Source: a virus
Length of the DNA: 64,000 nt
Virus record (IMG/VR): IMGVR_UViG_3300024346_000044
Span: 1-64,000 of that record
Direction: 5' to 3' (one strand)
Position 1 is the first letter of the stretch. Each line of letters opens with the position of its first letter. Positions 1-64,000 of this stretch are shown piece after piece. The notes beneath the pieces are model-generated. The model was given only the letters and a program-made list of their open reading frames with translations, was not told where the DNA came from and searched no databases. Position numbers and translations under genes: made by a program.

Positions 1-59
1 TATTAGAAGAAACAAAAGACCCATACCCAGAGTTTTTTGAAAATGCTTTGTTTGTTTAA
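1..59 (+). CDS. C-terminal end of an unknown protein (partial, 5' end outside window)
   Basis: An open frame enters from the left edge and ends at TAA 57-59; the visible residues end in PYPEFFENALFV. Only about 18 residues can be read, so no family can be assigned. The -33 box of the next promoter lies inside its last codons, so the gene is probably the end of an upstream operon. Confidence 0.5.
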   Translation, partial: LEETKDPYPEFFENALFV

Positions 60-78
60 AAAATCTTTCGTATATTAC
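47..78 (+). promoter_or_regulatory. early-type promoter (TTTG-N20-TATATT)
   Basis: TTTG at 47-50, exactly 20 bases, then TATATTAC at 71-78 with TTCG immediately before it. This fits the Bacteroidetes housekeeping promoter (-33 TTTG, -7 TAnnTTTG). The ATG of the following gene lies 14 bases downstream of the -7 box. Confidence 0.65.
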
Positions 79-92
79 ATTAAAACATTATT

Positions 93-371
93 ATGGCAAG
101 ACAAAGAAAAGAAGGTTATTTTTGTGAGACAAAAACAATTACGGTTGAAGACCTTGAATATGATTTAATTAGATTTGAAGGAGAAGATTCTTGGAAAATT
201 CACAATTGGGAAGGCCCAGCAGTAAGATCAACAGATGGAGTTAGAAAAAAATCAAGATATTATTTATATGGATTTGAATATGATAAAGAATTATACAGTG
301 AGTCTATAAAAGAAAGAGAAGGTCTTCCTTGGTATAAAAACCCAGCCATGAAAGGGGTTGAAAGATTTTAA
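93..371 (+). CDS. small hypothetical protein with an HxxxGPAV motif
   Basis: A 92-residue protein of unknown function. A single HNWEGPAV segment near residue 38 followed by YYLYGFEY resembles one unit of the short HxxxGPA...G repeats seen in many phage and bacterial proteins of unknown role. It has no signal peptide or membrane segment and is rich in charged and aromatic residues. It is the first gene behind an early-type promoter and is followed directly by the P-loop NTPase gene. The family resemblance is from memory and weak; the coding call rests on the clean frame and promoter. Confidence 0.7.
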   Translation: MARQRKEGYFCETKTITVEDLEYDLIRFEGEDSWKIHNWEGPAVRSTDGVRKKSRYYLYGFEYDKELYSESIKEREGLPWYKNPAMKGVERF

Positions 372-372
372 T

Positions 373-912
373 ATGAAAATAGGATTTTGTGGTACAATGA
401 GTGTAGGCAAAACTACACTTGTTAATGCCTTAAAAGAATTAGAAGAATTTAAAGATTATAACTTTAGAACAGAGCGTTCTAAACATTTAATGTCAATGGG
501 TATTCCATTAAATACAGATTCAACATTAAAAGGTCAAACAATATTCTTATCAGAACGAGCAGCTGAGTTAATGCAGGATAATATTATAACAGATAGAACT
601 ATTATAGATGTTATGGCATTTGCCCAATGTTCGGATTCAATGAACTATCTAGAAAAAGATAAATTTACACAATTATCAGCTAGTTTAATACATGAATATG
701 ATTATATATTCTATGTTTCACCTGAAGGGGTGGGAATAGAAGATAATGGTGTAAGGGAAACAGATTCAAAATATAGAGAATTAATAGATTTTACTATTAA
801 TATGTTTTTAGATAGATATCAATATAGAATTAAAAATTTAATTAAAATTAAGGGTACTACAAAAGAACGTATTAAGACTATACAAGAAACACTTTCTCTG
901 CAATATGTATAA
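373..912 (+). CDS. P-loop NTPase / nucleotide kinase-like protein (AAA_28-like)
   Basis: About 179 residues starting with a textbook Walker A loop, GTMSVGKT at residues 7-14, immediately after the first beta strand. The remainder (TERS at the end of the second strand, a DRT motif after an IIT strand) has the layout of NadR/AAA_28-type or thymidylate-kinase-like P-loop kinases, so a deoxynucleotide or small-molecule kinase role is plausible. An in-frame TTG at 358 would extend it by five residues inside the previous gene; the ATG at 373, one base past the previous stop, is preferred because it places the first beta strand directly at the N terminus. The substrate cannot be told. Confidence 0.7.
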   Translation: MKIGFCGTMSVGKTTLVNALKELEEFKDYNFRTERSKHLMSMGIPLNTDSTLKGQTIFLSERAAELMQDNIITDRTIIDVMAFAQCSDSMNYLEKDKFTQLSASLIHEYDYIFYVSPEGVGIEDNGVRETDSKYRELIDFTINMFLDRYQYRIKNLIKIKGTTKERIKTIQETLSLQYV

Positions 913-928
913 CAAAAATATACCCACA

Positions 929-1489
929 ATGAAAAAATTTGATCTTAAAGATGCAATAAAGTTAGAAATTAAAAGTATCCTTACAGAAGGTATAGGCGAC
1001 GATTTAGATGCAAATCAAGAAAAAGTTAATACTTTAAAAGCAGCTATAGATGCTGCAGGAGAAAATCTTGAAGAAGTCTACCAAACTAGATCCAAAATGG
1101 AACAAATAGTTGATCTATTCCAGGAGATGATGGATGATGAATACGATGGAGTACCATATCCAAAAGTATTAAATAGATTAGTTAAATTTATAGATGACGA
1201 CTATAAAGCTGCAGAAAGAGAAGGTGAAAAATTTTTAAATATAAGAGAAGAAGAAGAACCAACAGCAGCAGATTTAAAAAAAGAAAAATCAATAGCTAAA
1301 GAAAAGGCAGATGCTTTAAAAACAAAAGAAGCAATTGATAAAATTAAAAAAGATCTTAAAAAAAATAAGTCTGAACTTCTAAAAATATCAAAAATTGACA
1401 GAAAAGAAAGAACAAAATCTGAGCAGTCATTATTTGATAGTATGGTAGATAAGACTAAAGAATTAAAGAAACTTGAAAAATCTCTTTAG
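929..1489 (+). CDS. hypothetical charged, coiled-coil protein (possible virion or packaging protein)
   Basis: About 186 residues, very rich in Lys and Glu, predicted mostly helical with a long coiled coil in the second half (residues 110 onward). The N terminus MKKFDLKDAIKLEIKSILTE has the helical KSIL(T)EG style common in T4-type virion proteins of marine phages. An upstream in-frame ATG at 905, overlapping the previous gene, would add eight residues; 929 is chosen for the conserved-looking start. It lies two genes before the large terminase, the slot of the small terminase in T4, but no small-terminase motif can be identified, so the role is open. Confidence 0.6.
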   Translation: MKKFDLKDAIKLEIKSILTEGIGDDLDANQEKVNTLKAAIDAAGENLEEVYQTRSKMEQIVDLFQEMMDDEYDGVPYPKVLNRLVKFIDDDYKAAEREGEKFLNIREEEEPTAADLKKEKSIAKEKADALKTKEAIDKIKKDLKKNKSELLKISKIDRKERTKSEQSLFDSMVDKTKELKKLEKSL

Positions 1490-2141
1490 AAATATACAAT
1501 CTATAACAATAGTTGTATTACTTATTATTATACTTTTTTTAAGAGAATGCCAAGGAACTAAAATTACATCTCCATCAGAAGAAGGTACAGTAGTAAAGAT
1601 AGAAACTAAGTACGATACTATTGTAAAAACTCTAAAAACTTATGTCCCAGAATACAGAACAGAAGTAAAATGGAGAATTAGAACTGTTCATGATACAATA
1701 GAAGTACATGATACTATCCCTATAGATACTTTATCTATATTAGAAGATTATTTTAAAGCATACGCGTATGCAGACACATTAGCAAAAGATAGTGTTACCT
1801 TTATAATAAATGATACTATAACGCAAAATAAAATAATATCAAGAGGAATAAAATATTCTTTAGTTTACCCTACTACAATAATTTCAAAAGAAAGTGCAGT
1901 AAACAAAAGAGAGTTATATATTGGGGCTGGATTAGGATTAGCAGGTGGTAATTTTAACAATATAGGAGGAGAATTAATACTAAAAACTAAAAAACAAACA
2001 TTGTATGGTATTGGTTTTGGTTTAACTGTAGTAGACATTAATTTAGTACCTACTATATCAGGTAAAATGTATTGGAAAATTAAAATGCCAAAAATTAAAA
2101 AACCTACTATTACTGATTTAATAGACCCAACAATTAAATGA
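1473..2141 (+). CDS. membrane-anchored hypothetical protein (possible spanin-like or envelope protein)
   Basis: About 222 residues from a TTG start that overlaps the previous gene by 17 bases; no ATG occurs before residue 190. Residues 10-24 form one strong hydrophobic helix (ITIVVLLIIILFL) followed by RECQG, so the protein is probably anchored with its bulk outside the cytoplasm. The middle has Thr/Asp-rich strands and the C-terminal part (about 145-190) alternates Gly and hydrophobic residues like a small beta barrel. This architecture recurs in Bacteroidetes phages next to terminase genes, without known function. A spanin role is only a guess from topology. Confidence 0.6.
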   Translation: MKNLFRNIQSITIVVLLIIILFLRECQGTKITSPSEEGTVVKIETKYDTIVKTLKTYVPEYRTEVKWRIRTVHDTIEVHDTIPIDTLSILEDYFKAYAYADTLAKDSVTFIINDTITQNKIISRGIKYSLVYPTTIISKESAVNKRELYIGAGLGLAGGNFNNIGGELILKTKKQTLYGIGFGLTVVDINLVPTISGKMYWKIKMPKIKKPTITDLIDPTIK

Positions 2142-3706
2142 GCGATATTAAAAAAATAATAAGACAAGAATATTTAAAATGTGCTTCAGATCCTGTACAT
2201 TTTATGAAAAAATATTGTTTTATACAACACCCTCAAAGAGGTAGAGTTATATTTAATTTATACCCATTTCAAGAAAGAGTATTAAACTTATTTAATGATA
2301 ACCCATATTCTGTTATTTTAAAATCTAGACAATTAGGTATATCTACTTTGTCTGCAGGTTATTCTTTATGGTTAATGTTATTTCATAAGGATAAAAACAT
2401 ACTTTGTATAGCAACGAAACAAGAAACTGCTCGTAACATGGTTACAAAGGTAAAATTCATGTTTGAAAATTTACCTTCATGGCTTAAAATTACAGCACCT
2501 GAAAATAACAAATTATCTTTACGGTTAGCAAATGGATCTCAAATAAAAGCAACCTCAGCGGCATCTGATGCAGGTAGATCAGAAGCAGTATCACTTCTAA
2601 TAATAGATGAGGCAGCCTTTATTGATAATATAGGTGAAATATGGGCTTCAGCTCAACAAACATTAGCTACTGGTGGTGGGGCAATAGTATTAAGTACTCC
2701 TTATGGTACTGGAAATTGGTTTCATAAAACATGGGTAGCTGCAGAAAATCAAGAAAATGATTTTTTACCTATTAAATTACCATGGTTTGTACATCCCGAA
2801 AGAGATCAAGAATGGAGAAACCGACAAGATGATTTATTAGGTGATCCTAGAATGGCAGCACAAGAATGTGACTGTGATTTTAGTACTTCTGGTGATGTAG
2901 TATTTTATGGAGAGTGGATGGAGTTTATTAAAGAAACCACTATATCAGAACCAACCGAAAGAAGAGGTGTTGATCAAAATTTATGGATTTGGGAACCAGC
3001 TGATTATTCAAGAGAATATATGATTACAGCTGATGTAGCTAGAGGTGATGGTAAAGATTTTTCGGCATGCCATGTAATGGATGTATTAACTAATACTCAA
3101 GTAGCAGAATATAAAGGACAGATGCCACCTAAGGAATTTGGATACTTTTTAACTGGTTTAGCTACAGAATATAATAATGCAATGTTAGTAGTTGAAAATG
3201 CTTCAATAGGGTGGGCAACACTAGATGCAATAATTGAGAGAGGGTATAGAAACTTATATCATTCTCCTAAATCAGAACAACTAACGGCACAATCTTATCT
3301 TAGAGTGTACGAGGGCAATAGTGAAATGACTCCGGGTTTTACAATGTCAATGAGAACAAGACCTCTTTGTATTAATAAAATGAGAGAATTTATTGGCGAT
3401 AAAAGTGTAACTATTCGCTCAAAACGTTTACTAGAAGAAATGAAAGTATTCATTTGGCGTAATGGAAGACCAGAAGCTCAAAGAGGTTACAATGATGACT
3501 TGGTTATGTCATTTGGGATTGGTATGTTCCTACGAGACACGTCGTTAAAATTTCAACAAGAAAGTGTAGACAGAGCTAGAGCCGCTTTAGGTGCAGTTAA
3601 GTCTAATAGCACAACTTGGAGTGGAGGATATTCAACTAATAGTGTTGAAAATCCATATAAAATGGACGTAGGTGGTAAAAATGAGAGTATAAAATGGCTC
3701 TTATGA
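2138..3706 (+). CDS. terL: terminase large subunit (DNA packaging motor, gp17-like)
   Basis: A 522-residue ATP-driven DNA translocase and endonuclease. ATPase part: P-loop KSRQLGIST at about 62-70, Walker B LLIIDEAA at 153-160, coupling motif STP at 186-188. The classical Lys near the end of the Walker A loop is Ile here; a Lys sits at the start of the loop, the deviant form known in many terminases. Nuclease part: TADVARGDGKDFS near 298-309 with the RNase H-like Asp299, and NDD near 475. It overlaps the previous gene by ATGA. The next gene is the portal on which it docks. Length is somewhat below T4 gp17 (610 residues). Confidence 0.95.
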   Translation: MSDIKKIIRQEYLKCASDPVHFMKKYCFIQHPQRGRVIFNLYPFQERVLNLFNDNPYSVILKSRQLGISTLSAGYSLWLMLFHKDKNILCIATKQETARNMVTKVKFMFENLPSWLKITAPENNKLSLRLANGSQIKATSAASDAGRSEAVSLLIIDEAAFIDNIGEIWASAQQTLATGGGAIVLSTPYGTGNWFHKTWVAAENQENDFLPIKLPWFVHPERDQEWRNRQDDLLGDPRMAAQECDCDFSTSGDVVFYGEWMEFIKETTISEPTERRGVDQNLWIWEPADYSREYMITADVARGDGKDFSACHVMDVLTNTQVAEYKGQMPPKEFGYFLTGLATEYNNAMLVVENASIGWATLDAIIERGYRNLYHSPKSEQLTAQSYLRVYEGNSEMTPGFTMSMRTRPLCINKMREFIGDKSVTIRSKRLLEEMKVFIWRNGRPEAQRGYNDDLVMSFGIGMFLRDTSLKFQQESVDRARAALGAVKSNSTTWSGGYSTNSVENPYKMDVGGKNESIKWLL

Positions 3707-3716
3707 TATTTATAAA
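3707..3716 (+). promoter_or_regulatory. late-type promoter box TATTTATAAA
   Basis: TATTTATAAA 11 bases before the portal ATG, with no recognisable -33 element. It belongs to the box repeated in front of most structural genes of the window. Confidence 0.55.
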
Positions 3717-3727
3717 TAAATAATAAA

Positions 3728-5605
3728 ATGGCAGATAAAGGACTATTTCCTAGACTTAAAAGATTATTCTCTACAGATGTAGTGATTCGTAATGTAGGTG
3801 GCAATCAACTTAAAGTATTTGATGTAAATTCTATACAAAAAACAGGGAATTTAGAAACAAATGCTCTTATAGATAGATTCAATAGAGTTTATACTAACTC
3901 ATCTACTTCGCTATATGGTGAACAAACTAACTTTAATTATCAATATTTAAGACCCTCGTTATATTCTGATTATGATGCAATGGATACAGATGCTATTATA
4001 GCTTCTGCTTTAGATATTGTAGCCGATGAGTCTACTCTTAAAAATGATATGGGTGAAGTAATAGCAATTAAATCATCTGACGAAGATATTCAAAAAATAT
4101 TATATAATTTATTTTATGATGTATTAAATGTAGAATTTAATCTATGGATGTGGATTAGAAATATGTGTAAATATGGTGATTTTTTCTTAAAATTAGAAAT
4201 AGCAGAAAAATTTGGTGTATATAATGTTATCCCTTACACTGCATTCCATATTGAAAGATTAGAAGGTCAAGATAAAGAAAATCCTGCTGAAATAAAATAC
4301 AGATTTGACCCACAAGGTGTAGCTGCATCTGATTATGGCTATTACAATGCACCTAATCAAGATAGTGGTAGAGGTATATTTTTTGATAATTATGAAATGG
4401 CTCATTTTAGATTATTAACAGATGTTAATTTCTTACCTTATGGTAGATCATATATAGAACCTGCTCGTAAATTATTTAAACAATATACTTTAATGGAAGA
4501 CGCTATGTTAATCCATAGAATAGTAAGAGCCCCAGAAAAAAGAATTTATTATATGAATGTAGGATCTATTCCTCCAAATGAAGTAGATGCATTCATGGAA
4601 AAAACAATTACTAAACTTAAACGTACTCCTTATTTAGATCAAAATACAGGTGAATATAACTTAAAGTACAACATGCAAAACCTATTAGAAGATTTTTATA
4701 TACCAGTAAGAGGTAATGATCAATCTACTAAAATTGAAAATGTAAATGGTTTACAATGGGATGGAATTCAAGATGTAGAATATTTAAGAGATAAATTATT
4801 TGCTGCTCTTAAAGTTCCTAAAGCATTTATGGGTTATGATGAAACAACAGATGGTAAAGCTACATTAGCAGCTCAAGACATTAGATTTGCTCGTACTATA
4901 GAACGTATACAAAGAATTATAACATCAGAATTATATAAAATAGCATTAGTACATTTATATACTCAAGGTTATAGAGATGAACAATTATCTAATTTTGAAT
5001 TATCATTAACTACACCATCTATTATTTACGATCAAGAAAGGGTAGCATTAATGAAAGAAAAGATGGATCTAGCTACTCAAATGACTGACACTAATCTTTT
5101 TCCAACAGACTTTATTTACGATCATTTATTCCATTTAAGTGAAGATAAATTTGATGAATATAGAGACTTAGTTAGAGAAGATGCTAAACGTAAATTTAGA
5201 ATAGCACAAATAGAGGCAGAAGGTAATGATCCATTAGAAACAGGTAAATCTTATGGCACACCACATGACTTAGCTTCATTATATGGAAAAGGTAGAATGT
5301 ATGACGAACCTGGAAATGTCCCAGAACCTGAAAAATATGATGAAAAATCTGTATTGGGTAGACCAAATGAAAAAGCATCTAAAAGAAATACACAAGATGA
5401 TAATTTTGGAAAAGACAGATTAGGAGTAAAAGGTACAAAGGATGATTATAATACTACTAAAAAATCACCATTAGCTTTAGAAAATAATGAATTTTTAAAA
5501 CAAAAAGATATGTTAAAAGCAATTCCTACTAACAAAAAAACCCTAGTATTTGAGGGGAAAAAAGATAAACCTTCATTTTTAGATGAATCTAATATTAAGG
5601 AATAG
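3728..5605 (+). CDS. 20: portal vertex protein (gp20-like)
   Basis: A 625-residue protein that forms the dodecameric ring at the head vertex through which DNA passes. Recognised by overall T4 portal pattern: RDKLFAALKVPKAFMGYDE around 355-373 and the helical stretch with ARTIERIQ that follows, both typical of T4-type portals, and by place between the large terminase and the head core and protease genes. The C-terminal ~110 residues are charged and low in complexity, as expected of the disordered tail. The gene has its own late-type promoter box directly upstream. It is longer than T4 gp20 (524). Confidence 0.92.
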   Translation: MADKGLFPRLKRLFSTDVVIRNVGGNQLKVFDVNSIQKTGNLETNALIDRFNRVYTNSSTSLYGEQTNFNYQYLRPSLYSDYDAMDTDAIIASALDIVADESTLKNDMGEVIAIKSSDEDIQKILYNLFYDVLNVEFNLWMWIRNMCKYGDFFLKLEIAEKFGVYNVIPYTAFHIERLEGQDKENPAEIKYRFDPQGVAASDYGYYNAPNQDSGRGIFFDNYEMAHFRLLTDVNFLPYGRSYIEPARKLFKQYTLMEDAMLIHRIVRAPEKRIYYMNVGSIPPNEVDAFMEKTITKLKRTPYLDQNTGEYNLKYNMQNLLEDFYIPVRGNDQSTKIENVNGLQWDGIQDVEYLRDKLFAALKVPKAFMGYDETTDGKATLAAQDIRFARTIERIQRIITSELYKIALVHLYTQGYRDEQLSNFELSLTTPSIIYDQERVALMKEKMDLATQMTDTNLFPTDFIYDHLFHLSEDKFDEYRDLVREDAKRKFRIAQIEAEGNDPLETGKSYGTPHDLASLYGKGRMYDEPGNVPEPEKYDEKSVLGRPNEKASKRNTQDDNFGKDRLGVKGTKDDYNTTKKSPLALENNEFLKQKDMLKAIPTNKKTLVFEGKKDKPSFLDESNIKE

Positions 5606-5616
5606 GAATTCTTATA

Positions 5617-5626
5617 TATTTATAAA
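5617..5626 (+). promoter_or_regulatory. late-type promoter box TATTTATAAA
   Basis: TATTTATAAA 13 bases before the ATG of the gene at 5640. Same box as before the portal gene. Confidence 0.5.
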
Positions 5627-5639
5627 AAAATAATCATTG

Positions 5640-6503
5640 ATGTATATAAAACACTCAAAATTCAAAAATACAGGTATATTATTTGAAATACTAGTAAAAA
5701 GGATAACAGCTGACACTTTATCCAATGGTGACTCGCCAGCAATAAACACATTAAGAAAATATTTTGTTAATACCGAATTAGGTAAGGAATATAAACTATA
5801 TGAAATGGTGTTTAAGGGGAAAAATGTCAAAGAAAATAAAGCTAATGCTATATTAAATACTGTGATTGAATCTTCTAAAAAACTTAATAGAACAAGATTA
5901 AGAAAAGAAAAATATAATTTAATTAAAGAACTTAAGGAAAATTATAATACAGCAGATTTATTCAAAACAAAAATATCAGATTATAAAACATATGCTTCAC
6001 TTTATACTTTATTTGAAGTATACAATACTGAAAATCCAACAGATCCTAACCAAATAGTTGATAATAAAGTTATTATTTTAGAACATCTTACAAGCACACC
6101 CATAGAAAGAGATAATGTTAAGGGTGATATTATAGAAGAATTTAAATCATATGATAAGGATGTTCGTATTTTAACTTACAGAATACTATTAGAAAAGTTT
6201 AATGAAAAATATTCAGATTTATCTCCAACACAAAAAAGAATATTAAAAGAATTTATTAATTCTGTAGATAATACTTCATCATTAAAGGATTTTTATAATA
6301 CTGAAGTACAAAATATTAAAAAGACAATATCAGAACAGATTAAAGTTACTAAAGATAAAATCATTCAAATTAAATTAGAAGAAGTTTCTAAATTAATAAA
6401 TGAATTAAATAAAAAAGATAAAGTAAAAACCGACCATTTAGTAGACCTACTCCAATACCACAGTCTTTTAAATGAATTAAACAAAGTTCATGCATCATTA
6501 TAG
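5640..6503 (+). CDS. hypothetical head-module protein
   Basis: About 287 residues, Lys- and Asn-rich, almost wholly helical with coiled-coil character in the last third. No catalytic motif or membrane segment. A TTG at 5637 directly before the ATG is an alternative start of no consequence. It lies between portal and prohead protease, the place of the core proteins gp67/gp68 in T4, and begins behind a late-type box, so I infer a prohead core or virion assembly role. I do not recognise the sequence as a named family. Confidence 0.65.
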   Translation: MYIKHSKFKNTGILFEILVKRITADTLSNGDSPAINTLRKYFVNTELGKEYKLYEMVFKGKNVKENKANAILNTVIESSKKLNRTRLRKEKYNLIKELKENYNTADLFKTKISDYKTYASLYTLFEVYNTENPTDPNQIVDNKVIILEHLTSTPIERDNVKGDIIEEFKSYDKDVRILTYRILLEKFNEKYSDLSPTQKRILKEFINSVDNTSSLKDFYNTEVQNIKKTISEQIKVTKDKIIQIKLEEVSKLINELNKKDKVKTDHLVDLLQYHSLLNELNKVHASL

Positions 6504-7878
6504 GCTTAAAGAAATAGAAGTAGGTGATACAGCGATTAGAATGGGTAAAAAATCTACGGTTTCTGCTATTGACGATAAAACAGGTAGAATCGAATGGGAT
6601 ATAGTAGATGCTGCTGATTTTTCATCTGTATATAAATCACTATCTAAGGCAAAAGATTTTTTAAGTACATTAGAAAAAGAAGGCAAAGCTAAAGGTGATA
6701 CTGTAATAGACGGATTCGCTAGAGACATAGCCAAATTATTTAATGCATTCAGAACACACGTTAGAAAGACATATCCAAAAGAATACGAACGTGTATCAAG
6801 ATTAAAAGAATCTATTACTGAAGCTAAAAACATGACTTTTGGAGATTTTTTAGATGATTTAGATAATAGATTTGTAGATATTTTAAAAGCTGCTAAAGGC
6901 TTAAATGCTGAAAACAGCAATACAATTGATATGAGAGCTACACTAAATCAAAATTTTACTTTATTTAGAAATTACATATCAGCATTAAAAAAACAATATA
7001 GTGATGAACTAGGGAAAGAATTAACATTTTCTGTAGAAGAAATGTCTACAACTGGTGGTGGTGCCGGAGCTGCTTCATTTAGTGGTGGTACAGGAATGCA
7101 ATACGCTACACCTTATGCTTTTAGATTAAAAGGTAAAAAACCAAACATTAAAGCATATAAAGAAATGGGTTATGAAGAAGTAAAAGAAGACATTTCATTA
7201 GAGGAAATGGAAGAATTTGCTGAAGGTAGAGGTGAAGGTGCAGATAAAATAGCAGAAAATGCTAAAGAAAAAGGTGGTAATTCGATGTTAACGTATCACC
7301 ATTTTAAGGTTAAATCCCCTTACTATAAAGAAGCATCAGATGGTAATTTTAATAAAGACAAATTTACTGAAGAATATAAAGGATTTTTAGAAGAACTAAG
7401 TGAATCTACCAAAGATGGTATGGACATTGACCCAATAGCATTTCAAGAAGTTATGGGTAAAATTGAAGTTTTAGGTGAATTATTAATTGAAAATAAAGAA
7501 CCATTAAACGAAATTAAAGAAGACATTGGGGCTACATTAGGACCAGGACCTAAAGCAAGTAGTGATGGGGTTAAAGATAGTGCATATGTAAAACAATTTA
7601 AATATTCATTAGTTCCTAAAAAAATTAAAAATTCAGGTATTGAAGTAAAACAATTATTTGAAGATGATACCCCACAAGTTAAATTCCAAAAACAAAGAAT
7701 AGAAGCATTTAGTGTAATTGAGAAAGAACTTAACGATATTTATAAGATGATAAGCAACGCAAAAGATGAAACTTTAGATTATTACAATGATAATCCTTCA
7801 TCATATGCAGTTGTTAAATCAACTGATTTAGTCATTGATTATTTAAGAGATATTAAATCTCTACTAAAACCAACATAA
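6490..7878 (+). CDS. hypothetical head-module protein with a capsid-like TGGGAGA motif
   Basis: 462 residues, overlapping the previous gene by 14 bases. Residues about 184-205 read VEEMSTTGGGAGAASF followed by GTGMQYATP. This is closely related to the N-terminal segment of the major capsid protein (MEESSTGGGAGAGTF then GTGAQWA), where T4-type capsid proteins are cut by the prohead protease. The flanking regions are helical and charged. The shared segment and the position between portal and protease suggest a prohead protein processed by the same protease. No enzymatic motif is visible and the family is not known to me. Confidence 0.7.
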   Translation: MHHYRLKEIEVGDTAIRMGKKSTVSAIDDKTGRIEWDIVDAADFSSVYKSLSKAKDFLSTLEKEGKAKGDTVIDGFARDIAKLFNAFRTHVRKTYPKEYERVSRLKESITEAKNMTFGDFLDDLDNRFVDILKAAKGLNAENSNTIDMRATLNQNFTLFRNYISALKKQYSDELGKELTFSVEEMSTTGGGAGAASFSGGTGMQYATPYAFRLKGKKPNIKAYKEMGYEEVKEDISLEEMEEFAEGRGEGADKIAENAKEKGGNSMLTYHHFKVKSPYYKEASDGNFNKDKFTEEYKGFLEELSESTKDGMDIDPIAFQEVMGKIEVLGELLIENKEPLNEIKEDIGATLGPGPKASSDGVKDSAYVKQFKYSLVPKKIKNSGIEVKQLFEDDTPQVKFQKQRIEAFSVIEKELNDIYKMISNAKDETLDYYNDNPSSYAVVKSTDLVIDYLRDIKSLLKPT

Positions 7879-8900
7879 TGAAGAGAAAAACATTACAAGA
7901 ACAATATAATTTAATTAAAGAAGGAAAAGGTCACGATAATTCATTTATAAAAGATGCTAAGAGACAATTCCCTAATTTTGTTCGTACATCAGCTAACATT
8001 AATGAAACTATTGATAGTTTAAAACGTAATCATATTATTAGTGAAAATTATGTAGATTTAAAACCTTTAAATAACCCACTTAGTGAAAGGAAAAAAGAAG
8101 GATATGAAACAGCATTTGCTAAATTTCTAGAAGAAGCTAAAGCAATAGAAAAGAAAACATCTAAAGAAGTTGAAGAATTACAAGCGCCTAAAAAAGGATA
8201 CGATTATAAAGATGATAAACTTCTTAATAATGTAGCAGGTGAGCAATTCCGTCAAGGGTACTACACAGAACTTACAGATGAAGCCAATGCAGATAAAACT
8301 AAACAAGAATTAATTGATTTAGTAATTAAAAACTTAGATAAAAATCCATCTTACTATGTAGAAGAAGCTCAATTTGGTGTTAAAGGAATTGGCTACACAG
8401 AAGACTACCCAGGATTAGGTAAAGGTAAAATGGTTAAAGACGCTGGTAAAGGTGGTGGATATGGAGAAGCTACTAAAAAAGACTTTCCTAAAGGAGAAGT
8501 AGGAACAGGGTACTTAGCTGAAGGTAAAAAACCAGGATACATAGCTAAACTTGCTGAAATAGATAAACAATCAAAAGTAGTTGCTTTAGAGGCAAAAATT
8601 GAAGCATTAGCAGAAATTATTTCAACAAAAGAAACAAGAATTTCAATGATATCAGAAGATGAAGATCTTGCTGAATTAATGGATAAAGGTAAAATTAAAG
8701 AAATCCAAAAAGAAATTAAAATTTTGATGAAAGAAAAAGCTAAAATGGAAAAGCTTTACGAAAAAATGCGTGGTAAGAAGAAAGAGGTAATGGAAGAGGA
8801 TACTGAAGTTCAAGAAGATCTAGGTTCAGACGATGTAGTTGATTTAAACGTAGATAATCCTGCAAGAGATGCAGAAATAGGAATGAATTTACCACAATAA
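7878..8900 (+). CDS. hypothetical head-module protein, Lys/Glu-rich
   Basis: 340 residues starting at a TAATG junction with the previous gene. Its N terminus has a helical QEQYNLIKEG segment and RQFPNFVRTS. The middle (about 165-215) is Gly-rich with GLGKGKMVKDAGKGGGYGE. Residues 230-305 are a long coiled coil and the C terminus is acidic. It directly precedes the prohead protease gene. The composition fits a core or virion assembly protein made together with the protease, but no homologous function can be named. Confidence 0.65.
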   Translation: MKRKTLQEQYNLIKEGKGHDNSFIKDAKRQFPNFVRTSANINETIDSLKRNHIISENYVDLKPLNNPLSERKKEGYETAFAKFLEEAKAIEKKTSKEVEELQAPKKGYDYKDDKLLNNVAGEQFRQGYYTELTDEANADKTKQELIDLVIKNLDKNPSYYVEEAQFGVKGIGYTEDYPGLGKGKMVKDAGKGGGYGEATKKDFPKGEVGTGYLAEGKKPGYIAKLAEIDKQSKVVALEAKIEALAEIISTKETRISMISEDEDLAELMDKGKIKEIQKEIKILMKEKAKMEKLYEKMRGKKKEVMEEDTEVQEDLGSDDVVDLNVDNPARDAEIGMNLPQ

Positions 8901-8906
8901 GAAATT

Positions 8907-9509
8907 ATGAAGCAAGTACTTATAGAAACACAAATGTTTAAACCTGTTAAAGGAATGCTATCAGAAGGTAAAATGTCTGAAAGTGGTAATCCTTTAGTAG
9001 AAGGTATCTTAGCTACAGCTGAAATTAAAAATGGTAACGGTAGGTATTATTCTAAAGATCTATGGGACAGAGAAATAGACAAATACAGAGAACTAGTAGA
9101 CCAAAATAGAGCAATGGGAGAATTAGACCACCCAGAATCTCAAGTTGTAAATTTAAAAAATGTTTCACACAATATAAAAGATATGTGGTGGGATGGAGAT
9201 AATGTAATGGGTAAGATAGAAATTTTACCTACACCATCTGGAAATATATTAAAAGCTTTAATTGATAGTGGAGTTACTTGTGGTGTATCATCACGAGGAA
9301 TGGGTTCATTAGAACAAAGAGGAGAATTAATGGAAGTTCAAGATGATTTTGAACTATTATGTTGGGATTTTGTATCAACCCCTTCAAATCCGGGTTCATA
9401 CATGAAAACTATTAAAGAAGGAAAAGAAATTAATACTAACCCCTATAAAAAAATAAGTTCTATTATAACGGAAATATTATGCTCAAATGGCAGCTGCCCC
9501 ATTATATAG
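8907..9509 (+). CDS. 21: prohead core protease (gp21-like, peptidase S80)
   Basis: 200 residues. The serine protease of the prohead cuts scaffold and capsid proteins during head maturation. Visible active-site segments: MGELDHPE with His75, and CGVSSRGMGSL with the candidate nucleophile Ser at 128-129; DFVSTPSNPGSYM near 155-168 is the usual C-terminal signature. Length matches T4 gp21 (212). It sits upstream of scaffold (22) and capsid (23), as in T4, and follows the previous gene by six bases. The last 23 bases overlap the following small gene. Confidence 0.93.
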   Translation: MKQVLIETQMFKPVKGMLSEGKMSESGNPLVEGILATAEIKNGNGRYYSKDLWDREIDKYRELVDQNRAMGELDHPESQVVNLKNVSHNIKDMWWDGDNVMGKIEILPTPSGNILKALIDSGVTCGVSSRGMGSLEQRGELMEVQDDFELLCWDFVSTPSNPGSYMKTIKEGKEINTNPYKKISSIITEILCSNGSCPII

Positions 9510-9786
9510 AACTATGGATGAACCAATATTAATTGCACTCATATCAGCCTTAGGGATTAAAGAAATTTGGAATATCATCAAAAAGAGGATGGACCAAAAA
9601 AATGATCAAATTAAGCGAGAAGATAACTTATCTCTAAAAGTTATAGAAGAACTAAGATCTAAACTAAAAAATCTAGAAGAAAAACAAAACATACTTATAG
9701 AGGAAAATACAGCGCTAAAAATCAAGGTAGCTAGAATGGAAGAACGTATAATTAAAAGTGCGGCCCATAGTAAAAAAAGAAAATAA
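9487..9786 (+). CDS. small protein with hydrophobic N-terminal segment and coiled coil
   Basis: Up to 99 residues. Residues 12-25 (ILIALISALGIKEIW) form a short hydrophobic helix, followed by about 70 residues of charged heptads ending in a basic tail (KKRK). The ATG at 9487 overlaps the protease gene by 23 bases; a second ATG at 9514 would avoid the overlap and remove nine residues, so the start is uncertain. Function unknown; the layout is seen in many small phage proteins of head or lysis regions. Confidence 0.6.
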   Translation: MAAAPLYRTMDEPILIALISALGIKEIWNIIKKRMDQKNDQIKREDNLSLKVIEELRSKLKNLEEKQNILIEENTALKIKVARMEERIIKSAAHSKKRK

Positions 9787-9894
9787 AAAACTAATCAGTT
9801 TTATAGTTTTCCTCAAGCAATAACAACATACAAAAAAATTTAACTTGTTTCAACAATAGTTGCATTAACTCAATTATTAACTAAACTTTTAATC

Positions 9895-10122
9895 ATGGAA
9901 GAAATAATGAACAAAATAACAGGTTTTTTAGGCGGGATAACAACAATTCTATTATCCTTTGTATCACTAAGTATCTTAGCTGAAGTAATATTCGGGGTAG
10001 GAGTATTTGGTACCAGTGTAGTAGCCAATGTCATGGAGCTTATTAAAGCCCTAGGTGACGGAGGATTTGTTGGGGTCATAGCCCTAATTATTTTAATTCA
10101 ACTTTTTTCAAATAAAAAGTAG
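9895..10122 (+). CDS. small integral membrane protein
   Basis: 75 residues with two hydrophobic segments, roughly 11-45 (GFLGGITTILLSFVSLSILAE onward) and 56-72 (GGFVGVIALIILIQLF), ending in NKK. No motif points to a function; two-segment topology would allow a holin, but the lysis cassette lies elsewhere. The gene stands alone between about 108 bases of non-coding DNA and a terminator. The non-coding stretch before it holds no recognisable promoter box. Confidence 0.6.
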   Translation: MEEIMNKITGFLGGITTILLSFVSLSILAEVIFGVGVFGTSVVANVMELIKALGDGGFVGVIALIILIQLFSNKK

Positions 10123-10147
10123 GAGTTAAGAGATAATTGCTAGCACA

Positions 10148-10180
10148 AAAACCTAGGAAGAAATTTCTGGGTTTTTTTTG
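10148..10180 (+). terminator. rho-independent terminator
   Basis: AAAACCTAG (10148-10156) can pair with CTGGGTTTT (10167-10175), one G:U pair included, with a 10-base loop and an uninterrupted run of T at 10172-10179. It ends transcription after the small membrane protein and before the scaffold/capsid operon. Confidence 0.8.
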
Positions 10181-10310
10181 ACTTTAAATAATTTTCATAT
10201 ACGTATACTCGTAAATATGCCGTTTCTATACGGTATTAGACAAAATGTTTAATTACTATTACGTTTAACACAATAAACGTACTTTCCCAACAAAAATAAA
10301 TTTAGGAAGA
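10181..10310 (+). promoter_or_regulatory. 130-base leader of the scaffold/capsid operon, with possible promoter and hairpin
   Basis: No gene. TACGTATACT at 10200-10209 lies 19 bases after a TTTG (10177-10180) and resembles TATGTATAAC at 18858 and TATGTATACC at 54121, so it may be a promoter. Further down, GCCGT (from 10219) and ACGGT (to 10234) can form a short hairpin, with one G:U pair. An AGGAAG just before the ATG at 10311 is one of the few Shine-Dalgarno-like sites in the window. The promoter assignment is tentative. Confidence 0.4.
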
Positions 10311-11606
10311 ATGAACAGAGAATTTTTAAAAGAGGCTATCGCCGATGCAAAAGCTGTCAAAGAATCAGCAATTGCAAATGCTAAAGTTGCTCTAGAAGAA
10401 GCTTTCACTCCCCAACTTAAATCTATGCTTGCTGCTAAGCTCGAAGAAATGGATTCTGTAGATGAAGACGACGTAAAAGAAATGCGTGGTTCATCTTATG
10501 AAGAAGACGACACAATGAGAGAAGAAATGACTGATCCAGACATGAGACATGGAGAAGACGAAGATGGCAAACCTGAAGCTGGTGCTCTTAAAGCAACAGA
10601 GAAGGATAGAGAAATAAATGAGGACGAAGAAGTTAATCTAGATGAAATTTTAGCTGAAATTGATAACGAGGTTTCAGAAGACGCCAGAACAGATGCCGAA
10701 GAAGAAGGCTATGAAGATGGTATGGAAGATGAAAAAGAAGATATGGAAGATGATGAATTAAATCTTGACGATATGTCAGATGATGATTTAAAATCATTCA
10801 TTGAAGACGTTATCGCTGATATGGTTAGTGCTGGTGAATTAGAAGCTGGTACAGAATTTGAAGCAAAAGACGAAGAAGTCGAAGTAGAAGTTGAAGACGA
10901 AATAGAAATTTCGGAAGAAATGAAAGACGAAGATAAAATGGAAGAAGCAGTAGGTAACCCTATTAGCACTTCTGTCAAAATGGGATCTAAAAATAAGTAC
11001 GATGAAGATTTCATGAAAGCTATTAAAGGTGATATTAAAAATTTATCATCAGAATTAAAAGCTTCAATGAAAAAAGCTCTTGGACTTAGTGAAGATCTTG
11101 ACGAAATCAATACTAGTGCAGGTATGAATTTAAGCTATACTAAAGGAAATAAATACGATGAAGATTTCATGAAGGCTTTTAAAGGTGATATTTCAAAACT
11201 ATCACAAGGTTTAAAAGACAAATTGAAAGGTCTCTTCAAAGAGGAAATGGAATTAGATGAAGCTTATAATACTATCAACACTTTAAGGTCTGAATTACAC
11301 GAAGTAAATTTACTTAACGCAAAACTTCTATACACAAACAAGATTTTTAAATCAAAATCATTGACTGAGAAACAAAAAGGTAAAGTTTTAGAAGCGTTTG
11401 ACAAAGCAAATGACGTCAAAGGAGTAAAATTAGTATACGAAACTCTAGATAAAAACATGAAAGTGAAATATAAGAGTTCAGTTACTGAAGGAATCGTAGG
11501 TTCCGCTTCTAAGGGCATGAGTAATGTTAAAACTATGAAAAAACAACCTATAGTTGAATCAAATGAAATGGTTTCTAGATTTCAGAAACTTGCAGGTATA
11601 AAATAA
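10311..11606 (+). CDS. 22: prohead core scaffolding protein (gp22-like)
   Basis: 431 residues, extremely acidic between about 40 and 215, then helical. This is the internal scaffold around which the capsid assembles, normally degraded by gp21. Identified by position between protease (21) and capsid (23), by acidic coiled-coil composition, and by the C-terminal segment ending RFQKLAGIK, typical of T4-type scaffolds. It is longer than T4 gp22 (269) because of the acidic region and an internal duplication (NKYDEDFMKA at residue 228 and again at 280). It probably shares a transcript with the capsid gene. Confidence 0.85.
   Translation: MNREFLKEAIADAKAVKESAIANAKVALEEAFTPQLKSMLAAKLEEMDSVDEDDVKEMRGSSYEEDDTMREEMTDPDMRHGEDEDGKPEAGALKATEKDREINEDEEVNLDEILAEIDNEVSEDARTDAEEEGYEDGMEDEKEDMEDDELNLDDMSDDDLKSFIEDVIADMVSAGELEAGTEFEAKDEEVEVEVEDEIEISEEMKDEDKMEEAVGNPISTSVKMGSKNKYDEDFMKAIKGDIKNLSSELKASMKKALGLSEDLDEINTSAGMNLSYTKGNKYDEDFMKAFKGDISKLSQGLKDKLKGLFKEEMELDEAYNTINTLRSELHEVNLLNAKLLYTNKIFKSKSLTEKQKGKVLEAFDKANDVKGVKLVYETLDKNMKVKYKSSVTEGIVGSASKGMSNVKTMKKQPIVESNEMVSRFQKLAGIK
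10992..11208 (+). repeat. internal duplication in scaffold gene
   Basis: Two diverged copies offset by 156 bases: NKYDEDFMKAIKGDIKNLS encoded from 10992 and NKYDEDFMKAFKGDISKLS from 11148. Each is followed by a Lys/Leu-rich helix and an acidic EDLDE or EMELDE stretch. The pair makes a two-unit repeat of about 52 residues. Confidence 0.8.
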
Positions 11607-11634
11607 ATTATAAATTAAAATTAAAACTTAAAAA

Positions 11635-13284
11635 ATGAGTCAATTAAACTCCCTTTTAGAAAGTGCTAATCCTTATAAGTCGCTACAAAGTGATGCGGCT
11701 AGATTAGCAAACAAGTGGGATAAGACAGGATTGTTAGAAGGTATCGGAAATGAAACCAACAAAAACAATATGTCTATGATCCTAGAAAACCAAGCTAAGC
11801 AATTAGTTATGGAAGAAAGTAGCACAGGTGGTGGCGCTGGTGCTGGTACATTTACTCCTGGAACAGGAGCACAATGGGCTGGTGTAGCTTTACCATTGGT
11901 AAGAAAAGTATTTGGACAAATAGCAGCAAAGGAATTTGTTTCTGTTCAACCAATGAACTTACCTTCTGGTCTAGTATTTTTCCTAGATTTCCAATATGGT
12001 ACTACAAAAACTCCATTTGCTGATGGTTCATCTTTATACGGTGATCCAAGTCAAACTCCTCCAGGATTTGGTAACACAAATACAGGTGGTCTTTATGGTG
12101 CTGGTAGATTTGGTTATTCAATCAACAACACATCTTCAGTAATAGCAGCTGGAAACATGGCAACATCTTCCGCTAACTTTTACTCAGATTTAGATGCTGA
12201 TAGTGATTTTTTAACAAGAATCTCTGGTTCAGGTGCTACTCAAGTACAAGTATGTACAATACAAAAAGCAGCTTTAGGTGCAAATGCTGATTATGAAGCT
12301 ATTCAAGGATTTTACCTTTCAGGTTCAAATGGTCCAACAGTAGCTCAACAATTCCCACAGTTTACTAAACAAACTGCTACAACTATTGACTTTATCGTTA
12401 CTAGTGGATCTATTGATCCAGCAGGTGCTGCAGGTGTTGCTTCATTAATATATACATTACAACCAACTGATGCTGATAGAGGTGATTTTGAAGAAGGTAA
12501 TAACAACCTAAACAATAACAACAACCCAATCACTATCCCAGAAGTAAATGTACAAATGAGAAGTGAAGCTATCGTAGCTAAAACTAGAAAATTAAAAGCT
12601 GTTTGGACTCCTGAGTTTGCTCAAGATTTAAATGCTTACCATTCTCTAGATGCAGAAGCAGAATTAACATCAATTATGAGTGAATACATTTCATTAGAAA
12701 TTGATCTAGAAATTTTAGCAATGCTATTAGATGCTGCTCCAACTACAGAGTACTGGAGTGCTAATAATAACGAAGCTATTTCTGCAACAGGTGTAGTACA
12801 AGCTGATTTAGGATTCTATAACTCTCAAGGTCAGTGGTTCCAAACTTTAGGAACTAAAATGCAAAAACTATCTAACGAGATTCACCAGAAAACTTTAAGA
12901 GGTGGTGCTAACTTTATGGTAATTTCTCCAAAAGTAGCAACTATTCTTGAATCAATCCCAGGATTTGCTTCAAATTCTGATGGTGATGCTGCTAAGATGA
13001 AGTATGCGTTTGGTGTTCAGAAAGCTGGACAAATGAACAGTAGATATGATGTATACAAAAACCCTTATATGACAGAGAATACAATTCTTATGGGATATAG
13101 AGGTGGACAATTCTTGGAAGCTGGTGCAGTATTTGCTCCATACATTCCATTAATTATGACTCCAATGGTATACGATCCAGATACGTTTACACCAAGAAAA
13201 GGTCTATTAACTAGATATGCTAAGAAAGTAGTAAGACCAGAATTTTACGGAAAAATCCAAATAGGTGGATTAAACACTCTATAA
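11635..13284 (+). CDS. 23: major capsid protein (gp23-like)
   Basis: 549 residues forming the HK97-fold head shell. Recognisable T4-type segments: VSVQPMNLPSGLVFFLDFQYG near 102-122, VRSEAIVAKTRKLKAVWTPE-like stretch near 305-325, LDAEAELTSIMSEYISLEID near 338-357, and the C-terminal KPEFYGKIQIGGL-like end. A probable prohead protease cut lies after VMEE (about residues 58-61), just before STGGGAGAG, which would remove about 60 N-terminal residues as in T4 (65). It follows the scaffold gene by 28 bases without its own recognisable promoter box and ends at a strong terminator. Confidence 0.96.
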   Translation: MSQLNSLLESANPYKSLQSDAARLANKWDKTGLLEGIGNETNKNNMSMILENQAKQLVMEESSTGGGAGAGTFTPGTGAQWAGVALPLVRKVFGQIAAKEFVSVQPMNLPSGLVFFLDFQYGTTKTPFADGSSLYGDPSQTPPGFGNTNTGGLYGAGRFGYSINNTSSVIAAGNMATSSANFYSDLDADSDFLTRISGSGATQVQVCTIQKAALGANADYEAIQGFYLSGSNGPTVAQQFPQFTKQTATTIDFIVTSGSIDPAGAAGVASLIYTLQPTDADRGDFEEGNNNLNNNNNPITIPEVNVQMRSEAIVAKTRKLKAVWTPEFAQDLNAYHSLDAEAELTSIMSEYISLEIDLEILAMLLDAAPTTEYWSANNNEAISATGVVQADLGFYNSQGQWFQTLGTKMQKLSNEIHQKTLRGGANFMVISPKVATILESIPGFASNSDGDAAKMKYAFGVQKAGQMNSRYDVYKNPYMTENTILMGYRGGQFLEAGAVFAPYIPLIMTPMVYDPDTFTPRKGLLTRYAKKVVRPEFYGKIQIGGLNTL

Positions 13285-13310
13285 GAGTAACTGTATAATT
13301 TTTAATAAAG

Positions 13311-13338
13311 AGAGGCGCTATTTGCGCCTCTTTTTTTT
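13311..13338 (+). terminator. strong rho-independent terminator after capsid gene
   Basis: Perfect inverted repeat AGAGGCGC (13311-13318) / GCGCCTCT (13324-13331), a five-base loop TATTT and eight T residues in a row. It is the strongest hairpin of the window, expected behind the most abundant late transcript. Confidence 0.92.
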
Positions 13339-13345
13339 CCTTAAA

Positions 13346-13355
13346 TATTTATAAT
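13346..13355 (+). promoter_or_regulatory. late-type promoter box TATTTATAAT
   Basis: TATTTATAAT right after the capsid terminator and 23 bases before the phoH ATG; it restarts transcription for the next operon. Confidence 0.6.
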
Positions 13356-13378
13356 CAATAAACAGTTTTTACAAATAT

Positions 13379-13759
13379 ATGGCATCAAAACCCCACACAG
13401 ATGAGATTTATAAGGAAAAAAGAATTCCTAAAAATCCAATTAAGTTTAAACTTCAACTAAATGAAGAACAAAAACTAGCAAAAGAAAAAATATTAAATAA
13501 TACTATTACTTTACTTGCTGGATCAGCGGGTTCAGGTAAAACGTTATTATCATGTCAAATAGCGTTAGATGGTCTATTTAGGAGAATTTATGATAAGGTA
13601 ATAATAACACGTCCAACAGTATCAAAAGAAGAAATTGGTTTTTTACCTGGTGATTTAAGAGAAAAAATGGATCCTTGGGTTCAACCTATCTACCAAAATA
13701 TGTTTTTACTTTATGATAAAGTTAAAGTAGAAAAATTCATTGAAGAAAGAAAAATATAA
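13379..13759 (+). CDS. phoH: PhoH-like ATPase, N-terminal half (gene interrupted by in-frame TAA)
   Basis: 126 residues with the P-loop GSAGSGKT at 48-55, then IITRPTVSKEEIGFLPGD, a hallmark of the PhoH family (a RecD-like helicase/ATPase fold common in marine phages). The frame stops at TAA 13757-13759. The same frame then continues without interruption as IIPVSFMRGRT, so one codon separates this half from the rest. Homologues usually have an acidic residue here, so GAA to TAA by one base change is likely. Alone, this half has the nucleotide-binding loop but lacks Walker B. Whether it is a mutation, an assembly error or a true split gene cannot be told. Confidence 0.8.
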   Translation: MASKPHTDEIYKEKRIPKNPIKFKLQLNEEQKLAKEKILNNTITLLAGSAGSGKTLLSCQIALDGLFRRIYDKVIITRPTVSKEEIGFLPGDLREKMDPWVQPIYQNMFLLYDKVKVEKFIEERKI

Positions 13760-13777
13760 ATTATACCTGTATCATTT

Positions 13778-14107
13778 ATGAGAGGTAGAACATTTGTAGA
13801 TTCATGCATTATAGTAGATGAAGCACAAAACGTTACTCATGAACAAATGGAAATGATTATAACTAGAATAGGTAAAAGAAGTAAAATGATTATATGTGGA
13901 GATGACCACCAAGTTGATTTAAAAAATAAAGCAGATTCTGGATTTAGATTTATATATAAAGCAGCTTGCAAAATAAAAAAACTAGAATCTATTAAATTAC
14001 TTGAAAATCATAGAGATCCTATTGTAGAAGATTTAATTGAATATTATGAAGAAAAAATATTAGGTGGAATAAAATTAAAAACTTCCGGCTCTAAGGGAAG
14101 GAAGTAA
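13778..14107 (+). CDS. phoH: PhoH-like ATPase, C-terminal half
   Basis: Same reading frame as the preceding piece. The first available ATG comes 18 bases after the in-frame TAA and gives 109 residues: MRGRTFVDS, Walker B CIIVDEAQN, then IICGDDHQVDL (sensor region) and ENHRDPIVEDLI. These are the standard second half of a PhoH protein; both halves with the stop total 243 codons, a normal phage PhoH length. Translation could restart here by termination-reinitiation, giving a two-chain ATPase, or the gene may be dead. No Walker A is present in this half. Confidence 0.75.
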   Translation: MRGRTFVDSCIIVDEAQNVTHEQMEMIITRIGKRSKMIICGDDHQVDLKNKADSGFRFIYKAACKIKKLESIKLLENHRDPIVEDLIEYYEEKILGGIKLKTSGSKGRK

Positions 14108-14118
14108 TAATTTCCGCA

Positions 14119-14128
14119 TATTTATAAT
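14119..14128 (+). promoter_or_regulatory. late-type promoter box TATTTATAAT
   Basis: TATTTATAAT 10 bases before the ATG at 14139, between the broken phoH gene and the neck operon. Confidence 0.6.
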
Positions 14129-14138
14129 AAAAATAAGT

Positions 14139-14588
14139 ATGGCATCAACACTTACACCAACTACATTCAAAGTTAAAATTAAAGAAGAGCACGTAGTTCG
14201 AAATATCAGCACACTATATGAAAATATAGTTGAAATTAAAAATGTTACTAACGTTGATAGAAGAATAGTTACTATTCCACATACATCATCAGTTGATTTA
14301 ATTAACATAAATGGTGTAGTACCAGGAGCAGGTACTTTTCCATCAAGTAGTATTCAATATGCAAGAATTACTAATTTAGATAATTCAAGTTCTCTAGCAG
14401 TTACATTTAGTAGCTCAAGAGATGAATATTGGTCACAAAAATTAAACCCAACCACATCTTTAGTGTGGTCAGGAGCAGAAGTAAGTGGTAGTTCATTTAA
14501 TGGTACACTTTCTTCAGATTTAACATCAATAAAAGTCTATCCAATGAGTAGCAGTATAGATGTTGAATACGTAATTGTAAACGCTTAA
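14139..14588 (+). CDS. hypothetical virion protein (Ser/Thr-rich, beta-type)
   Basis: 149 residues, rich in Ser, Thr, Val and Ile with the alternating pattern of a beta sandwich, and no charged coiled coil or membrane segment. It is first in the operon with the neck genes 13-15 and has a late-type promoter box close to its ATG. A head-decoration or neck accessory protein is plausible from composition and position. No named family is recognised. Confidence 0.65.
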   Translation: MASTLTPTTFKVKIKEEHVVRNISTLYENIVEIKNVTNVDRRIVTIPHTSSVDLININGVVPGAGTFPSSSIQYARITNLDNSSSLAVTFSSSRDEYWSQKLNPTTSLVWSGAEVSGSSFNGTLSSDLTSIKVYPMSSSIDVEYVIVNA

Positions 14589-14599
14589 CAAAAAAAACA

Positions 14600-15760
14600 A
14601 TGGCAAACATTCCAATATGGCCCGGATCTAGTTCATTTCACCCAGGAGATACACCTTTTGGTTTTTATGATACAGACATAGAATTTCAAACAGATGCAAA
14701 TAAAGTATCAGTTTTCTCAGCAAGAAGGCTAGGATATCCTATTGTAGATGTTGAATTACAAGATTTAAACTTTTTTGCTGCTTTTGAAGAAGCAGTTACA
14801 GTATACGGTAATGAAGTATATGCATATAAAATTAGAGAAAACTATTTATCCCTAGATGGGGCGGATGATACAATAGATATTAATAATTCAATAGTAACTC
14901 CTAGTTTAGCTAGAGTAATAGAATTATCAGAACAATATGGTACTGAAGCAGGAACAGGTGGTAATGTAGATTGGAAACAAGGAGCAATTCGTTTAGAAAC
15001 AGGTAAACAAGAATATGATTTAGATGCTTGGGCTGTAGAAAATGGATATTTAAAGGGTGATTTAGAAATTAAAAAAGTATTTTTTGAAGGTGATCCTGCT
15101 ATTATAAAATTTTTTGATCCATATGTAGGATCAGGAGCAGGCATTATGAATGTAATGGATAGTTTTGGGTGGGGTAATTATTCTCCTGCTATTAACTTTG
15201 TATTAATGCCTATAAATTACGATTTACAAGTAATACAACAGATAGAATTAAATGATATGATTAGAAGATCTAATTTTTCATTTGAAATTCACAATAATAA
15301 ATTAAGAATATTCCCTATACCAACAGCAAACAGCACAGTATACGCTCCTAATTTATATTTTGATTTTTTACTTAAATCAGAAAGAATAGCAAATTCTATT
15401 AAAGATCTTCCTGGCAAGATAAATGATATAAGTAGAGTCCCTTATGTTAACCCAACATATACTAAGATAAATTCAGTAGGTAGAAGTTGGATATTTGAGT
15501 ATACATTAGCATTATGTAAAGAAATGTTAGGTTATATTAGAGGTAAATACGATACAGTACCAATACCAGGTTCTGAAGTTCAATTAAATGAAGCTGATTT
15601 AATAACAGCTGCTACAACAGAAAAACAAGCATTAATAGATAGATTAAGAGCATACTTAGATGAAACTTCAAGAGAAAAATTACTCGAAAGAAGATCACTA
15701 GAAACAAATTTTAGGAAAATAGAACTTGAAGAAGTTCCTAATGTAATTTACATAGGTTAA
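14600..15760 (+). CDS. 13: neck protein (gp13-like)
   Basis: 386 residues, one of the proteins that closes the filled head and receives the tail. Assigned mainly from synteny, as it directly precedes the better recognised gp14, and from general resemblance to phage T4-type gp13: an N-terminal segment with VDVELQDLNFFAAFEEAV, an internal beta region, and a C-terminal helix with KEMLGYIRGKY. It is longer than T4 gp13 (309). It begins 11 bases after the previous stop in an A-rich leader, without a separate promoter. Confidence 0.75.
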   Translation: MANIPIWPGSSSFHPGDTPFGFYDTDIEFQTDANKVSVFSARRLGYPIVDVELQDLNFFAAFEEAVTVYGNEVYAYKIRENYLSLDGADDTIDINNSIVTPSLARVIELSEQYGTEAGTGGNVDWKQGAIRLETGKQEYDLDAWAVENGYLKGDLEIKKVFFEGDPAIIKFFDPYVGSGAGIMNVMDSFGWGNYSPAINFVLMPINYDLQVIQQIELNDMIRRSNFSFEIHNNKLRIFPIPTANSTVYAPNLYFDFLLKSERIANSIKDLPGKINDISRVPYVNPTYTKINSVGRSWIFEYTLALCKEMLGYIRGKYDTVPIPGSEVQLNEADLITAATTEKQALIDRLRAYLDETSREKLLERRSLETNFRKIELEEVPNVIYIG

Positions 15761-15761
15761 T

Positions 15762-16325
15762 ATGGCATTATACGGTGGACAAAGAGATATAAGCCTATTT
15801 AGGCATATAAATAGGGAATTAATGGGTAATATCATTACTCAACAATGTGCATTCTACAAATATAAAGTAGAAGAAACAAATGTTAACATTTATGGTGAAT
15901 CCGCACAAGAAAAATACTATATGGGTCCTGTTTTATTAAATTGTATAATAGAAAGACGAGACCAACAATACCCAGAAACTGATTTAGGTACTGATTTTAG
16001 TTGGGGAGCTACGTTTAAATTTTTAAGAGATGATTTATTAGAAGCATCAAAAGATTTTAATAAAAACTTTGATAAAGGTGACCATAATTATGGAGCTAAT
16101 TTAGTCCCTGAAGTAGGTGATATTATTTTATACCAAGAAGGATATTATGAAGTAGATACAATAGTATCAAACCAATATTTTACAGGTAAAAACCCAGATT
16201 ACCCTAATGAACCTGGAAATTTTAATCCAGGATTAGAAAATTTTGGAAGTAGTATTTCAATTATTTGTGAAACTCATTATGTACCCGCTGATAAAGTAGG
16301 TATTACTAGAGAAAGATATATATAA
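15762..16325 (+). CDS. 14: neck protein (gp14-like)
   Basis: 187 residues. Recognised by the N-terminal segment LFRHINRELMGNIITQQ followed by NVNIYGESAQEKYY, typical of T4-type gp14, and by GDIILYQEGYYEVD near 125-138. Gp13 and gp14 together form the neck to which whiskers and tail attach. It is shorter than T4 gp14 (256). Only one base separates it from gene 13, and the next gene starts on its last stop base. Confidence 0.82.
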   Translation: MALYGGQRDISLFRHINRELMGNIITQQCAFYKYKVEETNVNIYGESAQEKYYMGPVLLNCIIERRDQQYPETDLGTDFSWGATFKFLRDDLLEASKDFNKNFDKGDHNYGANLVPEVGDIILYQEGYYEVDTIVSNQYFTGKNPDYPNEPGNFNPGLENFGSSISIICETHYVPADKVGITRERYI

Positions 16326-17251
16326 TGACAGAAAAAGGAAGAAAACCAATACCAAAAACTCAAAGACAATTAAGTCTTTCACAACAAACTCCATATGTTC
16401 CTCCTTTAGGCGCACCTGGTTTTTCCCCTACTGGTAACCCTAATAGTGAAGTTCCTTTTAATGAAAATAGAGGTGCTCAAATATCATATAAAGGAGATAA
16501 TACAAAACCCTTAACATTAGGTTTTAAAGAAATTGATGAAGCTATATTTTATTATTTTGATAATGTTATTAAACCTTCAGTACTACAGAATGGGTCAAGG
16601 TTAAATGTCCCTGTTATATATGGTAATCCTGAAAGATGGAAACAAATCCAAAAAGATGGATTTTATAGAGATCTAAAAGGTAAAATTATGATGCCTATTA
16701 TTGTCTTTAAAAGAAATAATTTTGAAAAATTAAGGAATTTATCAATTAAATTAGATTCTAATAACCCAAACAACATTCATGTTTTTGAAAAACCATATAG
16801 TGTTAAAGATGCTTACAGTAATTTTAATCTATTAAATAATAGAACACCACTCAAAGAATATTATGCGGTTATTATGCCAGATTACGTGAAAATAACGTAT
16901 GACTTTGTAGTTTCAACGTACTACGTGGAACAACTAAACACGTTGATTGAAAATATTCAATACGCGTCTGATTCATATTGGGGAAACCCAGAAAGGTTTA
17001 AATTTAAAGCAATAATTAATAGCTTTGCTACACCTGTAGAAATAGTCCAAGGTGGAGAAAGAACAGTAAAAGCTACATTTCAATTAGATTTATATGGGTA
17101 TTTAATTCCACAAAATATACAAAAAAGTATGACATCTATTTCAAAATACAGTAGTAAATCAGTAGTAAATATTAATAATGAAGTAGTTACTAGTCTATCA
17201 ACAACCCCTCCTATTCCTAGAAATACAATAGAGCCAAATAATAATGATTGA
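16325..17251 (+). CDS. probable tail completion / sheath terminator protein (gp15-like)
   Basis: 308 residues. The first 60 are Pro-rich and likely disordered. The rest carries VPVIYGNPERWKQIQKDGF near 100-118 and PDYVKITYDFVVSTYYVEQL near 198-217, a pattern seen in the protein following gp14 in marine T4-type phages. Position 13-14-15 matches T4, where gp15 caps the sheath. It starts at a TAATG junction with gene 14. The identity is inferred from order and pattern and is less certain than its neighbours. Confidence 0.6.
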   Translation: MTEKGRKPIPKTQRQLSLSQQTPYVPPLGAPGFSPTGNPNSEVPFNENRGAQISYKGDNTKPLTLGFKEIDEAIFYYFDNVIKPSVLQNGSRLNVPVIYGNPERWKQIQKDGFYRDLKGKIMMPIIVFKRNNFEKLRNLSIKLDSNNPNNIHVFEKPYSVKDAYSNFNLLNNRTPLKEYYAVIMPDYVKITYDFVVSTYYVEQLNTLIENIQYASDSYWGNPERFKFKAIINSFATPVEIVQGGERTVKATFQLDLYGYLIPQNIQKSMTSISKYSSKSVVNINNEVVTSLSTTPPIPRNTIEPNNND

Positions 17252-17276
17252 ATACATACGAAAACTAACTAAATAA

Positions 17277-17286
17277 TATTTATAAT
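17277..17286 (+). promoter_or_regulatory. late-type promoter box TATTTATAAT
   Basis: TATTTATAAT 8 bases before the ATG at 17295; it opens the fibre region. Confidence 0.6.
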
Positions 17287-17294
17287 AAAAGCGT

Positions 17295-18848
17295 ATGTCT
17301 ATTATTCTTAGAAATATAAAGGGATCTGAATTAACATTTACTGAAGTTGATGGGAATTTTTCTTCATTATTTTACTCTAGTTCATTAGATGGTAATACTT
17401 TAAAATTACATTATTACCCTAATACTTCTCAATCAATAGACTTATCAGCATTATCCCCTAATGCATTCTCAGGTTCTTTATTAATAACTGCATCTGCGGC
17501 TGATAACACAGTAACCTTTACTAAAGGAGATGGTTCTACATTTCCTGTTATAGTACAAACTGGATCAATAGCAAACACACTAACAACAGCATCAATATCA
17601 TCAAATGTAATAACATTTACAAAAGCAGATGGTGATCAATTTGCAATAACAGTAAATACAGGTTCGGTAAGTGGTGATATATTTGCCCAAACAGGTTCAT
17701 TTTATGCTACAACAAACGATTTACAAATATCAGGTTCACTTACAGTAACAGGTTCGTCTATAACATTTGATACTAAAAATGCATCTTATGGTTCTACTAG
17801 ATTTTCAGGTAGTGTACGTTTTCGTGATGATGTAATAGTTGGAGATGATTTAGATGTAAAAGACGAAACAACCTTAGATAAACAAGTAGCAATTGGATAT
17901 CGAGGAAATGAAAACTTATTTAACGGGTATACTTTATCGGTATCCCAATCCACAGATAAAGGTGCAGTCTTAGTTGAAGGTGCAGCATTCATATCAGGTT
18001 CACTTACAATTACTGGTAGTAATACAATAGTAGGTAATATAACAGCATCTAACAATATAAGTTCAAGTGGGTATATTTCAGCATCATCCTTTAATGCTGC
18101 CCCAAATACAATAAATGAATTAACAGCTTCATATGCGATAACCTCATCCCATGCTTTAAATACATCTACTTATGATTATTTAGCAATTGGAACTATTCCT
18201 AGTGCTACAGTAAATGCTCCACCTATGGGTGAAAATTACATCTCAGCTTTAGGTGTAGCAACTACAGGTGGATCTGGAACAGGTATGACAGTTGACACAG
18301 TAGTGGAAGGAGGAGGAGTTCTAACAGTTACAATAAATAACCCAGGTACTGGATATGTAATAGGTGATAACAATATAGTAATAAGTGGTGGTAATGGTGC
18401 TGCTGTAATAACATTAAGTGGAACTATTAGTGAAACAAATCCTAGTCTAAGACTTATTGACAACACTTTTACTTTTGACGATGTAAAACTAACTGGAGGT
18501 ACAAATGTTACTATAACAAGAACAAGTGATACTGGTATAACATTTGATGCTGCATCAACAGCAACCCCCGGGGGTTTAACAACACAAATACAATTTAACG
18601 ATGCTGGAAGTTTTAATGGAGACCCAAGACTAATATTTAAAAAATCAACAGGGTTAATTCAATTAAGTGGAAGTTTAGAAATAACTGGTTCTTCTGATTC
18701 AAATTCTTTTTTAATAAAAAGTGCTAGCTTAGAAACATTTAAAATAAATGATAAAGGAGTAGCAGTATTTGGTGATTTACCTTATACCCCATCTGCAATA
18801 GAAGGAGGACTAATATTTTCAGGCTCAAACTTTTGGGTAGGATTATAA
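17295..18848 (+). CDS. fibre-type structural protein with SGSLTVTGS repeats
   Basis: 517 residues, rich in Ser, Thr, Gly and Asn. It contains repeated short strands of the type ITASNNISSSGYISAS and SGSLTITGSN, shared with the three other long proteins of this region, and a motif TPGGLTTQIQFNDAGSFNGD near 423-442 found in many phage fibre proteins. The repeats suggest a trimeric beta-helical or beta-prism shaft. It has no chaperone domain at the C terminus (ends GSNFWVGL). It is the first gene of the fibre cluster behind its own late-type box. Likely part of the tail fibres or baseplate periphery; the exact location is unknown. Confidence 0.75.
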   Translation: MSIILRNIKGSELTFTEVDGNFSSLFYSSSLDGNTLKLHYYPNTSQSIDLSALSPNAFSGSLLITASAADNTVTFTKGDGSTFPVIVQTGSIANTLTTASISSNVITFTKADGDQFAITVNTGSVSGDIFAQTGSFYATTNDLQISGSLTVTGSSITFDTKNASYGSTRFSGSVRFRDDVIVGDDLDVKDETTLDKQVAIGYRGNENLFNGYTLSVSQSTDKGAVLVEGAAFISGSLTITGSNTIVGNITASNNISSSGYISASSFNAAPNTINELTASYAITSSHALNTSTYDYLAIGTIPSATVNAPPMGENYISALGVATTGGSGTGMTVDTVVEGGGVLTVTINNPGTGYVIGDNNIVISGGNGAAVITLSGTISETNPSLRLIDNTFTFDDVKLTGGTNVTITRTSDTGITFDAASTATPGGLTTQIQFNDAGSFNGDPRLIFKKSTGLIQLSGSLEITGSSDSNSFLIKSASLETFKINDKGVAVFGDLPYTPSAIEGGLIFSGSNFWVGL

Positions 18849-18857
18849 AAAAACATA

Positions 18858-18867
18858 TATGTATAAC
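18858..18867 (+). promoter_or_regulatory. possible promoter box TATGTATAAC
   Basis: A one-base variant of the late-type box (TATTTATAAC), 21 bases before the ATG at 18889. Similar TATGTATACC stands at 54121. Function inferred from resemblance. Confidence 0.35.
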
Positions 18868-18888
18868 AAAAATATTAAATAAAATAAA

Positions 18889-19995
18889 ATGGCAAATTGG
18901 AAAAAAGTCTTAGTCTCAGGAAGTAGTATTGAGGTCGCAAGCATAACAGCATCCGTTGTTCCTACAAATAGTAGCACATCATTAAGAACTTTAATGGTTG
19001 ATCCTGCAACAGGTCACATCTTTAGAACAGGTTCTTATGGTGGTGGTGGAGGTGGAGGTTCATTAGAACCTTTAACTGACGGAAATGGTATTGTTGATTT
19101 TAGCTATGATGGTGGAACTGCAAGAACTGTTGCTGTTGAAGCAGATGGTGCTACATTAACAGTAGGATCAGGAGGAGTTAAAGTAACAGATTTAGGTATT
19201 GGTACAGGCCAGTTAGCCACAGATGCAGTAACAACAGTAAAAATAACTGATTTAAATGTAACAACAGGTAAACTTGCAGATGATGCAGTTACAACAGCTA
19301 AAATTGCTCCAAATTTAGGTACGTTTACAGGACATTCTTTTACAGGTTCATTCACAGGTTCATTTGCAGGTGATGGGTCAGGTTTAACAGGTATAACAGG
19401 TGCTACAACAACAGCAGCATTAACACAAGGAACAGGTGTTACCTCATTTAGTTTCAATGGTTCTTCAGCAGCTACAGTTTCAGTAGCAGGAGCAAGTGCT
19501 TTAACAGATGCAACATTAGTTAAATGGAATGACAGTGCAGGTACATTTGTAGATTCTAAAATCATAGAAGGTACTAATCTTATTACTATTGGAGCAGGTA
19601 CAGATGAAGTAAAAATACCAGGTGATTTAAGAGTACAAGGTACAGCTTCATTTCAAAATTCAACAACATTATTAGTTGAAGATAGATATATTTTAGTCAA
19701 CTCAGGTTCAACTTCAGGTAATCAAGGTGGTATTGTAATTCAAACAGAAAATACACAAAATGTAGGTCAATTATTTGGTTACAATGGTTCTACTAGTAGA
19801 TGGGCTATTAAATCAGCATTTGATGCAGAATCAACTACAGACTTTAATCCTCAAGCTTATATGGGATTAACTTCGGGTTCAGCAATAACAAATCCTAATG
19901 CTGCAGGTGCAAGTGGTGTAAATGAAACTATAATAAAACAATCAGGTAATATCTATGTTAATAATACTTTAGAAGAAATTTGGATTTACTCATAA
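18889..19995 (+). CDS. fibre-type structural protein
   Basis: 368 residues. The N terminus MANWKKVLVSGSSIEVASITAS is nearly the same as that of the 2020-residue fibre protein (MPNWKKVIVSGSDAILSNIT), suggesting the same attachment site or module. A Gly-only linker (GGGGGGG near 51-57) separates it from a beta-rich shaft with AVTTVKITDLNVTTGKL and SFTGSFTGSFAGDGSGLTG repeats. The C-terminal region has an ILVNSGSTSGNQGGIVIQ segment found in phage fibre tips. It probably forms a short fibre or a fibre subunit. Confidence 0.75.
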   Translation: MANWKKVLVSGSSIEVASITASVVPTNSSTSLRTLMVDPATGHIFRTGSYGGGGGGGSLEPLTDGNGIVDFSYDGGTARTVAVEADGATLTVGSGGVKVTDLGIGTGQLATDAVTTVKITDLNVTTGKLADDAVTTAKIAPNLGTFTGHSFTGSFTGSFAGDGSGLTGITGATTTAALTQGTGVTSFSFNGSSAATVSVAGASALTDATLVKWNDSAGTFVDSKIIEGTNLITIGAGTDEVKIPGDLRVQGTASFQNSTTLLVEDRYILVNSGSTSGNQGGIVIQTENTQNVGQLFGYNGSTSRWAIKSAFDAESTTDFNPQAYMGLTSGSAITNPNAAGASGVNETIIKQSGNIYVNNTLEEIWIYS

Positions 19996-20046
19996 TTTTT
20001 ATTATATTCATTGTCAATAGTATCAAAAATTAAAAAAGTTATAAAA

Positions 20047-20220
20047 ATGGGATTGAAAGATAGGATTAGTCTCCAAAAACCAAAACAGGAATCAAATAAA
20101 CTTACTAAAAAAGAATTAGAAGTATTATTAAATATGGTAAAAAACAGCACCTTTAAAGGAGCTGATATAGAACCTATTTATAATTTAGTAATAAAACTCC
20201 AAGATCAATATACTAATTAA
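20047..20220 (+). CDS. small helical protein between fibre genes
   Basis: 57 residues from the ATG at 20047; an in-frame TTG at 20011 would add 12. The body LTKKELEVLLNMVKNSTFKG followed by an IYNLVIKLQ helix is a compact helical unit that I have the impression recurs next to fibre genes in marine T4-type phages. It has no enzymatic motif. A role in fibre assembly or as a small tail component is inference from position. Confidence 0.6.
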   Translation: MGLKDRISLQKPKQESNKLTKKELEVLLNMVKNSTFKGADIEPIYNLVIKLQDQYTN

Positions 20221-20234
20221 AATTAATAATAGTT

Positions 20235-20417
20235 ATGTTTAATTTAACAGAATTATCTGTCCTAAGATCAGGATTAGAAACAGTAACCATATTAGGTAAA
20301 GAAGCTAGATTATTAGTTGCACTACAGGATAAAGTAGAAATGCATATAAATAAACTTCAACAAGGACCTCCCCAAGAAAACACTAAACTTTCTAAAGGAC
20401 GTAAAATCTCTAAGTAG
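20235..20417 (+). CDS. small hypothetical protein between fibre genes
   Basis: 60 residues: a helical N-terminal half (LTELSVLRSGLETVTILGKE), a second helix, then a basic Lys/Ser tail. It follows the other small gene by 14 bases, so both are probably translated from one transcript with the upstream fibre gene. No known family. Confidence 0.55.
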   Translation: MFNLTELSVLRSGLETVTILGKEARLLVALQDKVEMHINKLQQGPPQENTKLSKGRKISK

Positions 20418-20424
20418 AGGTTGA

Positions 20425-20434
20425 TATTTATCAT
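20425..20434 (+). promoter_or_regulatory. late-type promoter box TATTTATCAT
   Basis: TATTTATCAT, the CAT-ending variant also seen at 30721 and 62488. The distance to the next ATG (61 bases) is unusually long and contains a structured stretch. Confidence 0.5.
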
Positions 20435-20437
20435 AAA

Positions 20438-20483
20438 TTGTTGGCCCCCGGGAAGTGGACTCATATTGAGTAACCAACCACAA
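20438..20483 (+). promoter_or_regulatory. structured leader of the giant fibre gene
   Basis: GTTGG (20440-20444) can pair with CCAAC (20474-20478), enclosing a perfect hairpin ACTCA-TAT-TGAGT (20459-20471) and a GC-rich patch GGCCCCCGGG (20443-20452). This is exceptional in such AT-rich DNA. A transcript from the box at 20425 would begin just at or before this structure. Its role is unknown; mRNA stability or translation control of the following 2020-codon gene is a guess. Confidence 0.45.
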
Positions 20484-20495
20484 TAAAATAATATT

Positions 20496-23400
20496 ATGCC
20501 AAATTGGAAAAAAGTAATTGTATCTGGCAGTGATGCAATATTATCTAATATAACTGCCTCAGGTAATATAAGTGCAAGTGGCGATGTTACTGCAAGTGGA
20601 TTTTTAGGAGAATTTATTGGTAATTTAACTGGAAATGCAGATACCGCAACAATATTAGCAACATCTAGAAATATTAATGGAGTTCCATTTAATGGCTCTT
20701 CAGCTATTACTGTCCCAGCTGCAGGTTCAACCTTAACTGATACTGTACCAATAAGTAAAGGTGGTACCAATTTAACTTCATTAGGTAGTGCTTTACAAGT
20801 ATTAAGAGTAAATGCTGCAGGAAATGGATTAGAATATTCTACATCTACTGTTGGAGATATAACTTCTGTATTAGGTGGAACTGGTATTACTGTTACAGAC
20901 AGCTCAGGACCTTCCCCTTCAGTAGCAATTGATTCTACTGTAGTAACTTTAACTGGTGCTCAAGAATTAACTAATAAGGATTTAACAGGTGCAAGTAATA
21001 CTTTCCCTACTTTTAACCAATCTACTACAGGAAATGCTGCAACCGCTACAATTTTACAAACATCCAGAACAATTGGTGGAGTATCATTTAATGGTTCTGC
21101 AAATATTAGCTTACCTGGTGTAAACTCAACAGGTAATCAAGATACATCAGGAACAGCTGCTTCTTTATCTGCTACCTTAATAACTGGAAGAGGAGGAACA
21201 GGTCTATCTTCTATAGGAACTTCAGGTCAAATATTATCAGTGAATGGAGCAGGAAATGCCCTAGAATATATTACACCAACCGTAGGAGATATAACAGCAA
21301 TTCAAACTACTACGGGTGATCAGATGGTAATTACAAATGGTAATGGTCCAATACCGTCTTTAGCTATAACAACGGCAACAATAGCAGATGCAGGAACAGG
21401 CTTAGCAACAGCTGATCAAATTCATACATTTGTAACTACACAAACAGATGAAACAGCAGCAGATACATCGGGTAATGCCTCAACTTCTACAAAAATTGCT
21501 TCTATTACTAATGCTAATATTGTCCAACTAGCGGCAACTCAAGAACTAACTAATAAAGATTTAACAGGTGCAGGAAATACTTTTCCAACGTTTAATCAAT
21601 CCACCACAGGCAATGCAGCAACTGCAACAACCTTACAAACAGCTAGAAATATTAATGGTGTAAGTTTTAATGGTAGTGCTGCTATAACAATAACTGCAGC
21701 GGGTTCTACACTATCAGACACAGTCCCAATAAGTAAGGGTGGTACAAATTTAACTTCAGTAGGTACAGCGGGTCAAATATTATCAGTGAATGGAGCAGGA
21801 AATGCCCTAGAATATATTACACCAACTGTTGGGGATATTACTGCTATAGAAACTACTACAGGAGATCAAATAGCAATTACAAATGGTAATGGTCCAATAC
21901 CATCTTTAGCAATAACAACAGCAGCGATTGCAAATGGAGGTACTGGATTAGCTACAGCAGACCAAATTCACACCTTTGTAACTACTCAAACAGACGAAAC
22001 AGCAGCAAATACTTCAGGTAATGCGGCTACATCAACTAAAATATCAAGCATTACAAATAGTAATATTGTTCAATTATCATCAACTCAAGCACTGACTAAT
22101 AAGGATTTAACAGGTGCAGGAAATACTTTTCCAACGTTTAATCAAAATACTACGGGTAATGCAGCTACAGCAACTACATTAGAAACCTCTAGAAATATTA
22201 ATGGGGTAGCATTTAATGGTAGTGCTGCTATAACTGTTCCTGCTGCAGGTTCAACCTTAACTGATACAGTTACAGTTGCAAAAGGTGGTACAAATTTAAC
22301 ATCCTTAGGTTCTGCGGGTCAAGTACTATCAGTAAACGGAGCAGGAAATGCTTTAGAATATACCACACCAACAACAGGAGATGTAACAGAAGTAACTTCT
22401 GCAACAACAGACCAAATAACAGTAGCAAATAGTACAGGTCCAAACCCTGCTATTTCAGCAGTAACAGGAGTTATAGCTAATGGGGAAACTTCTTTAGCAA
22501 CAGCTGACCAAATTCATACTTTTGTAACTACACAAACAGATGCTACAGCAGCAGATACAAGTGGAAACGCTGCTACAGCTACAAATGTAGCATATACAGG
22601 TTTAACAGGAACAGTTCCTACTTGGAATCAAAATACATCTGGAACTGCTGCTTCTTTATCTTCTGTCTTAATAACTGGAAGAGGTGGAACAGGTTTAAAT
22701 TCTATAGGAACTGCAGGTCAAGTATTAACAGTAAATGCCGCGGGGAATGGATTAGAATATGCTACTTCTACAACAGGTGATATTACTGGGGTAACTGCAG
22801 GAACAGGATTAACTGGAGGGGGTACGTCAGGTAATGTTACTTTAAATATTGATTCAACCGTAGCTACATTAACAGGTACTCAAACATTAACAAATAAAAC
22901 ATTAACATCTCCTACAATTGGAGATACTAGTAATATTACATTTCCAACATTTAACCAAAACACAACTGGAAACGCTGCTACTGCTACTTTAGCTGATAGT
23001 GCTACTGTATTAGCAACTCCTCGAGCAATTAATGGTGTTAATTTTGATGGTAGTGCTGCTATAACAATAACAGCTGCAGGTTCAACTTTATCAGACACAG
23101 TCCCAATAAGTAAGGGTGGTACAAATTTAACTTCAGTAGGCACAGCAGGTCAAATTCTATCAGTAAACGGAGCAGGAAATGCTTTGGAGTATATTACACC
23201 AACAGTAGGAGATATTACAGCAATTCAAACAACTACAGGAGATCAAATAGCAATTACAAATGGTAATGGTCCTATACCCTCATTAGCAATAACAACGGCA
23301 ACAATAGCAGATGCAGGAACAGGTCTAGCTACTGCAGATCAAATTCACACCTTTGTAACTACTCAAACAGATGCTACAGCAGCAGATACAAGTGGTAACG

Positions 23401-26400
23401 CAGCTACGGCTACAATATTAGAAACAGCTAGAAATATTAATGGTGTAAGTTTTAATGGTTCTGCAAATATTACAATAACAGCAGCAGGTTCTACACTATC
23501 AGACACAGTCCCAATATCAAAAGGAGGTACTGGAGCTACTAGTGCAGGTGCTGCAAGAACATCTTTAGGAGTAGATGCAGCAGGAACAGTTAATTATACA
23601 TTACCAACAGCAGCCGCAAATACATTAGGTGGTGTAAAAATTGGAAGTGGAATTTCAATATCAAGTGGTGTAATATCAGCAGATAATAATGGCACTATAA
23701 CAAGTGTTACAGGAACCGCACCTGTTGCTTCATCAGGAGGGACTACACCTGTTATTTCAATGGCAGCAGCGGATGATAGTACTAATGGATATTTAACTTC
23801 AACAGATTGGTCAACTTTTAATTCAAAAGGTAGTGGTGATGTAACAGAAGTAACTTCTGCAACAACAGACCAAATAACAGTAGCAAATAGCACGGGTCCA
23901 AACCCTGCTATTTCAGCAGTAACGGCAGCAATAGCAAATGCGGGAACAGGATTAGCAACAGCTGACCAAATTCATACCTTTGTAACTACTCAAACAGATG
24001 CAATAGCAGCAAATACATCAGGAACCGCTGCTTCTTTATCCTCTACTTTAATAACTGGAAGAGGGGGAACAGGATTAACTTCTATAGGAAGTGCATTACA
24101 AGTACTAAGAGTAAATGCCGCAGGAAATGCTTTAGAATATGCTACTTCAACAGTTGGTGATATTACTGAAGTTCAATCATCTACTACAAACCAACTTGTA
24201 GTAACAAACGGAGCAGGTCCAATACCATCATTAGCAATAACAACAGCAGCGATTGCAGACGCGGGAACAGGATTAGCAACAGCAGACCAAATTCATACTT
24301 TTGTAACTACTCAAACAGATGAAACAGCAGCCGATACATCTGGTAACGCGGCAACCTCAACAAAAATAGCAAGTATTACAAATTCTAACATTGTTCAATT
24401 AACTTCTACTCAAACATTAACAAATAAAACATTAACATCTCCAACAATTGGAGATACTAGTAATATTACATTCCCAACTTTTAATCAAAATACAACGGGT
24501 AATGCTGCAACAGCTACAACATTAGCAACCGCAAGAACTATTGCAGGTGTATCATTTGATGGATCCGCTAATATATCATTAAATAATAATTCAATTACAA
24601 ATGGTGCAGGATATACTACTAATACAGGTACATTAACTGGTAATGGCGCAACAAATAGAGTTCCGATCTATAATGGGACTACATCATTCACAACAGACTC
24701 AGGATTTACATATTCATCTGATATATTAAGTACAGAAAAATTAAATATAACAGCTATAGCAGCAACTGTATCCGAGAATACTACAATCATGATAGATGGC
24801 GATGGCCAAACATTGACCAGAGAATTAGGTTCAAATGCTTACAATTCAACGACAATCGGTACAAATACAAATGCATTAACAGTTGATAATGCAACAGTTC
24901 AATTAAATTCCGGAACTACATTTAATGGTAGTGCAGCAAGAACATTATCTGCAAAAACAGCAGCAATTGCAAATGGTGGGGCAGCATTAGCAACAGCAGA
25001 CCAGATTCATACATTTGTTACTACACAGACCGATGCTATAGATGCCGATACCTCAGGTAATGCGGCTACAGCTACTATATTAGCAACTGCAAGAACTATT
25101 GCAGGTGTATCATTCAACGGTTCAGCTAATATATCATTAAATAACAACGCAATAACTAATGGAGCAGGTTACACAACAAATGCTGGAACATTAACTGGTA
25201 ATGGTACAACAAATAGAGTTCCAATTTATAATGGAACAACTTCATTTACTACAGATAGTGGATTTACATATTCATCTAATATATTAAGTACAGAAAAATT
25301 AAATATAACAGCTATAGCAGCAACTGTATCCGAGAATACTACAATCATGATAGATGGCGATGGCCAAACATTGACCAGAGAATTAGGTTCAAACGCATTT
25401 AATAGTACAACAATCCCAACTAACAATAACCAATTAACAAACGGAGCTGGGTTTACAACAAATGCTGGAACATTAACTGGAAACGGTACATCAAATAGAG
25501 TTCCAATCTACAATGGAACAACTTCATTTACTACAGATAGTGGATTTACCTATACCGGTAACAAATTAACTGCAGAAGGATTAAATGTAACCGGCCCAAT
25601 ATCAGCATCCATAGGAGCTGCTCCTTACATGAAATTAGATCTGGAAAGACAACTTTTTGGTGACACTGACGGAAATTCTAATGGTGCAACATTTATGTTA
25701 GATCAGACCTTAGGTTTTATTGTAGGATCGCCGATTATATCTTTAGATGGTGCAGTGACAATTAATGACTCAAGCAACGATGTAGACTTTAGAGTTGAAT
25801 CTAACGGCAACGCTAATATGTTGTTTGTAGATGCTGGAAATAATAGAGTTGGTATAGGAACTAATAGTCCAACTGAAGCACTAGATGTCAATGGTGCTTT
25901 TACAGCTACAAGTGTTAGATCTACAAGCGGAGGAACGGATGGTGGTTTTATTTTAAAACAATGGGCAGGTAGTACTAGCTACGCTTTTTTAGGTACTAAT
26001 GGTATGTCAGGAGTAGAGTACTGCATGATATCAGATGGTACTAATACTTTCTTAGGCGCTGGGACAGGTGGAGCTTTAAAATTAAGAGGACCTGCTAATG
26101 ATTCTTCTCCAGAAGTAATTATTAATGGAACTATAGTAGAAGTTAATACTGGTGATCTAAAAGTAACTGATGGATCTATAGCTGTAGGTAATATAACTAA
26201 TTCTACTACAGATGGTAGAATAGACGCTTCAAATGACGTTGTAGCTTTTTCATCATCAGATAAAAAATTAAAAGAAAATATTAAACCAATTAAAAATGCA
26301 TTAGATAAAGTATCTCAAATTTCAGGTGTTGAATTTGATTGGAAAGAATTAACTGAAGAAGAAAAATTATCTATACACGGGAATGAAGGGCATGATGTAG

Positions 26401-26558
26401 GAGTAATAGCACAAGAAATTGAAAAAGTATTACCTGAAGTAGTTCAAACTAGAGATAACGGTTATAAAGCAGTTAAATATGAAAAAATAGTTCCATTATT
26501 AATAGAATCAATAAAAGAATTAAAAGCCGAAATAGAAGAACTTAAAAAATCTAAATAA
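20496..26558 (+). CDS. giant tail fibre protein with C-terminal peptidase S74 chaperone
   Basis: 2020 residues. The N terminus (NWKKVIVSGS) matches that of the fibre gene at 18889. About 1500 residues of shaft follow, with recurring modules: LATADQIHTFVTTQTD occurs seven times, interleaved with SGNAATAT, NINGVSFNGSA and TLSDTVPISKGGT. Residues about 1690-1800 are nearly identical to a part of the fibre at 27672. The C terminus (from SSDKKLKENIKP) is the intramolecular chaperone domain of the endosialidase type (S74), with GVIAQEIEKVLPEVV; it trimerises and then cuts itself off. Probably the long host-recognition fibre. The next gene starts on its last base. Confidence 0.88.
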   Translation: MPNWKKVIVSGSDAILSNITASGNISASGDVTASGFLGEFIGNLTGNADTATILATSRNINGVPFNGSSAITVPAAGSTLTDTVPISKGGTNLTSLGSALQVLRVNAAGNGLEYSTSTVGDITSVLGGTGITVTDSSGPSPSVAIDSTVVTLTGAQELTNKDLTGASNTFPTFNQSTTGNAATATILQTSRTIGGVSFNGSANISLPGVNSTGNQDTSGTAASLSATLITGRGGTGLSSIGTSGQILSVNGAGNALEYITPTVGDITAIQTTTGDQMVITNGNGPIPSLAITTATIADAGTGLATADQIHTFVTTQTDETAADTSGNASTSTKIASITNANIVQLAATQELTNKDLTGAGNTFPTFNQSTTGNAATATTLQTARNINGVSFNGSAAITITAAGSTLSDTVPISKGGTNLTSVGTAGQILSVNGAGNALEYITPTVGDITAIETTTGDQIAITNGNGPIPSLAITTAAIANGGTGLATADQIHTFVTTQTDETAANTSGNAATSTKISSITNSNIVQLSSTQALTNKDLTGAGNTFPTFNQNTTGNAATATTLETSRNINGVAFNGSAAITVPAAGSTLTDTVTVAKGGTNLTSLGSAGQVLSVNGAGNALEYTTPTTGDVTEVTSATTDQITVANSTGPNPAISAVTGVIANGETSLATADQIHTFVTTQTDATAADTSGNAATATNVAYTGLTGTVPTWNQNTSGTAASLSSVLITGRGGTGLNSIGTAGQVLTVNAAGNGLEYATSTTGDITGVTAGTGLTGGGTSGNVTLNIDSTVATLTGTQTLTNKTLTSPTIGDTSNITFPTFNQNTTGNAATATLADSATVLATPRAINGVNFDGSAAITITAAGSTLSDTVPISKGGTNLTSVGTAGQILSVNGAGNALEYITPTVGDITAIQTTTGDQIAITNGNGPIPSLAITTATIADAGTGLATADQIHTFVTTQTDATAADTSGNAATATILETARNINGVSFNGSANITITAAGSTLSDTVPISKGGTGATSAGAARTSLGVDAAGTVNYTLPTAAANTLGGVKIGSGISISSGVISADNNGTITSVTGTAPVASSGGTTPVISMAAADDSTNGYLTSTDWSTFNSKGSGDVTEVTSATTDQITVANSTGPNPAISAVTAAIANAGTGLATADQIHTFVTTQTDAIAANTSGTAASLSSTLITGRGGTGLTSIGSALQVLRVNAAGNALEYATSTVGDITEVQSSTTNQLVVTNGAGPIPSLAITTAAIADAGTGLATADQIHTFVTTQTDETAADTSGNAATSTKIASITNSNIVQLTSTQTLTNKTLTSPTIGDTSNITFPTFNQNTTGNAATATTLATARTIAGVSFDGSANISLNNNSITNGAGYTTNTGTLTGNGATNRVPIYNGTTSFTTDSGFTYSSDILSTEKLNITAIAATVSENTTIMIDGDGQTLTRELGSNAYNSTTIGTNTNALTVDNATVQLNSGTTFNGSAARTLSAKTAAIANGGAALATADQIHTFVTTQTDAIDADTSGNAATATILATARTIAGVSFNGSANISLNNNAITNGAGYTTNAGTLTGNGTTNRVPIYNGTTSFTTDSGFTYSSNILSTEKLNITAIAATVSENTTIMIDGDGQTLTRELGSNAFNSTTIPTNNNQLTNGAGFTTNAGTLTGNGTSNRVPIYNGTTSFTTDSGFTYTGNKLTAEGLNVTGPISASIGAAPYMKLDLERQLFGDTDGNSNGATFMLDQTLGFIVGSPIISLDGAVTINDSSNDVDFRVESNGNANMLFVDAGNNRVGIGTNSPTEALDVNGAFTATSVRSTSGGTDGGFILKQWAGSTSYAFLGTNGMSGVEYCMISDGTNTFLGAGTGGALKLRGPANDSSPEVIINGTIVEVNTGDLKVTDGSIAVGNITNSTTDGRIDASNDVVAFSSSDKKLKENIKPIKNALDKVSQISGVEFDWKELTEEEKLSIHGNEGHDVGVIAQEIEKVLPEVVQTRDNGYKAVKYEKIVPLLIESIKELKAEIEELKKSK
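21390..25060 (+). repeat. tandem protein-coding modules in the giant fibre
   Basis: Seven copies of the segment encoding ATADQIHTFVTTQTD, in most copies followed by SGNAATxT and a NGVxFNGSA strand, are spread between these positions at irregular spacing. Some stretches are nearly identical in DNA, for example the part encoding LSVNGAGNALEYITPT near 21230, 21775 and 23155. The array looks like a product of repeated recombination within the gene. Confidence 0.8.
24721..24835 (+). repeat. long exact repeat, copy 1 (copy 2 at 25279-25393)
   Basis: About 115 bases are identical at an offset of 558 bases. The repeat encodes ILSTEKLNITAIAATVSENT and the following TIMIDGDGQTLTRELGSN. Perfect identity including third codon positions points to recent duplication or gene conversion in the fibre shaft. 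Confidence 0.8.
25566..25882 (+). repeat. segment shared with the fibre gene at 27672 (second copy 29412-29728)
   Basis: About 317 collinear bases with only scattered differences and no net insertion (constant offset 3846). Both encode LTAEGLNVT, GAAPYMKL, LERQLFGDTDGNSNGAT and NRVGIGTNSPTEALDV. The high DNA identity between two different fibre genes suggests module exchange inside the phage. Confidence 0.85.
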
Positions 26559-26992
26559 TGGCATTACCAGCATCAGGACCTATATCTTCAAGTCAAGTAG
26601 CCACTGAATTTAGTGTATCTCAAACTAATATTTCTTTATCAAATTTAGGTACCCAATTATCAACACCTATTACAGCAGGCCAACCAGTTAATTTAGCTAC
26701 TAGTTTCTATGGTCAAAGTAGTGGAGTTTCTGTTACAGCTTGGACTTTTGCTTCAAACAATCAAGAAACATGGGAATCAGTAGAAGATTTTTGTGAAAAC
26801 CTTCCATCTTTTGGCCCTACTCTTTATCATGATGGTTCTGGAACATACCCATCCACAAATGATGTTATATATAGTGACGATCCAGGAACTACTACAGTTC
26901 CGGGGGGGATTTATGGATACCAAGCAGGAAGAACTAAAACTCCATTAACAGTTGATAATAATGGAAAAGTTACTAGTGTAGGAGAATGTTAA
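26558..26992 (+). CDS. small tail/fibre-associated protein
   Basis: 144 residues. Its start MALPASGPISSSQVATEF with LSNLGTQL is a pattern I associate with small virion proteins encoded beside fibre genes in marine phages. The C-terminal part (ETWESVEDFCENLPSFGPTLYHDGSGTYP) has two Cys and several aromatics and may be a small globular domain. It starts on the last base of the giant fibre gene and its stop overlaps the start of the methyltransferase gene, so these three are co-translated. Function is unknown. Confidence 0.65.
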   Translation: MALPASGPISSSQVATEFSVSQTNISLSNLGTQLSTPITAGQPVNLATSFYGQSSGVSVTAWTFASNNQETWESVEDFCENLPSFGPTLYHDGSGTYPSTNDVIYSDDPGTTTVPGGIYGYQAGRTKTPLTVDNNGKVTSVGEC

Positions 26993-27624
26993 TGAATAAC
27001 TTAAATAAACATACAGAATATTTAAATAGTAAAGATAAACATATAGAGTACTTAAATAACAAAGTTTATTTTACAAAAGATAACAGACTATTAACTCCTA
27101 ATGCTCAACCAGTTATGATGGGATGGGAAGATCCCATAATGAAAGATGCAGCATCCTTAATATGTCATAACAAAGGAAAAATACTTAATGTAGGATTTGG
27201 ATTAGGGCTTATAGACACTTACATTCAATCTCATCAAGTACAAGAACATTGGATTATAGAAGCACATCCAGATGTACAAAATAAAATGAAAAATGATGGA
27301 TGGGGTAAAAAATCTAATGTTACCTGTTTGTTTGATAAATGGCAAAATGTTTATGATGAATTGCCTAAATTTGATGGTATTTATTTTGATACTTGGAAAG
27401 AGTCGTTAGATCTATTTCATAAAATAGTACCTAATTTATTAAAACCTGGAGGCAAATACACGTATTGGTCACCTAATGATTTGGAAGTCCATTCTGTATT
27501 TAAAACAAATGAATATAAAGTAGAAAATGGTATTACAAAATTAGATCATATATCATCAAACCAAAAATATTACAATACTTCAAAAGATTTATTTAATTAT
27601 AAACTAATAACTAAAAAATTATAA
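26992..27624 (+). CDS. SAM-dependent methyltransferase, guanidinoacetate/arginine N-methyltransferase-like (GAMT/RMT2 type)
   Basis: 210 residues. Sequence elements in the order of GAMT: VMMGWEDPIMKDAA (41-54), glycine loop ILNVGFGLGLID (64-75), HWIIEAHP (86-93) with the ribose-binding Glu90, FDGIYFDTW (127-135) with Asp133 at the place of the guanidino-binding Asp of GAMT, then LLKPGGKYTYW. This suggests methylation of an arginine or another guanidino group. The start is the ATG at 26992 (TAATG junction); the ATG at 26986 would add two residues. Lying among fibre genes, it might modify a fibre protein, but a small-molecule substrate is equally possible. Confidence 0.75.
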   Translation: MNNLNKHTEYLNSKDKHIEYLNNKVYFTKDNRLLTPNAQPVMMGWEDPIMKDAASLICHNKGKILNVGFGLGLIDTYIQSHQVQEHWIIEAHPDVQNKMKNDGWGKKSNVTCLFDKWQNVYDELPKFDGIYFDTWKESLDLFHKIVPNLLKPGGKYTYWSPNDLEVHSVFKTNEYKVENGITKLDHISSNQKYYNTSKDLFNYKLITKKL

Positions 27625-27652
27625 AACTTTTATTCTTTATCTATAATTTACA

Positions 27653-27662
27653 TATTTATAAC
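27653..27662 (+). promoter_or_regulatory. late-type promoter box TATTTATAAC
   Basis: TATTTATAAC 9 bases before the ATG at 27672, in the short gap after the methyltransferase gene. Confidence 0.6.
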
Positions 27663-27671
27663 AAAATTTAA

Positions 27672-30356
27672 ATGGCTAAAAAACTCTCAAAAGTAGGAAT
27701 AGTAACTAATCAATTAGTTCTTCCACATCAAGTCACCCAGTCAATAGATGCATTTACTGGAGAAGAAGATTATGATATTAACTTATCTGGATCTTTAGCA
27801 ATTACTGGTTCTACTACAATTAAATTAGGAGGATTAACAATTTCAGATTCTGTCCTAGGTCCTGGTAGCTTAAATGTAACTAATATTACAGCAAGTAATT
27901 TACAAGTTGTTAATATATCTTCATCATTTGTTACTTCATCAACAATCTATACTTCAGGATCAAATATATTTGGAGATGAACCTTCTGATACACATACTTT
28001 TATAGGAGGTATTACAGCATCAGGTGTTATGAGTGCAAGTGGAGTTGTATTTGGAAGTCAAGTTCGAACCCCTGCAGTTTTTACAAATACAATAACTGAA
28101 AAAACATCTACCTCTGGTGTAACCATAGAGGGTACATTACTTAAAGATAATAATATAAGTACAGCAGGTACTATTACAGCTGGTGGGAATACATCAATAC
28201 CTAGAAACTCTAAATTTATTTTAGATGGAGATGATGGTAGTAATAGTTATATAACTCAAACCACCTCAAACATTTTACAAATAGTAAATCAGGGTAATAC
28301 CTTAATATCAGCAGGATCTGCTAATTTAACATTTACATCTATTCCAGTTATAATTTCTAATCAAAATTTCACAGTAACTGGAGGTGTAATTACAGGTGAT
28401 GGGGCAGGATTAACTAATATACCCGCAGCAGGAATAACTGGATTAAATCTATCTAGGATTGAAAGTGGTAGTGTTACGGCATCTATTTCACCTGATAAAG
28501 GCTTTGAGGTAAATACAAACATAACCTCTTCAGGAAATATAAGTGCTAATGGAAATATACAAAACTTAGATGGTTATGCATTATTCCAAAGAACATCAAC
28601 AGGTGTTGATTCTGTATTAAATGTAAGACAATTATCAACAGGAAATATTGCAGAATTTGGAACTAATACTAACAATGAATTAGTAATAATTAAATCGGAT
28701 GGAAAAGTTGGAATTGGGACTAATTCACCAACTGAAGCACTACATACTAAGACCACAGGCAATACAGTTGCAAAATTTGAAACTTCACTATCTTCAGATT
28801 TAGCAATACAACTAACTAATTCTCAAGGTAGTATGTTCTTTGGACTTGGGGGTGGAGAGGAATTTGCAGTAGGAACAACTTCTGATTTAAATGGAACTGA
28901 TAACTTATTTATAATAGAACAAAATGGCAACGTTGGTATAGGGAATACTAGTCCATCTCAAAAACTTGACGTAACTGGAAATATTAAAGTAAGTGGAGAC
29001 ATAGAGACTGCAACATTTACAAACCCTACACTAGATATAGCAGCTGGATCAGCTAACATGACAGCAAATATACCTTTAACTTTTGGTGCTTTACTAGCAG
29101 CGAATTTAGGTAGATTAGATATAAAACATGATAATTCCAACGGTAGTATTACTAATCGTTCAGGAGATTTAACAATTGGAAACACAGCAGCAAATAGTGA
29201 GATAATATTAGATAGTACAAATGGTGTAAAAATATCTAATATTGCGGATAATAGCAACACTGGATACAAAACAGTAGTAGTTGACACCTCTACTGGACAG
29301 TTATATAGAACTGGATCCTATGGTGGTGGAGGTGGTGGCGGCGGTGCTGGAATATTTATTCAAACAGGTTCATATTATGCTACAACAAATGATTTACAAG
29401 TAACAGGCTCATTAACTGCAGAAGGATTAAATGTAACCAGCGCAATATCAGCATCCATGGGAGCTGCTCCTTACATGAAATTAAATCTAGAAAGACAACT
29501 TTTTGGTGACACTGACGGAAATTCTAATGGTGCAACATTTGTGTTAGATCAGAACTCAGGTTTTGCTGTAGGATCGCCGATTATATCTTTAGATGGTGCA
29601 GTGACAATTAATGACTCAAGCAACAACTACGACTTTAGAGTTGAATCTAACGGCAACGCTAATATGTTGTTTGTAGATGCCGGAACTAATAGAGTTGGTA
29701 TAGGAACTAATAGTCCAACTGAAGCACTTGACGTAACTGGAAATATTGTTGCAAGTGGTGAAATGGAATGTACTAAGTTTGTAGCTAATGCAGCAGGAGG
29801 TTTTGAGTTTGAAATAGACGGAGACAATCAATTCAACATGATACACAATTTTGCTAACAGGTCAATGTTTTTTACAACTGCAGCTGGTACTGGTACTATA
29901 AATTTTGGAACTAATGCTCAAAACTCACAGGTTAGTATAACATCTGCTGGAAATTTAAATGTTGTTAATGATCTAACTGTTGGTGGAAGCGTAACTACAG
30001 GTGCTATAACAGCATCAGGCGATATAAGTTGTAGTTTCCAAGAATCAACAATAACTGCAACAACAGGATCATTTAATCACATTATTACAGATGGTGAAAC
30101 ATTAGAATTTAGAGATGCCACTACAAGAGCAAAAGTAGGAGCTTTAAAATTTGATGCAACTAATGGATTAGAAGTAAAAGATAGTGCGGGTAATGAAGGA
30201 AAATTAAAAACCAAAGAATTAAACATTCCATCTGGAGGTAGTATGATAATAGATGCAAGTCAAATTAATTTTAATAGTTTACCAACTTCAGACCCAGGAG
30301 TAGCAGGACGATTATGGAGAGATTCAAGAGATGGTAAAATCGTTGTATCTGGTTAA
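27672..30356 (+). CDS. tail fibre-type structural protein
   Basis: 894 residues with repeated beta-strand motifs (ITASGVMSASG, NITSSGNISANGN, SGSLTAEGLN), two GIGTNSPTEAL segments, and a Gly-only linker near 550. Residues about 580-685 are nearly identical to a segment of the giant fibre. The C-terminal end (SDPGVAGRLWRDSRDGKIVVSG) is a typical fibre terminus without S74 chaperone. It has its own late-type box. Probably a second adhesive or structural fibre; which tail position it takes cannot be told. Confidence 0.78.
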   Translation: MAKKLSKVGIVTNQLVLPHQVTQSIDAFTGEEDYDINLSGSLAITGSTTIKLGGLTISDSVLGPGSLNVTNITASNLQVVNISSSFVTSSTIYTSGSNIFGDEPSDTHTFIGGITASGVMSASGVVFGSQVRTPAVFTNTITEKTSTSGVTIEGTLLKDNNISTAGTITAGGNTSIPRNSKFILDGDDGSNSYITQTTSNILQIVNQGNTLISAGSANLTFTSIPVIISNQNFTVTGGVITGDGAGLTNIPAAGITGLNLSRIESGSVTASISPDKGFEVNTNITSSGNISANGNIQNLDGYALFQRTSTGVDSVLNVRQLSTGNIAEFGTNTNNELVIIKSDGKVGIGTNSPTEALHTKTTGNTVAKFETSLSSDLAIQLTNSQGSMFFGLGGGEEFAVGTTSDLNGTDNLFIIEQNGNVGIGNTSPSQKLDVTGNIKVSGDIETATFTNPTLDIAAGSANMTANIPLTFGALLAANLGRLDIKHDNSNGSITNRSGDLTIGNTAANSEIILDSTNGVKISNIADNSNTGYKTVVVDTSTGQLYRTGSYGGGGGGGGAGIFIQTGSYYATTNDLQVTGSLTAEGLNVTSAISASMGAAPYMKLNLERQLFGDTDGNSNGATFVLDQNSGFAVGSPIISLDGAVTINDSSNNYDFRVESNGNANMLFVDAGTNRVGIGTNSPTEALDVTGNIVASGEMECTKFVANAAGGFEFEIDGDNQFNMIHNFANRSMFFTTAAGTGTINFGTNAQNSQVSITSAGNLNVVNDLTVGGSVTTGAITASGDISCSFQESTITATTGSFNHIITDGETLEFRDATTRAKVGALKFDATNGLEVKDSAGNEGKLKTKELNIPSGGSMIIDASQINFNSLPTSDPGVAGRLWRDSRDGKIVVSG

Positions 30357-30434
30357 TAATATTATAATTTGGATACCTAAAAAAAACATTTTACATTTAT
30401 CAACAATAAATTACATTTTTAACAAATTAACCGA

Positions 30435-30444
30435 TATTTATAAC
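30435..30444 (+). promoter_or_regulatory. late-type box TATTTATAAC abutting a start codon
   Basis: TATTTATAAC ends one base before the ATG at 30446. If it is a promoter, transcription would be expected to start at or after that ATG, so either the transcript is leaderless or the box serves the next gene. Confidence 0.45.
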
Positions 30445-30445
30445 C

Positions 30446-30700
30446 ATGGAAAAAAAAATAGTTTTAGACAAAAAAGAAATTAGTAAATTAAAAGAATTAA
30501 GACAAAATTTCACCAATTTAACAAATACTTTAGGAAATTTAGAAATTCAAATAATGAATTTAAACATACAAAAAGAATCTCTAAAAGAAACACTTTTAAA
30601 TTTACAAAAAGAAGAAATAGTTTTAGCAAAAGAATTAGAAACTAAGTATGGAGAAGGATCCATTTCTTTAGATTCTGGTGAATTTTTACCCATAAAATAG
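30446..30700 (+). CDS. small coiled-coil protein before the sheath gene
   Basis: 84 residues, Leu/Lys/Glu-rich with continuous heptads from about 8 to 70 (ISKLKELRQNFTNLTNTLGN), ending in a short acidic, Gly-rich tail. No catalytic motif. The start lies one base after a late-type promoter box, which makes initiation unusual; the next in-frame ATG (30554) would remove the first half of the coiled coil. It could be a chaperone or adaptor for tail assembly, judged only by position. Confidence 0.55.
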   Translation: MEKKIVLDKKEISKLKELRQNFTNLTNTLGNLEIQIMNLNIQKESLKETLLNLQKEEIVLAKELETKYGEGSISLDSGEFLPIK

Positions 30701-30720
30701 ATTTTTAAAAAATTTTGACA

Positions 30721-30730
30721 TATTTATCAT
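30721..30730 (+). promoter_or_regulatory. late-type promoter box TATTTATCAT
   Basis: TATTTATCAT 14 bases before the tail sheath ATG. Confidence 0.6.
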
Positions 30731-30744
30731 AAAAATAACACACA

Positions 30745-32466
30745 ATGGCAGAAACATTAATTTCCCCTGGGGTATTAGCAAGAGAGCAAGATCAATCCCA
30801 AATCACCTCACAACCTGTACAAGCGGGAGCAGCAATTATAGGTCCAACAGTATTAGGCCCAGTAGAAAGACCAACTTTGGTTACTACTTTTTCCGAATAT
30901 TTAGCTACTTTTGGTGGTGCTTTGCAGAGTGGTTCAGATGAATACTCATACTTTACAAGTATTTCAGCATTTAATTATTTCCAAGGTGGAGGTACTTCAT
31001 TAATAGTAACTAGAGTAGTATCAGGTTCATATTCTGCTGCTACATCATCATTTATTTCAGGTTCAAATGCACCAGCACTTGCTGCGGGTACTGCTTTTAC
31101 ATTAGAAACAATTGGTTCTGGAACTATAATGAATAGTACTAGTACATTAACTTCAAAAGGAGCTTTACCAAGTGGTAGTTCTAATAATGTTAGATGGGAA
31201 ATAACAACACCAGATACATCATCAGGAACATTTACACTTTTAGTTAGAAGAGGAGATGATAATACAAAATCAAAAAGAGTATTAGAATCTTACACAAACT
31301 TATCATTGGATCCAAAATCTTCAGGATACATAGCTAGAGTAATTGGCGATCAAACGACTACATTACTAGGTAGTGGAACAGCAGAACCTTACTTACAACA
31401 ATCAGGTAATTTTCCTAACGCTTCAAGGTATATAAGAGTAAAATCAGTAGATAAAAAAACACCAGATTATTTAGATAATGATGGAAATGCAAAATCTCAA
31501 TATACAGCTTCAATTCCAATCGCTTCTGCAGGTACATTTGGAGATGCTGAAGGTGGTATTAAAGCCGGAGCTAATTTTTATGATACTATAAACTCTACAA
31601 ACACACAAGGATTAGTAGAAGCAAATTATACAGATGCAATTAATTTATTAGCAAATAAAGATGAATTTAAATACAATATTATCACAGTACCAGGTTTAGT
31701 TTATGTTGATTATCCAACACCTTTAAACTCATTAATTGATAATACAGCAACTAGAGGAGATGCTATAGTAATAGCAGATACTGTAAATTATGGAGCTTCA
31801 ATTACAAATGTAATTTCAACAGCAGCAAGTATAGATTCATCATATACAGCAACATATTGGCCATGGTGTCAAATTACTGACCCAAGCACAGGACAATTAG
31901 CATGGGTTCCAGCTTCAACATTAATACCAGGAGTATATGCAGCTAATGATGCTTCAGCAGAAACTTGGTTTGCACCCGCAGGTATTAATAGAGGTGGATT
32001 AGGAGTAGTAAGACAAGCAGAAAGAAAATTAACACAAACAAATAGAGATAGTCTATATGTAGGAAAAGTTAATCCAATAGCTACATTCCCTGGAAGAGGA
32101 GTAGTAGTATTTGGCCAAAAAACACTACAAACAAGAGCAAGTGCTTTAGATAGAGTAAATGTTAGAAGATTATTAATTAGTCTAAAATCATTTATTTCAC
32201 AAGTAGCAGATAATTTAGTATTTGAACAAAATACAGCAGCTACTAGAAATAATTTCTTAGGACAAGTAAATCCATTTTTAGAAAGTGTACAACAAAGACA
32301 AGGATTATTTGCTTTTAAAGTAGTAATGGATGATAGTAACAACACACCAGATGTTATTGATAGGAATCAATTAGTGGGTCAAATATTTGTTCAACCTACA
32401 AAAACAGCAGAATTTATATACCTAGATTTCAACATTTTACCAACAGGAGCTACTTTCCCGGCATAA
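30745..32466 (+). CDS. 18: contractile tail sheath protein (gp18-like)
   Basis: 573 residues. Typical T4-type sheath elements: N terminus LISPGVLAREQDQSQI, then AAIIGPTVLGPVERPT near 29-44, VPASTLIPGVYAANDA-like region near 385-400, WFAPAGINRGGL near 408-419, and the C-terminal FEQNTAATRNNFLGQVNPFL near 494-513. The sheath contracts and drives the tube through the envelope. The gene has its own late-type box and is followed by the tube gene, the universal order of contractile tails. Confidence 0.95.
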   Translation: MAETLISPGVLAREQDQSQITSQPVQAGAAIIGPTVLGPVERPTLVTTFSEYLATFGGALQSGSDEYSYFTSISAFNYFQGGGTSLIVTRVVSGSYSAATSSFISGSNAPALAAGTAFTLETIGSGTIMNSTSTLTSKGALPSGSSNNVRWEITTPDTSSGTFTLLVRRGDDNTKSKRVLESYTNLSLDPKSSGYIARVIGDQTTTLLGSGTAEPYLQQSGNFPNASRYIRVKSVDKKTPDYLDNDGNAKSQYTASIPIASAGTFGDAEGGIKAGANFYDTINSTNTQGLVEANYTDAINLLANKDEFKYNIITVPGLVYVDYPTPLNSLIDNTATRGDAIVIADTVNYGASITNVISTAASIDSSYTATYWPWCQITDPSTGQLAWVPASTLIPGVYAANDASAETWFAPAGINRGGLGVVRQAERKLTQTNRDSLYVGKVNPIATFPGRGVVVFGQKTLQTRASALDRVNVRRLLISLKSFISQVADNLVFEQNTAATRNNFLGQVNPFLESVQQRQGLFAFKVVMDDSNNTPDVIDRNQLVGQIFVQPTKTAEFIYLDFNILPTGATFPA

Positions 32467-32482
32467 AAACATAGAAATTAGA

Positions 32483-32492
32483 TATTTATAAT
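32483..32492 (+). promoter_or_regulatory. late-type promoter box TATTTATAAT
   Basis: TATTTATAAT 21 bases before the tail tube ATG. Confidence 0.6.
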
Positions 32493-32513
32493 AGAATTAA
32501 AAGATAAAACAAA

Positions 32514-33002
32514 ATGGCAGTATTAAATCCCAACGAAATATTTTTCACAGCATTTGAACCAAAACAAGCTAATAGGTTTATTATGTATGTAGATGGAATT
32601 CCATCATATATGATAAAAGAAGTAGGTGAAGTGAAAATATCACAAGAAATAGTAACTTTAAATCACATCAATGTTGAGAGAAAAGTTAAAGGTAAATCAA
32701 AATGGGAAAATTTAAGTATGACTCTTTATGATCCAATCACACCATCAGGTGCTCAAGCGGTAATGGAGTGGGTAAGACTACATCATGAATCTGTAACAGG
32801 TAGAGATGGTTATTCTGATTTTTATAAGAAAGATTTAACAATCAACGTTCTAGGTCCAGTAGGTGACGTAGTATCAGAATGGGTAATTAAAGGCGCATTT
32901 ATAGTAGATGCAGGATTTAAAGGATTTAACTGGGATACAGGTGCTGAAGCTCAAACTATTGCTTTAACAATATCAATGGATTATGCAGTACTAAACTTTT
33001 AA
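32514..33002 (+). CDS. 19: tail tube protein (gp19-like)
   Basis: 162 residues, the length of T4 gp19 (163). Characteristic segments: ANRFIMYVDGIPSYMIKEV near 20-38, then the loop VERKVKGKSKWENLSMTLYDP near 56-76, and a beta-rich C terminus. It forms the inner tube of stacked hexameric rings. The gene follows the sheath, has a late-type box of its own and ends at a terminator, which permits separate high expression. Confidence 0.95.
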   Translation: MAVLNPNEIFFTAFEPKQANRFIMYVDGIPSYMIKEVGEVKISQEIVTLNHINVERKVKGKSKWENLSMTLYDPITPSGAQAVMEWVRLHHESVTGRDGYSDFYKKDLTINVLGPVGDVVSEWVIKGAFIVDAGFKGFNWDTGAEAQTIALTISMDYAVLNF

Positions 33003-33029
33003 AAAAAAATATCAAATATTACAAAAAAT

Positions 33030-33060
33030 AGCTTGGCTCATGTCAAGCTTTTTTGTATTT
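33030..33060 (+). terminator. rho-independent terminator after tail tube gene
   Basis: AGCTTG (33030-33035) pairs with CAAGCT (33044-33049) around an eight-base loop, followed by TTTTTGTATTTTT. Placed 28 bases after the tube gene stop. Confidence 0.85.
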
Positions 33061-33104
33061 TTAATATGTATTACTAGAATTAAAGTTATTAATAAATAAA
33101 AGAT

Positions 33105-33851
33105 ATGGAAGAAAAAAAACTGAAGTTTCCTACCGAAACGATAGACCTACCTTCAAAGGGTCTAATTTACCCTAAAGATAACAATTTATCAAGTGGAAAA
33201 GTAGAAATGAAATACATGACTGCTAAGGAAGAAGATATACTAACTAATCAATCATACATCGAAGCTGGCACGGTATTAGACAAGTTACTGCAATCACTCA
33301 TAGTCTCCGACATAGTGTATAATGATTTAATTACTGGCGATAAAAACGCATTGCTTATAGCTGCTAGAGTTTTAGGATATGGTAAAGATTACAAATTTGA
33401 ATATAAAGGAGAAGAAGTAGAAGTTGACTTAAGTGAAATTGATAATAAAGAATTTGATGAAGATTCAATTAAAAAAGGTGAAAATAGATTTCCATTTACT
33501 TTACCAAATTCCAAAACTGAAATTGAATATAAAATTCTAACAGCAAATGATGAGAAAAAAATTGCTGCCGAAATTAAAGGTTTAAAGAAAATTAACAAAA
33601 ACGCAAACCCAGAACTATCTACAAGATTAAAATACATGATTGTATCTGTAGATAAAGATGAAGAAAAAAAATCAATAAGAGAGTTTGTTGATAATTATTT
33701 TCTAGCTATGGATTCAAGAGCGCTTAGAAAACATATAGCAAATACACAACCAGATGTTGAATTAACAATACCAGTAGAGACTAGTGGTGGCACGGAGGAC
33801 ATCACTATTCCTATTAATCTTAACTTTTTTTGGCCTGACGCAGAGGTATAG
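33105..33851 (+). CDS. baseplate hub / tail assembly protein (gp26-like), possible frameshift donor
   Basis: 248 residues. IDLPSKGLIYP near 13-23, VEMKYMTAKEEDILTNQSYI near 32-51 and LLIAARVLGYGKDY near 87-100 are the signature of a baseplate-hub/chaperone family (gp26-like) of marine T4-type phages. It ends NLNFFWPDAEV. It lies between the tail tube and tape measure genes, the position where many tailed phages encode G and GT assembly chaperones joined by frameshifting. The next frame overlaps its last 74 bases and contains strongly patterned protein without a good start. No late-type box lies directly upstream. Confidence 0.75.
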   Translation: MEEKKLKFPTETIDLPSKGLIYPKDNNLSSGKVEMKYMTAKEEDILTNQSYIEAGTVLDKLLQSLIVSDIVYNDLITGDKNALLIAARVLGYGKDYKFEYKGEEVEVDLSEIDNKEFDEDSIKKGENRFPFTLPNSKTEIEYKILTANDEKKIAAEIKGLKKINKNANPELSTRLKYMIVSVDKDEEKKSIREFVDNYFLAMDSRALRKHIANTQPDVELTIPVETSGGTEDITIPINLNFFWPDAEV

Positions 33852-34131
33852 ATTCGAATTATTTAATCAAATCCATGAGATAGTATTCCATGGAAAAGGA
33901 GGTTATGACTTCCACACTATATACACTATGCCTATATGGTTGCGCAACTTTACATTTTCTAAAATGAAAGAATTTTTTGAAAAAGAAGCAGCTGATTATA
34001 AAAAGGCACAATCTAATGGTAAAGGTACATCTACTGTTATTGACACAGATGGTATGGTTCAAACCCCATCTTTTATGGAAAAAGGTAATGCTTCTAAACC
34101 GGCCTATTCAACAAAACGGGCTAAAAACTAG
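33778..34131 (+). CDS. second-frame extension, likely expressed by +1 (or -2) frameshift
   Basis: The frame is open from 33778, just after a TAG at 33775-33777. Residues encoded from about 33845 (YRFELFNQIHEIVFHGKGGYD..., then MPIWLRNFTFSKMKEFFEKE) look well conserved, yet the only upstream starts are GTG codons at 33784 and 33787 inside the preceding gene. It is therefore probably made as a C-terminal extension of the previous protein; shifting +1 would give about 341 residues. Candidate slip sites in the overlap are seven T at 33825-33831 and GAG-GTA-TAG at 33843-33851. An indel in the sequence or independent GTG initiation remain alternatives. Confidence 0.6.
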   Translation, partial: RLVVARRTSLFLLILTFFGLTQRYRFELFNQIHEIVFHGKGGYDFHTIYTMPIWLRNFTFSKMKEFFEKEAADYKKAQSNGKGTSTVIDTDGMVQTPSFMEKGNASKPAYSTKRAKN

Positions 34132-34140
34132 ATTTTTTAA

Positions 34141-34150
34141 TATTTATAAT
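34141..34150 (+). promoter_or_regulatory. late-type promoter box TATTTATAAT
   Basis: TATTTATAAT 14 bases before the tape measure ATG. Confidence 0.6.
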
Positions 34151-34164
34151 CAAATATTCCAAAA

Positions 34165-37100
34165 ATGGCCGATGGACTAAATAAAAATCTAAATAATGCT
34201 AATAAATCTGCTAAAGATTTAAAAGGCAATATGGATGGAGCTTCCGACTCTGCTAAATCTGCAGCTGATAATATGGGTAGGTTTAACGATTCAGTTAATG
34301 ACTCAGCTGAATCTTTCAATGATTATAGAGACACTCTTCGTTCTATATCTGCTGAATTAGGCAATCAAATTAATAACGTAAAAGATGTAAAAAAAGAGTA
34401 TAATAAACTCGATTCTATAGCAAGAAAACTTTCTGATCAAGAAGTTGGCATAAACAGGTTAAAAGATAGTCAATTAGACAAATTAAAACAAAATGCTGCT
34501 TCATCAGTTGAAGAACTTAAAAATAGAACTAATGCTCTACAAGTAGAAAAACTTACAGCAAGTACAGGTAAAGAATTAATGAGTTTAAGTGGTGCGGCAT
34601 TTGAAACCACCCTTAAATCTATAGCAGCTAAAAAGAAACTTTCAAAAGAAGAAGTTACTTTAATTAGAGCAGCTAAACAGAATTTCCAAATAGAGCAAGA
34701 GTTATTAGATAAAATAGAAGAAGAAGTAGATATTCGTAAAGAATCTAATAGGTTGATGGGTATAGGGGGAGGATTGATGAAAGGTTTAAATCAATTAGGA
34801 GGAAAATTTGCATCATCTTTAGGACTAGAGAAAGTAACATCTGACATGCAAGAAATGGCAGATGCCATTGCACGAGGGACAAAATCCTCAGGTGCTCTGG
34901 GAGGTAAAATGAAAGTTTTAGGTGTTGGTGTAAAATCAGCATTTACAAATATTGGAGGTTCATTAATGGATCCCACAGTAATATTTGGAGCTTTAATTAA
35001 AGGATTTAATGATGTAGACAAAGCAGCAACTGATTTTGCAAGACAAACGGGACAAGACCTTAATGGTGTCGAAGCTTCTCTTGCAACTGCTAATATGGGT
35101 TATGTTAATATGGCTGATTACATTAAAGCAGCTACAGCATTAACCTCAGAATTAAAAATGAGTGCTACTGATATATTTTCTTCAGAAGATATTTTAGAAG
35201 TAGCTCAAATGACAGATGAAATGGGCATGGCAGGTAAAGCAGCTGCTAACTTGGCCAAATTATCTAAATTAAATGGAACATCTGTTAGAGAAAATAATGA
35301 ATCTATAATACAGGGAGTTAATAGTTTTAATAAACAAAATGGTGCTGCTATAAATAGTAGAAAAGTACTAGATGACATTGCTAATACATCACAAGGTGTA
35401 TTAACTAAATTTGCGGGCATGCCTGGAAAATTAACAGAAGCTGCATCAGCCGCTGCTGGTATAGGAATGAGCCTAGAGCAAGTAGATAAAATAGCAGGAA
35501 GTTTACTTAATTTTGAACAGTCAATATCAGCAGAAATGGAAGCTGAGTTATTAACTGGAAAGAGTCTTAACTTAGAAAAAGCAAGAGAAGCTGCTTTAAC
35601 TAATGATTTAGCTACAGTAGCTAAAGAAATGAGTAAACAAATAGGAACATCAGCAGATTTTGCTAAAATGAATCGCATTCAACAAGAAGCTACAGCAAAA
35701 GCTATGGGCATGACTAGTGATGAATTAGCTGGAATGTTGTTACAAGAAGACTTAAAAGCTGGTTTAAATGAAGATTCTTTAAATGCTGCTCAAAAACAAA
35801 CTCTTGAATCCCAAAAGAACAGAATGGCACAAGAGCAAATAGCACAATCTATAGCTAAAATAGGCCAAGCATTTGCTCCTATAATTGGATTTATTGCTAA
35901 AATAGTATCAAATTCTAAGGTAATTTATGCCTTAATGGGTGTTGCTTTAGTAACTAAACTAGGTGGTCTTACAAGCATATTTGGTAAAATGGGCAAAGCA
36001 TTTAGTGGTATTCAAGGTGCAGGTAAATCTATGATGGGGTTTTTTAATAAAAGTGAAGGTGGATTTAAAGGATTAATCTCCTCCGCTAAAAAATATGGAA
36101 ATTCATTAACAGGTGCATTTAAAGGTACTGATGGGGAAGCTTCAGGTGCAAAAGATAAAATTTCAGGTTTAAAAGATAAAATTACAGATAAATTTAAAGA
36201 TAAAGTAGATGATATTTCGGATTCTGCAGATAAGTCAAAAGGAATAGATGGAGATGCAGGTAAAGGAGTTAAGGAGTTTTTAAAGGGACTATCAGAAGGA
36301 TTAAAATCTATGGCAAGTATGGAAGTTGTTGGAGGTGCTCTTGCTCTTATACCAGCAGCAATTGGTCTTACTGCTATGATCCCCGGATCAGTAGGTGCTT
36401 ATTTAATATCAAAAGTAGATGGTGAAGGATTTAAAGAAGGACTAGTAGGAATCGCAGATGGTTTAAAAGAAATAGATGGTCAAGCAATGTTAGGTGGTTT
36501 AGCTTTAATACCAATAGCTTTAGGGCTTGCTGCTATGCTTCCTGGAGTAGTAGCAATTTTAGCAATTTCTGCAGTTGGGCCTCTAGCTGAAGCTGGATTT
36601 AAAGGATTAGGAAAAGGTTTAATGTTTTTTGGGGATAATTTTGGTAAAATTATTCAGGGATCGCTTGCATTAGGGATTGCTGGTTTGGCAGTTGCAGGTT
36701 CTTTTGCATTAGCTTTAATGATGATTAAAGATGTAGATCCTACACAAATGATAGCATTTGCGGGTTCATTAGCAATTTTTGGAACTACTGCAGCCTTATT
36801 AGGTAGTTTTAGTAGTCTAATAATTCAAGGAGCACTAGCATTAGGAATATTAGGTTTAGCATTAATCCCAGCAGCATTTGCATTTAATTTAATATCTGGT
36901 GTAGATGTAAACAGTATGATTGCATTTTCTATAGCATTACCTTTATTAGCGTTAGCGGCAGCAGGTTTAGGATTTATAGCACCTTTTATTTTAGCAGGGT
37001 CATTAGCAATAGCAGCATTAGGTTTAGCCATAATACCAGCTGCAATGGCATTTGGGATGTTAGCAGGTTCTGGATTCACAGACCAAATAGATTCTCTTTC

Positions 37101-37440
37101 ACAATTAGCTGTATTAGGTTCTGGACTATTTGGAGTAGGAGCAGGTTTAATAAGTATTGCAGCTGGATTAGGAGCAATGTCATTAGCTGGATTATTAGCT
37201 ATGCCTACTTTATTAGCATTAACCGCTTTAGGAGCAGTTTCAGGAGGGTTAGGTTCAATATTTGGAGGAGCTGAAGAAACAGATAATGGAAACCAGGATT
37301 CTGCACTATCTGAAAAATTAGACCAAGTAAATAATAACATTCTTAAATTAATATCAGTTGTAGAAGCTGGTGGAGATGTTATCATGGATGGGGCAGTCGT
37401 AGGAAAAACAGTATCTATGGCGAGTTCTAAAATTGGTTAA
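34165..37440 (+). CDS. tail tape measure protein
   Basis: 1091 residues that set tail length and occupy the tube lumen. The first ~200 residues are Asn/Ser/Asp-rich heptads (KSAKDLKGNMDGASDSAKSA and onward). Residues 270-560 hold the phage tail measure core (FARQTGQDLNGVEASL, EDILEVAQMTDEMGMAGKA, ELLTGKSLNLEKAREAAL). From about 715 to 1050 there are repeated hydrophobic Gly/Ala/Leu segments (ALALIPAAIGLTAM, LALIPIALGLAAMLPG) that look membrane-active and may insert at DNA delivery. It is far longer than T4 gp29 (590). The place after the chaperone pair and before baseplate genes supports the call. Confidence 0.88.
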   Translation: MADGLNKNLNNANKSAKDLKGNMDGASDSAKSAADNMGRFNDSVNDSAESFNDYRDTLRSISAELGNQINNVKDVKKEYNKLDSIARKLSDQEVGINRLKDSQLDKLKQNAASSVEELKNRTNALQVEKLTASTGKELMSLSGAAFETTLKSIAAKKKLSKEEVTLIRAAKQNFQIEQELLDKIEEEVDIRKESNRLMGIGGGLMKGLNQLGGKFASSLGLEKVTSDMQEMADAIARGTKSSGALGGKMKVLGVGVKSAFTNIGGSLMDPTVIFGALIKGFNDVDKAATDFARQTGQDLNGVEASLATANMGYVNMADYIKAATALTSELKMSATDIFSSEDILEVAQMTDEMGMAGKAAANLAKLSKLNGTSVRENNESIIQGVNSFNKQNGAAINSRKVLDDIANTSQGVLTKFAGMPGKLTEAASAAAGIGMSLEQVDKIAGSLLNFEQSISAEMEAELLTGKSLNLEKAREAALTNDLATVAKEMSKQIGTSADFAKMNRIQQEATAKAMGMTSDELAGMLLQEDLKAGLNEDSLNAAQKQTLESQKNRMAQEQIAQSIAKIGQAFAPIIGFIAKIVSNSKVIYALMGVALVTKLGGLTSIFGKMGKAFSGIQGAGKSMMGFFNKSEGGFKGLISSAKKYGNSLTGAFKGTDGEASGAKDKISGLKDKITDKFKDKVDDISDSADKSKGIDGDAGKGVKEFLKGLSEGLKSMASMEVVGGALALIPAAIGLTAMIPGSVGAYLISKVDGEGFKEGLVGIADGLKEIDGQAMLGGLALIPIALGLAAMLPGVVAILAISAVGPLAEAGFKGLGKGLMFFGDNFGKIIQGSLALGIAGLAVAGSFALALMMIKDVDPTQMIAFAGSLAIFGTTAALLGSFSSLIIQGALALGILGLALIPAAFAFNLISGVDVNSMIAFSIALPLLALAAAGLGFIAPFILAGSLAIAALGLAIIPAAMAFGMLAGSGFTDQIDSLSQLAVLGSGLFGVGAGLISIAAGLGAMSLAGLLAMPTLLALTALGAVSGGLGSIFGGAEETDNGNQDSALSEKLDQVNNNILKLISVVEAGGDVIMDGAVVGKTVSMASSKIG

Positions 37441-37450
37441 TATTTATAAT
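37441..37450 (+). promoter_or_regulatory. late-type promoter box TATTTATAAT
   Basis: TATTTATAAT directly after the tape measure stop, 19 bases before the next ATG. Confidence 0.6.
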
Positions 37451-37469
37451 AAACATTAAAACAAATATT

Positions 37470-37811
37470 ATGTCTGGATTATTAAATAAATTAACAAGTG
37501 AAGGATCAGGTTTTACCAAATTATCAGGTGGAGATGGTCAAATTAATGTGGGTGCAACCCAACAATCAAAATTACATGCTTTTGGAAACCAAGCAGGTTA
37601 TTCTGTAGATGGAGCTTTTACAGGTGAAGTAAATGATGCTTTTAACGCCTATGATGATGGTGTAATTAACCAATTACCTCAACCATCAGGATTAGATTTA
37701 AATGGTGTACCACCTGCATCTTCAAACTCAGATGGAGGAGTACCTGCTATTAATTCAACTTTTTCTAAAGGAGCATATAAAAACAATCTCCCAGAAGGAA
37801 GAAGTTTTTAG
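37470..37811 (+). CDS. small hypothetical tail/baseplate protein
   Basis: 113 residues, Gly-, Ser- and Asn-rich, low in charge, with little predicted helix. The second half is Pro-rich (VINQLPQPSGLDLNGVPPAS) and probably extended. It starts the baseplate operon behind a late-type box and is followed after three bases by the 919-residue baseplate gene. No known family. Confidence 0.6.
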   Translation: MSGLLNKLTSEGSGFTKLSGGDGQINVGATQQSKLHAFGNQAGYSVDGAFTGEVNDAFNAYDDGVINQLPQPSGLDLNGVPPASSNSDGGVPAINSTFSKGAYKNNLPEGRSF

Positions 37812-37814
37812 TGA

Positions 37815-40574
37815 ATGCCATTACTAGACTTTAAAACTGATCTAAAGTCCTTAAAATTTGGAAATGATAGACCTGATGGTGGTTCAAGTAACCAACCATT
37901 TGTAAAAAAAGAAATTCCAGATGATAGGAAACCCGCTGTTATTTCAGACGGAGGGCCAGATTTTATTTTAAGAGGTGGTGTTTTAGCCCCTATTAGAGCA
38001 GTAGATGATGCTATAAGGACTACTAAATTATTTTTAGATACTCCCCAAGGTCTTCTATTTACTGCAAAAATGAACCTCCTATCTAGGATGGCTCCAAAAA
38101 CAATAGCTGCTCAAGGAGCAGGATATGCAGGAGGTAATATTAACCAAGGTGCATATTTACCTACATCTACTATAGCTCAAACAGGATTAGGATATAGTGG
38201 TACTCATACTAATACATTTGGTTTAAATCCTTTTTCACCCGGAGATCAAAACCCATCTTTAGCAAAACAGTTAGCATCTGGTGGATTAGTTAGATATGAA
38301 AGTGCAATTTTAGGTATTAGTGGTAATGGAGAAAGATTATTAGGAGGTCTTACATCTCCTTTATCTGAGCTTTACGATGATAAAATACTATTAAAATCAC
38401 CAGACCCTAATATACTATCATATTCAGGAGGACCTGGGGCACATTTAGGAATAGGTAATACTAATATTAAATTTTCTACTATAAGTCTAGGTCAGAATAG
38501 GACAGGTATTAATAATCCCCTATATGTAGATAATTATACTTTCTTTATTGAGGGTACTAAAAAAAGTGTTTTAACATCAGATGATATAATTTTAAGCACT
38601 TTTTCAAATAAAGAACCACTTGGAAAAACAGACTATAAACAACTATTAAATGCTGGTGATGATTTTGATGCTAATATTACTAATGATGGAGGAATAACCT
38701 GGGATAATCTATCAGGACAAAGGGTGTACAAGGCAAAAACATTAGAACCTAATTTACCTTTTATAACTGCATCTAAATCAAAAAAATTAAGTGATACTGA
38801 AGCCTCTGATTTTACAAACCCTCAAGGTACTAATTATGTAGACATTGCTGGATTTGGGGGTAATAATGGTAACTATACCGATGATCTTAGTAGTGATGGT
38901 GATAAAACCTGGGTAAATACCTCAATAAATCAGATATATGAATCCGGGTCATTAGAACCTAATACATCCCCTGATTTTTTATTAGCAAATTCTAAAAGTT
39001 TAAGTGACACTGAAGCCTCTGATTTTAAAAACCCTCAAGGTACTAACTATACAAATATTGTTGGGTTTGGAGGTAATAATGGTGCTTATGCTGATGACCT
39101 TAGCAGTGATAGTGATAAAACCTGGGTAAATACCTCAATAAACCAAGTATACAAATCAGGGTCATTAGAATTTTTTAGTGGTGGGGTAACTACATCATCT
39201 AAAAATCAAACTACTGAAGATTGGATTAACCCATCAGTACAATTAAAAACCCCTACGGGCCCCACTAATTACGCTGAGTTATTAGGTGAAAGTGGAAATA
39301 CATTAGATCCTGATGTAACTAGTGATAGTGGGATTGCATGGAATGAACCTAGTCATAACTCTACAACAGTAGGAGCAGGATCAACAGCTTTAAAATTTAA
39401 CAGTAATGCTGTAGAAGTTACTAATCGATATAAAAATATTCAATTCACCAGCACACAAGATGCATCATCCCCATTAACAGATTTTAGAGATTTACCTATA
39501 CCTCTATTAGCTCCTATTTCTAATGGTTTTAATCAGTTAAATAATGTAGTAGGCACAATGCAAGTTAATTTTTCAATAAATGCTGGAGTTGGGCAAAGTG
39601 TTTATAATAATGGCATTGCATTTGGTCAAGACGCATCAGATGCTATTGAAACTAATGTAGAATTTATAAAGGAAACAGGAAATGGAGTTGCTACATGGAC
39701 TCAAGGTGATTTTGAATCATTAACCGAGAGTGACTTACACCCCCAAACTCAAGCAATAAGAGATTTTAGAGAAGATATATTAGAATTAGATCTTCCCGCT
39801 GACTCAACTAAAAAAGTATTATCTAGGTTTAATGGAGATTATAGTGCAAAAAGAATAGATATAAGAACTAATGTTGGTGACCCAGGTGCTAGAAGAAATA
39901 TTCAGAATTATTCTGTAGGAGGTCAACAAGCATTAGATAAAATAACAGCTTCCCCAATTTATAGTGGAGCCCAAGCTACTCATGCTGGAGAAAAAAACGA
40001 TTTAGTAAAATTTAGTATTGGTTATATTAATAATAATAATAGTGGAACTTCTAATTTTATGAATTTTAGAGCTTATATTGATTCTTTTGAAGATGCCTAC
40101 ACTGCAGATTGGGGTGAAACTCAATATGCGGGAAGAGCTGATAAATTTTACAATTATAAAGGATTTGGTAGAAGTATTAGTATGGGATTTAAAGTGTATG
40201 CTACTTCAAAACCAGAATTAATTCCAATGTATAAAAAACTAAACTTTTTAGCCTCAGGTTTGGCCCCAACCTATTCAGGTGGTGGGTTTATGCAAGGTAA
40301 TTTATCAAGAATAACAGTTGGTGGTTATTTATTCAATCAGCTTGGATTCATTAAATCTCTTACGTATACTATACCTCAATCAAGTACATGGGAAATAGGG
40401 TTAGATAGTAATGGAGGATTAGATAGTAGTGTTAAAGAATTACCACATATGATAGAAGTAACAGGATTTACATTCCAACCAATACAAGAATTTGTACCTC
40501 GAATTGGAAACCCAAATGATTTAGGGAATACTCCTTATATAGCACTTAGTAATGGAGGAAATACAAACTATTAA
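37815..40574 (+). CDS. large baseplate or tail protein with internal repeats
   Basis: 919 residues. The N-terminal 130 residues are a conserved-looking domain (GGPDFILRGGVLAPIRAVDD, FLDTPQGLLFTAKMNLLSR). The centre holds about four degenerate copies of a ~71-residue unit with LSDTEASDF, NPQGTNY, GFGGNNG and KTWVNTSINQ. The C-terminal 250 residues are again well ordered (FMNFRAYIDSFEDAYTADWG, GRSISMGFKVYATSKPELI), a pattern typical of baseplate-associated proteins in Bacteroidetes and marine phages. Position between tape measure and LysM-type baseplate gene supports a baseplate role; which T4 protein it replaces is not clear. Confidence 0.65.
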   Translation: MPLLDFKTDLKSLKFGNDRPDGGSSNQPFVKKEIPDDRKPAVISDGGPDFILRGGVLAPIRAVDDAIRTTKLFLDTPQGLLFTAKMNLLSRMAPKTIAAQGAGYAGGNINQGAYLPTSTIAQTGLGYSGTHTNTFGLNPFSPGDQNPSLAKQLASGGLVRYESAILGISGNGERLLGGLTSPLSELYDDKILLKSPDPNILSYSGGPGAHLGIGNTNIKFSTISLGQNRTGINNPLYVDNYTFFIEGTKKSVLTSDDIILSTFSNKEPLGKTDYKQLLNAGDDFDANITNDGGITWDNLSGQRVYKAKTLEPNLPFITASKSKKLSDTEASDFTNPQGTNYVDIAGFGGNNGNYTDDLSSDGDKTWVNTSINQIYESGSLEPNTSPDFLLANSKSLSDTEASDFKNPQGTNYTNIVGFGGNNGAYADDLSSDSDKTWVNTSINQVYKSGSLEFFSGGVTTSSKNQTTEDWINPSVQLKTPTGPTNYAELLGESGNTLDPDVTSDSGIAWNEPSHNSTTVGAGSTALKFNSNAVEVTNRYKNIQFTSTQDASSPLTDFRDLPIPLLAPISNGFNQLNNVVGTMQVNFSINAGVGQSVYNNGIAFGQDASDAIETNVEFIKETGNGVATWTQGDFESLTESDLHPQTQAIRDFREDILELDLPADSTKKVLSRFNGDYSAKRIDIRTNVGDPGARRNIQNYSVGGQQALDKITASPIYSGAQATHAGEKNDLVKFSIGYINNNNSGTSNFMNFRAYIDSFEDAYTADWGETQYAGRADKFYNYKGFGRSISMGFKVYATSKPELIPMYKKLNFLASGLAPTYSGGGFMQGNLSRITVGGYLFNQLGFIKSLTYTIPQSSTWEIGLDSNGGLDSSVKELPHMIEVTGFTFQPIQEFVPRIGNPNDLGNTPYIALSNGGNTNY
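38787..39212 (+). repeat. two close copies of a 213-base repeat in the baseplate gene
   Basis: Two copies offset by 213 bases (71 codons), starting at the LSDTEASDF codons near 38787 and 39000, share most of their DNA including GTAAATACCTCAATAAA. Weaker copies lie on both sides (from about 38610 and 39220). The unit encodes LSDTEASDF, NPQGTNY, GFGGNNG and KTWVNTSINQ. Confidence 0.75.
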
Positions 40575-40576
40575 AA

Positions 40577-40903
40577 ATGGATAGATATTCAAATATAGAA
40601 ATTTTAAAAAATATTAGTTATGGGGCAGATGTTACTGTAGGTACTCAATATTATGCTACCACAAAATACCCAGAAATTCCATTAAGTGAAAATGATATTT
40701 ATGTTATAACAGATTTTGGTGATAGGTTAGATCTATTATCAAATCAATTTTACCAGGATATTACTTTATATTGGATAATAGCTATTGCAAATCCTAATAA
40801 ACTTAATTTAGGTTCTATTAATATACCCCCAGGTACTCAATTAAGAATCCCAACTGACATAGTTGGTGTATTACAAAGTTATAATTTATTAAATGCACAG
40901 TAA
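40577..40903 (+). CDS. LysM-type baseplate protein (gp53-like)
   Basis: 108 residues. The segment YPEIPLSENDIYVITDFGDR then LDLLSNQFYQDITLYWIIA, and IPPGTQLRIP near the end, have the pattern of the small LysM-like baseplate wedge protein of T4-type phages (gp53 family), where LysM mediates protein contacts. Short linkers join it to both neighbours: three bases from the previous stop and a TAATG junction with the next gene. Confidence 0.75.
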   Translation: MDRYSNIEILKNISYGADVTVGTQYYATTKYPEIPLSENDIYVITDFGDRLDLLSNQFYQDITLYWIIAIANPNKLNLGSINIPPGTQLRIPTDIVGVLQSYNLLNAQ

Positions 40904-43900
40904 TGAGTATAATAGGCGAAGGATTTTCCGATTGGATGAAAAAACAAGTAGAAGTTCGACAAAGAACTTTAGGATCAGGTTTAGTAGATAATAAAAGAAA
41001 TATATCATCAGCAAATACGGATTCTATTTCCCCTTTTTTAAACTCATCACCTTGGATTAGAATGGCTAGTTCTGTTGACTTAGTTCAATATAACGAAACA
41101 GAGAAAAAAGAATCCTCAGTACCTAAAAGTACTAAAACAGTATTAGATCTTTTTAAGTCCCAAGATGAATTTTCTAGTTATATTAATTCTTTTGAGGGTA
41201 GTGGATTAGCTAAAAATTTTGTGCTACATAATGGAGTAATGGCTGTGCCCAACCCATCAGCAACAATACCTGTAGCAGGAAATCAATATTCAGGTTTAAA
41301 TGATAAAGCATTTAACTCTAATAGTACAGTAAATACTGGTAATATTTTTGGAGGTACTTATGGATTTGGTTCTTCTGTAACATTGCAAGATGGACAAGGT
41401 CCAGTTCCTATGCCTGGAATAACATCAGTTTCTTTTAGTTACCAAAATGATGGTGCCCTATCTAAGGCATCAGTACAAATAAAGGCATATAGTCAATTCC
41501 AATTCCAACTAATAGATGTATTATTTCAAAGACCTGGGTATACTGTATTATTAGAATTTGGACATACTACTTTTTTAGATAATTTTGGAAATACTCAATA
41601 TGCAGGTCAAGGTGAATATGCAACAACATCTCCTTTTAATAAAATGTGGGAAGGTTCTTTACCACAATATAAAATAGCATCTGAAATTGCAAAAGAAAAA
41701 CAAAAATGGTGTGGAAATTATGAAGGTAATTTTATGAAAATTTCTAAATTTAATTGGAAATTTAATCCTGATGGAACCTATGATATAACTTGTAATTTAG
41801 TAGGATGTGGTGATGTAATTAATTCGTTAAAACTGAATACAGCTCCCAACAATCAATTACAATTAAAAGCAGAATCCGGTCAAGCCGCTAACGAAGAACA
41901 AAGAGAAGCTGCAGGTGAAGATGGAGTAGTAATAGTATCAGAAGCTATAGCTTCAAGTTTAAATTATGCTTTATATAGAGTATATATGACACAACAAATA
42001 GCTCAAGGAATTAATACTGGTTATGGAGCTTGGGCTAATTTTGTAAATTTTTTCTCAAGTCCTTTTGCTAATATAAAAATAGCAGAGGCTATTATCCCAG
42101 ATTTTCCAACCCCTAATTTTTCAATTATAAATAATGATGGTTCAATAGGAACATATAACCCTAAAAAAGATCAAAATAACCCACAAAGGATATTCACAAG
42201 TTTTAAATATAATAAAAAGGGAATTACAATAAAGGGTGGTACTATGTCTGTTAAAAATGCAACAGGTTCAACTTCAAGTACATATACCCCCCAAACATAT
42301 ATTACTTTTGGACATTTAATGGCTTTATTATTAACTAATTGTAATCTTGTAGATTCTAATAATATCCCATTAACTTACCTAAATATGAATTTTCAAAATT
42401 TAGATGAAGATAGTATTTTAGTAAAAACCTTTCCTGGTCATTTTTCTGCAGATCCTAATATATGTGTTATCCCTCCAACAGTGATTAATAAAGATGTATC
42501 AGATGGTGCATTTCAAAGACAAGAAAAAATAGGTAATTATGATTTTGTTAAAGCAATGGCAGTTCCTGAAATTGCAAAATTTGCAGTAGAAGGTGAACCT
42601 GAAAAAGGTAGATTAGCATGTGTATATTTAGACATTAATTTTATAGCGAGTATATTAAAAAATAATAAAGATAAAGAAGACCAAAGTATATCAGTCCTTT
42701 CATTCCTCCAGGGAATATTATCAGGAATAAATGAGGCTTTAGGAGGTATAAATAATTTTAGAGTATTATTTAATGAAAATACTCATATGATTGATATTGT
42801 AAATCAAGTTCCTTTTAATGACAAAGAAACTGACAAAACCCAACCTAATTTAACTACTATAAATACTTTTGGGTTAACCCCAGGACAAGGATGTTTTATT
42901 ACTGATTTAAGTTTAAAAGCAGAATTAACTGATAAATTTGCAGCTCAAATATCAATAGGAGCTCAAAATAATGGGAATACAAATGGAACTAATGCAGGTT
43001 CGTTTTCATCATATAATTATGGTTTAATTGACAGAATAACTCCAATTAAAAAACAAGTTAAAGAAGGAGATGCAGTTAAAGATCCCCCAGAGAAAAAAAA
43101 TACATTTACCCCAGACCCAGACCCAATTGGTACTATTTTTAGTGATAAAGTTTCAGAAGTTTTATATGAAGTATATGAAGATTTTGAATTTACATCTGAG
43201 TATGTTAGCACTTTAAAAAATATACAAAGTGATTACTGTAATGCAGTTATGGGACATAAGGCATCTGGAAAAACAACACCTGATGGTAAAGCAACAGCAG
43301 CAGCACCATTTTTTTTACCATTTAATTTAGGTTTAACCATGCATGGAATATCAGGTATGAGAATTTTTCAATCTTTTAAAACAGATGGAAAAGTTTTACC
43401 TTATACCTACAAAAGTGATAATGTTCAATTAATCATTAAAAGTTATAGCCATAAAGTAGATGTTGGTGGGTGGGAAACTAGCATTGAAACTATGACAAAA
43501 CCTATAATGGGACCTATAGGTAAAAACCAATCAAATCCTCCACAAAATACTAGTACAACAGGAACTGCAGGTTCAAGTAATTCATCAACATCAACTTCAG
43601 CCCCAGTAACAGATGAAGGAACATACACACCAGACCCAAATGGTACTATAACTAGTGGTTACCCATTAAATAAAATTTATTATGATGGGCCTACAAATAA
43701 AACACAAATTTATCTCCACCACACAGCAGGAAGACAGAATATTAAAAATACAGTTCATGGTTGGAATAATAGAACTGATCATGTTGCTACTCATTATATA
43801 ACAAACAATGCAGGAGAAAAAGAACAATTATTTGTAGATGAAGCATGGGCTAACCATTTAGGATTACCTGGATCTACATTTAAAAAATTCGGGGTTTCTT

Positions 43901-44304
43901 ACCAAAATTTAAATAAAGTAAGTTTAGGTATTGAATTACAAGCAGCTGGAGGATTAAAGAAACAATCAAATGGTACATACCAAACATGGTTTAAACAAAA
44001 TCTCCCATTATCTAAGGTAGCAAGACCAGTAGATAAAAATGGTCGTTTTACAGAATATAAAGGATACCAATATTATGAAAAATATTCAAATGCTCAAATT
44101 AATAATATAAGACAAATAGTAACAGGATGGATGAGTAAATATGGTATTCCTTATACATTTAATTATGATGAATTATTTACATTAAATAAAGTACCATTAA
44201 CTGGTAAGCCTGGTATTTATACACATAATAGTGTCCGTACAGATAAATTTGATGTATTTCCTCAAAAAGAATTAATTGACATGCTAAAAAGTATACAAAC
44301 GTAA
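40903..44304 (+). CDS. baseplate hub protein with C-terminal N-acetylmuramoyl-L-alanine amidase domain
   Basis: 1133 residues. The N-terminal ~850 residues form a large baseplate hub-like part (GITSVSFSYQNDGALSKASV, GYTVLLEFGHTTFLDNFG). A Ser/Thr/Pro linker near 870-905 leads to an amidase_2/PGRP domain: YLHHTAGRQ (first Zn His), HVATHYIT, VSLGIELQAAGG, and THNSVRTDKFDVFPQ (last His and Asp). The enzyme cuts peptidoglycan between MurNAc and L-Ala, so it is probably the tail-tip lysin that opens the wall on infection, the task of gp5 lysozyme in T4. Its last residues resemble the end of the phage endolysin at 54644. Confidence 0.82.
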   Translation: MSIIGEGFSDWMKKQVEVRQRTLGSGLVDNKRNISSANTDSISPFLNSSPWIRMASSVDLVQYNETEKKESSVPKSTKTVLDLFKSQDEFSSYINSFEGSGLAKNFVLHNGVMAVPNPSATIPVAGNQYSGLNDKAFNSNSTVNTGNIFGGTYGFGSSVTLQDGQGPVPMPGITSVSFSYQNDGALSKASVQIKAYSQFQFQLIDVLFQRPGYTVLLEFGHTTFLDNFGNTQYAGQGEYATTSPFNKMWEGSLPQYKIASEIAKEKQKWCGNYEGNFMKISKFNWKFNPDGTYDITCNLVGCGDVINSLKLNTAPNNQLQLKAESGQAANEEQREAAGEDGVVIVSEAIASSLNYALYRVYMTQQIAQGINTGYGAWANFVNFFSSPFANIKIAEAIIPDFPTPNFSIINNDGSIGTYNPKKDQNNPQRIFTSFKYNKKGITIKGGTMSVKNATGSTSSTYTPQTYITFGHLMALLLTNCNLVDSNNIPLTYLNMNFQNLDEDSILVKTFPGHFSADPNICVIPPTVINKDVSDGAFQRQEKIGNYDFVKAMAVPEIAKFAVEGEPEKGRLACVYLDINFIASILKNNKDKEDQSISVLSFLQGILSGINEALGGINNFRVLFNENTHMIDIVNQVPFNDKETDKTQPNLTTINTFGLTPGQGCFITDLSLKAELTDKFAAQISIGAQNNGNTNGTNAGSFSSYNYGLIDRITPIKKQVKEGDAVKDPPEKKNTFTPDPDPIGTIFSDKVSEVLYEVYEDFEFTSEYVSTLKNIQSDYCNAVMGHKASGKTTPDGKATAAAPFFLPFNLGLTMHGISGMRIFQSFKTDGKVLPYTYKSDNVQLIIKSYSHKVDVGGWETSIETMTKPIMGPIGKNQSNPPQNTSTTGTAGSSNSSTSTSAPVTDEGTYTPDPNGTITSGYPLNKIYYDGPTNKTQIYLHHTAGRQNIKNTVHGWNNRTDHVATHYITNNAGEKEQLFVDEAWANHLGLPGSTFKKFGVSYQNLNKVSLGIELQAAGGLKKQSNGTYQTWFKQNLPLSKVARPVDKNGRFTEYKGYQYYEKYSNAQINNIRQIVTGWMSKYGIPYTFNYDELFTLNKVPLTGKPGIYTHNSVRTDKFDVFPQKELIDMLKSIQT

Positions 44305-45299
44305 TGTATTATCCTAAAAGTAGAATAATAGAGGGTCTTTACACTAATGGTGGAGAATTTAAATATAAAATTAATAATGAAATCTACATTGGTTATTATC
44401 ATAAATTTTATAATGGGAAAACATTTTCAGGAAAAACACAAAATTCCCTCCCAAAACAAGAAATTATCCCAATAATAGGGAATTTAAATTCTGATGTAGA
44501 TAAATTATATATTTTAAATACTGATACTAAGATAGCTTTATTTTTAAATGACCCTGATCCAATAGTAGACATTAGTAAATGGAACCAATCAGAAATTATT
44601 AAATATTTAAAACTTAAAGGTTTACCAACGAATGAAGATAATCCTAGAAATGTTCCACAAATCTATTATCCAAACCCAACAGATAAAGATTATGAAAATA
44701 GGACAATAAAGAGATATTTTGCTATGAAAATAAATGAACGAGATGTTTTTGTAGAGATATCAAAAGATACATATAAAAAGTTAAAGGATCAAGATAAAAA
44801 GTGGATGTGGGAAAGGTACCAAATATTTACTTTAGTTTGGACTATAGTGGGTGAAACCAAGTCACAAGTAGAAGAAACTAACAGAAATATATTATATCTT
44901 AAGCAAAGAGAAATAAGAAGAAATGGATTAATAGCATATTTAAGGGGCAACTATTCTAAGTTTTTTAAATCACTATCCCAATTAAAATTAGAAATGGCAC
45001 CCCCTCAATCTAAAAAGATAAATAAAACTCCTCCTAATGCTAATCCTATCCCACCTTCACCATCTGAAGTAAGATCTAAAAAGTTTTTCGATAAAAAGGA
45101 AAAATTAGAAGTAGCAGAAATATTAGCATTAAACCGAGAAATTGAAATGAAAGAAGGTCAACAAAAATCAAATAAACCCCTATTTGGTAACCCTGATGTT
45201 AAAGAAAATATTTCTGAAATTCCTGAAATCCCAAATGAAATAAATGATCCAATCCCACCTACTAACTCCTCTCCTTCAACTACAACTGGGGGATATTAA
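44304..45299 (+). CDS. hypothetical baseplate-region protein
   Basis: 331 residues starting at a TAATG junction with the hub/amidase gene. The N-terminal segment (IIEGLYTNGGEFKYK, EIYIGYYHKFYNGKTFSGK) is beta-rich, residues 140-215 are helical (KKWMWERYQIFTLVWTIVGE), and the last 90 residues are Pro/Asn-rich and probably disordered. No known motif. It is the last gene of the late tail block, as the following gap holds an early-type promoter; a baseplate component is likely from position. Confidence 0.6.
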   Translation: MYYPKSRIIEGLYTNGGEFKYKINNEIYIGYYHKFYNGKTFSGKTQNSLPKQEIIPIIGNLNSDVDKLYILNTDTKIALFLNDPDPIVDISKWNQSEIIKYLKLKGLPTNEDNPRNVPQIYYPNPTDKDYENRTIKRYFAMKINERDVFVEISKDTYKKLKDQDKKWMWERYQIFTLVWTIVGETKSQVEETNRNILYLKQREIRRNGLIAYLRGNYSKFFKSLSQLKLEMAPPQSKKINKTPPNANPIPPSPSEVRSKKFFDKKEKLEVAEILALNREIEMKEGQQKSNKPLFGNPDVKENISEIPEIPNEINDPIPPTNSSPSTTTGGY

Positions 45300-45317
45300 A
45301 TCTAGTTCGTATATTTA
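45286..45317 (+). promoter_or_regulatory. early-type promoter before the polymerase gene
   Basis: TATATTTA at 45310-45317 preceded by TTCG, and CTGG at 45286-45289 exactly 20 bases upstream (weak match to TTTG). The switch from late tail genes to replication genes occurs here; the ATG follows 16 bases downstream. Confidence 0.6.
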
Positions 45318-45333
45318 AGTCAAAATTAAAGTT

Positions 45334-46593
45334 ATGTTTTGGTTAGTTGAGACAGAGGATCAATTAGATAGGTTATACGAAAGCAATTTTAAGGAGGCAT
45401 TTATTGAAATAATCCCTTATGATTATAGAGAACACCCATGTCAAAGCCAAATTTGTGCGGTTTATATTAGACCTTTAGAATCAACAAAAGGATTTATTAT
45501 ACCTTACAACCATAGCGAAACATTTAAAATAGACATAAATAAAGCAGAAAAAATAATAGAGAAATTTGATAAGATATACGTTAGAGATAAGAAAGAATTT
45601 TTACATTACTACCCAATTCAAACTCTTTTCGACATTACTTTACATTGTCCTACATATATACCAGAACAAACACCGACTCATTATCATTTTCACAAAAATA
45701 ATCAAAACGCCTATAACGCGAGTATATTAATTCCAATCGTTAAGCACTATGAGTATTGTGAAAAAATTTTTAATAACATTAAATCGCATATAAATGACCA
45801 AATCAATGAATTTTACAACAACGACGCCACAATGGTGTTCAACGCTATCGAAAGAAATGGAATACGAATTAATAGAAGAGAATTTGAAAAGAACTTTCAC
45901 GTACCAAATTCCGATTTCGTATTTACACAATTTAACTTCAAAACCCTCACAAGAAGACCCTCAAATAAATTTAAAAAAGTAAATTATGCCGCGCTCAAAA
46001 AAGATAATGGTGAAAGAAAATCTTTCATTCCCAATAATGACCTTTTTGTGGAATTGGATATTAGTGCTTATCATCCTACCCTTTTGGCTCATTTGGTACA
46101 TTACAAGTTTAATACTGATGACATTCATGAAGCTTTTAGTAAGATGTATGGTGTTGACTACAAAACAGCAAAAGAAATTACTTTTAAACAGCTTTACGGA
46201 GGAATTTTTAAAGAATACAAAGAACTAGAGTTTTTTAAAAAGGTTCAAAAATATATAGATGAACTGTGGCAAAAGTTCCAAAGCGATGGTTACATTGAAG
46301 TACCGATATCAAAATGGAAATTTAAAAAAGATGAACTGGAAAATATGAATCCGCAAAAACTGTTAAATTACTTACTTCAAGGCTTGGAGACCGCAATGAA
46401 TGTTCGTATATTGTGGGAAATAATGAAGGTGTTAAAAGGTAAGAATACAAAAGTTGTATTATATACTTATGATAGTTTCTTATTTGACCTCGATAAGAGT
46501 GAAAAAGATACGTTTAATTTAATTTTAAAAATATTTGAAAAATACAAACTAACAACAAAAATGAACTATGGAACAGACTATGATTTTAGATAA
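45334..46593 (+). CDS. compact DNA polymerase, family A-like palm/fingers
   Basis: 419 residues. The polymerase motifs appear in family A order: motif A FVELDISAYHPTLLAHL near 239-255 (Asp; compare DYSQIELRIMAHL), motif B AKEITFKQLYGG near 279-290 (Lys...YG), then LNYLLQGLETAMNVRI near 347-362 (compare the NxxxQGTAAD helix), and motif C VLYTYDSFLFDL near 375-386, in which HDE is replaced by YDS, keeping the Asp. The first 120 residues (AFIEIIPYDY, GFIIPYNHSE) have the outline of a 3'-5' exonuclease domain but without the usual DxE pair. It is much smaller than T7 polymerase (704) or Pol I. Placed before gp32, UvsX and helicase, it may be the replicative enzyme. Confidence 0.7.
   Translation: MFWLVETEDQLDRLYESNFKEAFIEIIPYDYREHPCQSQICAVYIRPLESTKGFIIPYNHSETFKIDINKAEKIIEKFDKIYVRDKKEFLHYYPIQTLFDITLHCPTYIPEQTPTHYHFHKNNQNAYNASILIPIVKHYEYCEKIFNNIKSHINDQINEFYNNDATMVFNAIERNGIRINRREFEKNFHVPNSDFVFTQFNFKTLTRRPSNKFKKVNYAALKKDNGERKSFIPNNDLFVELDISAYHPTLLAHLVHYKFNTDDIHEAFSKMYGVDYKTAKEITFKQLYGGIFKEYKELEFFKKVQKYIDELWQKFQSDGYIEVPISKWKFKKDELENMNPQKLLNYLLQGLETAMNVRILWEIMKVLKGKNTKVVLYTYDSFLFDLDKSEKDTFNLILKIFEKYKLTTKMNYGTDYDFR
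46384..46414 (+). promoter_or_regulatory. possible internal early-type promoter
   Basis: TTG 46384-46386, 20 bases, TATATTGT 46407-46414 with TTCG just before. It lies inside the polymerase gene, about 150 bases before the next ATG (46568). Confidence 0.4.
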
Positions 46594-47041
46594 AGAGGTC
46601 AATACGTATAAGGTGGACGATTTCCAAGATTTCTCCACATTAAATTTACACGATTTGAACAATAAGCTATTTTGCACCTTTACTACCCTAGAAGAACTCG
46701 ATGGGTTAATTAAAAGCATAACATCCAGCTATGATATCATGTACAACAAATTATTTGTTCTTCATGTAAAAAGCAATGATGAATATGTTTGCACTTACAA
46801 TATTGATCAAGGTAACGTATCTGATCTTCCTAAAAATACAATCCTAGTACATAGAAAAAAAGATTCCAATACATTATATACTATTAATGCTCTTAATGAG
46901 TTAATTAAAAAGTTAAATAATGGTATTGTTGATACAAAATTTCCAATAGATTGGAAACATTACCGAAATACCATCTTGTTAACACAACATGATGAGTTAA
47001 GACAATTAAAGACAAAAATCCACAAGATTATTGAACTTTAA
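46568..47041 (+). CDS. conserved hypothetical protein upstream of gp32
   Basis: 157 residues, overlapping the polymerase 3' end by 26 bases. It is mixed alpha/beta with NKLFCTFTTLEELDGLI near 33-49, NKLFVLHVKSNDEYVCTYNI and TILVHRKKDSNTLYTINALN. I believe similar proteins accompany gp32 in marine T4-type phages, but no function is known to me. It lies in the replication block between polymerase and ssDNA-binding protein, so a replication or late-control role is possible. Confidence 0.65.
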   Translation: MEQTMILDKEVNTYKVDDFQDFSTLNLHDLNNKLFCTFTTLEELDGLIKSITSSYDIMYNKLFVLHVKSNDEYVCTYNIDQGNVSDLPKNTILVHRKKDSNTLYTINALNELIKKLNNGIVDTKFPIDWKHYRNTILLTQHDELRQLKTKIHKIIEL

Positions 47042-47073
47042 TTTGGATTATTGAAATCAAGTTATTATATTAA
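47042..47073 (+). promoter_or_regulatory. early-type promoter of the gp32 gene
   Basis: TTTG 47042-47045, exactly 20 bases, TATATTAA 47066-47073. This one lacks the TTCG extension. The gp32 ATG lies 17 bases downstream. Confidence 0.65.
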
Positions 47074-47090
47074 AACAAAAGTTATAAATT

Positions 47091-47927
47091 ATGAATTTAG
47101 ATATCATCAAACAAAAATTAGACTCTTTAAATAAGCAGTCAACAAACTCCCAAAACGGAGAAAGAAAACAATTATTTTGGAAACCTACAGTAGGTAAACA
47201 AATAATTAGAGTAGTTCCTTCAAAATTTAATAAGGAATTCCCATTTACAGAAATGAAATTTTACTATGGAATTGGTAAAAAAGTAATGGCATCACCCTCA
47301 AATTGGGGTGAAAAAGATCCAATTATCGAATTTTGTAAGAAATTACGTGATTCATCAGATAGAGAAAATTGGAGATTAGCTAAAAAATTAGAGCCAAAAA
47401 CCAGAACATTTGCCCCTGTTATTATAAGAGGTGAAGAAGCTGAAGGTGTTAAACTATGGCAATTTGGAAAAGAAGTATACGATGCTTTCTTAAACATGGC
47501 TTACGATGAAGAGATAGGTGACTACACTAACATTGCAAATGGTAGAGATATCAAATTGACAACAGTAGGACCAGAATCTACAGGTACTCCTTACAATAAG
47601 ACAACAATTGGACCATCATTAAAATTAACTCCATTATCAGATAACCAAGAAACAGTTACTGAATTGTTAGATAATCAAGTTGATCCAATGAAAATCTTTA
47701 AGCCACTTTCTTATGATGAAATGAAAAATGCATTACAAGAATGGTTATCACCTGAAGAAAGTGAAGGTTCTATATCATCTGAACCTGCAGTAGCATTTGA
47801 TAGTGATAAAAAAGAGACTCCAAAATCTAATTATTCATTAAAATCACCATCAAAATCAGACCAATTTGATAATATGTTTAATGACAATAAGTCTTCAAAA
47901 ACTGAAGATGATGGTTTACCATTTTAA
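47091..47927 (+). CDS. 32: single-stranded DNA-binding protein (gp32-like)
   Basis: 278 residues coating ssDNA in replication and recombination. The typical T4-type core: ERKQLFWKPTVGKQIIRVVP near 23-42, FPFTEMKFYYGIGKK near 49-63 and AKKLEPKTRTFAPVIIRG near 95-112. The C terminus is acidic and ends DDGLPF, the tail type that binds partner proteins. Most of the Zn-binding Cys of T4 gp32 are not seen. Length is near T4 gp32 (301). It is followed after nine bases by uvsX. Confidence 0.92.
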   Translation: MNLDIIKQKLDSLNKQSTNSQNGERKQLFWKPTVGKQIIRVVPSKFNKEFPFTEMKFYYGIGKKVMASPSNWGEKDPIIEFCKKLRDSSDRENWRLAKKLEPKTRTFAPVIIRGEEAEGVKLWQFGKEVYDAFLNMAYDEEIGDYTNIANGRDIKLTTVGPESTGTPYNKTTIGPSLKLTPLSDNQETVTELLDNQVDPMKIFKPLSYDEMKNALQEWLSPEESEGSISSEPAVAFDSDKKETPKSNYSLKSPSKSDQFDNMFNDNKSSKTEDDGLPF

Positions 47928-47936
47928 TAAAAATAC

Positions 47937-49010
47937 ATGCCAAGAAAAAAATCAATATCAGCGGCTGTGTCCTCTGAAATAAGATCTAATTTTAATTTAG
48001 ATAATTTTAAAAATAAAAAAGGTCTATCATCAAAAGCCAAATTTAAAGACCAGGAATGGATCCCTCTTTCTGATGCTTATCAAGAAATAACATCTGTTCC
48101 TGGAATACCTATGGGGCATATTGTTTTGTTAAGAGGACATTCAGATACAGGTAAAACAACCGCTTTACTAGAAGCTGCAGTATCCGCACAAAAAACAAAG
48201 ATACTGCCTGTTTTTATTATTACTGAAATGAAGTGGAATTGGGAACATGCTAAGCAAATGGGATTGCAAATTGATGAAGTAATAGATAAAGAAACCGGAG
48301 AAATTATAGACTATACAGGTAATTTTATTTATGTAGATAGAGAAACTATAAATACAATTGAAGATGTTTCTAGCTTTATTTTAGATTTAATAGATGAACA
48401 GAAAAAAGGTGATTTACCTTATGATTTACTATTCTTATGGGATTCAATTGGATCAGTACCTTGTGAAATGTCTGTAAAATCAAATAAAAATAATAATGAA
48501 TGGAATGCTGGTGCAATGTCTACTCAATTTGGTAATAACGTAAACCAAAGAATTACATTATCAAGAAAAGAATCATCACCGTTTACTAATACATTAGTTT
48601 GTATCAATAAAGTATGGACAGCAAAAGCTGAATCACCAATGGGTAAACCTAAGTTAATGAATAAAGGTGGATTTGCTATGTGGTTTGATTCTACATTTGT
48701 AGTAACATTTGGCAATATAATGTCTGCTGGAACTTCCAAAATTAAAGCAATTAAAGATGGTAAGCAAGTAGAATTTGCTAAACGTGTTAATGTTCAGATT
48801 GATAAAAACCATATTAATGGAGTTACAACAAGAGGTAGAATTGTAATGACACCTCATGGATTTATTTTAGATAATGATAAAGCATTAAAAACTTATAAAG
48901 AACAAAATGCTAAAGCCTGGAAAGAAATTCTAGGAGGTGGTGATTTTAAAATAGTAGAGGAAGACCAAAACTATGAAGATATTACCTCATATATAGGAGA
49001 ACCCGAATAA
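47937..49010 (+). CDS. uvsX: UvsX RecA-like recombinase
   Basis: 357 residues catalysing strand exchange on gp32-covered ssDNA. Walker A GHSDTGKT at 67-74, LFLWDSIGSVP near 163-173 (Walker B region), and ETKWNWEHAKQMG-like segment near 96-108. The length is close to T4 UvsX (391). It stands between gp32 and the RNase H/5' nuclease gene, consistent with a replication-recombination operon. Confidence 0.93.
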   Translation: MPRKKSISAAVSSEIRSNFNLDNFKNKKGLSSKAKFKDQEWIPLSDAYQEITSVPGIPMGHIVLLRGHSDTGKTTALLEAAVSAQKTKILPVFIITEMKWNWEHAKQMGLQIDEVIDKETGEIIDYTGNFIYVDRETINTIEDVSSFILDLIDEQKKGDLPYDLLFLWDSIGSVPCEMSVKSNKNNNEWNAGAMSTQFGNNVNQRITLSRKESSPFTNTLVCINKVWTAKAESPMGKPKLMNKGGFAMWFDSTFVVTFGNIMSAGTSKIKAIKDGKQVEFAKRVNVQIDKNHINGVTTRGRIVMTPHGFILDNDKALKTYKEQNAKAWKEILGGGDFKIVEEDQNYEDITSYIGEPE

Positions 49011-49013
49011 ATT

Positions 49014-50039
49014 ATGAAACAAAAAGAATTATTAAAACTCCTGGACGATGTTCAGGAGAACGGAAAAGAGACTGCTTCTGGTGAAAGATTTTTATTAATA
49101 GATGGATTAAATTTATTTTTTAGAAACTTTGCTGTAATGAATATGGTAAATCCTGATGGGGTACATATTGGAGGTTTAGGTGGATTTTTTAGGTCACTAG
49201 GTGCTGAAATCAGAAGAATCGAACCTACCCAAGTATATGTAATATTTGATGGAGTTGGTTCTTCTAATAACAGAAAAAATATAATACCCGAATATAAATC
49301 AGGTAGAGATCTACAGCGTATTACAAATTGGGAGGTATTCGATAATCATGATGAAGAAGATGATTCAAAGGTAGACCAAATTGTTAGAATTATTCATTAT
49401 TTAAAAACTTTACCAGTTAAAACTATATCTATTGATAAAGTTGAAGCTGATGATATTATTGCCCATTTAAGTAGAATTTTACCTAAAAATGATAAAGACA
49501 AAGCATTTATAGTATCTAGTGATAAAGATTTCATCCAGTTAGTAAGTGAAAATGTATTTTTATATAGACCAATGGAAAAGGAATATTATACTAGGCAAAC
49601 TGTTTATGACAAATATAATATGTCCCCTGAAAATTTTATATTACATAAAACACTTTTAGGAGATAATTCTGATAAAATTAAAGGAGTTAAAGGACTAGGA
49701 GAAAAAGGATTATATAAAAAATTTCCTGAATTACAAGAACGTGATTTAACTTTAAAAGATATAATCCAAATATCAGAATCAAAATTTAAAGAGCATGTAG
49801 TATATGCTCGTATAGTTCAAATGGTTAATGAGTTAGAAAAAAATTATAAAGTAATGGATTTATCCAACCCAATGATCGATGAAAGAGATAAAGAATATTT
49901 AAAAGAGATTGTCGATTCAAAAGAGCTTTCGTATATTCCCGAACAGTTCGTAGCAATGTATCACCAAGATAAATTGGGAGGAATGATCAGAAATGTAGAT
50001 TTCTGGGTAAAAGATGTTTTCGCAAAATTAGTTATATGA
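49014..50039 (+). CDS. rnh: RNase H / 5'-3' exonuclease (FEN family, T4 Rnh-like)
   Basis: 341 residues, removing RNA primers from lagging-strand fragments. Acidic metal ligands: LLIDGLNLFFRNF near 28-40, YVIFDGVGSSNNRK near 78-91, KVEADDIIAHL near 141-151, IVSSDKDFIQL near 163-173, and the helix-hairpin region LGDNSDKIKGVKGLGEKG near 213-230. These are the full set of the FEN/5' nuclease family. Length is near T4 Rnh (305). The stop overlaps the helicase start (ATGA). Confidence 0.9.
   Translation: MKQKELLKLLDDVQENGKETASGERFLLIDGLNLFFRNFAVMNMVNPDGVHIGGLGGFFRSLGAEIRRIEPTQVYVIFDGVGSSNNRKNIIPEYKSGRDLQRITNWEVFDNHDEEDDSKVDQIVRIIHYLKTLPVKTISIDKVEADDIIAHLSRILPKNDKDKAFIVSSDKDFIQLVSENVFLYRPMEKEYYTRQTVYDKYNMSPENFILHKTLLGDNSDKIKGVKGLGEKGLYKKFPELQERDLTLKDIIQISESKFKEHVVYARIVQMVNELEKNYKVMDLSNPMIDERDKEYLKEIVDSKELSYIPEQFVAMYHQDKLGGMIRNVDFWVKDVFAKLVI
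49909..49939 (+). promoter_or_regulatory. possible internal early-type promoter before the helicase gene
   Basis: TTG 49909-49911, 20 bases, TATATTCC 49932-49939 preceded by TTTCG. Located inside rnh, about 100 bases before the helicase ATG. Confidence 0.4.
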
Positions 50040-51400
50040 CATTAAAAACTTTAAACCAATACGGTCCTCACTTTCAAGTAAGAGTACTGTCTTCATTATT
50101 AAATCATAAGGATTTTTTAACAAATATCCATGATATTTTAAGTGAGGATTATTTTGATAACCAATCCCATAAATGGATAATATCAGAAATCTTAAAATAT
50201 TACGATAAGTATCACACTACTCCCTCAATGGATGTTCTTAAAATAGAACTACAAAAGATAGAAAATGAAGTATTAGGTTTAGGTATTAAAACTGAATTAG
50301 GTTTAGCATATAGGGTAGATGAAGATGATTCTAATTACATTCAAGAAGAATTCTCATCATTTTGTAAAAACCAACAACTTAAAAAGGCATTATTAGGTAG
50401 TGTAGATTTGCTAAAAATGGGGGATTATGACTCCATCAAAAACTTAATTGGCAACGCATTAAAAGCAGGCCAGGATAAAAACATAGGACATGAATATAAA
50501 AAAGACATTGAATCTAGATATAGGGAAGACCATAGAACAACAATTGCAACCCCTTGGGAAAAAATTAATGATATACTCCAAGGTGGACTTGGAAATGGTG
50601 ATTTTGGCCTTATATTTGGTAATCCAGGAGGTGGTAAATCTTGGACATTAGTAGCATTAGGTGGATCTGCAGTAAGAGCAGGTTATAATGTTTTACACTA
50701 TACCTTAGAATTAGGTGAAAAGTATGTAGGAAGACGTTATGATGCTTTCTTTAGCAATATACCAGTTGACAATATTACTAAAAATAGAGAAAAAATAGAA
50801 GGAATAGTAGATAAAATCCCAGGTAATTTAATTATAAAAGAATTTCCAACAGGAAAGGCAACAGTTTCTACACTAGAATCACATATCAAAAAAGTTACAG
50901 ACACAGGAGTTAAACCTGATTTAATTATAATAGATTATGTTGACTTACTTGGCACAAAAAAGCGAACAGTTGATCGTAAGAGTGAAATTGATGATATTTA
51001 TACTAGCACAAAAGGTCTCGCTCGAGAATTAGATATTCCAATTTGGAGTGTTTCTCAAGTTAACAGAGCTGGAGCTAATGATGCTATTGTAGAAGGAGAT
51101 AAAGCAGCTGGATCTTATGATAAACTTATGATCACAGATGTTTGTGTATCCCTTTCTAGAAGAAAAGAAGATAAAGTTAATGGAACCGGTAGATTCCATA
51201 TAATGAAAAATAGATACGGAATGGATGGAATAACTTTTAGTGTTAAAGCTGATACCTCAACAGGTCATTTTAAAGTTTATGATTATGACCCTCATGATGT
51301 AGTAGAAGAACCACAAAATAATGGATCTAGTCTTAAAAAAGATTTTTCTGATATGGATAAACAATTACTAAGAAGCAAATTACTAAATTTAAACTCATAA
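50036..51400 (+). CDS. 41: replicative DNA helicase (DnaB-like, gp41)
   Basis: 454 residues, unwinding the fork as a hexamer. An N-terminal helical domain (1-150), then the RecA-like motor: Walker A GNPGGGKS at 195-202, Walker B LIIIDYVDLL near 300, SVSQVNRAG near 340 (sensor) and ADTSTGHFKVYDYD near the end. Length matches T4 gp41 (475). No separate primase (gp61) is present in the window. Confidence 0.92.
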   Translation: MTLKTLNQYGPHFQVRVLSSLLNHKDFLTNIHDILSEDYFDNQSHKWIISEILKYYDKYHTTPSMDVLKIELQKIENEVLGLGIKTELGLAYRVDEDDSNYIQEEFSSFCKNQQLKKALLGSVDLLKMGDYDSIKNLIGNALKAGQDKNIGHEYKKDIESRYREDHRTTIATPWEKINDILQGGLGNGDFGLIFGNPGGGKSWTLVALGGSAVRAGYNVLHYTLELGEKYVGRRYDAFFSNIPVDNITKNREKIEGIVDKIPGNLIIKEFPTGKATVSTLESHIKKVTDTGVKPDLIIIDYVDLLGTKKRTVDRKSEIDDIYTSTKGLARELDIPIWSVSQVNRAGANDAIVEGDKAAGSYDKLMITDVCVSLSRRKEDKVNGTGRFHIMKNRYGMDGITFSVKADTSTGHFKVYDYDPHDVVEEPQNNGSSLKKDFSDMDKQLLRSKLLNLNS

Positions 51401-51408
51401 ACTACAAA

Positions 51409-52395
51409 ATGACAAAAAGAAACCTAACCCAAGAGAGAGTAGTATACAAACCCTTTGAATACCCTCAAGCAGCAGATTATTGGTTAAAACAACACCAAGC
51501 ACATTGGATTCACACAGAAGTGCCAATGATGTCTGATATAAATGATTGGAAGCAGAATTTAAATAAAACCGAAAAAAATATTATTGGTTCTATTTTAAAA
51601 GGATTTGCTCAAACTGAAACAGTTGTTAATGATTATTGGACAGGATTAGTTACAAAATGGTTTCGAAAACCTGAAATAATTGCAATGGCTACTACTTTTG
51701 GAGCTATGGAGACTATACATGCTGAAGCTTATTCTTTACTTAATGAAGAATTAGGTTTAGATGATTTTAGTGAATTTTTAGAAGATAAAACTACAATGGC
51801 TAAAATTGAAACATTAATGAATGTTAGAGATAGTTTTAATGGTGAAGTAAATTGGCATGAAAGAGCCAAATCATTAGCTATATTTTCAGCATTTACAGAA
51901 GGAGTAAATTTATTTTCATCATTTGCTATTTTGCTCTCATTTAAAATGAGAAATAAACTTAAAGGAGTAGGTCAAATAGTAGAATGGAGTATAAGAGATG
52001 AATCTATGCACTCCGAAGCTGGATGTTGGTTATTTAAAACACTAATAGAGGAAAACCCCCATTTAAACACCCCAGAATTAGAAGCAGCAATAAATGAAGC
52101 AGCTTTATTATCATTACAATTAGAGATTGATTTTATAGAAAAAGTATACGAGTTAGGTGATTTAGAGGGATGTTCTAAATATGATTTAATTAATTTTATT
52201 AAAAATAGAGTTAATACAAAATTAGGAGATTTAGGGTATAATCCTATAGTAGGAGATGTAGATCTAACAGCAGTAAGTAATATGAAGTGGTTTGATGCTT
52301 TAAGTGCAGGAAAACAACATACAGATTTCTTTGCAAACAGAGTAACAAATTATAGTAAAGGACATTTAGAGTGGGATGCCTCGTCAATTTTTTAA
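51409..52395 (+). CDS. nrdB: ribonucleotide reductase small subunit (class I, NrdB)
   Basis: 328 residues carrying the dimetal/radical centre. Ligand segments in order: QTETVVNDYW near 64-73, AMETIHAEAY near 98-107, FTEGVNLFSS near 162-171 and RDESMHSEAG near 203-212. It is close in length to other class I R2 proteins (about 325-390). With NrdA four bases downstream it makes dNTPs for phage DNA synthesis. The order is B before A. Confidence 0.94.
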   Translation: MTKRNLTQERVVYKPFEYPQAADYWLKQHQAHWIHTEVPMMSDINDWKQNLNKTEKNIIGSILKGFAQTETVVNDYWTGLVTKWFRKPEIIAMATTFGAMETIHAEAYSLLNEELGLDDFSEFLEDKTTMAKIETLMNVRDSFNGEVNWHERAKSLAIFSAFTEGVNLFSSFAILLSFKMRNKLKGVGQIVEWSIRDESMHSEAGCWLFKTLIEENPHLNTPELEAAINEAALLSLQLEIDFIEKVYELGDLEGCSKYDLINFIKNRVNTKLGDLGYNPIVGDVDLTAVSNMKWFDALSAGKQHTDFFANRVTNYSKGHLEWDASSIF

Positions 52396-52398
52396 ATT

Positions 52399-54108
52399 AT
52401 GGATAATAACTTAGTAGCAGATACAACAAAATGGGAAAAGGGTAAAGATTACCCTGAATGGATGAATGACGTAGCCTTATCTACAATCTCAAAAGGTTAT
52501 TTATTGCCAAATGAAACACCTAAAAAGGCATATCGTAGAGTAGCAAACTCTGTAGCAACAAGATTAGGTAGACCTGATTTAGAAAGTAAGTTTTTTAAAT
52601 ACATCTGGAATGGTTGGATTGGTTTAGCTTCTCCTGTTTTATCAAACACAGGCACAGATAGAGGATTACCAATTTCATGTTTTGGTGTTGATACCCCGGA
52701 TTCAATTAGAGGAATTGGACTAACTAATGCAGAATTAATGAAACTTACTTCACAAGGTGGTGGAGTAGGTATTTCATTATCAAGAATTAGAGAAAGAGGT
52801 TCAACTATTAAAGGAAATGGAAAATCAGAAGGAGTAGTTCCATGGGCTAAAATATATGATTCAACTATAATAGCTACAAACCAAGGAAGTGTACGAAGAG
52901 GAGCGGCTAGTGTTAATTTAGATATTAACCACCCTGATATTGGTGAATATCTTCAAATTAGAAGACCAAAAGGTGATCCCAATAGACAATGTTTAAACTT
53001 ACACCAATGTGTGGTAGTAGATGATGCCTTTATGAGAAGGTTAAATGATAGAGACCCAGAATCAATGAATCTTTGGATGCAAATTTTAAAATCAAGAGTT
53101 GAAACTGGAGAACCTTACATAATGTTTAAAGATAATGTTAATAAGGATAATCCAATGGCTTATTTAATGAATAATCTAGATGTGTCAATGACCAATATTT
53201 GTTCAGAAATTACATTACATACAGATGAAGAACATAGTTTTATATGTTGTTTATCAAGTTTAAATTTAGCTAAATACGATGAATGGAAAGATACAGATGT
53301 AGTTGAAACCGCTATTTATTTTCTTGATGGTATAATGGAAGAATTTATTCAAAAAACTAATGGTAAAGAATCAATGATTAGAACCCACAGACATGCTAAA
53401 AAAGGTAGAGCATTAGGTTTAGGTGTAATGGGGTGGCATACGTTTTTACAAAAGAAAAATCTACCATTTAATTCTATTGCATCAACTGCCTGGACTCATA
53501 CGGTATTTTCACAAATAAAATTAAAAGCAGAAACTGCATCTCGTGAATTAGCAGAAGAATATGGAGAACCTTTATGGTGTAAAGGAACAGGTATGAGAAA
53601 TACTCATTTATTGGCGGTAGCACCAACAGTATCTAATTCTAGAATATCGGGATGCTCAGCAGGAATAGAACCACAACCCGCAAATGTTTATACATTTAAT
53701 GGAGCTAAAGGTACATTTATAGTTAAAAACCCAGAATTAGTAAAAAAACTAAAAGAAAATGATCATGATACTGAAAAGGTATGGGATTCAATTTTAGTTG
53801 ATAATGGTTCAGTACAGAATCTATCAAATAATATACTAAGCGAATCTGATAAAGAAGTATTTTTAACATTTTCAGAAGTAAATCAATTAGGTTTAATTCA
53901 ACAAGCAGCTATTAGACAAAAATATATAGATCAAACCCAATCATTAAATTTATGTTTTGATCCAACAGATTCTCCAAAGTGGATAAATCAAGTACACTTA
54001 GAGGCATGGAAATTAGGCATCAAAACACTATACTATTTACGAACTGACTCAGTTATTAAAGGAGATTTAGGATCCCGTGTAGCAGATTGTATTTCTTGTG
54101 AAGGGTAG
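52399..54108 (+). CDS. nrdA: ribonucleotide reductase large subunit (class I, NrdA)
   Basis: 569 residues, reducing NDPs to dNDPs with the NrdB radical. Visible: PISCFGVDTPDSI near 93-105 (first active-site Cys), NICSEITLHTDEEHSF near 266-281 (thiyl Cys with Asn and Glu), ICCLSSLNLAKYD near 282-294 (partner Cys), YYLRTDSV near 549-556 (radical-path Tyr pair), and the C-terminal CISCEG with a CxxC redox pair for thioredoxin. It is shorter than the E. coli protein (761) and has no ATP-cone at the N terminus, so overall dATP inhibition is probably absent. The phage thioredoxin at 59581 could reduce it. Confidence 0.94.
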   Translation: MDNNLVADTTKWEKGKDYPEWMNDVALSTISKGYLLPNETPKKAYRRVANSVATRLGRPDLESKFFKYIWNGWIGLASPVLSNTGTDRGLPISCFGVDTPDSIRGIGLTNAELMKLTSQGGGVGISLSRIRERGSTIKGNGKSEGVVPWAKIYDSTIIATNQGSVRRGAASVNLDINHPDIGEYLQIRRPKGDPNRQCLNLHQCVVVDDAFMRRLNDRDPESMNLWMQILKSRVETGEPYIMFKDNVNKDNPMAYLMNNLDVSMTNICSEITLHTDEEHSFICCLSSLNLAKYDEWKDTDVVETAIYFLDGIMEEFIQKTNGKESMIRTHRHAKKGRALGLGVMGWHTFLQKKNLPFNSIASTAWTHTVFSQIKLKAETASRELAEEYGEPLWCKGTGMRNTHLLAVAPTVSNSRISGCSAGIEPQPANVYTFNGAKGTFIVKNPELVKKLKENDHDTEKVWDSILVDNGSVQNLSNNILSESDKEVFLTFSEVNQLGLIQQAAIRQKYIDQTQSLNLCFDPTDSPKWINQVHLEAWKLGIKTLYYLRTDSVIKGDLGSRVADCISCEG

Positions 54109-54120
54109 TAAAGTTACACA

Positions 54121-54130
54121 TATGTATACC
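54121..54130 (+). promoter_or_regulatory. possible promoter box TATGTATACC
   Basis: TATGTATACC 11 bases before the ATG at 54142, similar to TATGTATAAC at 18858. It would start the lysis block. Tentative. Confidence 0.35.
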
Positions 54131-54141
54131 AAAATACATTA

Positions 54142-54339
54142 ATGAAGTACTTAAAAAGATTTTGGAACTGGTTACTAGGAAAAACTACTCTTGATGAAAA
54201 AATAAAAGAAAGAGTATATAGAATAAAAGAAGAATTTCAAGACGTTAAAGATTCTGTATCTGAACTTGTTGATCAAGCTGAAGATGTTATAGATGCTGCT
54301 AAAGGTAAAAAACGAAGAGGCAGACCTAAGAAAAAATAA
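54142..54339 (+). CDS. small helical protein with basic RGRP tail
   Basis: 65 residues: an amphipathic N-terminal helix with KRFWNWLLGK, a charged helix of about 35 residues with coiled-coil pattern, and a basic end KKRRGRPKKK that looks like an AT-hook. The tail suggests contact with DNA or anionic membrane; nothing else is known. It precedes the holin and endolysin genes. Confidence 0.6.
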   Translation: MKYLKRFWNWLLGKTTLDEKIKERVYRIKEEFQDVKDSVSELVDQAEDVIDAAKGKKRRGRPKKK

Positions 54340-54380
54340 TTAATTTTTAAGTTAATAGTTATTAAAAAAAATAAAGTTTT

Positions 54381-54644
54381 ATGAAGATTATAAATTATAT
54401 AAAACAAAAACTTATGGCTTTTAGAGATATGTTTAAAGATGACAACGATATTAATGAAAAAAATGTTGTTGGGTTTGCTGCATTCGCTATGATGGTAATA
54501 TTTGCTTTAGTAGATATTATAACAGGAATATATGGAAAGGAACTTCACGTACAAGAATATATCTATAACTCTTTTGTTATAATAACATTAGGTAGTTTTG
54601 GTATAGCAGAAGCAGGAAAAATTTTCGGTAAAAAAGACAATTAA
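54381..54644 (+). CDS. small membrane protein, possible holin
   Basis: 87 residues with two hydrophobic helices, about 29-48 (VVGFAAFAMMVIFALVDIIT) and 60-78 (IYNSFVIITLGSFGIAEAG), a charged N terminus and a KKDN end. It overlaps the endolysin start by one base (TAATG), the usual holin-endolysin arrangement, so it may form membrane lesions or assist endolysin release. A second, better recognised holin lies right after the endolysin. Confidence 0.65.
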   Translation: MKIINYIKQKLMAFRDMFKDDNDINEKNVVGFAAFAMMVIFALVDIITGIYGKELHVQEYIYNSFVIITLGSFGIAEAGKIFGKKDN

Positions 54645-55591
54645 TGTTATTAAAAAAAGGATCAAAAGGCCCAGATGTTAAAGACTTGCAAGAGGCCTTA
54701 GGACTAGCAACTGATGGTATATTTGGCTCTGGTACAGAAGCAGCAGTAAAAGAATTCCAAAAAGAAAATGACTTAACCGTTGATGGTATAGTAGGTAGAG
54801 GAACTTGGGAAATGCTAGGTTTAGATACTGATGAATCAAGATGGGATGCTGCAATTGATAAAGATGATAAACTAGAACGTTTAGGTAAATATACAACTAA
54901 AGGTGGTTTAGAAATAGATAGAGCTTATTTAGATGGAGATGAATTTGTAAGAGACTATGGTAAAATAGAACCATTAGGATTTTTTATTCATCATACAGCT
55001 GGTTGGGATAATCCCTATAACACTATTAATAGTTGGAACCGAGATACAAGAGGTAGAGTAGCTACACAATATTGTATTGGTGGTACTAATGTAAAAGGAA
55101 AAGATGCACCTAATAATGGTGTAGTAGTTGAATGTTTTCCAAATAATTATTTAGGATGGCATTTAGGTAAAGTAGGTGGATTTGCTATTTCAAAATTTTC
55201 GGGAGGTGTAGAATTAAACAATTTTGGATATTTAACTAAAAAAGGAGATAAATACTATACTTATGTCAATACCGAAGTCCAACCAGAATATGTTTGTGAT
55301 TTAGGATATAAATTTAGAGGTCACCAATACTGGCATGCTTACTCAGATAAGCAAATAGAAAGTTTAAGATTGCTTATTTTACATTTAAAAGACATTTACC
55401 CAAAGATGGACCTAGAAAATGGTATTCCTAAAATGTTAAAAGAAGGAGTTCACCCAAAAGAAGCATTTGAGTTTAATGAAGACGCATATAATGCAAAACA
55501 ATTTGGGTTATGGTCACATACATCAGTAAGAAAAGATAAATTTGATTGCTTTCCTCAAGAAGAACTTGTTAATATGTTAAAAAATTTTTAA
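54644..55591 (+). CDS. endolysin: PG-binding domain plus N-acetylmuramoyl-L-alanine amidase
   Basis: 315 residues. Residues 1-62 form a PG_binding_1 domain (GPDVKDLQEALGL, DGIFGSGTEAAVKEFQ, VDGIVGRGTW). Residues about 105-310 are an amidase_2 domain: FFIHHTAGW (Zn His), VATQYCIGG, SGGVELNNFGYL, HQYWHAYS and SHTSVRKDKFDCFPQ (distal His and Asp). It degrades the wall at the end of infection. No signal peptide is visible, so a holin is needed; candidate holin genes flank it. The C terminus resembles the amidase end of the baseplate protein at 40903. Confidence 0.92.
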   Translation: MLLKKGSKGPDVKDLQEALGLATDGIFGSGTEAAVKEFQKENDLTVDGIVGRGTWEMLGLDTDESRWDAAIDKDDKLERLGKYTTKGGLEIDRAYLDGDEFVRDYGKIEPLGFFIHHTAGWDNPYNTINSWNRDTRGRVATQYCIGGTNVKGKDAPNNGVVVECFPNNYLGWHLGKVGGFAISKFSGGVELNNFGYLTKKGDKYYTYVNTEVQPEYVCDLGYKFRGHQYWHAYSDKQIESLRLLILHLKDIYPKMDLENGIPKMLKEGVHPKEAFEFNEDAYNAKQFGLWSHTSVRKDKFDCFPQEELVNMLKNF

Positions 55592-55596
55592 TAAAT

Positions 55597-56010
55597 ATGA
55601 AAACCTCTACGATAATTCTATCAACATCTGCATTACTTTCTTTTATAGGTTCTTATTTTTTAGATTTAACTTTAGATAATGCCGATCAGTTTTTATCAAT
55701 TGCCTGTGTAGTTCTACTAGATGGTGTTTTTGGTATAATGGCGGGAATTAAAAGAGAAGGATTTAAAACATATAAGGCTTTAAGCGTTTTAAGAACTGTA
55801 GTAATATGGTGGGTTCTTTTAGGAGTAATATTAACCGTAGAAAAGTCATTTGCAGGGACAGCTTGGCTTAGTGAAACTGTGGTTGTACCTTTCCTGTTGT
55901 TTCAAATTATTAGCGCCCTTAAAAATGCTTCTATGGCTGGATTTATAAAAATAGATCTTTTAAATAAAATATTAGACAAAATAGATAAGCATAAGGGTTT
56001 AAGAAATTAA
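55597..56010 (+). CDS. holin (phage_holin_4 / PF05105-type)
   Basis: 137 residues. Hydrophobic helices near 5-22, 32-50 and 65-84, with LDGVFGIMAGIKREGFKTYK near 40-59 and a C-terminal ALKNASMAG...LLNKILDKIDKHKG segment, the pattern of the toxin-secretion/lysis holin family frequent in Bacteroidetes phages. It follows the endolysin by five bases and would open the inner membrane for it. Confidence 0.78.
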   Translation: MKTSTIILSTSALLSFIGSYFLDLTLDNADQFLSIACVVLLDGVFGIMAGIKREGFKTYKALSVLRTVVIWWVLLGVILTVEKSFAGTAWLSETVVVPFLLFQIISALKNASMAGFIKIDLLNKILDKIDKHKGLRN

Positions 56011-56020
56011 ATTTTATATT

Positions 56021-57190
56021 ATGTTTAAAAAAATACAAGAAAGAGCATTCCCGTTCTTAATAGCTCTATCGGCTTTATCAGTATCAGCTTCAGCTGCTTT
56101 TTATTCAATTAGTGGATTATCAAAATTATTTGCTGGGGCAGCTTTTGCAGTTATAGTAATGTCTGCTTCATTAGAAGTTGCTAAATTAGTAATAGCATCT
56201 TTACTTTATCAATACCGTAAAACCTTACCATTTTTACTAAAATCCTATTTATCAGTGGCGTGTGTTGTGCTGATACTAATAACTTCAATGGGTATTTACG
56301 GCTTCCTATCGGCAGCATACCAAACGACGGCAAATAAAGAGGGTAATGCAGAATCTCGCATAGTATTAATAGAAACTAAAAGAGATAATATCAAGGACCA
56401 ATTAGAGGTTTATACTGGAGAAAAGTCATCTATAAATGAAGCAGTATCAGAACTTAGGAAAGGACTATCTAATAATAAAATACAGTGGAGAGATAAAGAA
56501 ACAGGTCAAATTATTACTTCAACATCGAGTAGAACTAGAAAAGCATTAGAAAAGCAACTAGACCAAGCTATAATCAGACAAACAGAAATAAATGCTAAAG
56601 TAGATGTTTTAAATGAAAAAATATTTAAATATGAAACTGAAATAGTAGAAACTAGAATAGGAGATGGTTCTACAAGTGAACTGGGGCCGCTTAAATATCT
56701 ATCAGGGTTAACAGGTTTACCCATGGATAAAATTATAAATTATCTTTTATTAACAATAATATTTGTATTTGATCCTTTAGCTATAGCATTAGTAATAGCT
56801 GCTAATTTTGCATTTGCAAGATTAAATAATAATAAAAAACAAAATATATATGGTGAGATTGTAAAAATAAGACAAAAACCCACAGACACAAAATCAGATT
56901 TAATATTTAAAGATGCTATAGCTTCCCCTATATCTGATACTGAAGATTTTCTTGAAGAGGAAGTAGAAGAAAAACAGGAAGAGAGAAAAGCCGAGAGGGT
57001 TAAAGCCCCAACACCTCCTTCTTCTACTGAATCTTCTATTAATCAAAAATTAAAAGAATTAAAACAACGTTTATCAAATACACCAAAAACAAAAAGGGTA
57101 GGTCCTAACTCAATAAAATCTTTAAAATCCCAAATTGAATCTCTTAAAAAAGACAACGATAAAGATGATGATTTAACAATTCTTTATTAA
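56021..57190 (+). CDS. multi-pass membrane protein with coiled coil
   Basis: 389 residues. Hydrophobic segments near 12-32, 36-60, 74-97 and 235-268; between the third and fourth lies a ~130-residue coiled coil (RIVLIETKRDNIKDQLEVYT onward). The C-terminal ~115 residues are charged and likely cytoplasmic. I have seen similar proteins beside lysis genes in marine phages but no function is known. Spanin, lysis control or superinfection exclusion are possible; the sequence favours none. Confidence 0.65.
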   Translation: MFKKIQERAFPFLIALSALSVSASAAFYSISGLSKLFAGAAFAVIVMSASLEVAKLVIASLLYQYRKTLPFLLKSYLSVACVVLILITSMGIYGFLSAAYQTTANKEGNAESRIVLIETKRDNIKDQLEVYTGEKSSINEAVSELRKGLSNNKIQWRDKETGQIITSTSSRTRKALEKQLDQAIIRQTEINAKVDVLNEKIFKYETEIVETRIGDGSTSELGPLKYLSGLTGLPMDKIINYLLLTIIFVFDPLAIALVIAANFAFARLNNNKKQNIYGEIVKIRQKPTDTKSDLIFKDAIASPISDTEDFLEEEVEEKQEERKAERVKAPTPPSSTESSINQKLKELKQRLSNTPKTKRVGPNSIKSLKSQIESLKKDNDKDDDLTILY

Positions 57191-57195
57191 AAATA

Positions 57196-57227
57196 TTTGG
57201 CTTCCTAAATAAGGGTTCGTATATTTA
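57196..57227 (+). promoter_or_regulatory. early-type promoter of the deazaguanine operon
   Basis: TTTG 57196-57199, exactly 20 bases, TATATTTA 57220-57227, TTCG directly before the -7 box. The first ATG lies 4 bases further (57232), so the transcript is leaderless or nearly so. Best match to the Bacteroidetes consensus in the window. Confidence 0.7.
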
Positions 57228-57231
57228 CTAC

Positions 57232-57753
57232 ATGGATAAATTGAGAACCCAATACATTTTCAACATAGACAAAGAACACGTTACACAAGAGATATCAAAA
57301 TTACAACCACTTAATTATAACCAATTTAGATGGTGGAGACGATTTGATTCACCAAATAAACCCCTTCATAAAAATTCAGATTTATTAGATAAAATTCAAA
57401 ATGGGGACTTTGATTTTTCACATTATTTTTGGCAGGCAAAATATACAGAAATGGAAATGGATGAAATTCATAATGAGGTCTGGCCTGACTCAGTTAAATA
57501 TAAGGAAAAAACTTCAATCCATGGTGCCCGAAGACAACGTTTATGGGCTGACTTTGAAAAAGACGAACAAGAAAAACTCAATAGCATATATAAAGAATTT
57601 CCTCTTTCTATTAGAATGACTCGTAAACAAGTAAGAGAAGGAATAGAAGAATTTGGAGGTACGCTAGAGGATTATTATCATTACTGTAAAGATAAGTTTG
57701 GAGCAAGACACAAACGATTAGAAACAAGAGGAAGACCAAGAAAAGTTATATGA
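57232..57753 (+). CDS. hypothetical protein leading the deazaguanine operon
   Basis: 173 residues, rich in Trp, Tyr and charged residues: FRWWRRFDSPNKPLHKNSDL near 43-62, then FSHYFWQAKYTEMEMDEI, and a C-terminal helix region ending RGRPRKV. No catalytic motif recognised; the tail could bind nucleic acid. It overlaps the dpdA-like gene by ATGA, so it is probably co-translated with it and may serve DNA modification or be an unrelated early protein. Confidence 0.6.
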   Translation: MDKLRTQYIFNIDKEHVTQEISKLQPLNYNQFRWWRRFDSPNKPLHKNSDLLDKIQNGDFDFSHYFWQAKYTEMEMDEIHNEVWPDSVKYKEKTSIHGARRQRLWADFEKDEQEKLNSIYKEFPLSIRMTRKQVREGIEEFGGTLEDYYHYCKDKFGARHKRLETRGRPRKVI

Positions 57754-58544
57754 AAGTATCACACGAAGCACCAATACCCTATATGAAACAAGTTAGGGGA
57801 TTAATTGATTATGATTATTGTCTCCCCCATATGTTAGATGAAAATGAAGATTATGTAAAATATTTTCAAGAATCTAAAGAAATGGGGCGGTATATTATTA
57901 TGGATAACTCCTTACATGAGTTAGGACATCCATATGATAAAGAACGTTTGGCACATTGGCTATATTATTTCAAACCAGATGAGTTTATAGTACCTGATTA
58001 TTGGCAAGATAAAACAGCAACGTTAGTATCAGCTAAAGAATGGATTAATAAAATATATCCTGAAAATACTACTCCTATGGCTGTAGTACAAGGTAAAAAT
58101 AAAAATGAATCCAGAGAATGTTATGATATATTAAAACATCAAGGATATCAAAAAATAGCATTTAGTTATGGAGCTGATTGGTATTATGAAAATGGAAAAT
58201 CTACTTCTAAAACCACAGAAAATATAACAGTAACTAAAGCCCATGGCCGGTATAATTTTATAAAAGAATTATATGAGGATAATACAATATCAAAATCAGA
58301 CAGAATACATTTATTAGGTTGCAATATACCCCAGGAATTTAAATGGTATAAAAATATGCCATTTATAAAAACAATAGATACATCAAACCCAGTTATACAT
58401 GGTTTATCAGGAATAAAATATGAACCCTGGGGGTTAAATAACAAAATATCTACTAAGGTAGATAAATTTAAAGGAGAAGCTGAGCATTGGGAAACAGCAA
58501 TTTACAATATACAATTATTTAAAACATTTATACCAAAAACATGA
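57750..58544 (+). CDS. dpdA: DpdA-like DNA-guanine transglycosylase (TGT superfamily)
   Basis: 264 residues. Segments align in order with tRNA-guanine transglycosylases: YIIMDNSLHELG near 47-58 (place of the catalytic DSGGF Asp), MAVVQGKNKNESRECYDIL near 110-128 (the VQGG strand), HLLGCNIPQEF near 188-198 (the GVGxPEDL strand) and IKTIDTSNPV near 208-217 (the nucleophile Asp before PTR). It lacks the long tRNA-binding C-terminal domain. With queC, queD and queE in the same cluster it most likely exchanges guanine in phage DNA for a 7-deazaguanine, which blocks restriction enzymes. ATGA overlaps join it to both neighbours. Confidence 0.78.
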   Translation: MKVSHEAPIPYMKQVRGLIDYDYCLPHMLDENEDYVKYFQESKEMGRYIIMDNSLHELGHPYDKERLAHWLYYFKPDEFIVPDYWQDKTATLVSAKEWINKIYPENTTPMAVVQGKNKNESRECYDILKHQGYQKIAFSYGADWYYENGKSTSKTTENITVTKAHGRYNFIKELYEDNTISKSDRIHLLGCNIPQEFKWYKNMPFIKTIDTSNPVIHGLSGIKYEPWGLNNKISTKVDKFKGEAEHWETAIYNIQLFKTFIPKT

Positions 58545-59407
58545 AACAAGCAGTATTAAGTTTAAGTGGTGGGATGGATAGTAGTACACTATTACTTCAC
58601 TTATTAGCAAACGATTATAAAGTAACAGCTCTAAGTTTTGATTATGGTCAAAAACATAGAGTTGAATTAGAAAGAGCACAACAATTAGTAGATTATTTAA
58701 ATGATAATGGTCAAGATATCACATATCAATCTATTAAATTAGATGGTTTAACATCATTATTAGATTCAGCTTTAGTAGAAGGTGGGGATGATGTGCCCGA
58801 AGGACATTATGAAGAAGATAATATGAAAGCAACAGTAGTGCCTAATAGAAATAAAATATTCTCATCACTAATACAATCTGTAGCGTTATCAATCGCTAAT
58901 AAAACAGAATCATCGGTAAAAATAGCAATGGGTATACATGCTGGGGATCATGCAATTTACCCTGATTGTAGACAAGAATTTAGAGATGCGGATTATAAAG
59001 CATTTGCTGAAGGTAATTGGGATGCTCAAAGAGTAGGATTATACACACCTTATTTAGATGGAGATAAATTTGATATTTTAAAAGATGGAGAAGTATGTTG
59101 TAAAGAATTAGGAATTGATTTTGATGAAGTTTATAAAAGAACAAATACATCATACAAACCTGTTTTTATACCTCACCCTTGGTCTGATACTGGAGGAGGA
59201 AATTGGTATTCAGATTACAAATCGGCATCATCAGTAGAAAGAATAGAAGCATTTTTAAAATTAGGAAGACCTGACCCTGTGGTATATGCTGATGAAACAG
59301 GAGTTGTAGGTTATGAAATTGCAAAATCTCATGTTCAAAAATTATTGGATGAGTATGCAAATAATCCTAATATGAATGATACCATTGATATGGTAAATAA
59401 TATGTAA
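58541..59407 (+). CDS. queC: QueC-like 7-cyano-7-deazaguanine synthase, zinc motif missing
   Basis: 288 residues. PP-loop ATP-binding motif SLSGGMDSST at 7-16, SFDYGQKHRVELERA near 33-47, VPNRNKIFSSL near 101-111 and IAMGIHAGDHAIYPDCR near 127-143 are all typical QueC. It converts 7-carboxy-7-deazaguanine to preQ0 with ATP and ammonia. Near 213-250 the usual T-SCY...CGxCxxC zinc site reads TNTSYKP...YKSASSVERIEAF, so the cysteines are absent, while the rest of the helix is kept. It may have lost the metal or make another product. It is longer than common QueC (about 230) and not fused to an amidotransferase. Confidence 0.87.
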   Translation: MKQAVLSLSGGMDSSTLLLHLLANDYKVTALSFDYGQKHRVELERAQQLVDYLNDNGQDITYQSIKLDGLTSLLDSALVEGGDDVPEGHYEEDNMKATVVPNRNKIFSSLIQSVALSIANKTESSVKIAMGIHAGDHAIYPDCRQEFRDADYKAFAEGNWDAQRVGLYTPYLDGDKFDILKDGEVCCKELGIDFDEVYKRTNTSYKPVFIPHPWSDTGGGNWYSDYKSASSVERIEAFLKLGRPDPVVYADETGVVGYEIAKSHVQKLLDEYANNPNMNDTIDMVNNM

Positions 59408-59408
59408 T

Positions 59409-59564
59409 ATGAAACAACCAGACGCAAAAAAACATCAATTAGTAAGTTTTATTAAATCAAGTATAAGAATATTAGGTTATTGTTTTATACCATTTAGTTT
59501 AGTAACTGCTATGCTTATTTTAGTAGCTAGTGAAGCAATAGGTATAGTAGAAGAATTAGTTTAA
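59409..59564 (+). CDS. small single-pass membrane protein
   Basis: 51 residues: a basic N-terminal helix (KQPDAKKHQLVSFIKSSIRI), one hydrophobic segment at about 21-41 (ILGYCFIPFSLVTAMLILVAS) and an acidic end. It is too short for many gene finders, but starts one base after the queC stop, is 17 bases before the thioredoxin gene, and has clean composition. Small proteins of this shape recur in marine T4-type phages; function unknown. Confidence 0.65.
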   Translation: MKQPDAKKHQLVSFIKSSIRILGYCFIPFSLVTAMLILVASEAIGIVEELV

Positions 59565-59580
59565 AATAAAATAAGTAAAA

Positions 59581-59850
59581 ATGAAAGTACAAGTTAAAAA
59601 AGGAATATTATATTTTACAGCTCCATGGTGTGGACCTTGTAAACAATTAGGACCTAAAATGGAACAATTAGAAAATAGTGGGGTTCCTATTAAAAAAATA
59701 AATACAGATTATGAAGCTACTTTAGTTACACAATATGCTATAAAATCTGTTCCAACTTTAGTCATAACTGATTTAGATGGAAATGAAATAAAAAGAATAC
59801 AAGGTGGTGGAAAATCACTTCAACAATTAAAAGACTGGTATAATGGGTAA
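59581..59850 (+). CDS. thioredoxin
   Basis: 89 residues with the active site FTAPWCGPCKQLGPKM at 13-28 and the cis-Pro loop KSVPTL near 54-59. It lacks the first helix of the classical 105-residue fold, like other short phage thioredoxins/glutaredoxin-like proteins. Probably reduces the C-terminal Cys pair of NrdA. Its stop overlaps the queD start by eight bases. Confidence 0.88.
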   Translation: MKVQVKKGILYFTAPWCGPCKQLGPKMEQLENSGVPIKKINTDYEATLVTQYAIKSVPTLVITDLDGNEIKRIQGGGKSLQQLKDWYNG

Positions 59851-60307
59851 ATTTCAATCAAGTAAAGTTTTTGACGGATTTAGTACAGTATTCCGTCAAT
59901 GGAAGGCAGAAGATACACACTGTAAATTTTTACATGGGTATGGTATTTCATTTAAAGTATATTTTGAAGGTGAATTAGATGAAAAAAATTGGGTATGGGA
60001 TTTTGGTGGTATGAAAAGAGCTAAAACACTTATAGAAGGTAAACAACCTAAAGAATGGATGGATTATATGTTTGACCATACTGTTATAATAGCAGAAGAT
60101 GATCCTGGAATGGGTGGTTGGAAAACAATGGATGGGATAGGAGTAATTCAATTAAGAGTAATACCAGCTACAGGAGCAGAAAAATTTTCAGAGTTTATAT
60201 TTAATAAGTTAAATGACTTTGTCCATACAGAAACTGAAGGTAGAGTAAGAGTTACTAAAGTTAAGTTTATGGAACACGGTAAAAACGCAGCTTATTATTG
60301 TGAATAA
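59843..60307 (+). CDS. queD: QueD-like 6-carboxytetrahydropterin synthase
   Basis: 154 residues. HCKFLHGYGISFKVYFEG near 27-44 holds the Cys and the first Zn His pair of the QueD/PTPS fold; VWDFGGMKRAKTLI near 52-65 and MFDHTVIIAEDDP near 75-87 (catalytic Asp-His) follow, and ATGAEKFSEFIF near 115-126 carries the pterin-binding Glu. It makes 6-carboxytetrahydropterin, the substrate of QueE. A GTP cyclohydrolase (FolE), needed for the first step, is not in the window and may be a host enzyme. Confidence 0.88.
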   Translation: MGKFQSSKVFDGFSTVFRQWKAEDTHCKFLHGYGISFKVYFEGELDEKNWVWDFGGMKRAKTLIEGKQPKEWMDYMFDHTVIIAEDDPGMGGWKTMDGIGVIQLRVIPATGAEKFSEFIFNKLNDFVHTETEGRVRVTKVKFMEHGKNAAYYCE

Positions 60308-60313
60308 TTTTAT

Positions 60314-60384
60314 TATCGGGTCGTCTAGAGGCAGGACAATGGTTTTTGGTACCATGAACGGAGGTTCGAATCCTTCCCCGATAA
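60314..60384 (+). tRNA. tRNA-Gln (anticodon TTG)
   Basis: Acceptor TATCGGG/CCCGATA with A73, anticodon stem ATGGT/ACCAT enclosing TTTTGGT (anticodon TTG), T arm GGAGG-TTCGAAT-CCTTC. The U1:A72 pair is a known glutamine identity feature. No CCA is encoded. Confidence 0.92.
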
Positions 60385-60397
60385 CGATAAAACCAAA

Positions 60398-60471
<74 letters not shown>

Positions 60472-60476
60472 TTAAT

Positions 60477-60548
60477 GCTCCGTTCGTCTAGGGGTTAGGA
60501 CATATGGTTTTCATCCATAAAACAGGGGTTCGATTCCCCTACGGAGTA
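60477..60548 (+). tRNA. tRNA-Glu (anticodon TTC)
   Basis: Acceptor GCTCCGT/ACGGAGT (G1:U72 wobble), anticodon stem TATGG/CCATA enclosing TTTTCAT (anticodon TTC), T arm AGGGG-TTCGATT-CCCCT. It reads GAA. It is separated from tRNA-Ala by only five bases, so all three are probably one transcript. Confidence 0.92.
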
Positions 60549-60572
60549 CAGTAAATAATAAATGAAAAATAA

Positions 60573-61343
60573 ATGAAAAGAATAGAAGATTATAACAAAG
60601 TGTTACCAGTATTAGAATTATACAGATGTGTTCAAAGTGAAGGTAGCAGATTTGGTAGACCAACTATTGCGGTTAGAACTACAGGATGTACTCATAGATG
60701 TTATTTTGGAGATGGGGGTTGGTGTGATTCTTGGTATACAAGTATACACCCAGAAAAAGGTACATTTACCTTTAATGATATTATTAAAATATATGATGAC
60801 AACCCCCATGTAAAAGAAATGATGCTTACTGGTGGTTCGCCTACAATGCATCCTGCTTTAGTAAATGAAATAACACATTTTGCAAATGAAAGAAACATTT
60901 TGGTTACAATTGAGACAGAAGGTTCTCATTTTCTTGAAACAGACCATCCTTTGGATCTTATTAGCCTTAGTCCTAAATTTAGTAATAGTGTGCCTGTACT
61001 TGGCGCTGTTACACCTAATGGGGCTGTCGCCGATGAACGAATGATTAAAGTGCATAATAGACTTAGATTAAATAAAGAAGCTATTAGTAAAACAATTGCA
61101 TACCATAAAGATTATCACTTCAAACCCGTATGGGATGGTACAGATGAAAATCTAAAAGAAATTGAGGCATTTAGGGTAGATATGGAAATACCCAAAGATA
61201 AAACTTATATAATGCCTGCTGGGGATACAAGAGAAACATTAGTAAAAATGTATCCTTTAGTATTTGAATTGTGTGCTGAAAAGGGATATAATATGACAGG
61301 CAGAGACCACATCATTGCATTTGATACAGAAAGAGGTGTCTAA
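60573..61343 (+). CDS. queE: QueE-like 7-carboxy-7-deazaguanine synthase (radical SAM)
   Basis: 256 residues. ELYRCVQSEGSRFGRPTIAV near 14-33 is the classical QueE start (substrate and SAM contacts). The 4Fe-4S cysteines follow in GCTHRCYFGDGGWCDSWYT near 38-56: spacing CxxxC then seven residues before the third Cys, unlike the common CxxxCxxC. MLTGGSPTMHP near 88-98 is the GGEP-type motif, and TIETEGS near 119-125 fits. It rearranges 6-carboxytetrahydropterin into 7-carboxy-7-deazaguanine, feeding QueC. It is longer than most QueE proteins. Confidence 0.88.
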   Translation: MKRIEDYNKVLPVLELYRCVQSEGSRFGRPTIAVRTTGCTHRCYFGDGGWCDSWYTSIHPEKGTFTFNDIIKIYDDNPHVKEMMLTGGSPTMHPALVNEITHFANERNILVTIETEGSHFLETDHPLDLISLSPKFSNSVPVLGAVTPNGAVADERMIKVHNRLRLNKEAISKTIAYHKDYHFKPVWDGTDENLKEIEAFRVDMEIPKDKTYIMPAGDTRETLVKMYPLVFELCAEKGYNMTGRDHIIAFDTERGV

Positions 61344-61470
61344 AGAAGAAGCATTAGAAATATTAGAAGAAGTAAAAGAAAATGTTAATACATGCTGTGC
61401 TATAACTATGGAACCAGATGAAGTATTAGATTTAATAGAAAAATTAGAAGAATACATACAAAATGCGTAA
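61336..61470 (+). CDS. small acidic helical protein
   Basis: 44 residues from a GTG at 61336 (an in-frame TTG at 61321 is possible), overlapping the queE end by eight bases and the nuclease start by eight bases. Sequence VSKEEALEILEEVKENVNTC, then CAITMEPDEVLDLIEKLEEY: two short acidic helices with a CC pair between. The tight overlaps at both ends support coding; the function is unknown. Confidence 0.5.
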   Translation: MSKEEALEILEEVKENVNTCCAITMEPDEVLDLIEKLEEYIQNA

Positions 61471-62038
61471 AATAAAAATAACATTAGTTTTAATCCTTAG
61501 TAGTATTATAACTTATAGTCAAATTATAAAAACAGATATTTTTACAGTTAATTATTCTGAAAAATATGAACAACCCCTATGGTTAGAATATACAATACAA
61601 TGTCCAAATGGACATGCTGAAAGAACAGGTATGAATTTTTGGACCCCTAAAGGAATAAAAACATCAGATGATGCAGATTATAAAGATAACATCTATGATA
61701 AAGGTCATTTAGCACCTGCGGCAGCATTTAACTGTGATAAAGAAACATTACTTAAAACGTTTTCATATTTAAATTCAGCTTTACAACATGAAGGATTAAA
61801 TAGAGGACAATGGGCAAGATTAGAATCATTTGAAAGAAGTTTAGCTAACTTTTTTGAACAAGAAGTTAAGGTAAGGGTAGATGTTTTATTTGAAGGTAAC
61901 TTAAAGAAAGTAAAAGGTGGAGCTACTATACCTAGTGGTTTTAAAAAAACAATAATAATGGGAGATATAACCAAAGTATTTGAATTTCCTAATAAAAATA
62001 CAACAGGTACAAACTGGATAGAATATTTAATAAAATGA
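61463..62038 (+). CDS. secreted DNA/RNA non-specific endonuclease
   Basis: 191 residues. N-terminal signal peptide MRKIKITLVLILSSIITYSQ, with probable cleavage near residue 20. The mature part starts with a strand typical of the NUC1/Serratia nuclease family in Bacteroidetes, and has YDKGHLAPAAAF near 73-84 (DRGH-type motif with the catalytic His) and the Mg-binding Asn in YLNSALQHEGLNRGQWARLE near 96-115. It cuts single- and double-stranded nucleic acids without sequence preference. Export suggests action in the periplasm or outside: against DNA of competing phages or for nucleotide scavenging. Its stop overlaps the next start. Confidence 0.82.
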   Translation: MRKIKITLVLILSSIITYSQIIKTDIFTVNYSEKYEQPLWLEYTIQCPNGHAERTGMNFWTPKGIKTSDDADYKDNIYDKGHLAPAAAFNCDKETLLKTFSYLNSALQHEGLNRGQWARLESFERSLANFFEQEVKVRVDVLFEGNLKKVKGGATIPSGFKKTIIMGDITKVFEFPNKNTTGTNWIEYLIK

Positions 62039-62460
62039 AAAAAATAATAATAGATTGGGACCAAATAGATAAGCTAATATCCAGACTATCATATCGGATT
62101 GAAGTTAGTGATGATAAATTTGAAAATATATATGGTTTACAAAGAGGTGGTTTAATACCAGCTGTAATGTTATCTCATAAATTAGGAATGCCTATGACTA
62201 AAGGAGATATTGGCCCCAATACTTTAATAGTTGATGATATTTGTGATAGCGGAGAAACCTTAGACAAATTAGTAAATAAATATCAAACATTATATTCTTA
62301 TCCTTTTAACCTTAAAACAGCAGTTTTACATTATAAACCCCATACTTCATGTTTTAAACCTACTTTATATGCTAAAAAATGGGATAATTCAAACTGGATA
62401 GAATACCCCTGGGAGAGAGAAGATTCAAAAGCTATACAAGATTACAAGGTAAATATTTAA
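62035..62460 (+). CDS. phosphoribosyltransferase (type I PRTase, purine-type)
   Basis: 141 residues. YGLQRGGLIPAVMLSHKLG near 39-57 (pyrophosphate loop) and TLIVDDICDSGETL near 67-80 (PRPP-binding motif) define a type I PRTase of the hypoxanthine/xanthine-guanine kind; the hood is small. It transfers phosphoribose from PRPP to a purine base. Next to a deazaguanine operon it could act on free guanine released by the transglycosylase or on a deazapurine. It overlaps the nuclease by ATGA. Confidence 0.78.
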   Translation: MKKIIIDWDQIDKLISRLSYRIEVSDDKFENIYGLQRGGLIPAVMLSHKLGMPMTKGDIGPNTLIVDDICDSGETLDKLVNKYQTLYSYPFNLKTAVLHYKPHTSCFKPTLYAKKWDNSNWIEYPWEREDSKAIQDYKVNI

Positions 62461-62487
62461 ATTTATGATCTAAAATTTTCATTTATA

Positions 62488-62497
62488 TATTTATCAT
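62488..62497 (+). promoter_or_regulatory. possible late-type promoter box TATTTATCAT
   Basis: TATTTATCAT 41 bases before the ATG at 62539; the only such box outside the structural region. A small inverted repeat TGTTA...TAACA lies between it and the gene (62510-62526). Confidence 0.4.
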
Positions 62498-62538
62498 CGA
62501 ATAAGAGTTATGTTACACGTTTAACATAAAAAGAGAAG

Positions 62539-62931
62539 ATGAAAATAGGAGAAAACACAGAAATCAAAGTAGATTTAAAAACAATAATAGCAATAGTAAT
62601 GATTACATCTACATTTGTAGGAATGTATTATACATTACAAGCTGATATAGAAATTGCTAAATCAGAACCTAAAGCCGCAATTGAAAGGTTAGAGTATGAC
62701 CTTAGAGAAGAGTGGAATGAGAAGATGATTATAAATTTAGAAGAAAGAGTAGAAATTTTAGAAGAATCTCAGGATTTATTAAGAGAAGAAGTTAAAATAA
62801 CATCTACAATGCTTAAAGATGGTACTGAAAAAGATGATAAATTTGCAGAATTAAATAGGCAAATGGAATTATTAAAAAAACGAAAGCCAACTGTAATTAT
62901 TAAAGAAGTTCCGAAAAAACGTAAATGGTAA
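62539..62931 (+). CDS. membrane-anchored coiled-coil protein
   Basis: 130 residues: one transmembrane helix at about 14-34 (TIIAIVMITSTFVGMYYTL), then a long heptad region (LEERVEILEESQDLLREEVK) and a basic tail KKRKW. The layout resembles i-spanin-like or membrane-organising phage proteins but no specific family can be named. It shares a TAATG junction with the next membrane gene, so the two may act together. Confidence 0.62.
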   Translation: MKIGENTEIKVDLKTIIAIVMITSTFVGMYYTLQADIEIAKSEPKAAIERLEYDLREEWNEKMIINLEERVEILEESQDLLREEVKITSTMLKDGTEKDDKFAELNRQMELLKKRKPTVIIKEVPKKRKW

Positions 62932-63167
62932 TGGAAGAAGTATTAGATCTTATTAGAGAGTTTGGACTATCTTTAGTCATAGCAGTAGGAGCTTTATATG
63001 CTTTATATAAATTTTTCTTTTTTAGTATTAGGGAAGTTAAAAATGAATTTGGAAGAAGACATGAAGTAATGGCTAAAAACATGGAGGATGTTAAAGTTAG
63101 TTTAGCTGAAGTTAAATCTGATTTAAAAATTTTAGTTGAATTATTAAAAGATTCTAAGGGTAAATGA
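62931..63167 (+). CDS. small membrane protein with cytoplasmic coiled coil
   Basis: 78 residues from the ATG at 62931 (an ATG at 62925 would add two). A hydrophobic helix at about 12-33 (GLSLVIAVGALYALYKFFFF) is followed by a charged amphipathic helix (EDVKVSLAEVKSDLKILVEL). Similar in build to its upstream partner. Function unknown. It overlaps the next gene by ATGA. Confidence 0.62.
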   Translation: MEEVLDLIREFGLSLVIAVGALYALYKFFFFSIREVKNEFGRRHEVMAKNMEDVKVSLAEVKSDLKILVELLKDSKGK

Positions 63168-63364
63168 GATTAAGTTTAAAACAAGAAAAATATCTTTGTA
63201 TGCTAAATCGTTTAGATGCATTTAAACTAATCAAACTCGAACAATCTAAACAAGTCCAAATGGGGTTATCAAATATAAATTATGATTTCCTTAAATTAAT
63301 AGAATGTGAAGATCAGTTAGAAATGATTGACACAGTACTTCAGGTGAGAGCGTTAAGTAATTAA
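63164..63364 (+). CDS. small helical hypothetical protein
   Basis: 66 residues, mostly helical: LKQEKYLCMLNRLDAFKLIK, then IECEDQLEMIDTVLQVRALS. It is the last gene of a short operon with two membrane genes, ending at a weak terminator. No family recognised. Confidence 0.6.
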   Translation: MRLSLKQEKYLCMLNRLDAFKLIKLEQSKQVQMGLSNINYDFLKLIECEDQLEMIDTVLQVRALSN

Positions 63365-63366
63365 AA

Positions 63367-63393
63367 AATAACGTGTATTATTCACTTATTTTT
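63367..63393 (+). terminator. weak rho-independent terminator
   Basis: AATAA-C-GTG (63367-63375) can pair with CAC-TTATT (63383-63390) with one bulged C and a seven-base loop, followed by TTT. It overlaps the -33 region of the next promoter. The stem is AT-rich, so efficiency is doubtful. Confidence 0.4.
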
Positions 63394-63403
63394 CGTATAT
63401 TTC
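63372..63403 (+). promoter_or_regulatory. early-type promoter
   Basis: TATATTTC at 63396-63403 with TTCG before it; the -33 position (63372-63375, CGTG) is a poor match to TTTG. The ATG lies 13 bases downstream. Confidence 0.5.
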
Positions 63404-63416
63404 CACCAAAACGGTT

Positions 63417-63587
63417 ATGAAAACTAAATACAAAATTTCAATTACAAATTATAATAATTATGGAATACCCATCAGTGGTATCTCAAGGATTATTTCTGAT
63501 TTAACCTTTGGTAAAATTAGAAGATTTCAAAACAAATACCCAGGTAGGGTAGATTTAATTAGAAAGTTAGATATAAAAGAAATATAG
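63417..63587 (+). CDS. small basic hypothetical protein
   Basis: 56 residues, basic and Ile/Asn-rich (KYKISITNYNNYGIPISGIS, then FGKIRRFQNKYPGRVDLIRK). It is the first gene behind an early-type promoter and is followed after two bases by another small gene. It may be a nucleic-acid-binding early protein given its charge; nothing more can be said. Confidence 0.55.
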   Translation: MKTKYKISITNYNNYGIPISGISRIISDLTFGKIRRFQNKYPGRVDLIRKLDIKEI

Positions 63588-63589
63588 TT

Positions 63590-63784
63590 ATGGCAAAATT
63601 AACAAGAACAGTAAATTACGCAAACTTCAGATGGGAAGAATATGTGTTAACAGAAGAAGAATTAGCAAAATGGAAAACAGGTGATGAAGATCTCCAACAA
63701 GAAGTCATAGATGATGCAGATTGGGACCTAGTAAGAGATAAACCAATTGATGATTATGGAGACGTAGAATTCGTAGAAGATTAA
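63590..63784 (+). CDS. small acidic hypothetical protein
   Basis: 64 residues, strongly acidic in the second half (DDADWDLVRD, DDYGDVEFVED), with NYANFRWEEYVLTEEELAKW before it. The contrast with its basic upstream neighbour is marked. Small acidic early phage proteins often inhibit host enzymes, but there is no sequence evidence for a target. Its stop overlaps the next start (TAATG). Confidence 0.6.
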   Translation: MAKLTRTVNYANFRWEEYVLTEEELAKWKTGDEDLQQEVIDDADWDLVRDKPIDDYGDVEFVED

Positions 63785-64000
63785 TGGTTATATCATTAGC
63801 TTACGGTTTAGCAGGATCAACGTTTTTGGTTGTGTTAACAAACCTATTAATGAAACTATTCAAAAAGTTTAATAATATAGGTTATTCAATAGTATATGCT
63901 AGTTTATTTTTAAAACTAATATTTTTAAGTGGTTTTGTACTAGCAACAAGAGGTGAAATACCAAATCAAATAATATTTGCTGTTGCAATACTTGGAGGTA
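63784..64000 (+). CDS. membrane protein, N-terminal part (runs off the window)
   Basis: 72 residues are visible, still open at the right edge. Three hydrophobic segments are seen: about 2-22 (VISLAYGLAGSTFLVVLTNLL), 34-51 and 62 to the edge, separated by short charged loops. A multi-pass inner-membrane protein of unknown function. Confidence 0.55.
   Translation, partial: MVISLAYGLAGSTFLVVLTNLLMKLFKKFNNIGYSIVYASLFLKLIFLSGFVLATRGEIPNQIIFAVAILGG

Follow-up and report, generated by a model that had tools for sequence, protein, structure and literature searches.

A phage GAMT-type methyltransferase with a fibre-tip protein as its proposed substrate

Guanidinoacetate N-methyltransferase (GAMT), the enzyme with which animals make creatine, methylates the internal nitrogen of the guanidino group. 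The catalytic domain of RMT2 is GAMT-like as well, and the enzyme carries an N-terminal extension with ankyrin repeats. Yeast Rmt2 makes delta-N-monomethylarginine at Arg67 of Rpl12 (PMC3365026, PMC4860837), and RMT2, the type IV protein arginine methyltransferase, has been described as confined to fungi and plants (PMC3365026). Viral GAMT in ocean viromes, including nine Arctic populations, has been read as an auxiliary metabolic gene for creatine synthesis (PMC11360552). Methylated arginine and methylated lysine have been reported from the virions of Cellulophaga phages, including R23 and R580 of a putative tail fibre (PMC13288928). Those phages have no known methyltransferase of their own and host enzymes are presumed to be responsible (PMC13288928), whereas the enzyme described here is encoded by the phage itself. 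In the literature searched we came across no phage-encoded protein arginine methyltransferase, and virus-encoded arginine methylation of a fibre protein seems not to have been described before.

The DNA analysed here (the window) is a stretch of 64,000 nucleotides from a marine phage and forms part of a 72-kb virus record. An open reading frame at 26992..27624 (+ strand) encodes the enzyme, with 210 amino acids from the ATG at 26992, exactly where the first-pass annotation had put it. The gene immediately upstream (26558..26992, +) encodes a small fibre-associated protein of 144 amino acids, the substrate proposed below, whose C-terminal domain ends in a cysteine. The two genes overlap in a TAATG sequence (26990..26994, +) in which the enzyme's ATG (26992-26994) shares a nucleotide with the TAA stop (26990-26992) of the small protein, in agreement with the earlier suggestion of translational coupling; the same overlap is present in five relatives (L003, L004, L007, L008 and L012), and an alternative in-frame ATG lies at 26986. 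Both genes belong to a T4-like tail module, and the fibre-gene setting first noted from the open reading frames is real. On the 5' side lies a large tail fibre of 2020 amino acids (20496..26558, +) with PHROG tail-fibre matches and a C-terminal S74 intramolecular chaperone domain (9e-18). A second fibre-like structural protein of 894 amino acids follows on the 3' side (27672..30356, +), with repeats of the C-terminal region of the first fibre and weak PHROG matches, and then the genes for the tail sheath (30745..32466, +) and tube. The nearest cultured relative is Flavobacterium phage immuto, also the closest cultured backbone, with 68% DNA identity across sheath and tube. In the annotated tail region of immuto no such gene separates fibre and sheath, and a tblastn search with the enzyme found no match in this phage. 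Elsewhere in the window we observed genes for QueC (2.1e-37) and for a radical SAM protein (58541-59407 and 60573-61343) that flank tRNA genes for Gln, Ala and Glu, a region that is likely part of a 7-deazaguanine pathway.

The enzyme is a genuine member of the GAMT superfamily. A phmmer search against all PDB chains returned GAMTs only (6e-17 to 1.7e-15), and a profile built from 33 phage relatives matched GAMT at 1.5e-31, with the next family at 8e-7. The AlphaFold model (pLDDT 90.4, pTM 0.87) gave the same answer when searched against the folds in the PDB, where the best five matches were all GAMT (6e-15 to 3e-12), followed by spermidine synthases at about 2e-7 (2.4e-7). All sequence motifs on which membership had originally been argued (GWEDPIM, ILNVGFGLGLID, HWIIEAHP, FDGIYFDTW and LLKPGGK) are found in the protein. 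In the phmmer alignment E46 (codon 27127-27129) is aligned with Glu45 of GAMT, whose role we take, from GAMT structures, to be guanidino binding. D133 (27388-27390) is aligned with GAMT Asp134, the proton acceptor (PMC12471008). Both residues are invariant in the 33 phage relatives, and their equivalents are visibly kept in Chlamydiota and other bacterial relatives. The first-pass annotation had named two outcomes that would refute its GAMT/RMT2-like assignment, namely a profile search placing the protein in an unrelated methyltransferase family and the absence of the Glu/Asp pair in close phage homologues. Neither came true, since the profile search ranked GAMT best, as did the comparison of the predicted structure (6e-15), and the pair is present in all phage homologues, close and distant. 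Pairwise omega between phage copies of the enzyme ranged from 0.11 to 0.44, and the gene is thus maintained by purifying selection. No model in Pfam, NCBIfam or PHROGs claims the protein at threshold, and no canonical PRMT (types I-III) appeared among its profile or Pfam matches that would indicate a catalytic core of the PRMT1/5/7 type.

The likeness to GAMT (PDB 3orh, 1xcj, 1khh) thus extends over sequence, profile, fold, the Glu45/Asp134 pair and the order of the motifs WExPxM, EHWIIE and YDT. On the other hand, identity in the structural alignment is only about 26%, the phage protein has 210 amino acids as against 235, and its gene resides in a fibre operon, with a protein as the proposed substrate. 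The likeness to RMT2 is one of proposed reaction, i.e. delta-N-monomethylation of one arginine in one dedicated protein, and was not drawn from a direct sequence comparison; the PDB matches of the profile included no RMT2. The ankyrin extension of RMT2 is missing from the phage enzyme, which consists of its 210 residues alone and has no Pfam ankyrin match. It is probably of the same broad family as the viral GAMT (K00542) of the ocean viromes.

The C-terminal domain of the small protein comprises about 88 residues (YHDGxGxxP...GDxVYTNSGGT...Cys) and occurs also in phages without the enzyme. In the AlphaFold model G124 and R125, encoded by GGA AGA at 26927..26932 (+), lie in the turn that joins strands 117-123 and 126-132, at what is predicted to be the tip of a beta-hairpin, and the pLDDT of the hairpin region is about 93-97. 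R125, the methylation site proposed below, is the sole arginine of the 144-residue protein, and the same holds for the corresponding residue in L001, L008 and L010. That the small protein is a component of the virion is an inference, drawn from its position and domain only. A tblastn search of cultured phages with this protein and two copies of the domain from loci without the enzyme found nothing, nor did a fold search of the PDB with the model; a fold search of BFVD retrieved uncharacterised viral proteins, one of them from Cellulophaga phage phi17:1. In four loci where the domain occurs without the enzyme (L136, L141, L168 and L172) it is followed by a conserved protein of 160 amino acids (MNWIYKxxxIxDITQFP...GFVYMTTHKPTGKSYIGKK) that, by eye, resembles a GIY-YIG nuclease.

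Gly-Arg at the hairpin and the presence of the enzyme go together. All distinct copies of the domain were collected, those whose next gene is the enzyme were classed as linked, and the residues that separate the GD-x-VY motif from the terminal cysteine were scored; Gly-Arg was found at the hairpin in 12/12 distinct linked copies as against 0/28 distinct unlinked ones. Only the hairpin position was counted, since some unlinked copies carry GR elsewhere in the domain (e.g. LAGRTTDVC in L144), and a count of GR anywhere in the domain was rejected for this reason. Identity among the linked domains is mostly just 27-65%, and among the columns that are invariant in them G124 and R125 are the only ones not common to the unlinked copies as well. 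Most unlinked copies have a gap at these two positions, which means that the linked copies carry a longer hairpin containing the GR. The profile used in the domain search was built mostly from linked copies, a bias that should favor copies with GR; despite this, no GR copy without the enzyme was found. Nor did a profile search of the whole contigs of 29 unlinked loci reveal the enzyme elsewhere on them (positive control L007, 2.8e-84). Its presence outside these contigs cannot be excluded since they are fragments from uncultured viruses. The strength of the association should be interpreted with caution. A naive Fisher test gives 2e-10, but this ignores the kinship of the copies, and since the linked copies may share ancestry the value overstates the evidence and is not usable as a probability. 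A domain tree from which the GR columns had been left out requires three to four changes of the enzyme label; only one independent contrast lies on strongly supported branches, which is too few for a test.

A comparison at one conserved site is possible within a single phage lineage (L004, L007, L012, L024, L174, L176 and L179). The N-terminal parts of the seven small proteins are 64-92% identical, and the next conserved gene, common to all seven, has 82-99% DNA identity. Where the enzyme is present (L004, L007 and L012) the hairpin reads GR, and where it is absent the two positions read GK (L024), GS (L174), RS (L176) and NA (L179). In L024 both ends of the enzyme gene survive, with 21 codons at the start and the last few at the end, from which we conclude that this phage has lost the gene by deletion. 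L012 and L174 share 81% identity over the N-terminal part, 36% over the C-terminal domain and 94% over the next gene, a pattern which indicates that the tip domain and the enzyme were exchanged together between constant flanks. As an observation in its own right, comparison of L174-L176 and L179 with L004, L007 and L012 shows that the small protein exchanges its C-terminal tip domain at a fixed point, with the enzyme or without it.

In IMG/VR, relatives of the enzyme are present at no fewer than 159 loci. In the closest group (73-100% identical) the small fibre-associated protein always precedes the enzyme where the upstream gene is visible. In unrelated phages (L073, L087, L097 and the 634-kb megaphage L026) the enzyme follows directly behind fibre or fibre-like genes, and the fibre-adjacent members occupy at least two, and probably three, separate places on the enzyme tree. 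A search for a counterpart of R125 at the ends of the fibres before these four distant enzymes found no arginine in common, also not within the fibre-linked pair L087/L097. Other branches adjoin genes for GroEL, GroES and the clamp loader, and further ones sit within arrays of 2OG-Fe(II) oxygenases, several of them confirmed by Pfam; as many members are found in such non-fibre settings, the other branches may have other substrates. The enzyme was found in no cultured phage, and one metagenomic megaphage has it. In species genomes the bacterial relatives are mostly from Chlamydiota and Verrucomicrobiota.

Several of these arrangements may deserve attention of their own. In L019-L023, L046-L049, L052, L056 and L068 the GAMT-like enzyme has a fixed place between the GroEL/GroES/clamp-loader genes and a conserved protein of 80 amino acids. 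In L078, L086, L090, L096 and L100 it is embedded among 2OG-Fe(II) oxygenase genes, and such runs together with the enzyme could possibly be a set of genes for the modification of virion proteins; a literature search on fibre modification by oxygenases found nothing. One phage (L058) has two GAMT-like paralogues, at 2944-3528 and 5992-6627, one of them directly 3' of a 2OG-Fe(II) oxygenase-like gene. The GAMT-like proteins of L105-L123 and L125-L127, mostly from Chlamydiota and Verrucomicrobiota, are longer (about 285-346 amino acids) and have a C-terminal extension.

We hypothesize that the phage enzyme is a SAM-dependent N-methyltransferase of the GAMT/RMT2 type that acts on a protein instead of guanidinoacetate, and that its substrate is the fibre-tip protein encoded by the overlapping gene just upstream. 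According to this hypothesis the guanidino group of R125, displayed at the tip of the beta-hairpin, would be held by the E46/D133 pair and receive a single methyl group. By analogy with GAMT the methyl group would probably be placed on the internal (delta) nitrogen, yielding delta-N-monomethylarginine. The C-terminal domain of the substrate and the enzyme would pass between phages as one cassette, with the remainder of the fibre and its neighbouring genes left in place. The benefit might lie in an altered contact with the receptor, or in keeping trypsin-like host proteases away from an exposed arginine. The first-pass annotation had suggested that an arginine of some virion protein is methylated; the co-occurrence of GR and enzyme now adds a candidate residue, R125 of the protein encoded at 26558-26992. 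The data establish the family, the active-site pair, the overlap of the genes, the co-occurrence and the remnant left by the deletion, but methylation itself has not been measured, and it is by inference only that we assign to the enzyme a catalytic activity, this substrate, the delta nitrogen as target and a benefit to the phage. With these reservations we think it reasonably probable that the enzyme is a dedicated arginine methyltransferase that modifies R125 of the fibre-tip protein and is exchanged together with its substrate domain as a cassette. The more general proposition is that fibre-tip domains travel among phages in two-gene cassettes, each together with a private type IV-like arginine methyltransferase for a single hairpin arginine of the domain; in our judgment this could go either way.

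It could be argued that the GR hairpin says nothing about the substrate and is a neutral hitchhiker, linked to the enzyme by shared descent only. Resolution of the domain tree is indeed weak, and all linked copies may belong to one group, but G124 and R125 have remained fixed while the rest of the linked domains diverged to identities as low as 27-50%, and L024 falls among the GR copies and yet has lost both the enzyme and the arginine; hence we regard mere hitchhiking as quite improbable. The hairpin could also be informative in another way, as a mark of enzyme docking or of a common type of receptor, with a different host or virion protein being methylated. Such an explanation would accommodate the wider family, with its members beside chaperonin, clamp-loader and 2OG-Fe(II) oxygenase genes. 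It is nevertheless unlikely in our opinion, given that what sets the linked copies apart is a single residue, an exposed arginine, just the kind of group that this enzyme family binds, and that at one fixed place in the genome this arginine is lost along with the enzyme.

Substrates other than proteins must be considered as well. Conversion of guanidinoacetate to creatine, as proposed for the viral GAMT (K00542) of the ocean viromes (PMC11360552), would be consistent with GAMT being the nearest solved family, with the intact guanidino-binding pair and with the 85.4-fold enrichment of the viral gene over cellular homologues reported there. The gene in the window, however, overlaps a fibre-protein gene and moves with the fibre domain, and a metabolic role leaves the co-occurrence with GR unexplained. 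Moreover, there is no obvious source of guanidinoacetate for an enzyme enriched so far above cellular homologues, and the 72-kb record, which is possibly incomplete, has no match to the amidinotransferase/deiminase model PF02274, which may itself miss some amidinotransferases. We consider creatine synthesis highly improbable for this enzyme. The active-site chemistry would also be compatible with some other small guanidino compound, such as free arginine or host guanidine, or with a role in countering host defence, and the family is broad enough to include Chlamydiota proteins of unknown role; with the gene fixed beside a fibre-tip gene and the GR hairpin co-occurring with it, such a function is likewise highly improbable. 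Both the genomic context and the co-occurrence thus argue for a protein substrate, a reading that contradicts the creatine role published for viral GAMT (PMC11360552).

The proposal that the enzyme methylates R125 of its neighbour specifies one enzyme, one substrate and one residue. If true, it would provide the first phage-encoded protein arginine methyltransferase and the first enzyme forming delta-N-methylarginine outside fungi and plants. It would also be evidence that much of what is annotated as viral GAMT serves virion modification and not creatine metabolism, and the ocean-wide conclusion that creatine synthesis is the most enriched viral metabolic gene (PMC11360552) would need revision. 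The repeated occurrence of the family beside fibre genes and beside 2OG-Fe(II) oxygenase arrays suggests that marine phages have further enzymes for modifying their virions. If R125 is indeed methylated, phages would be able to tune the proteins with which they contact their hosts by arginine methylation that they encode themselves.
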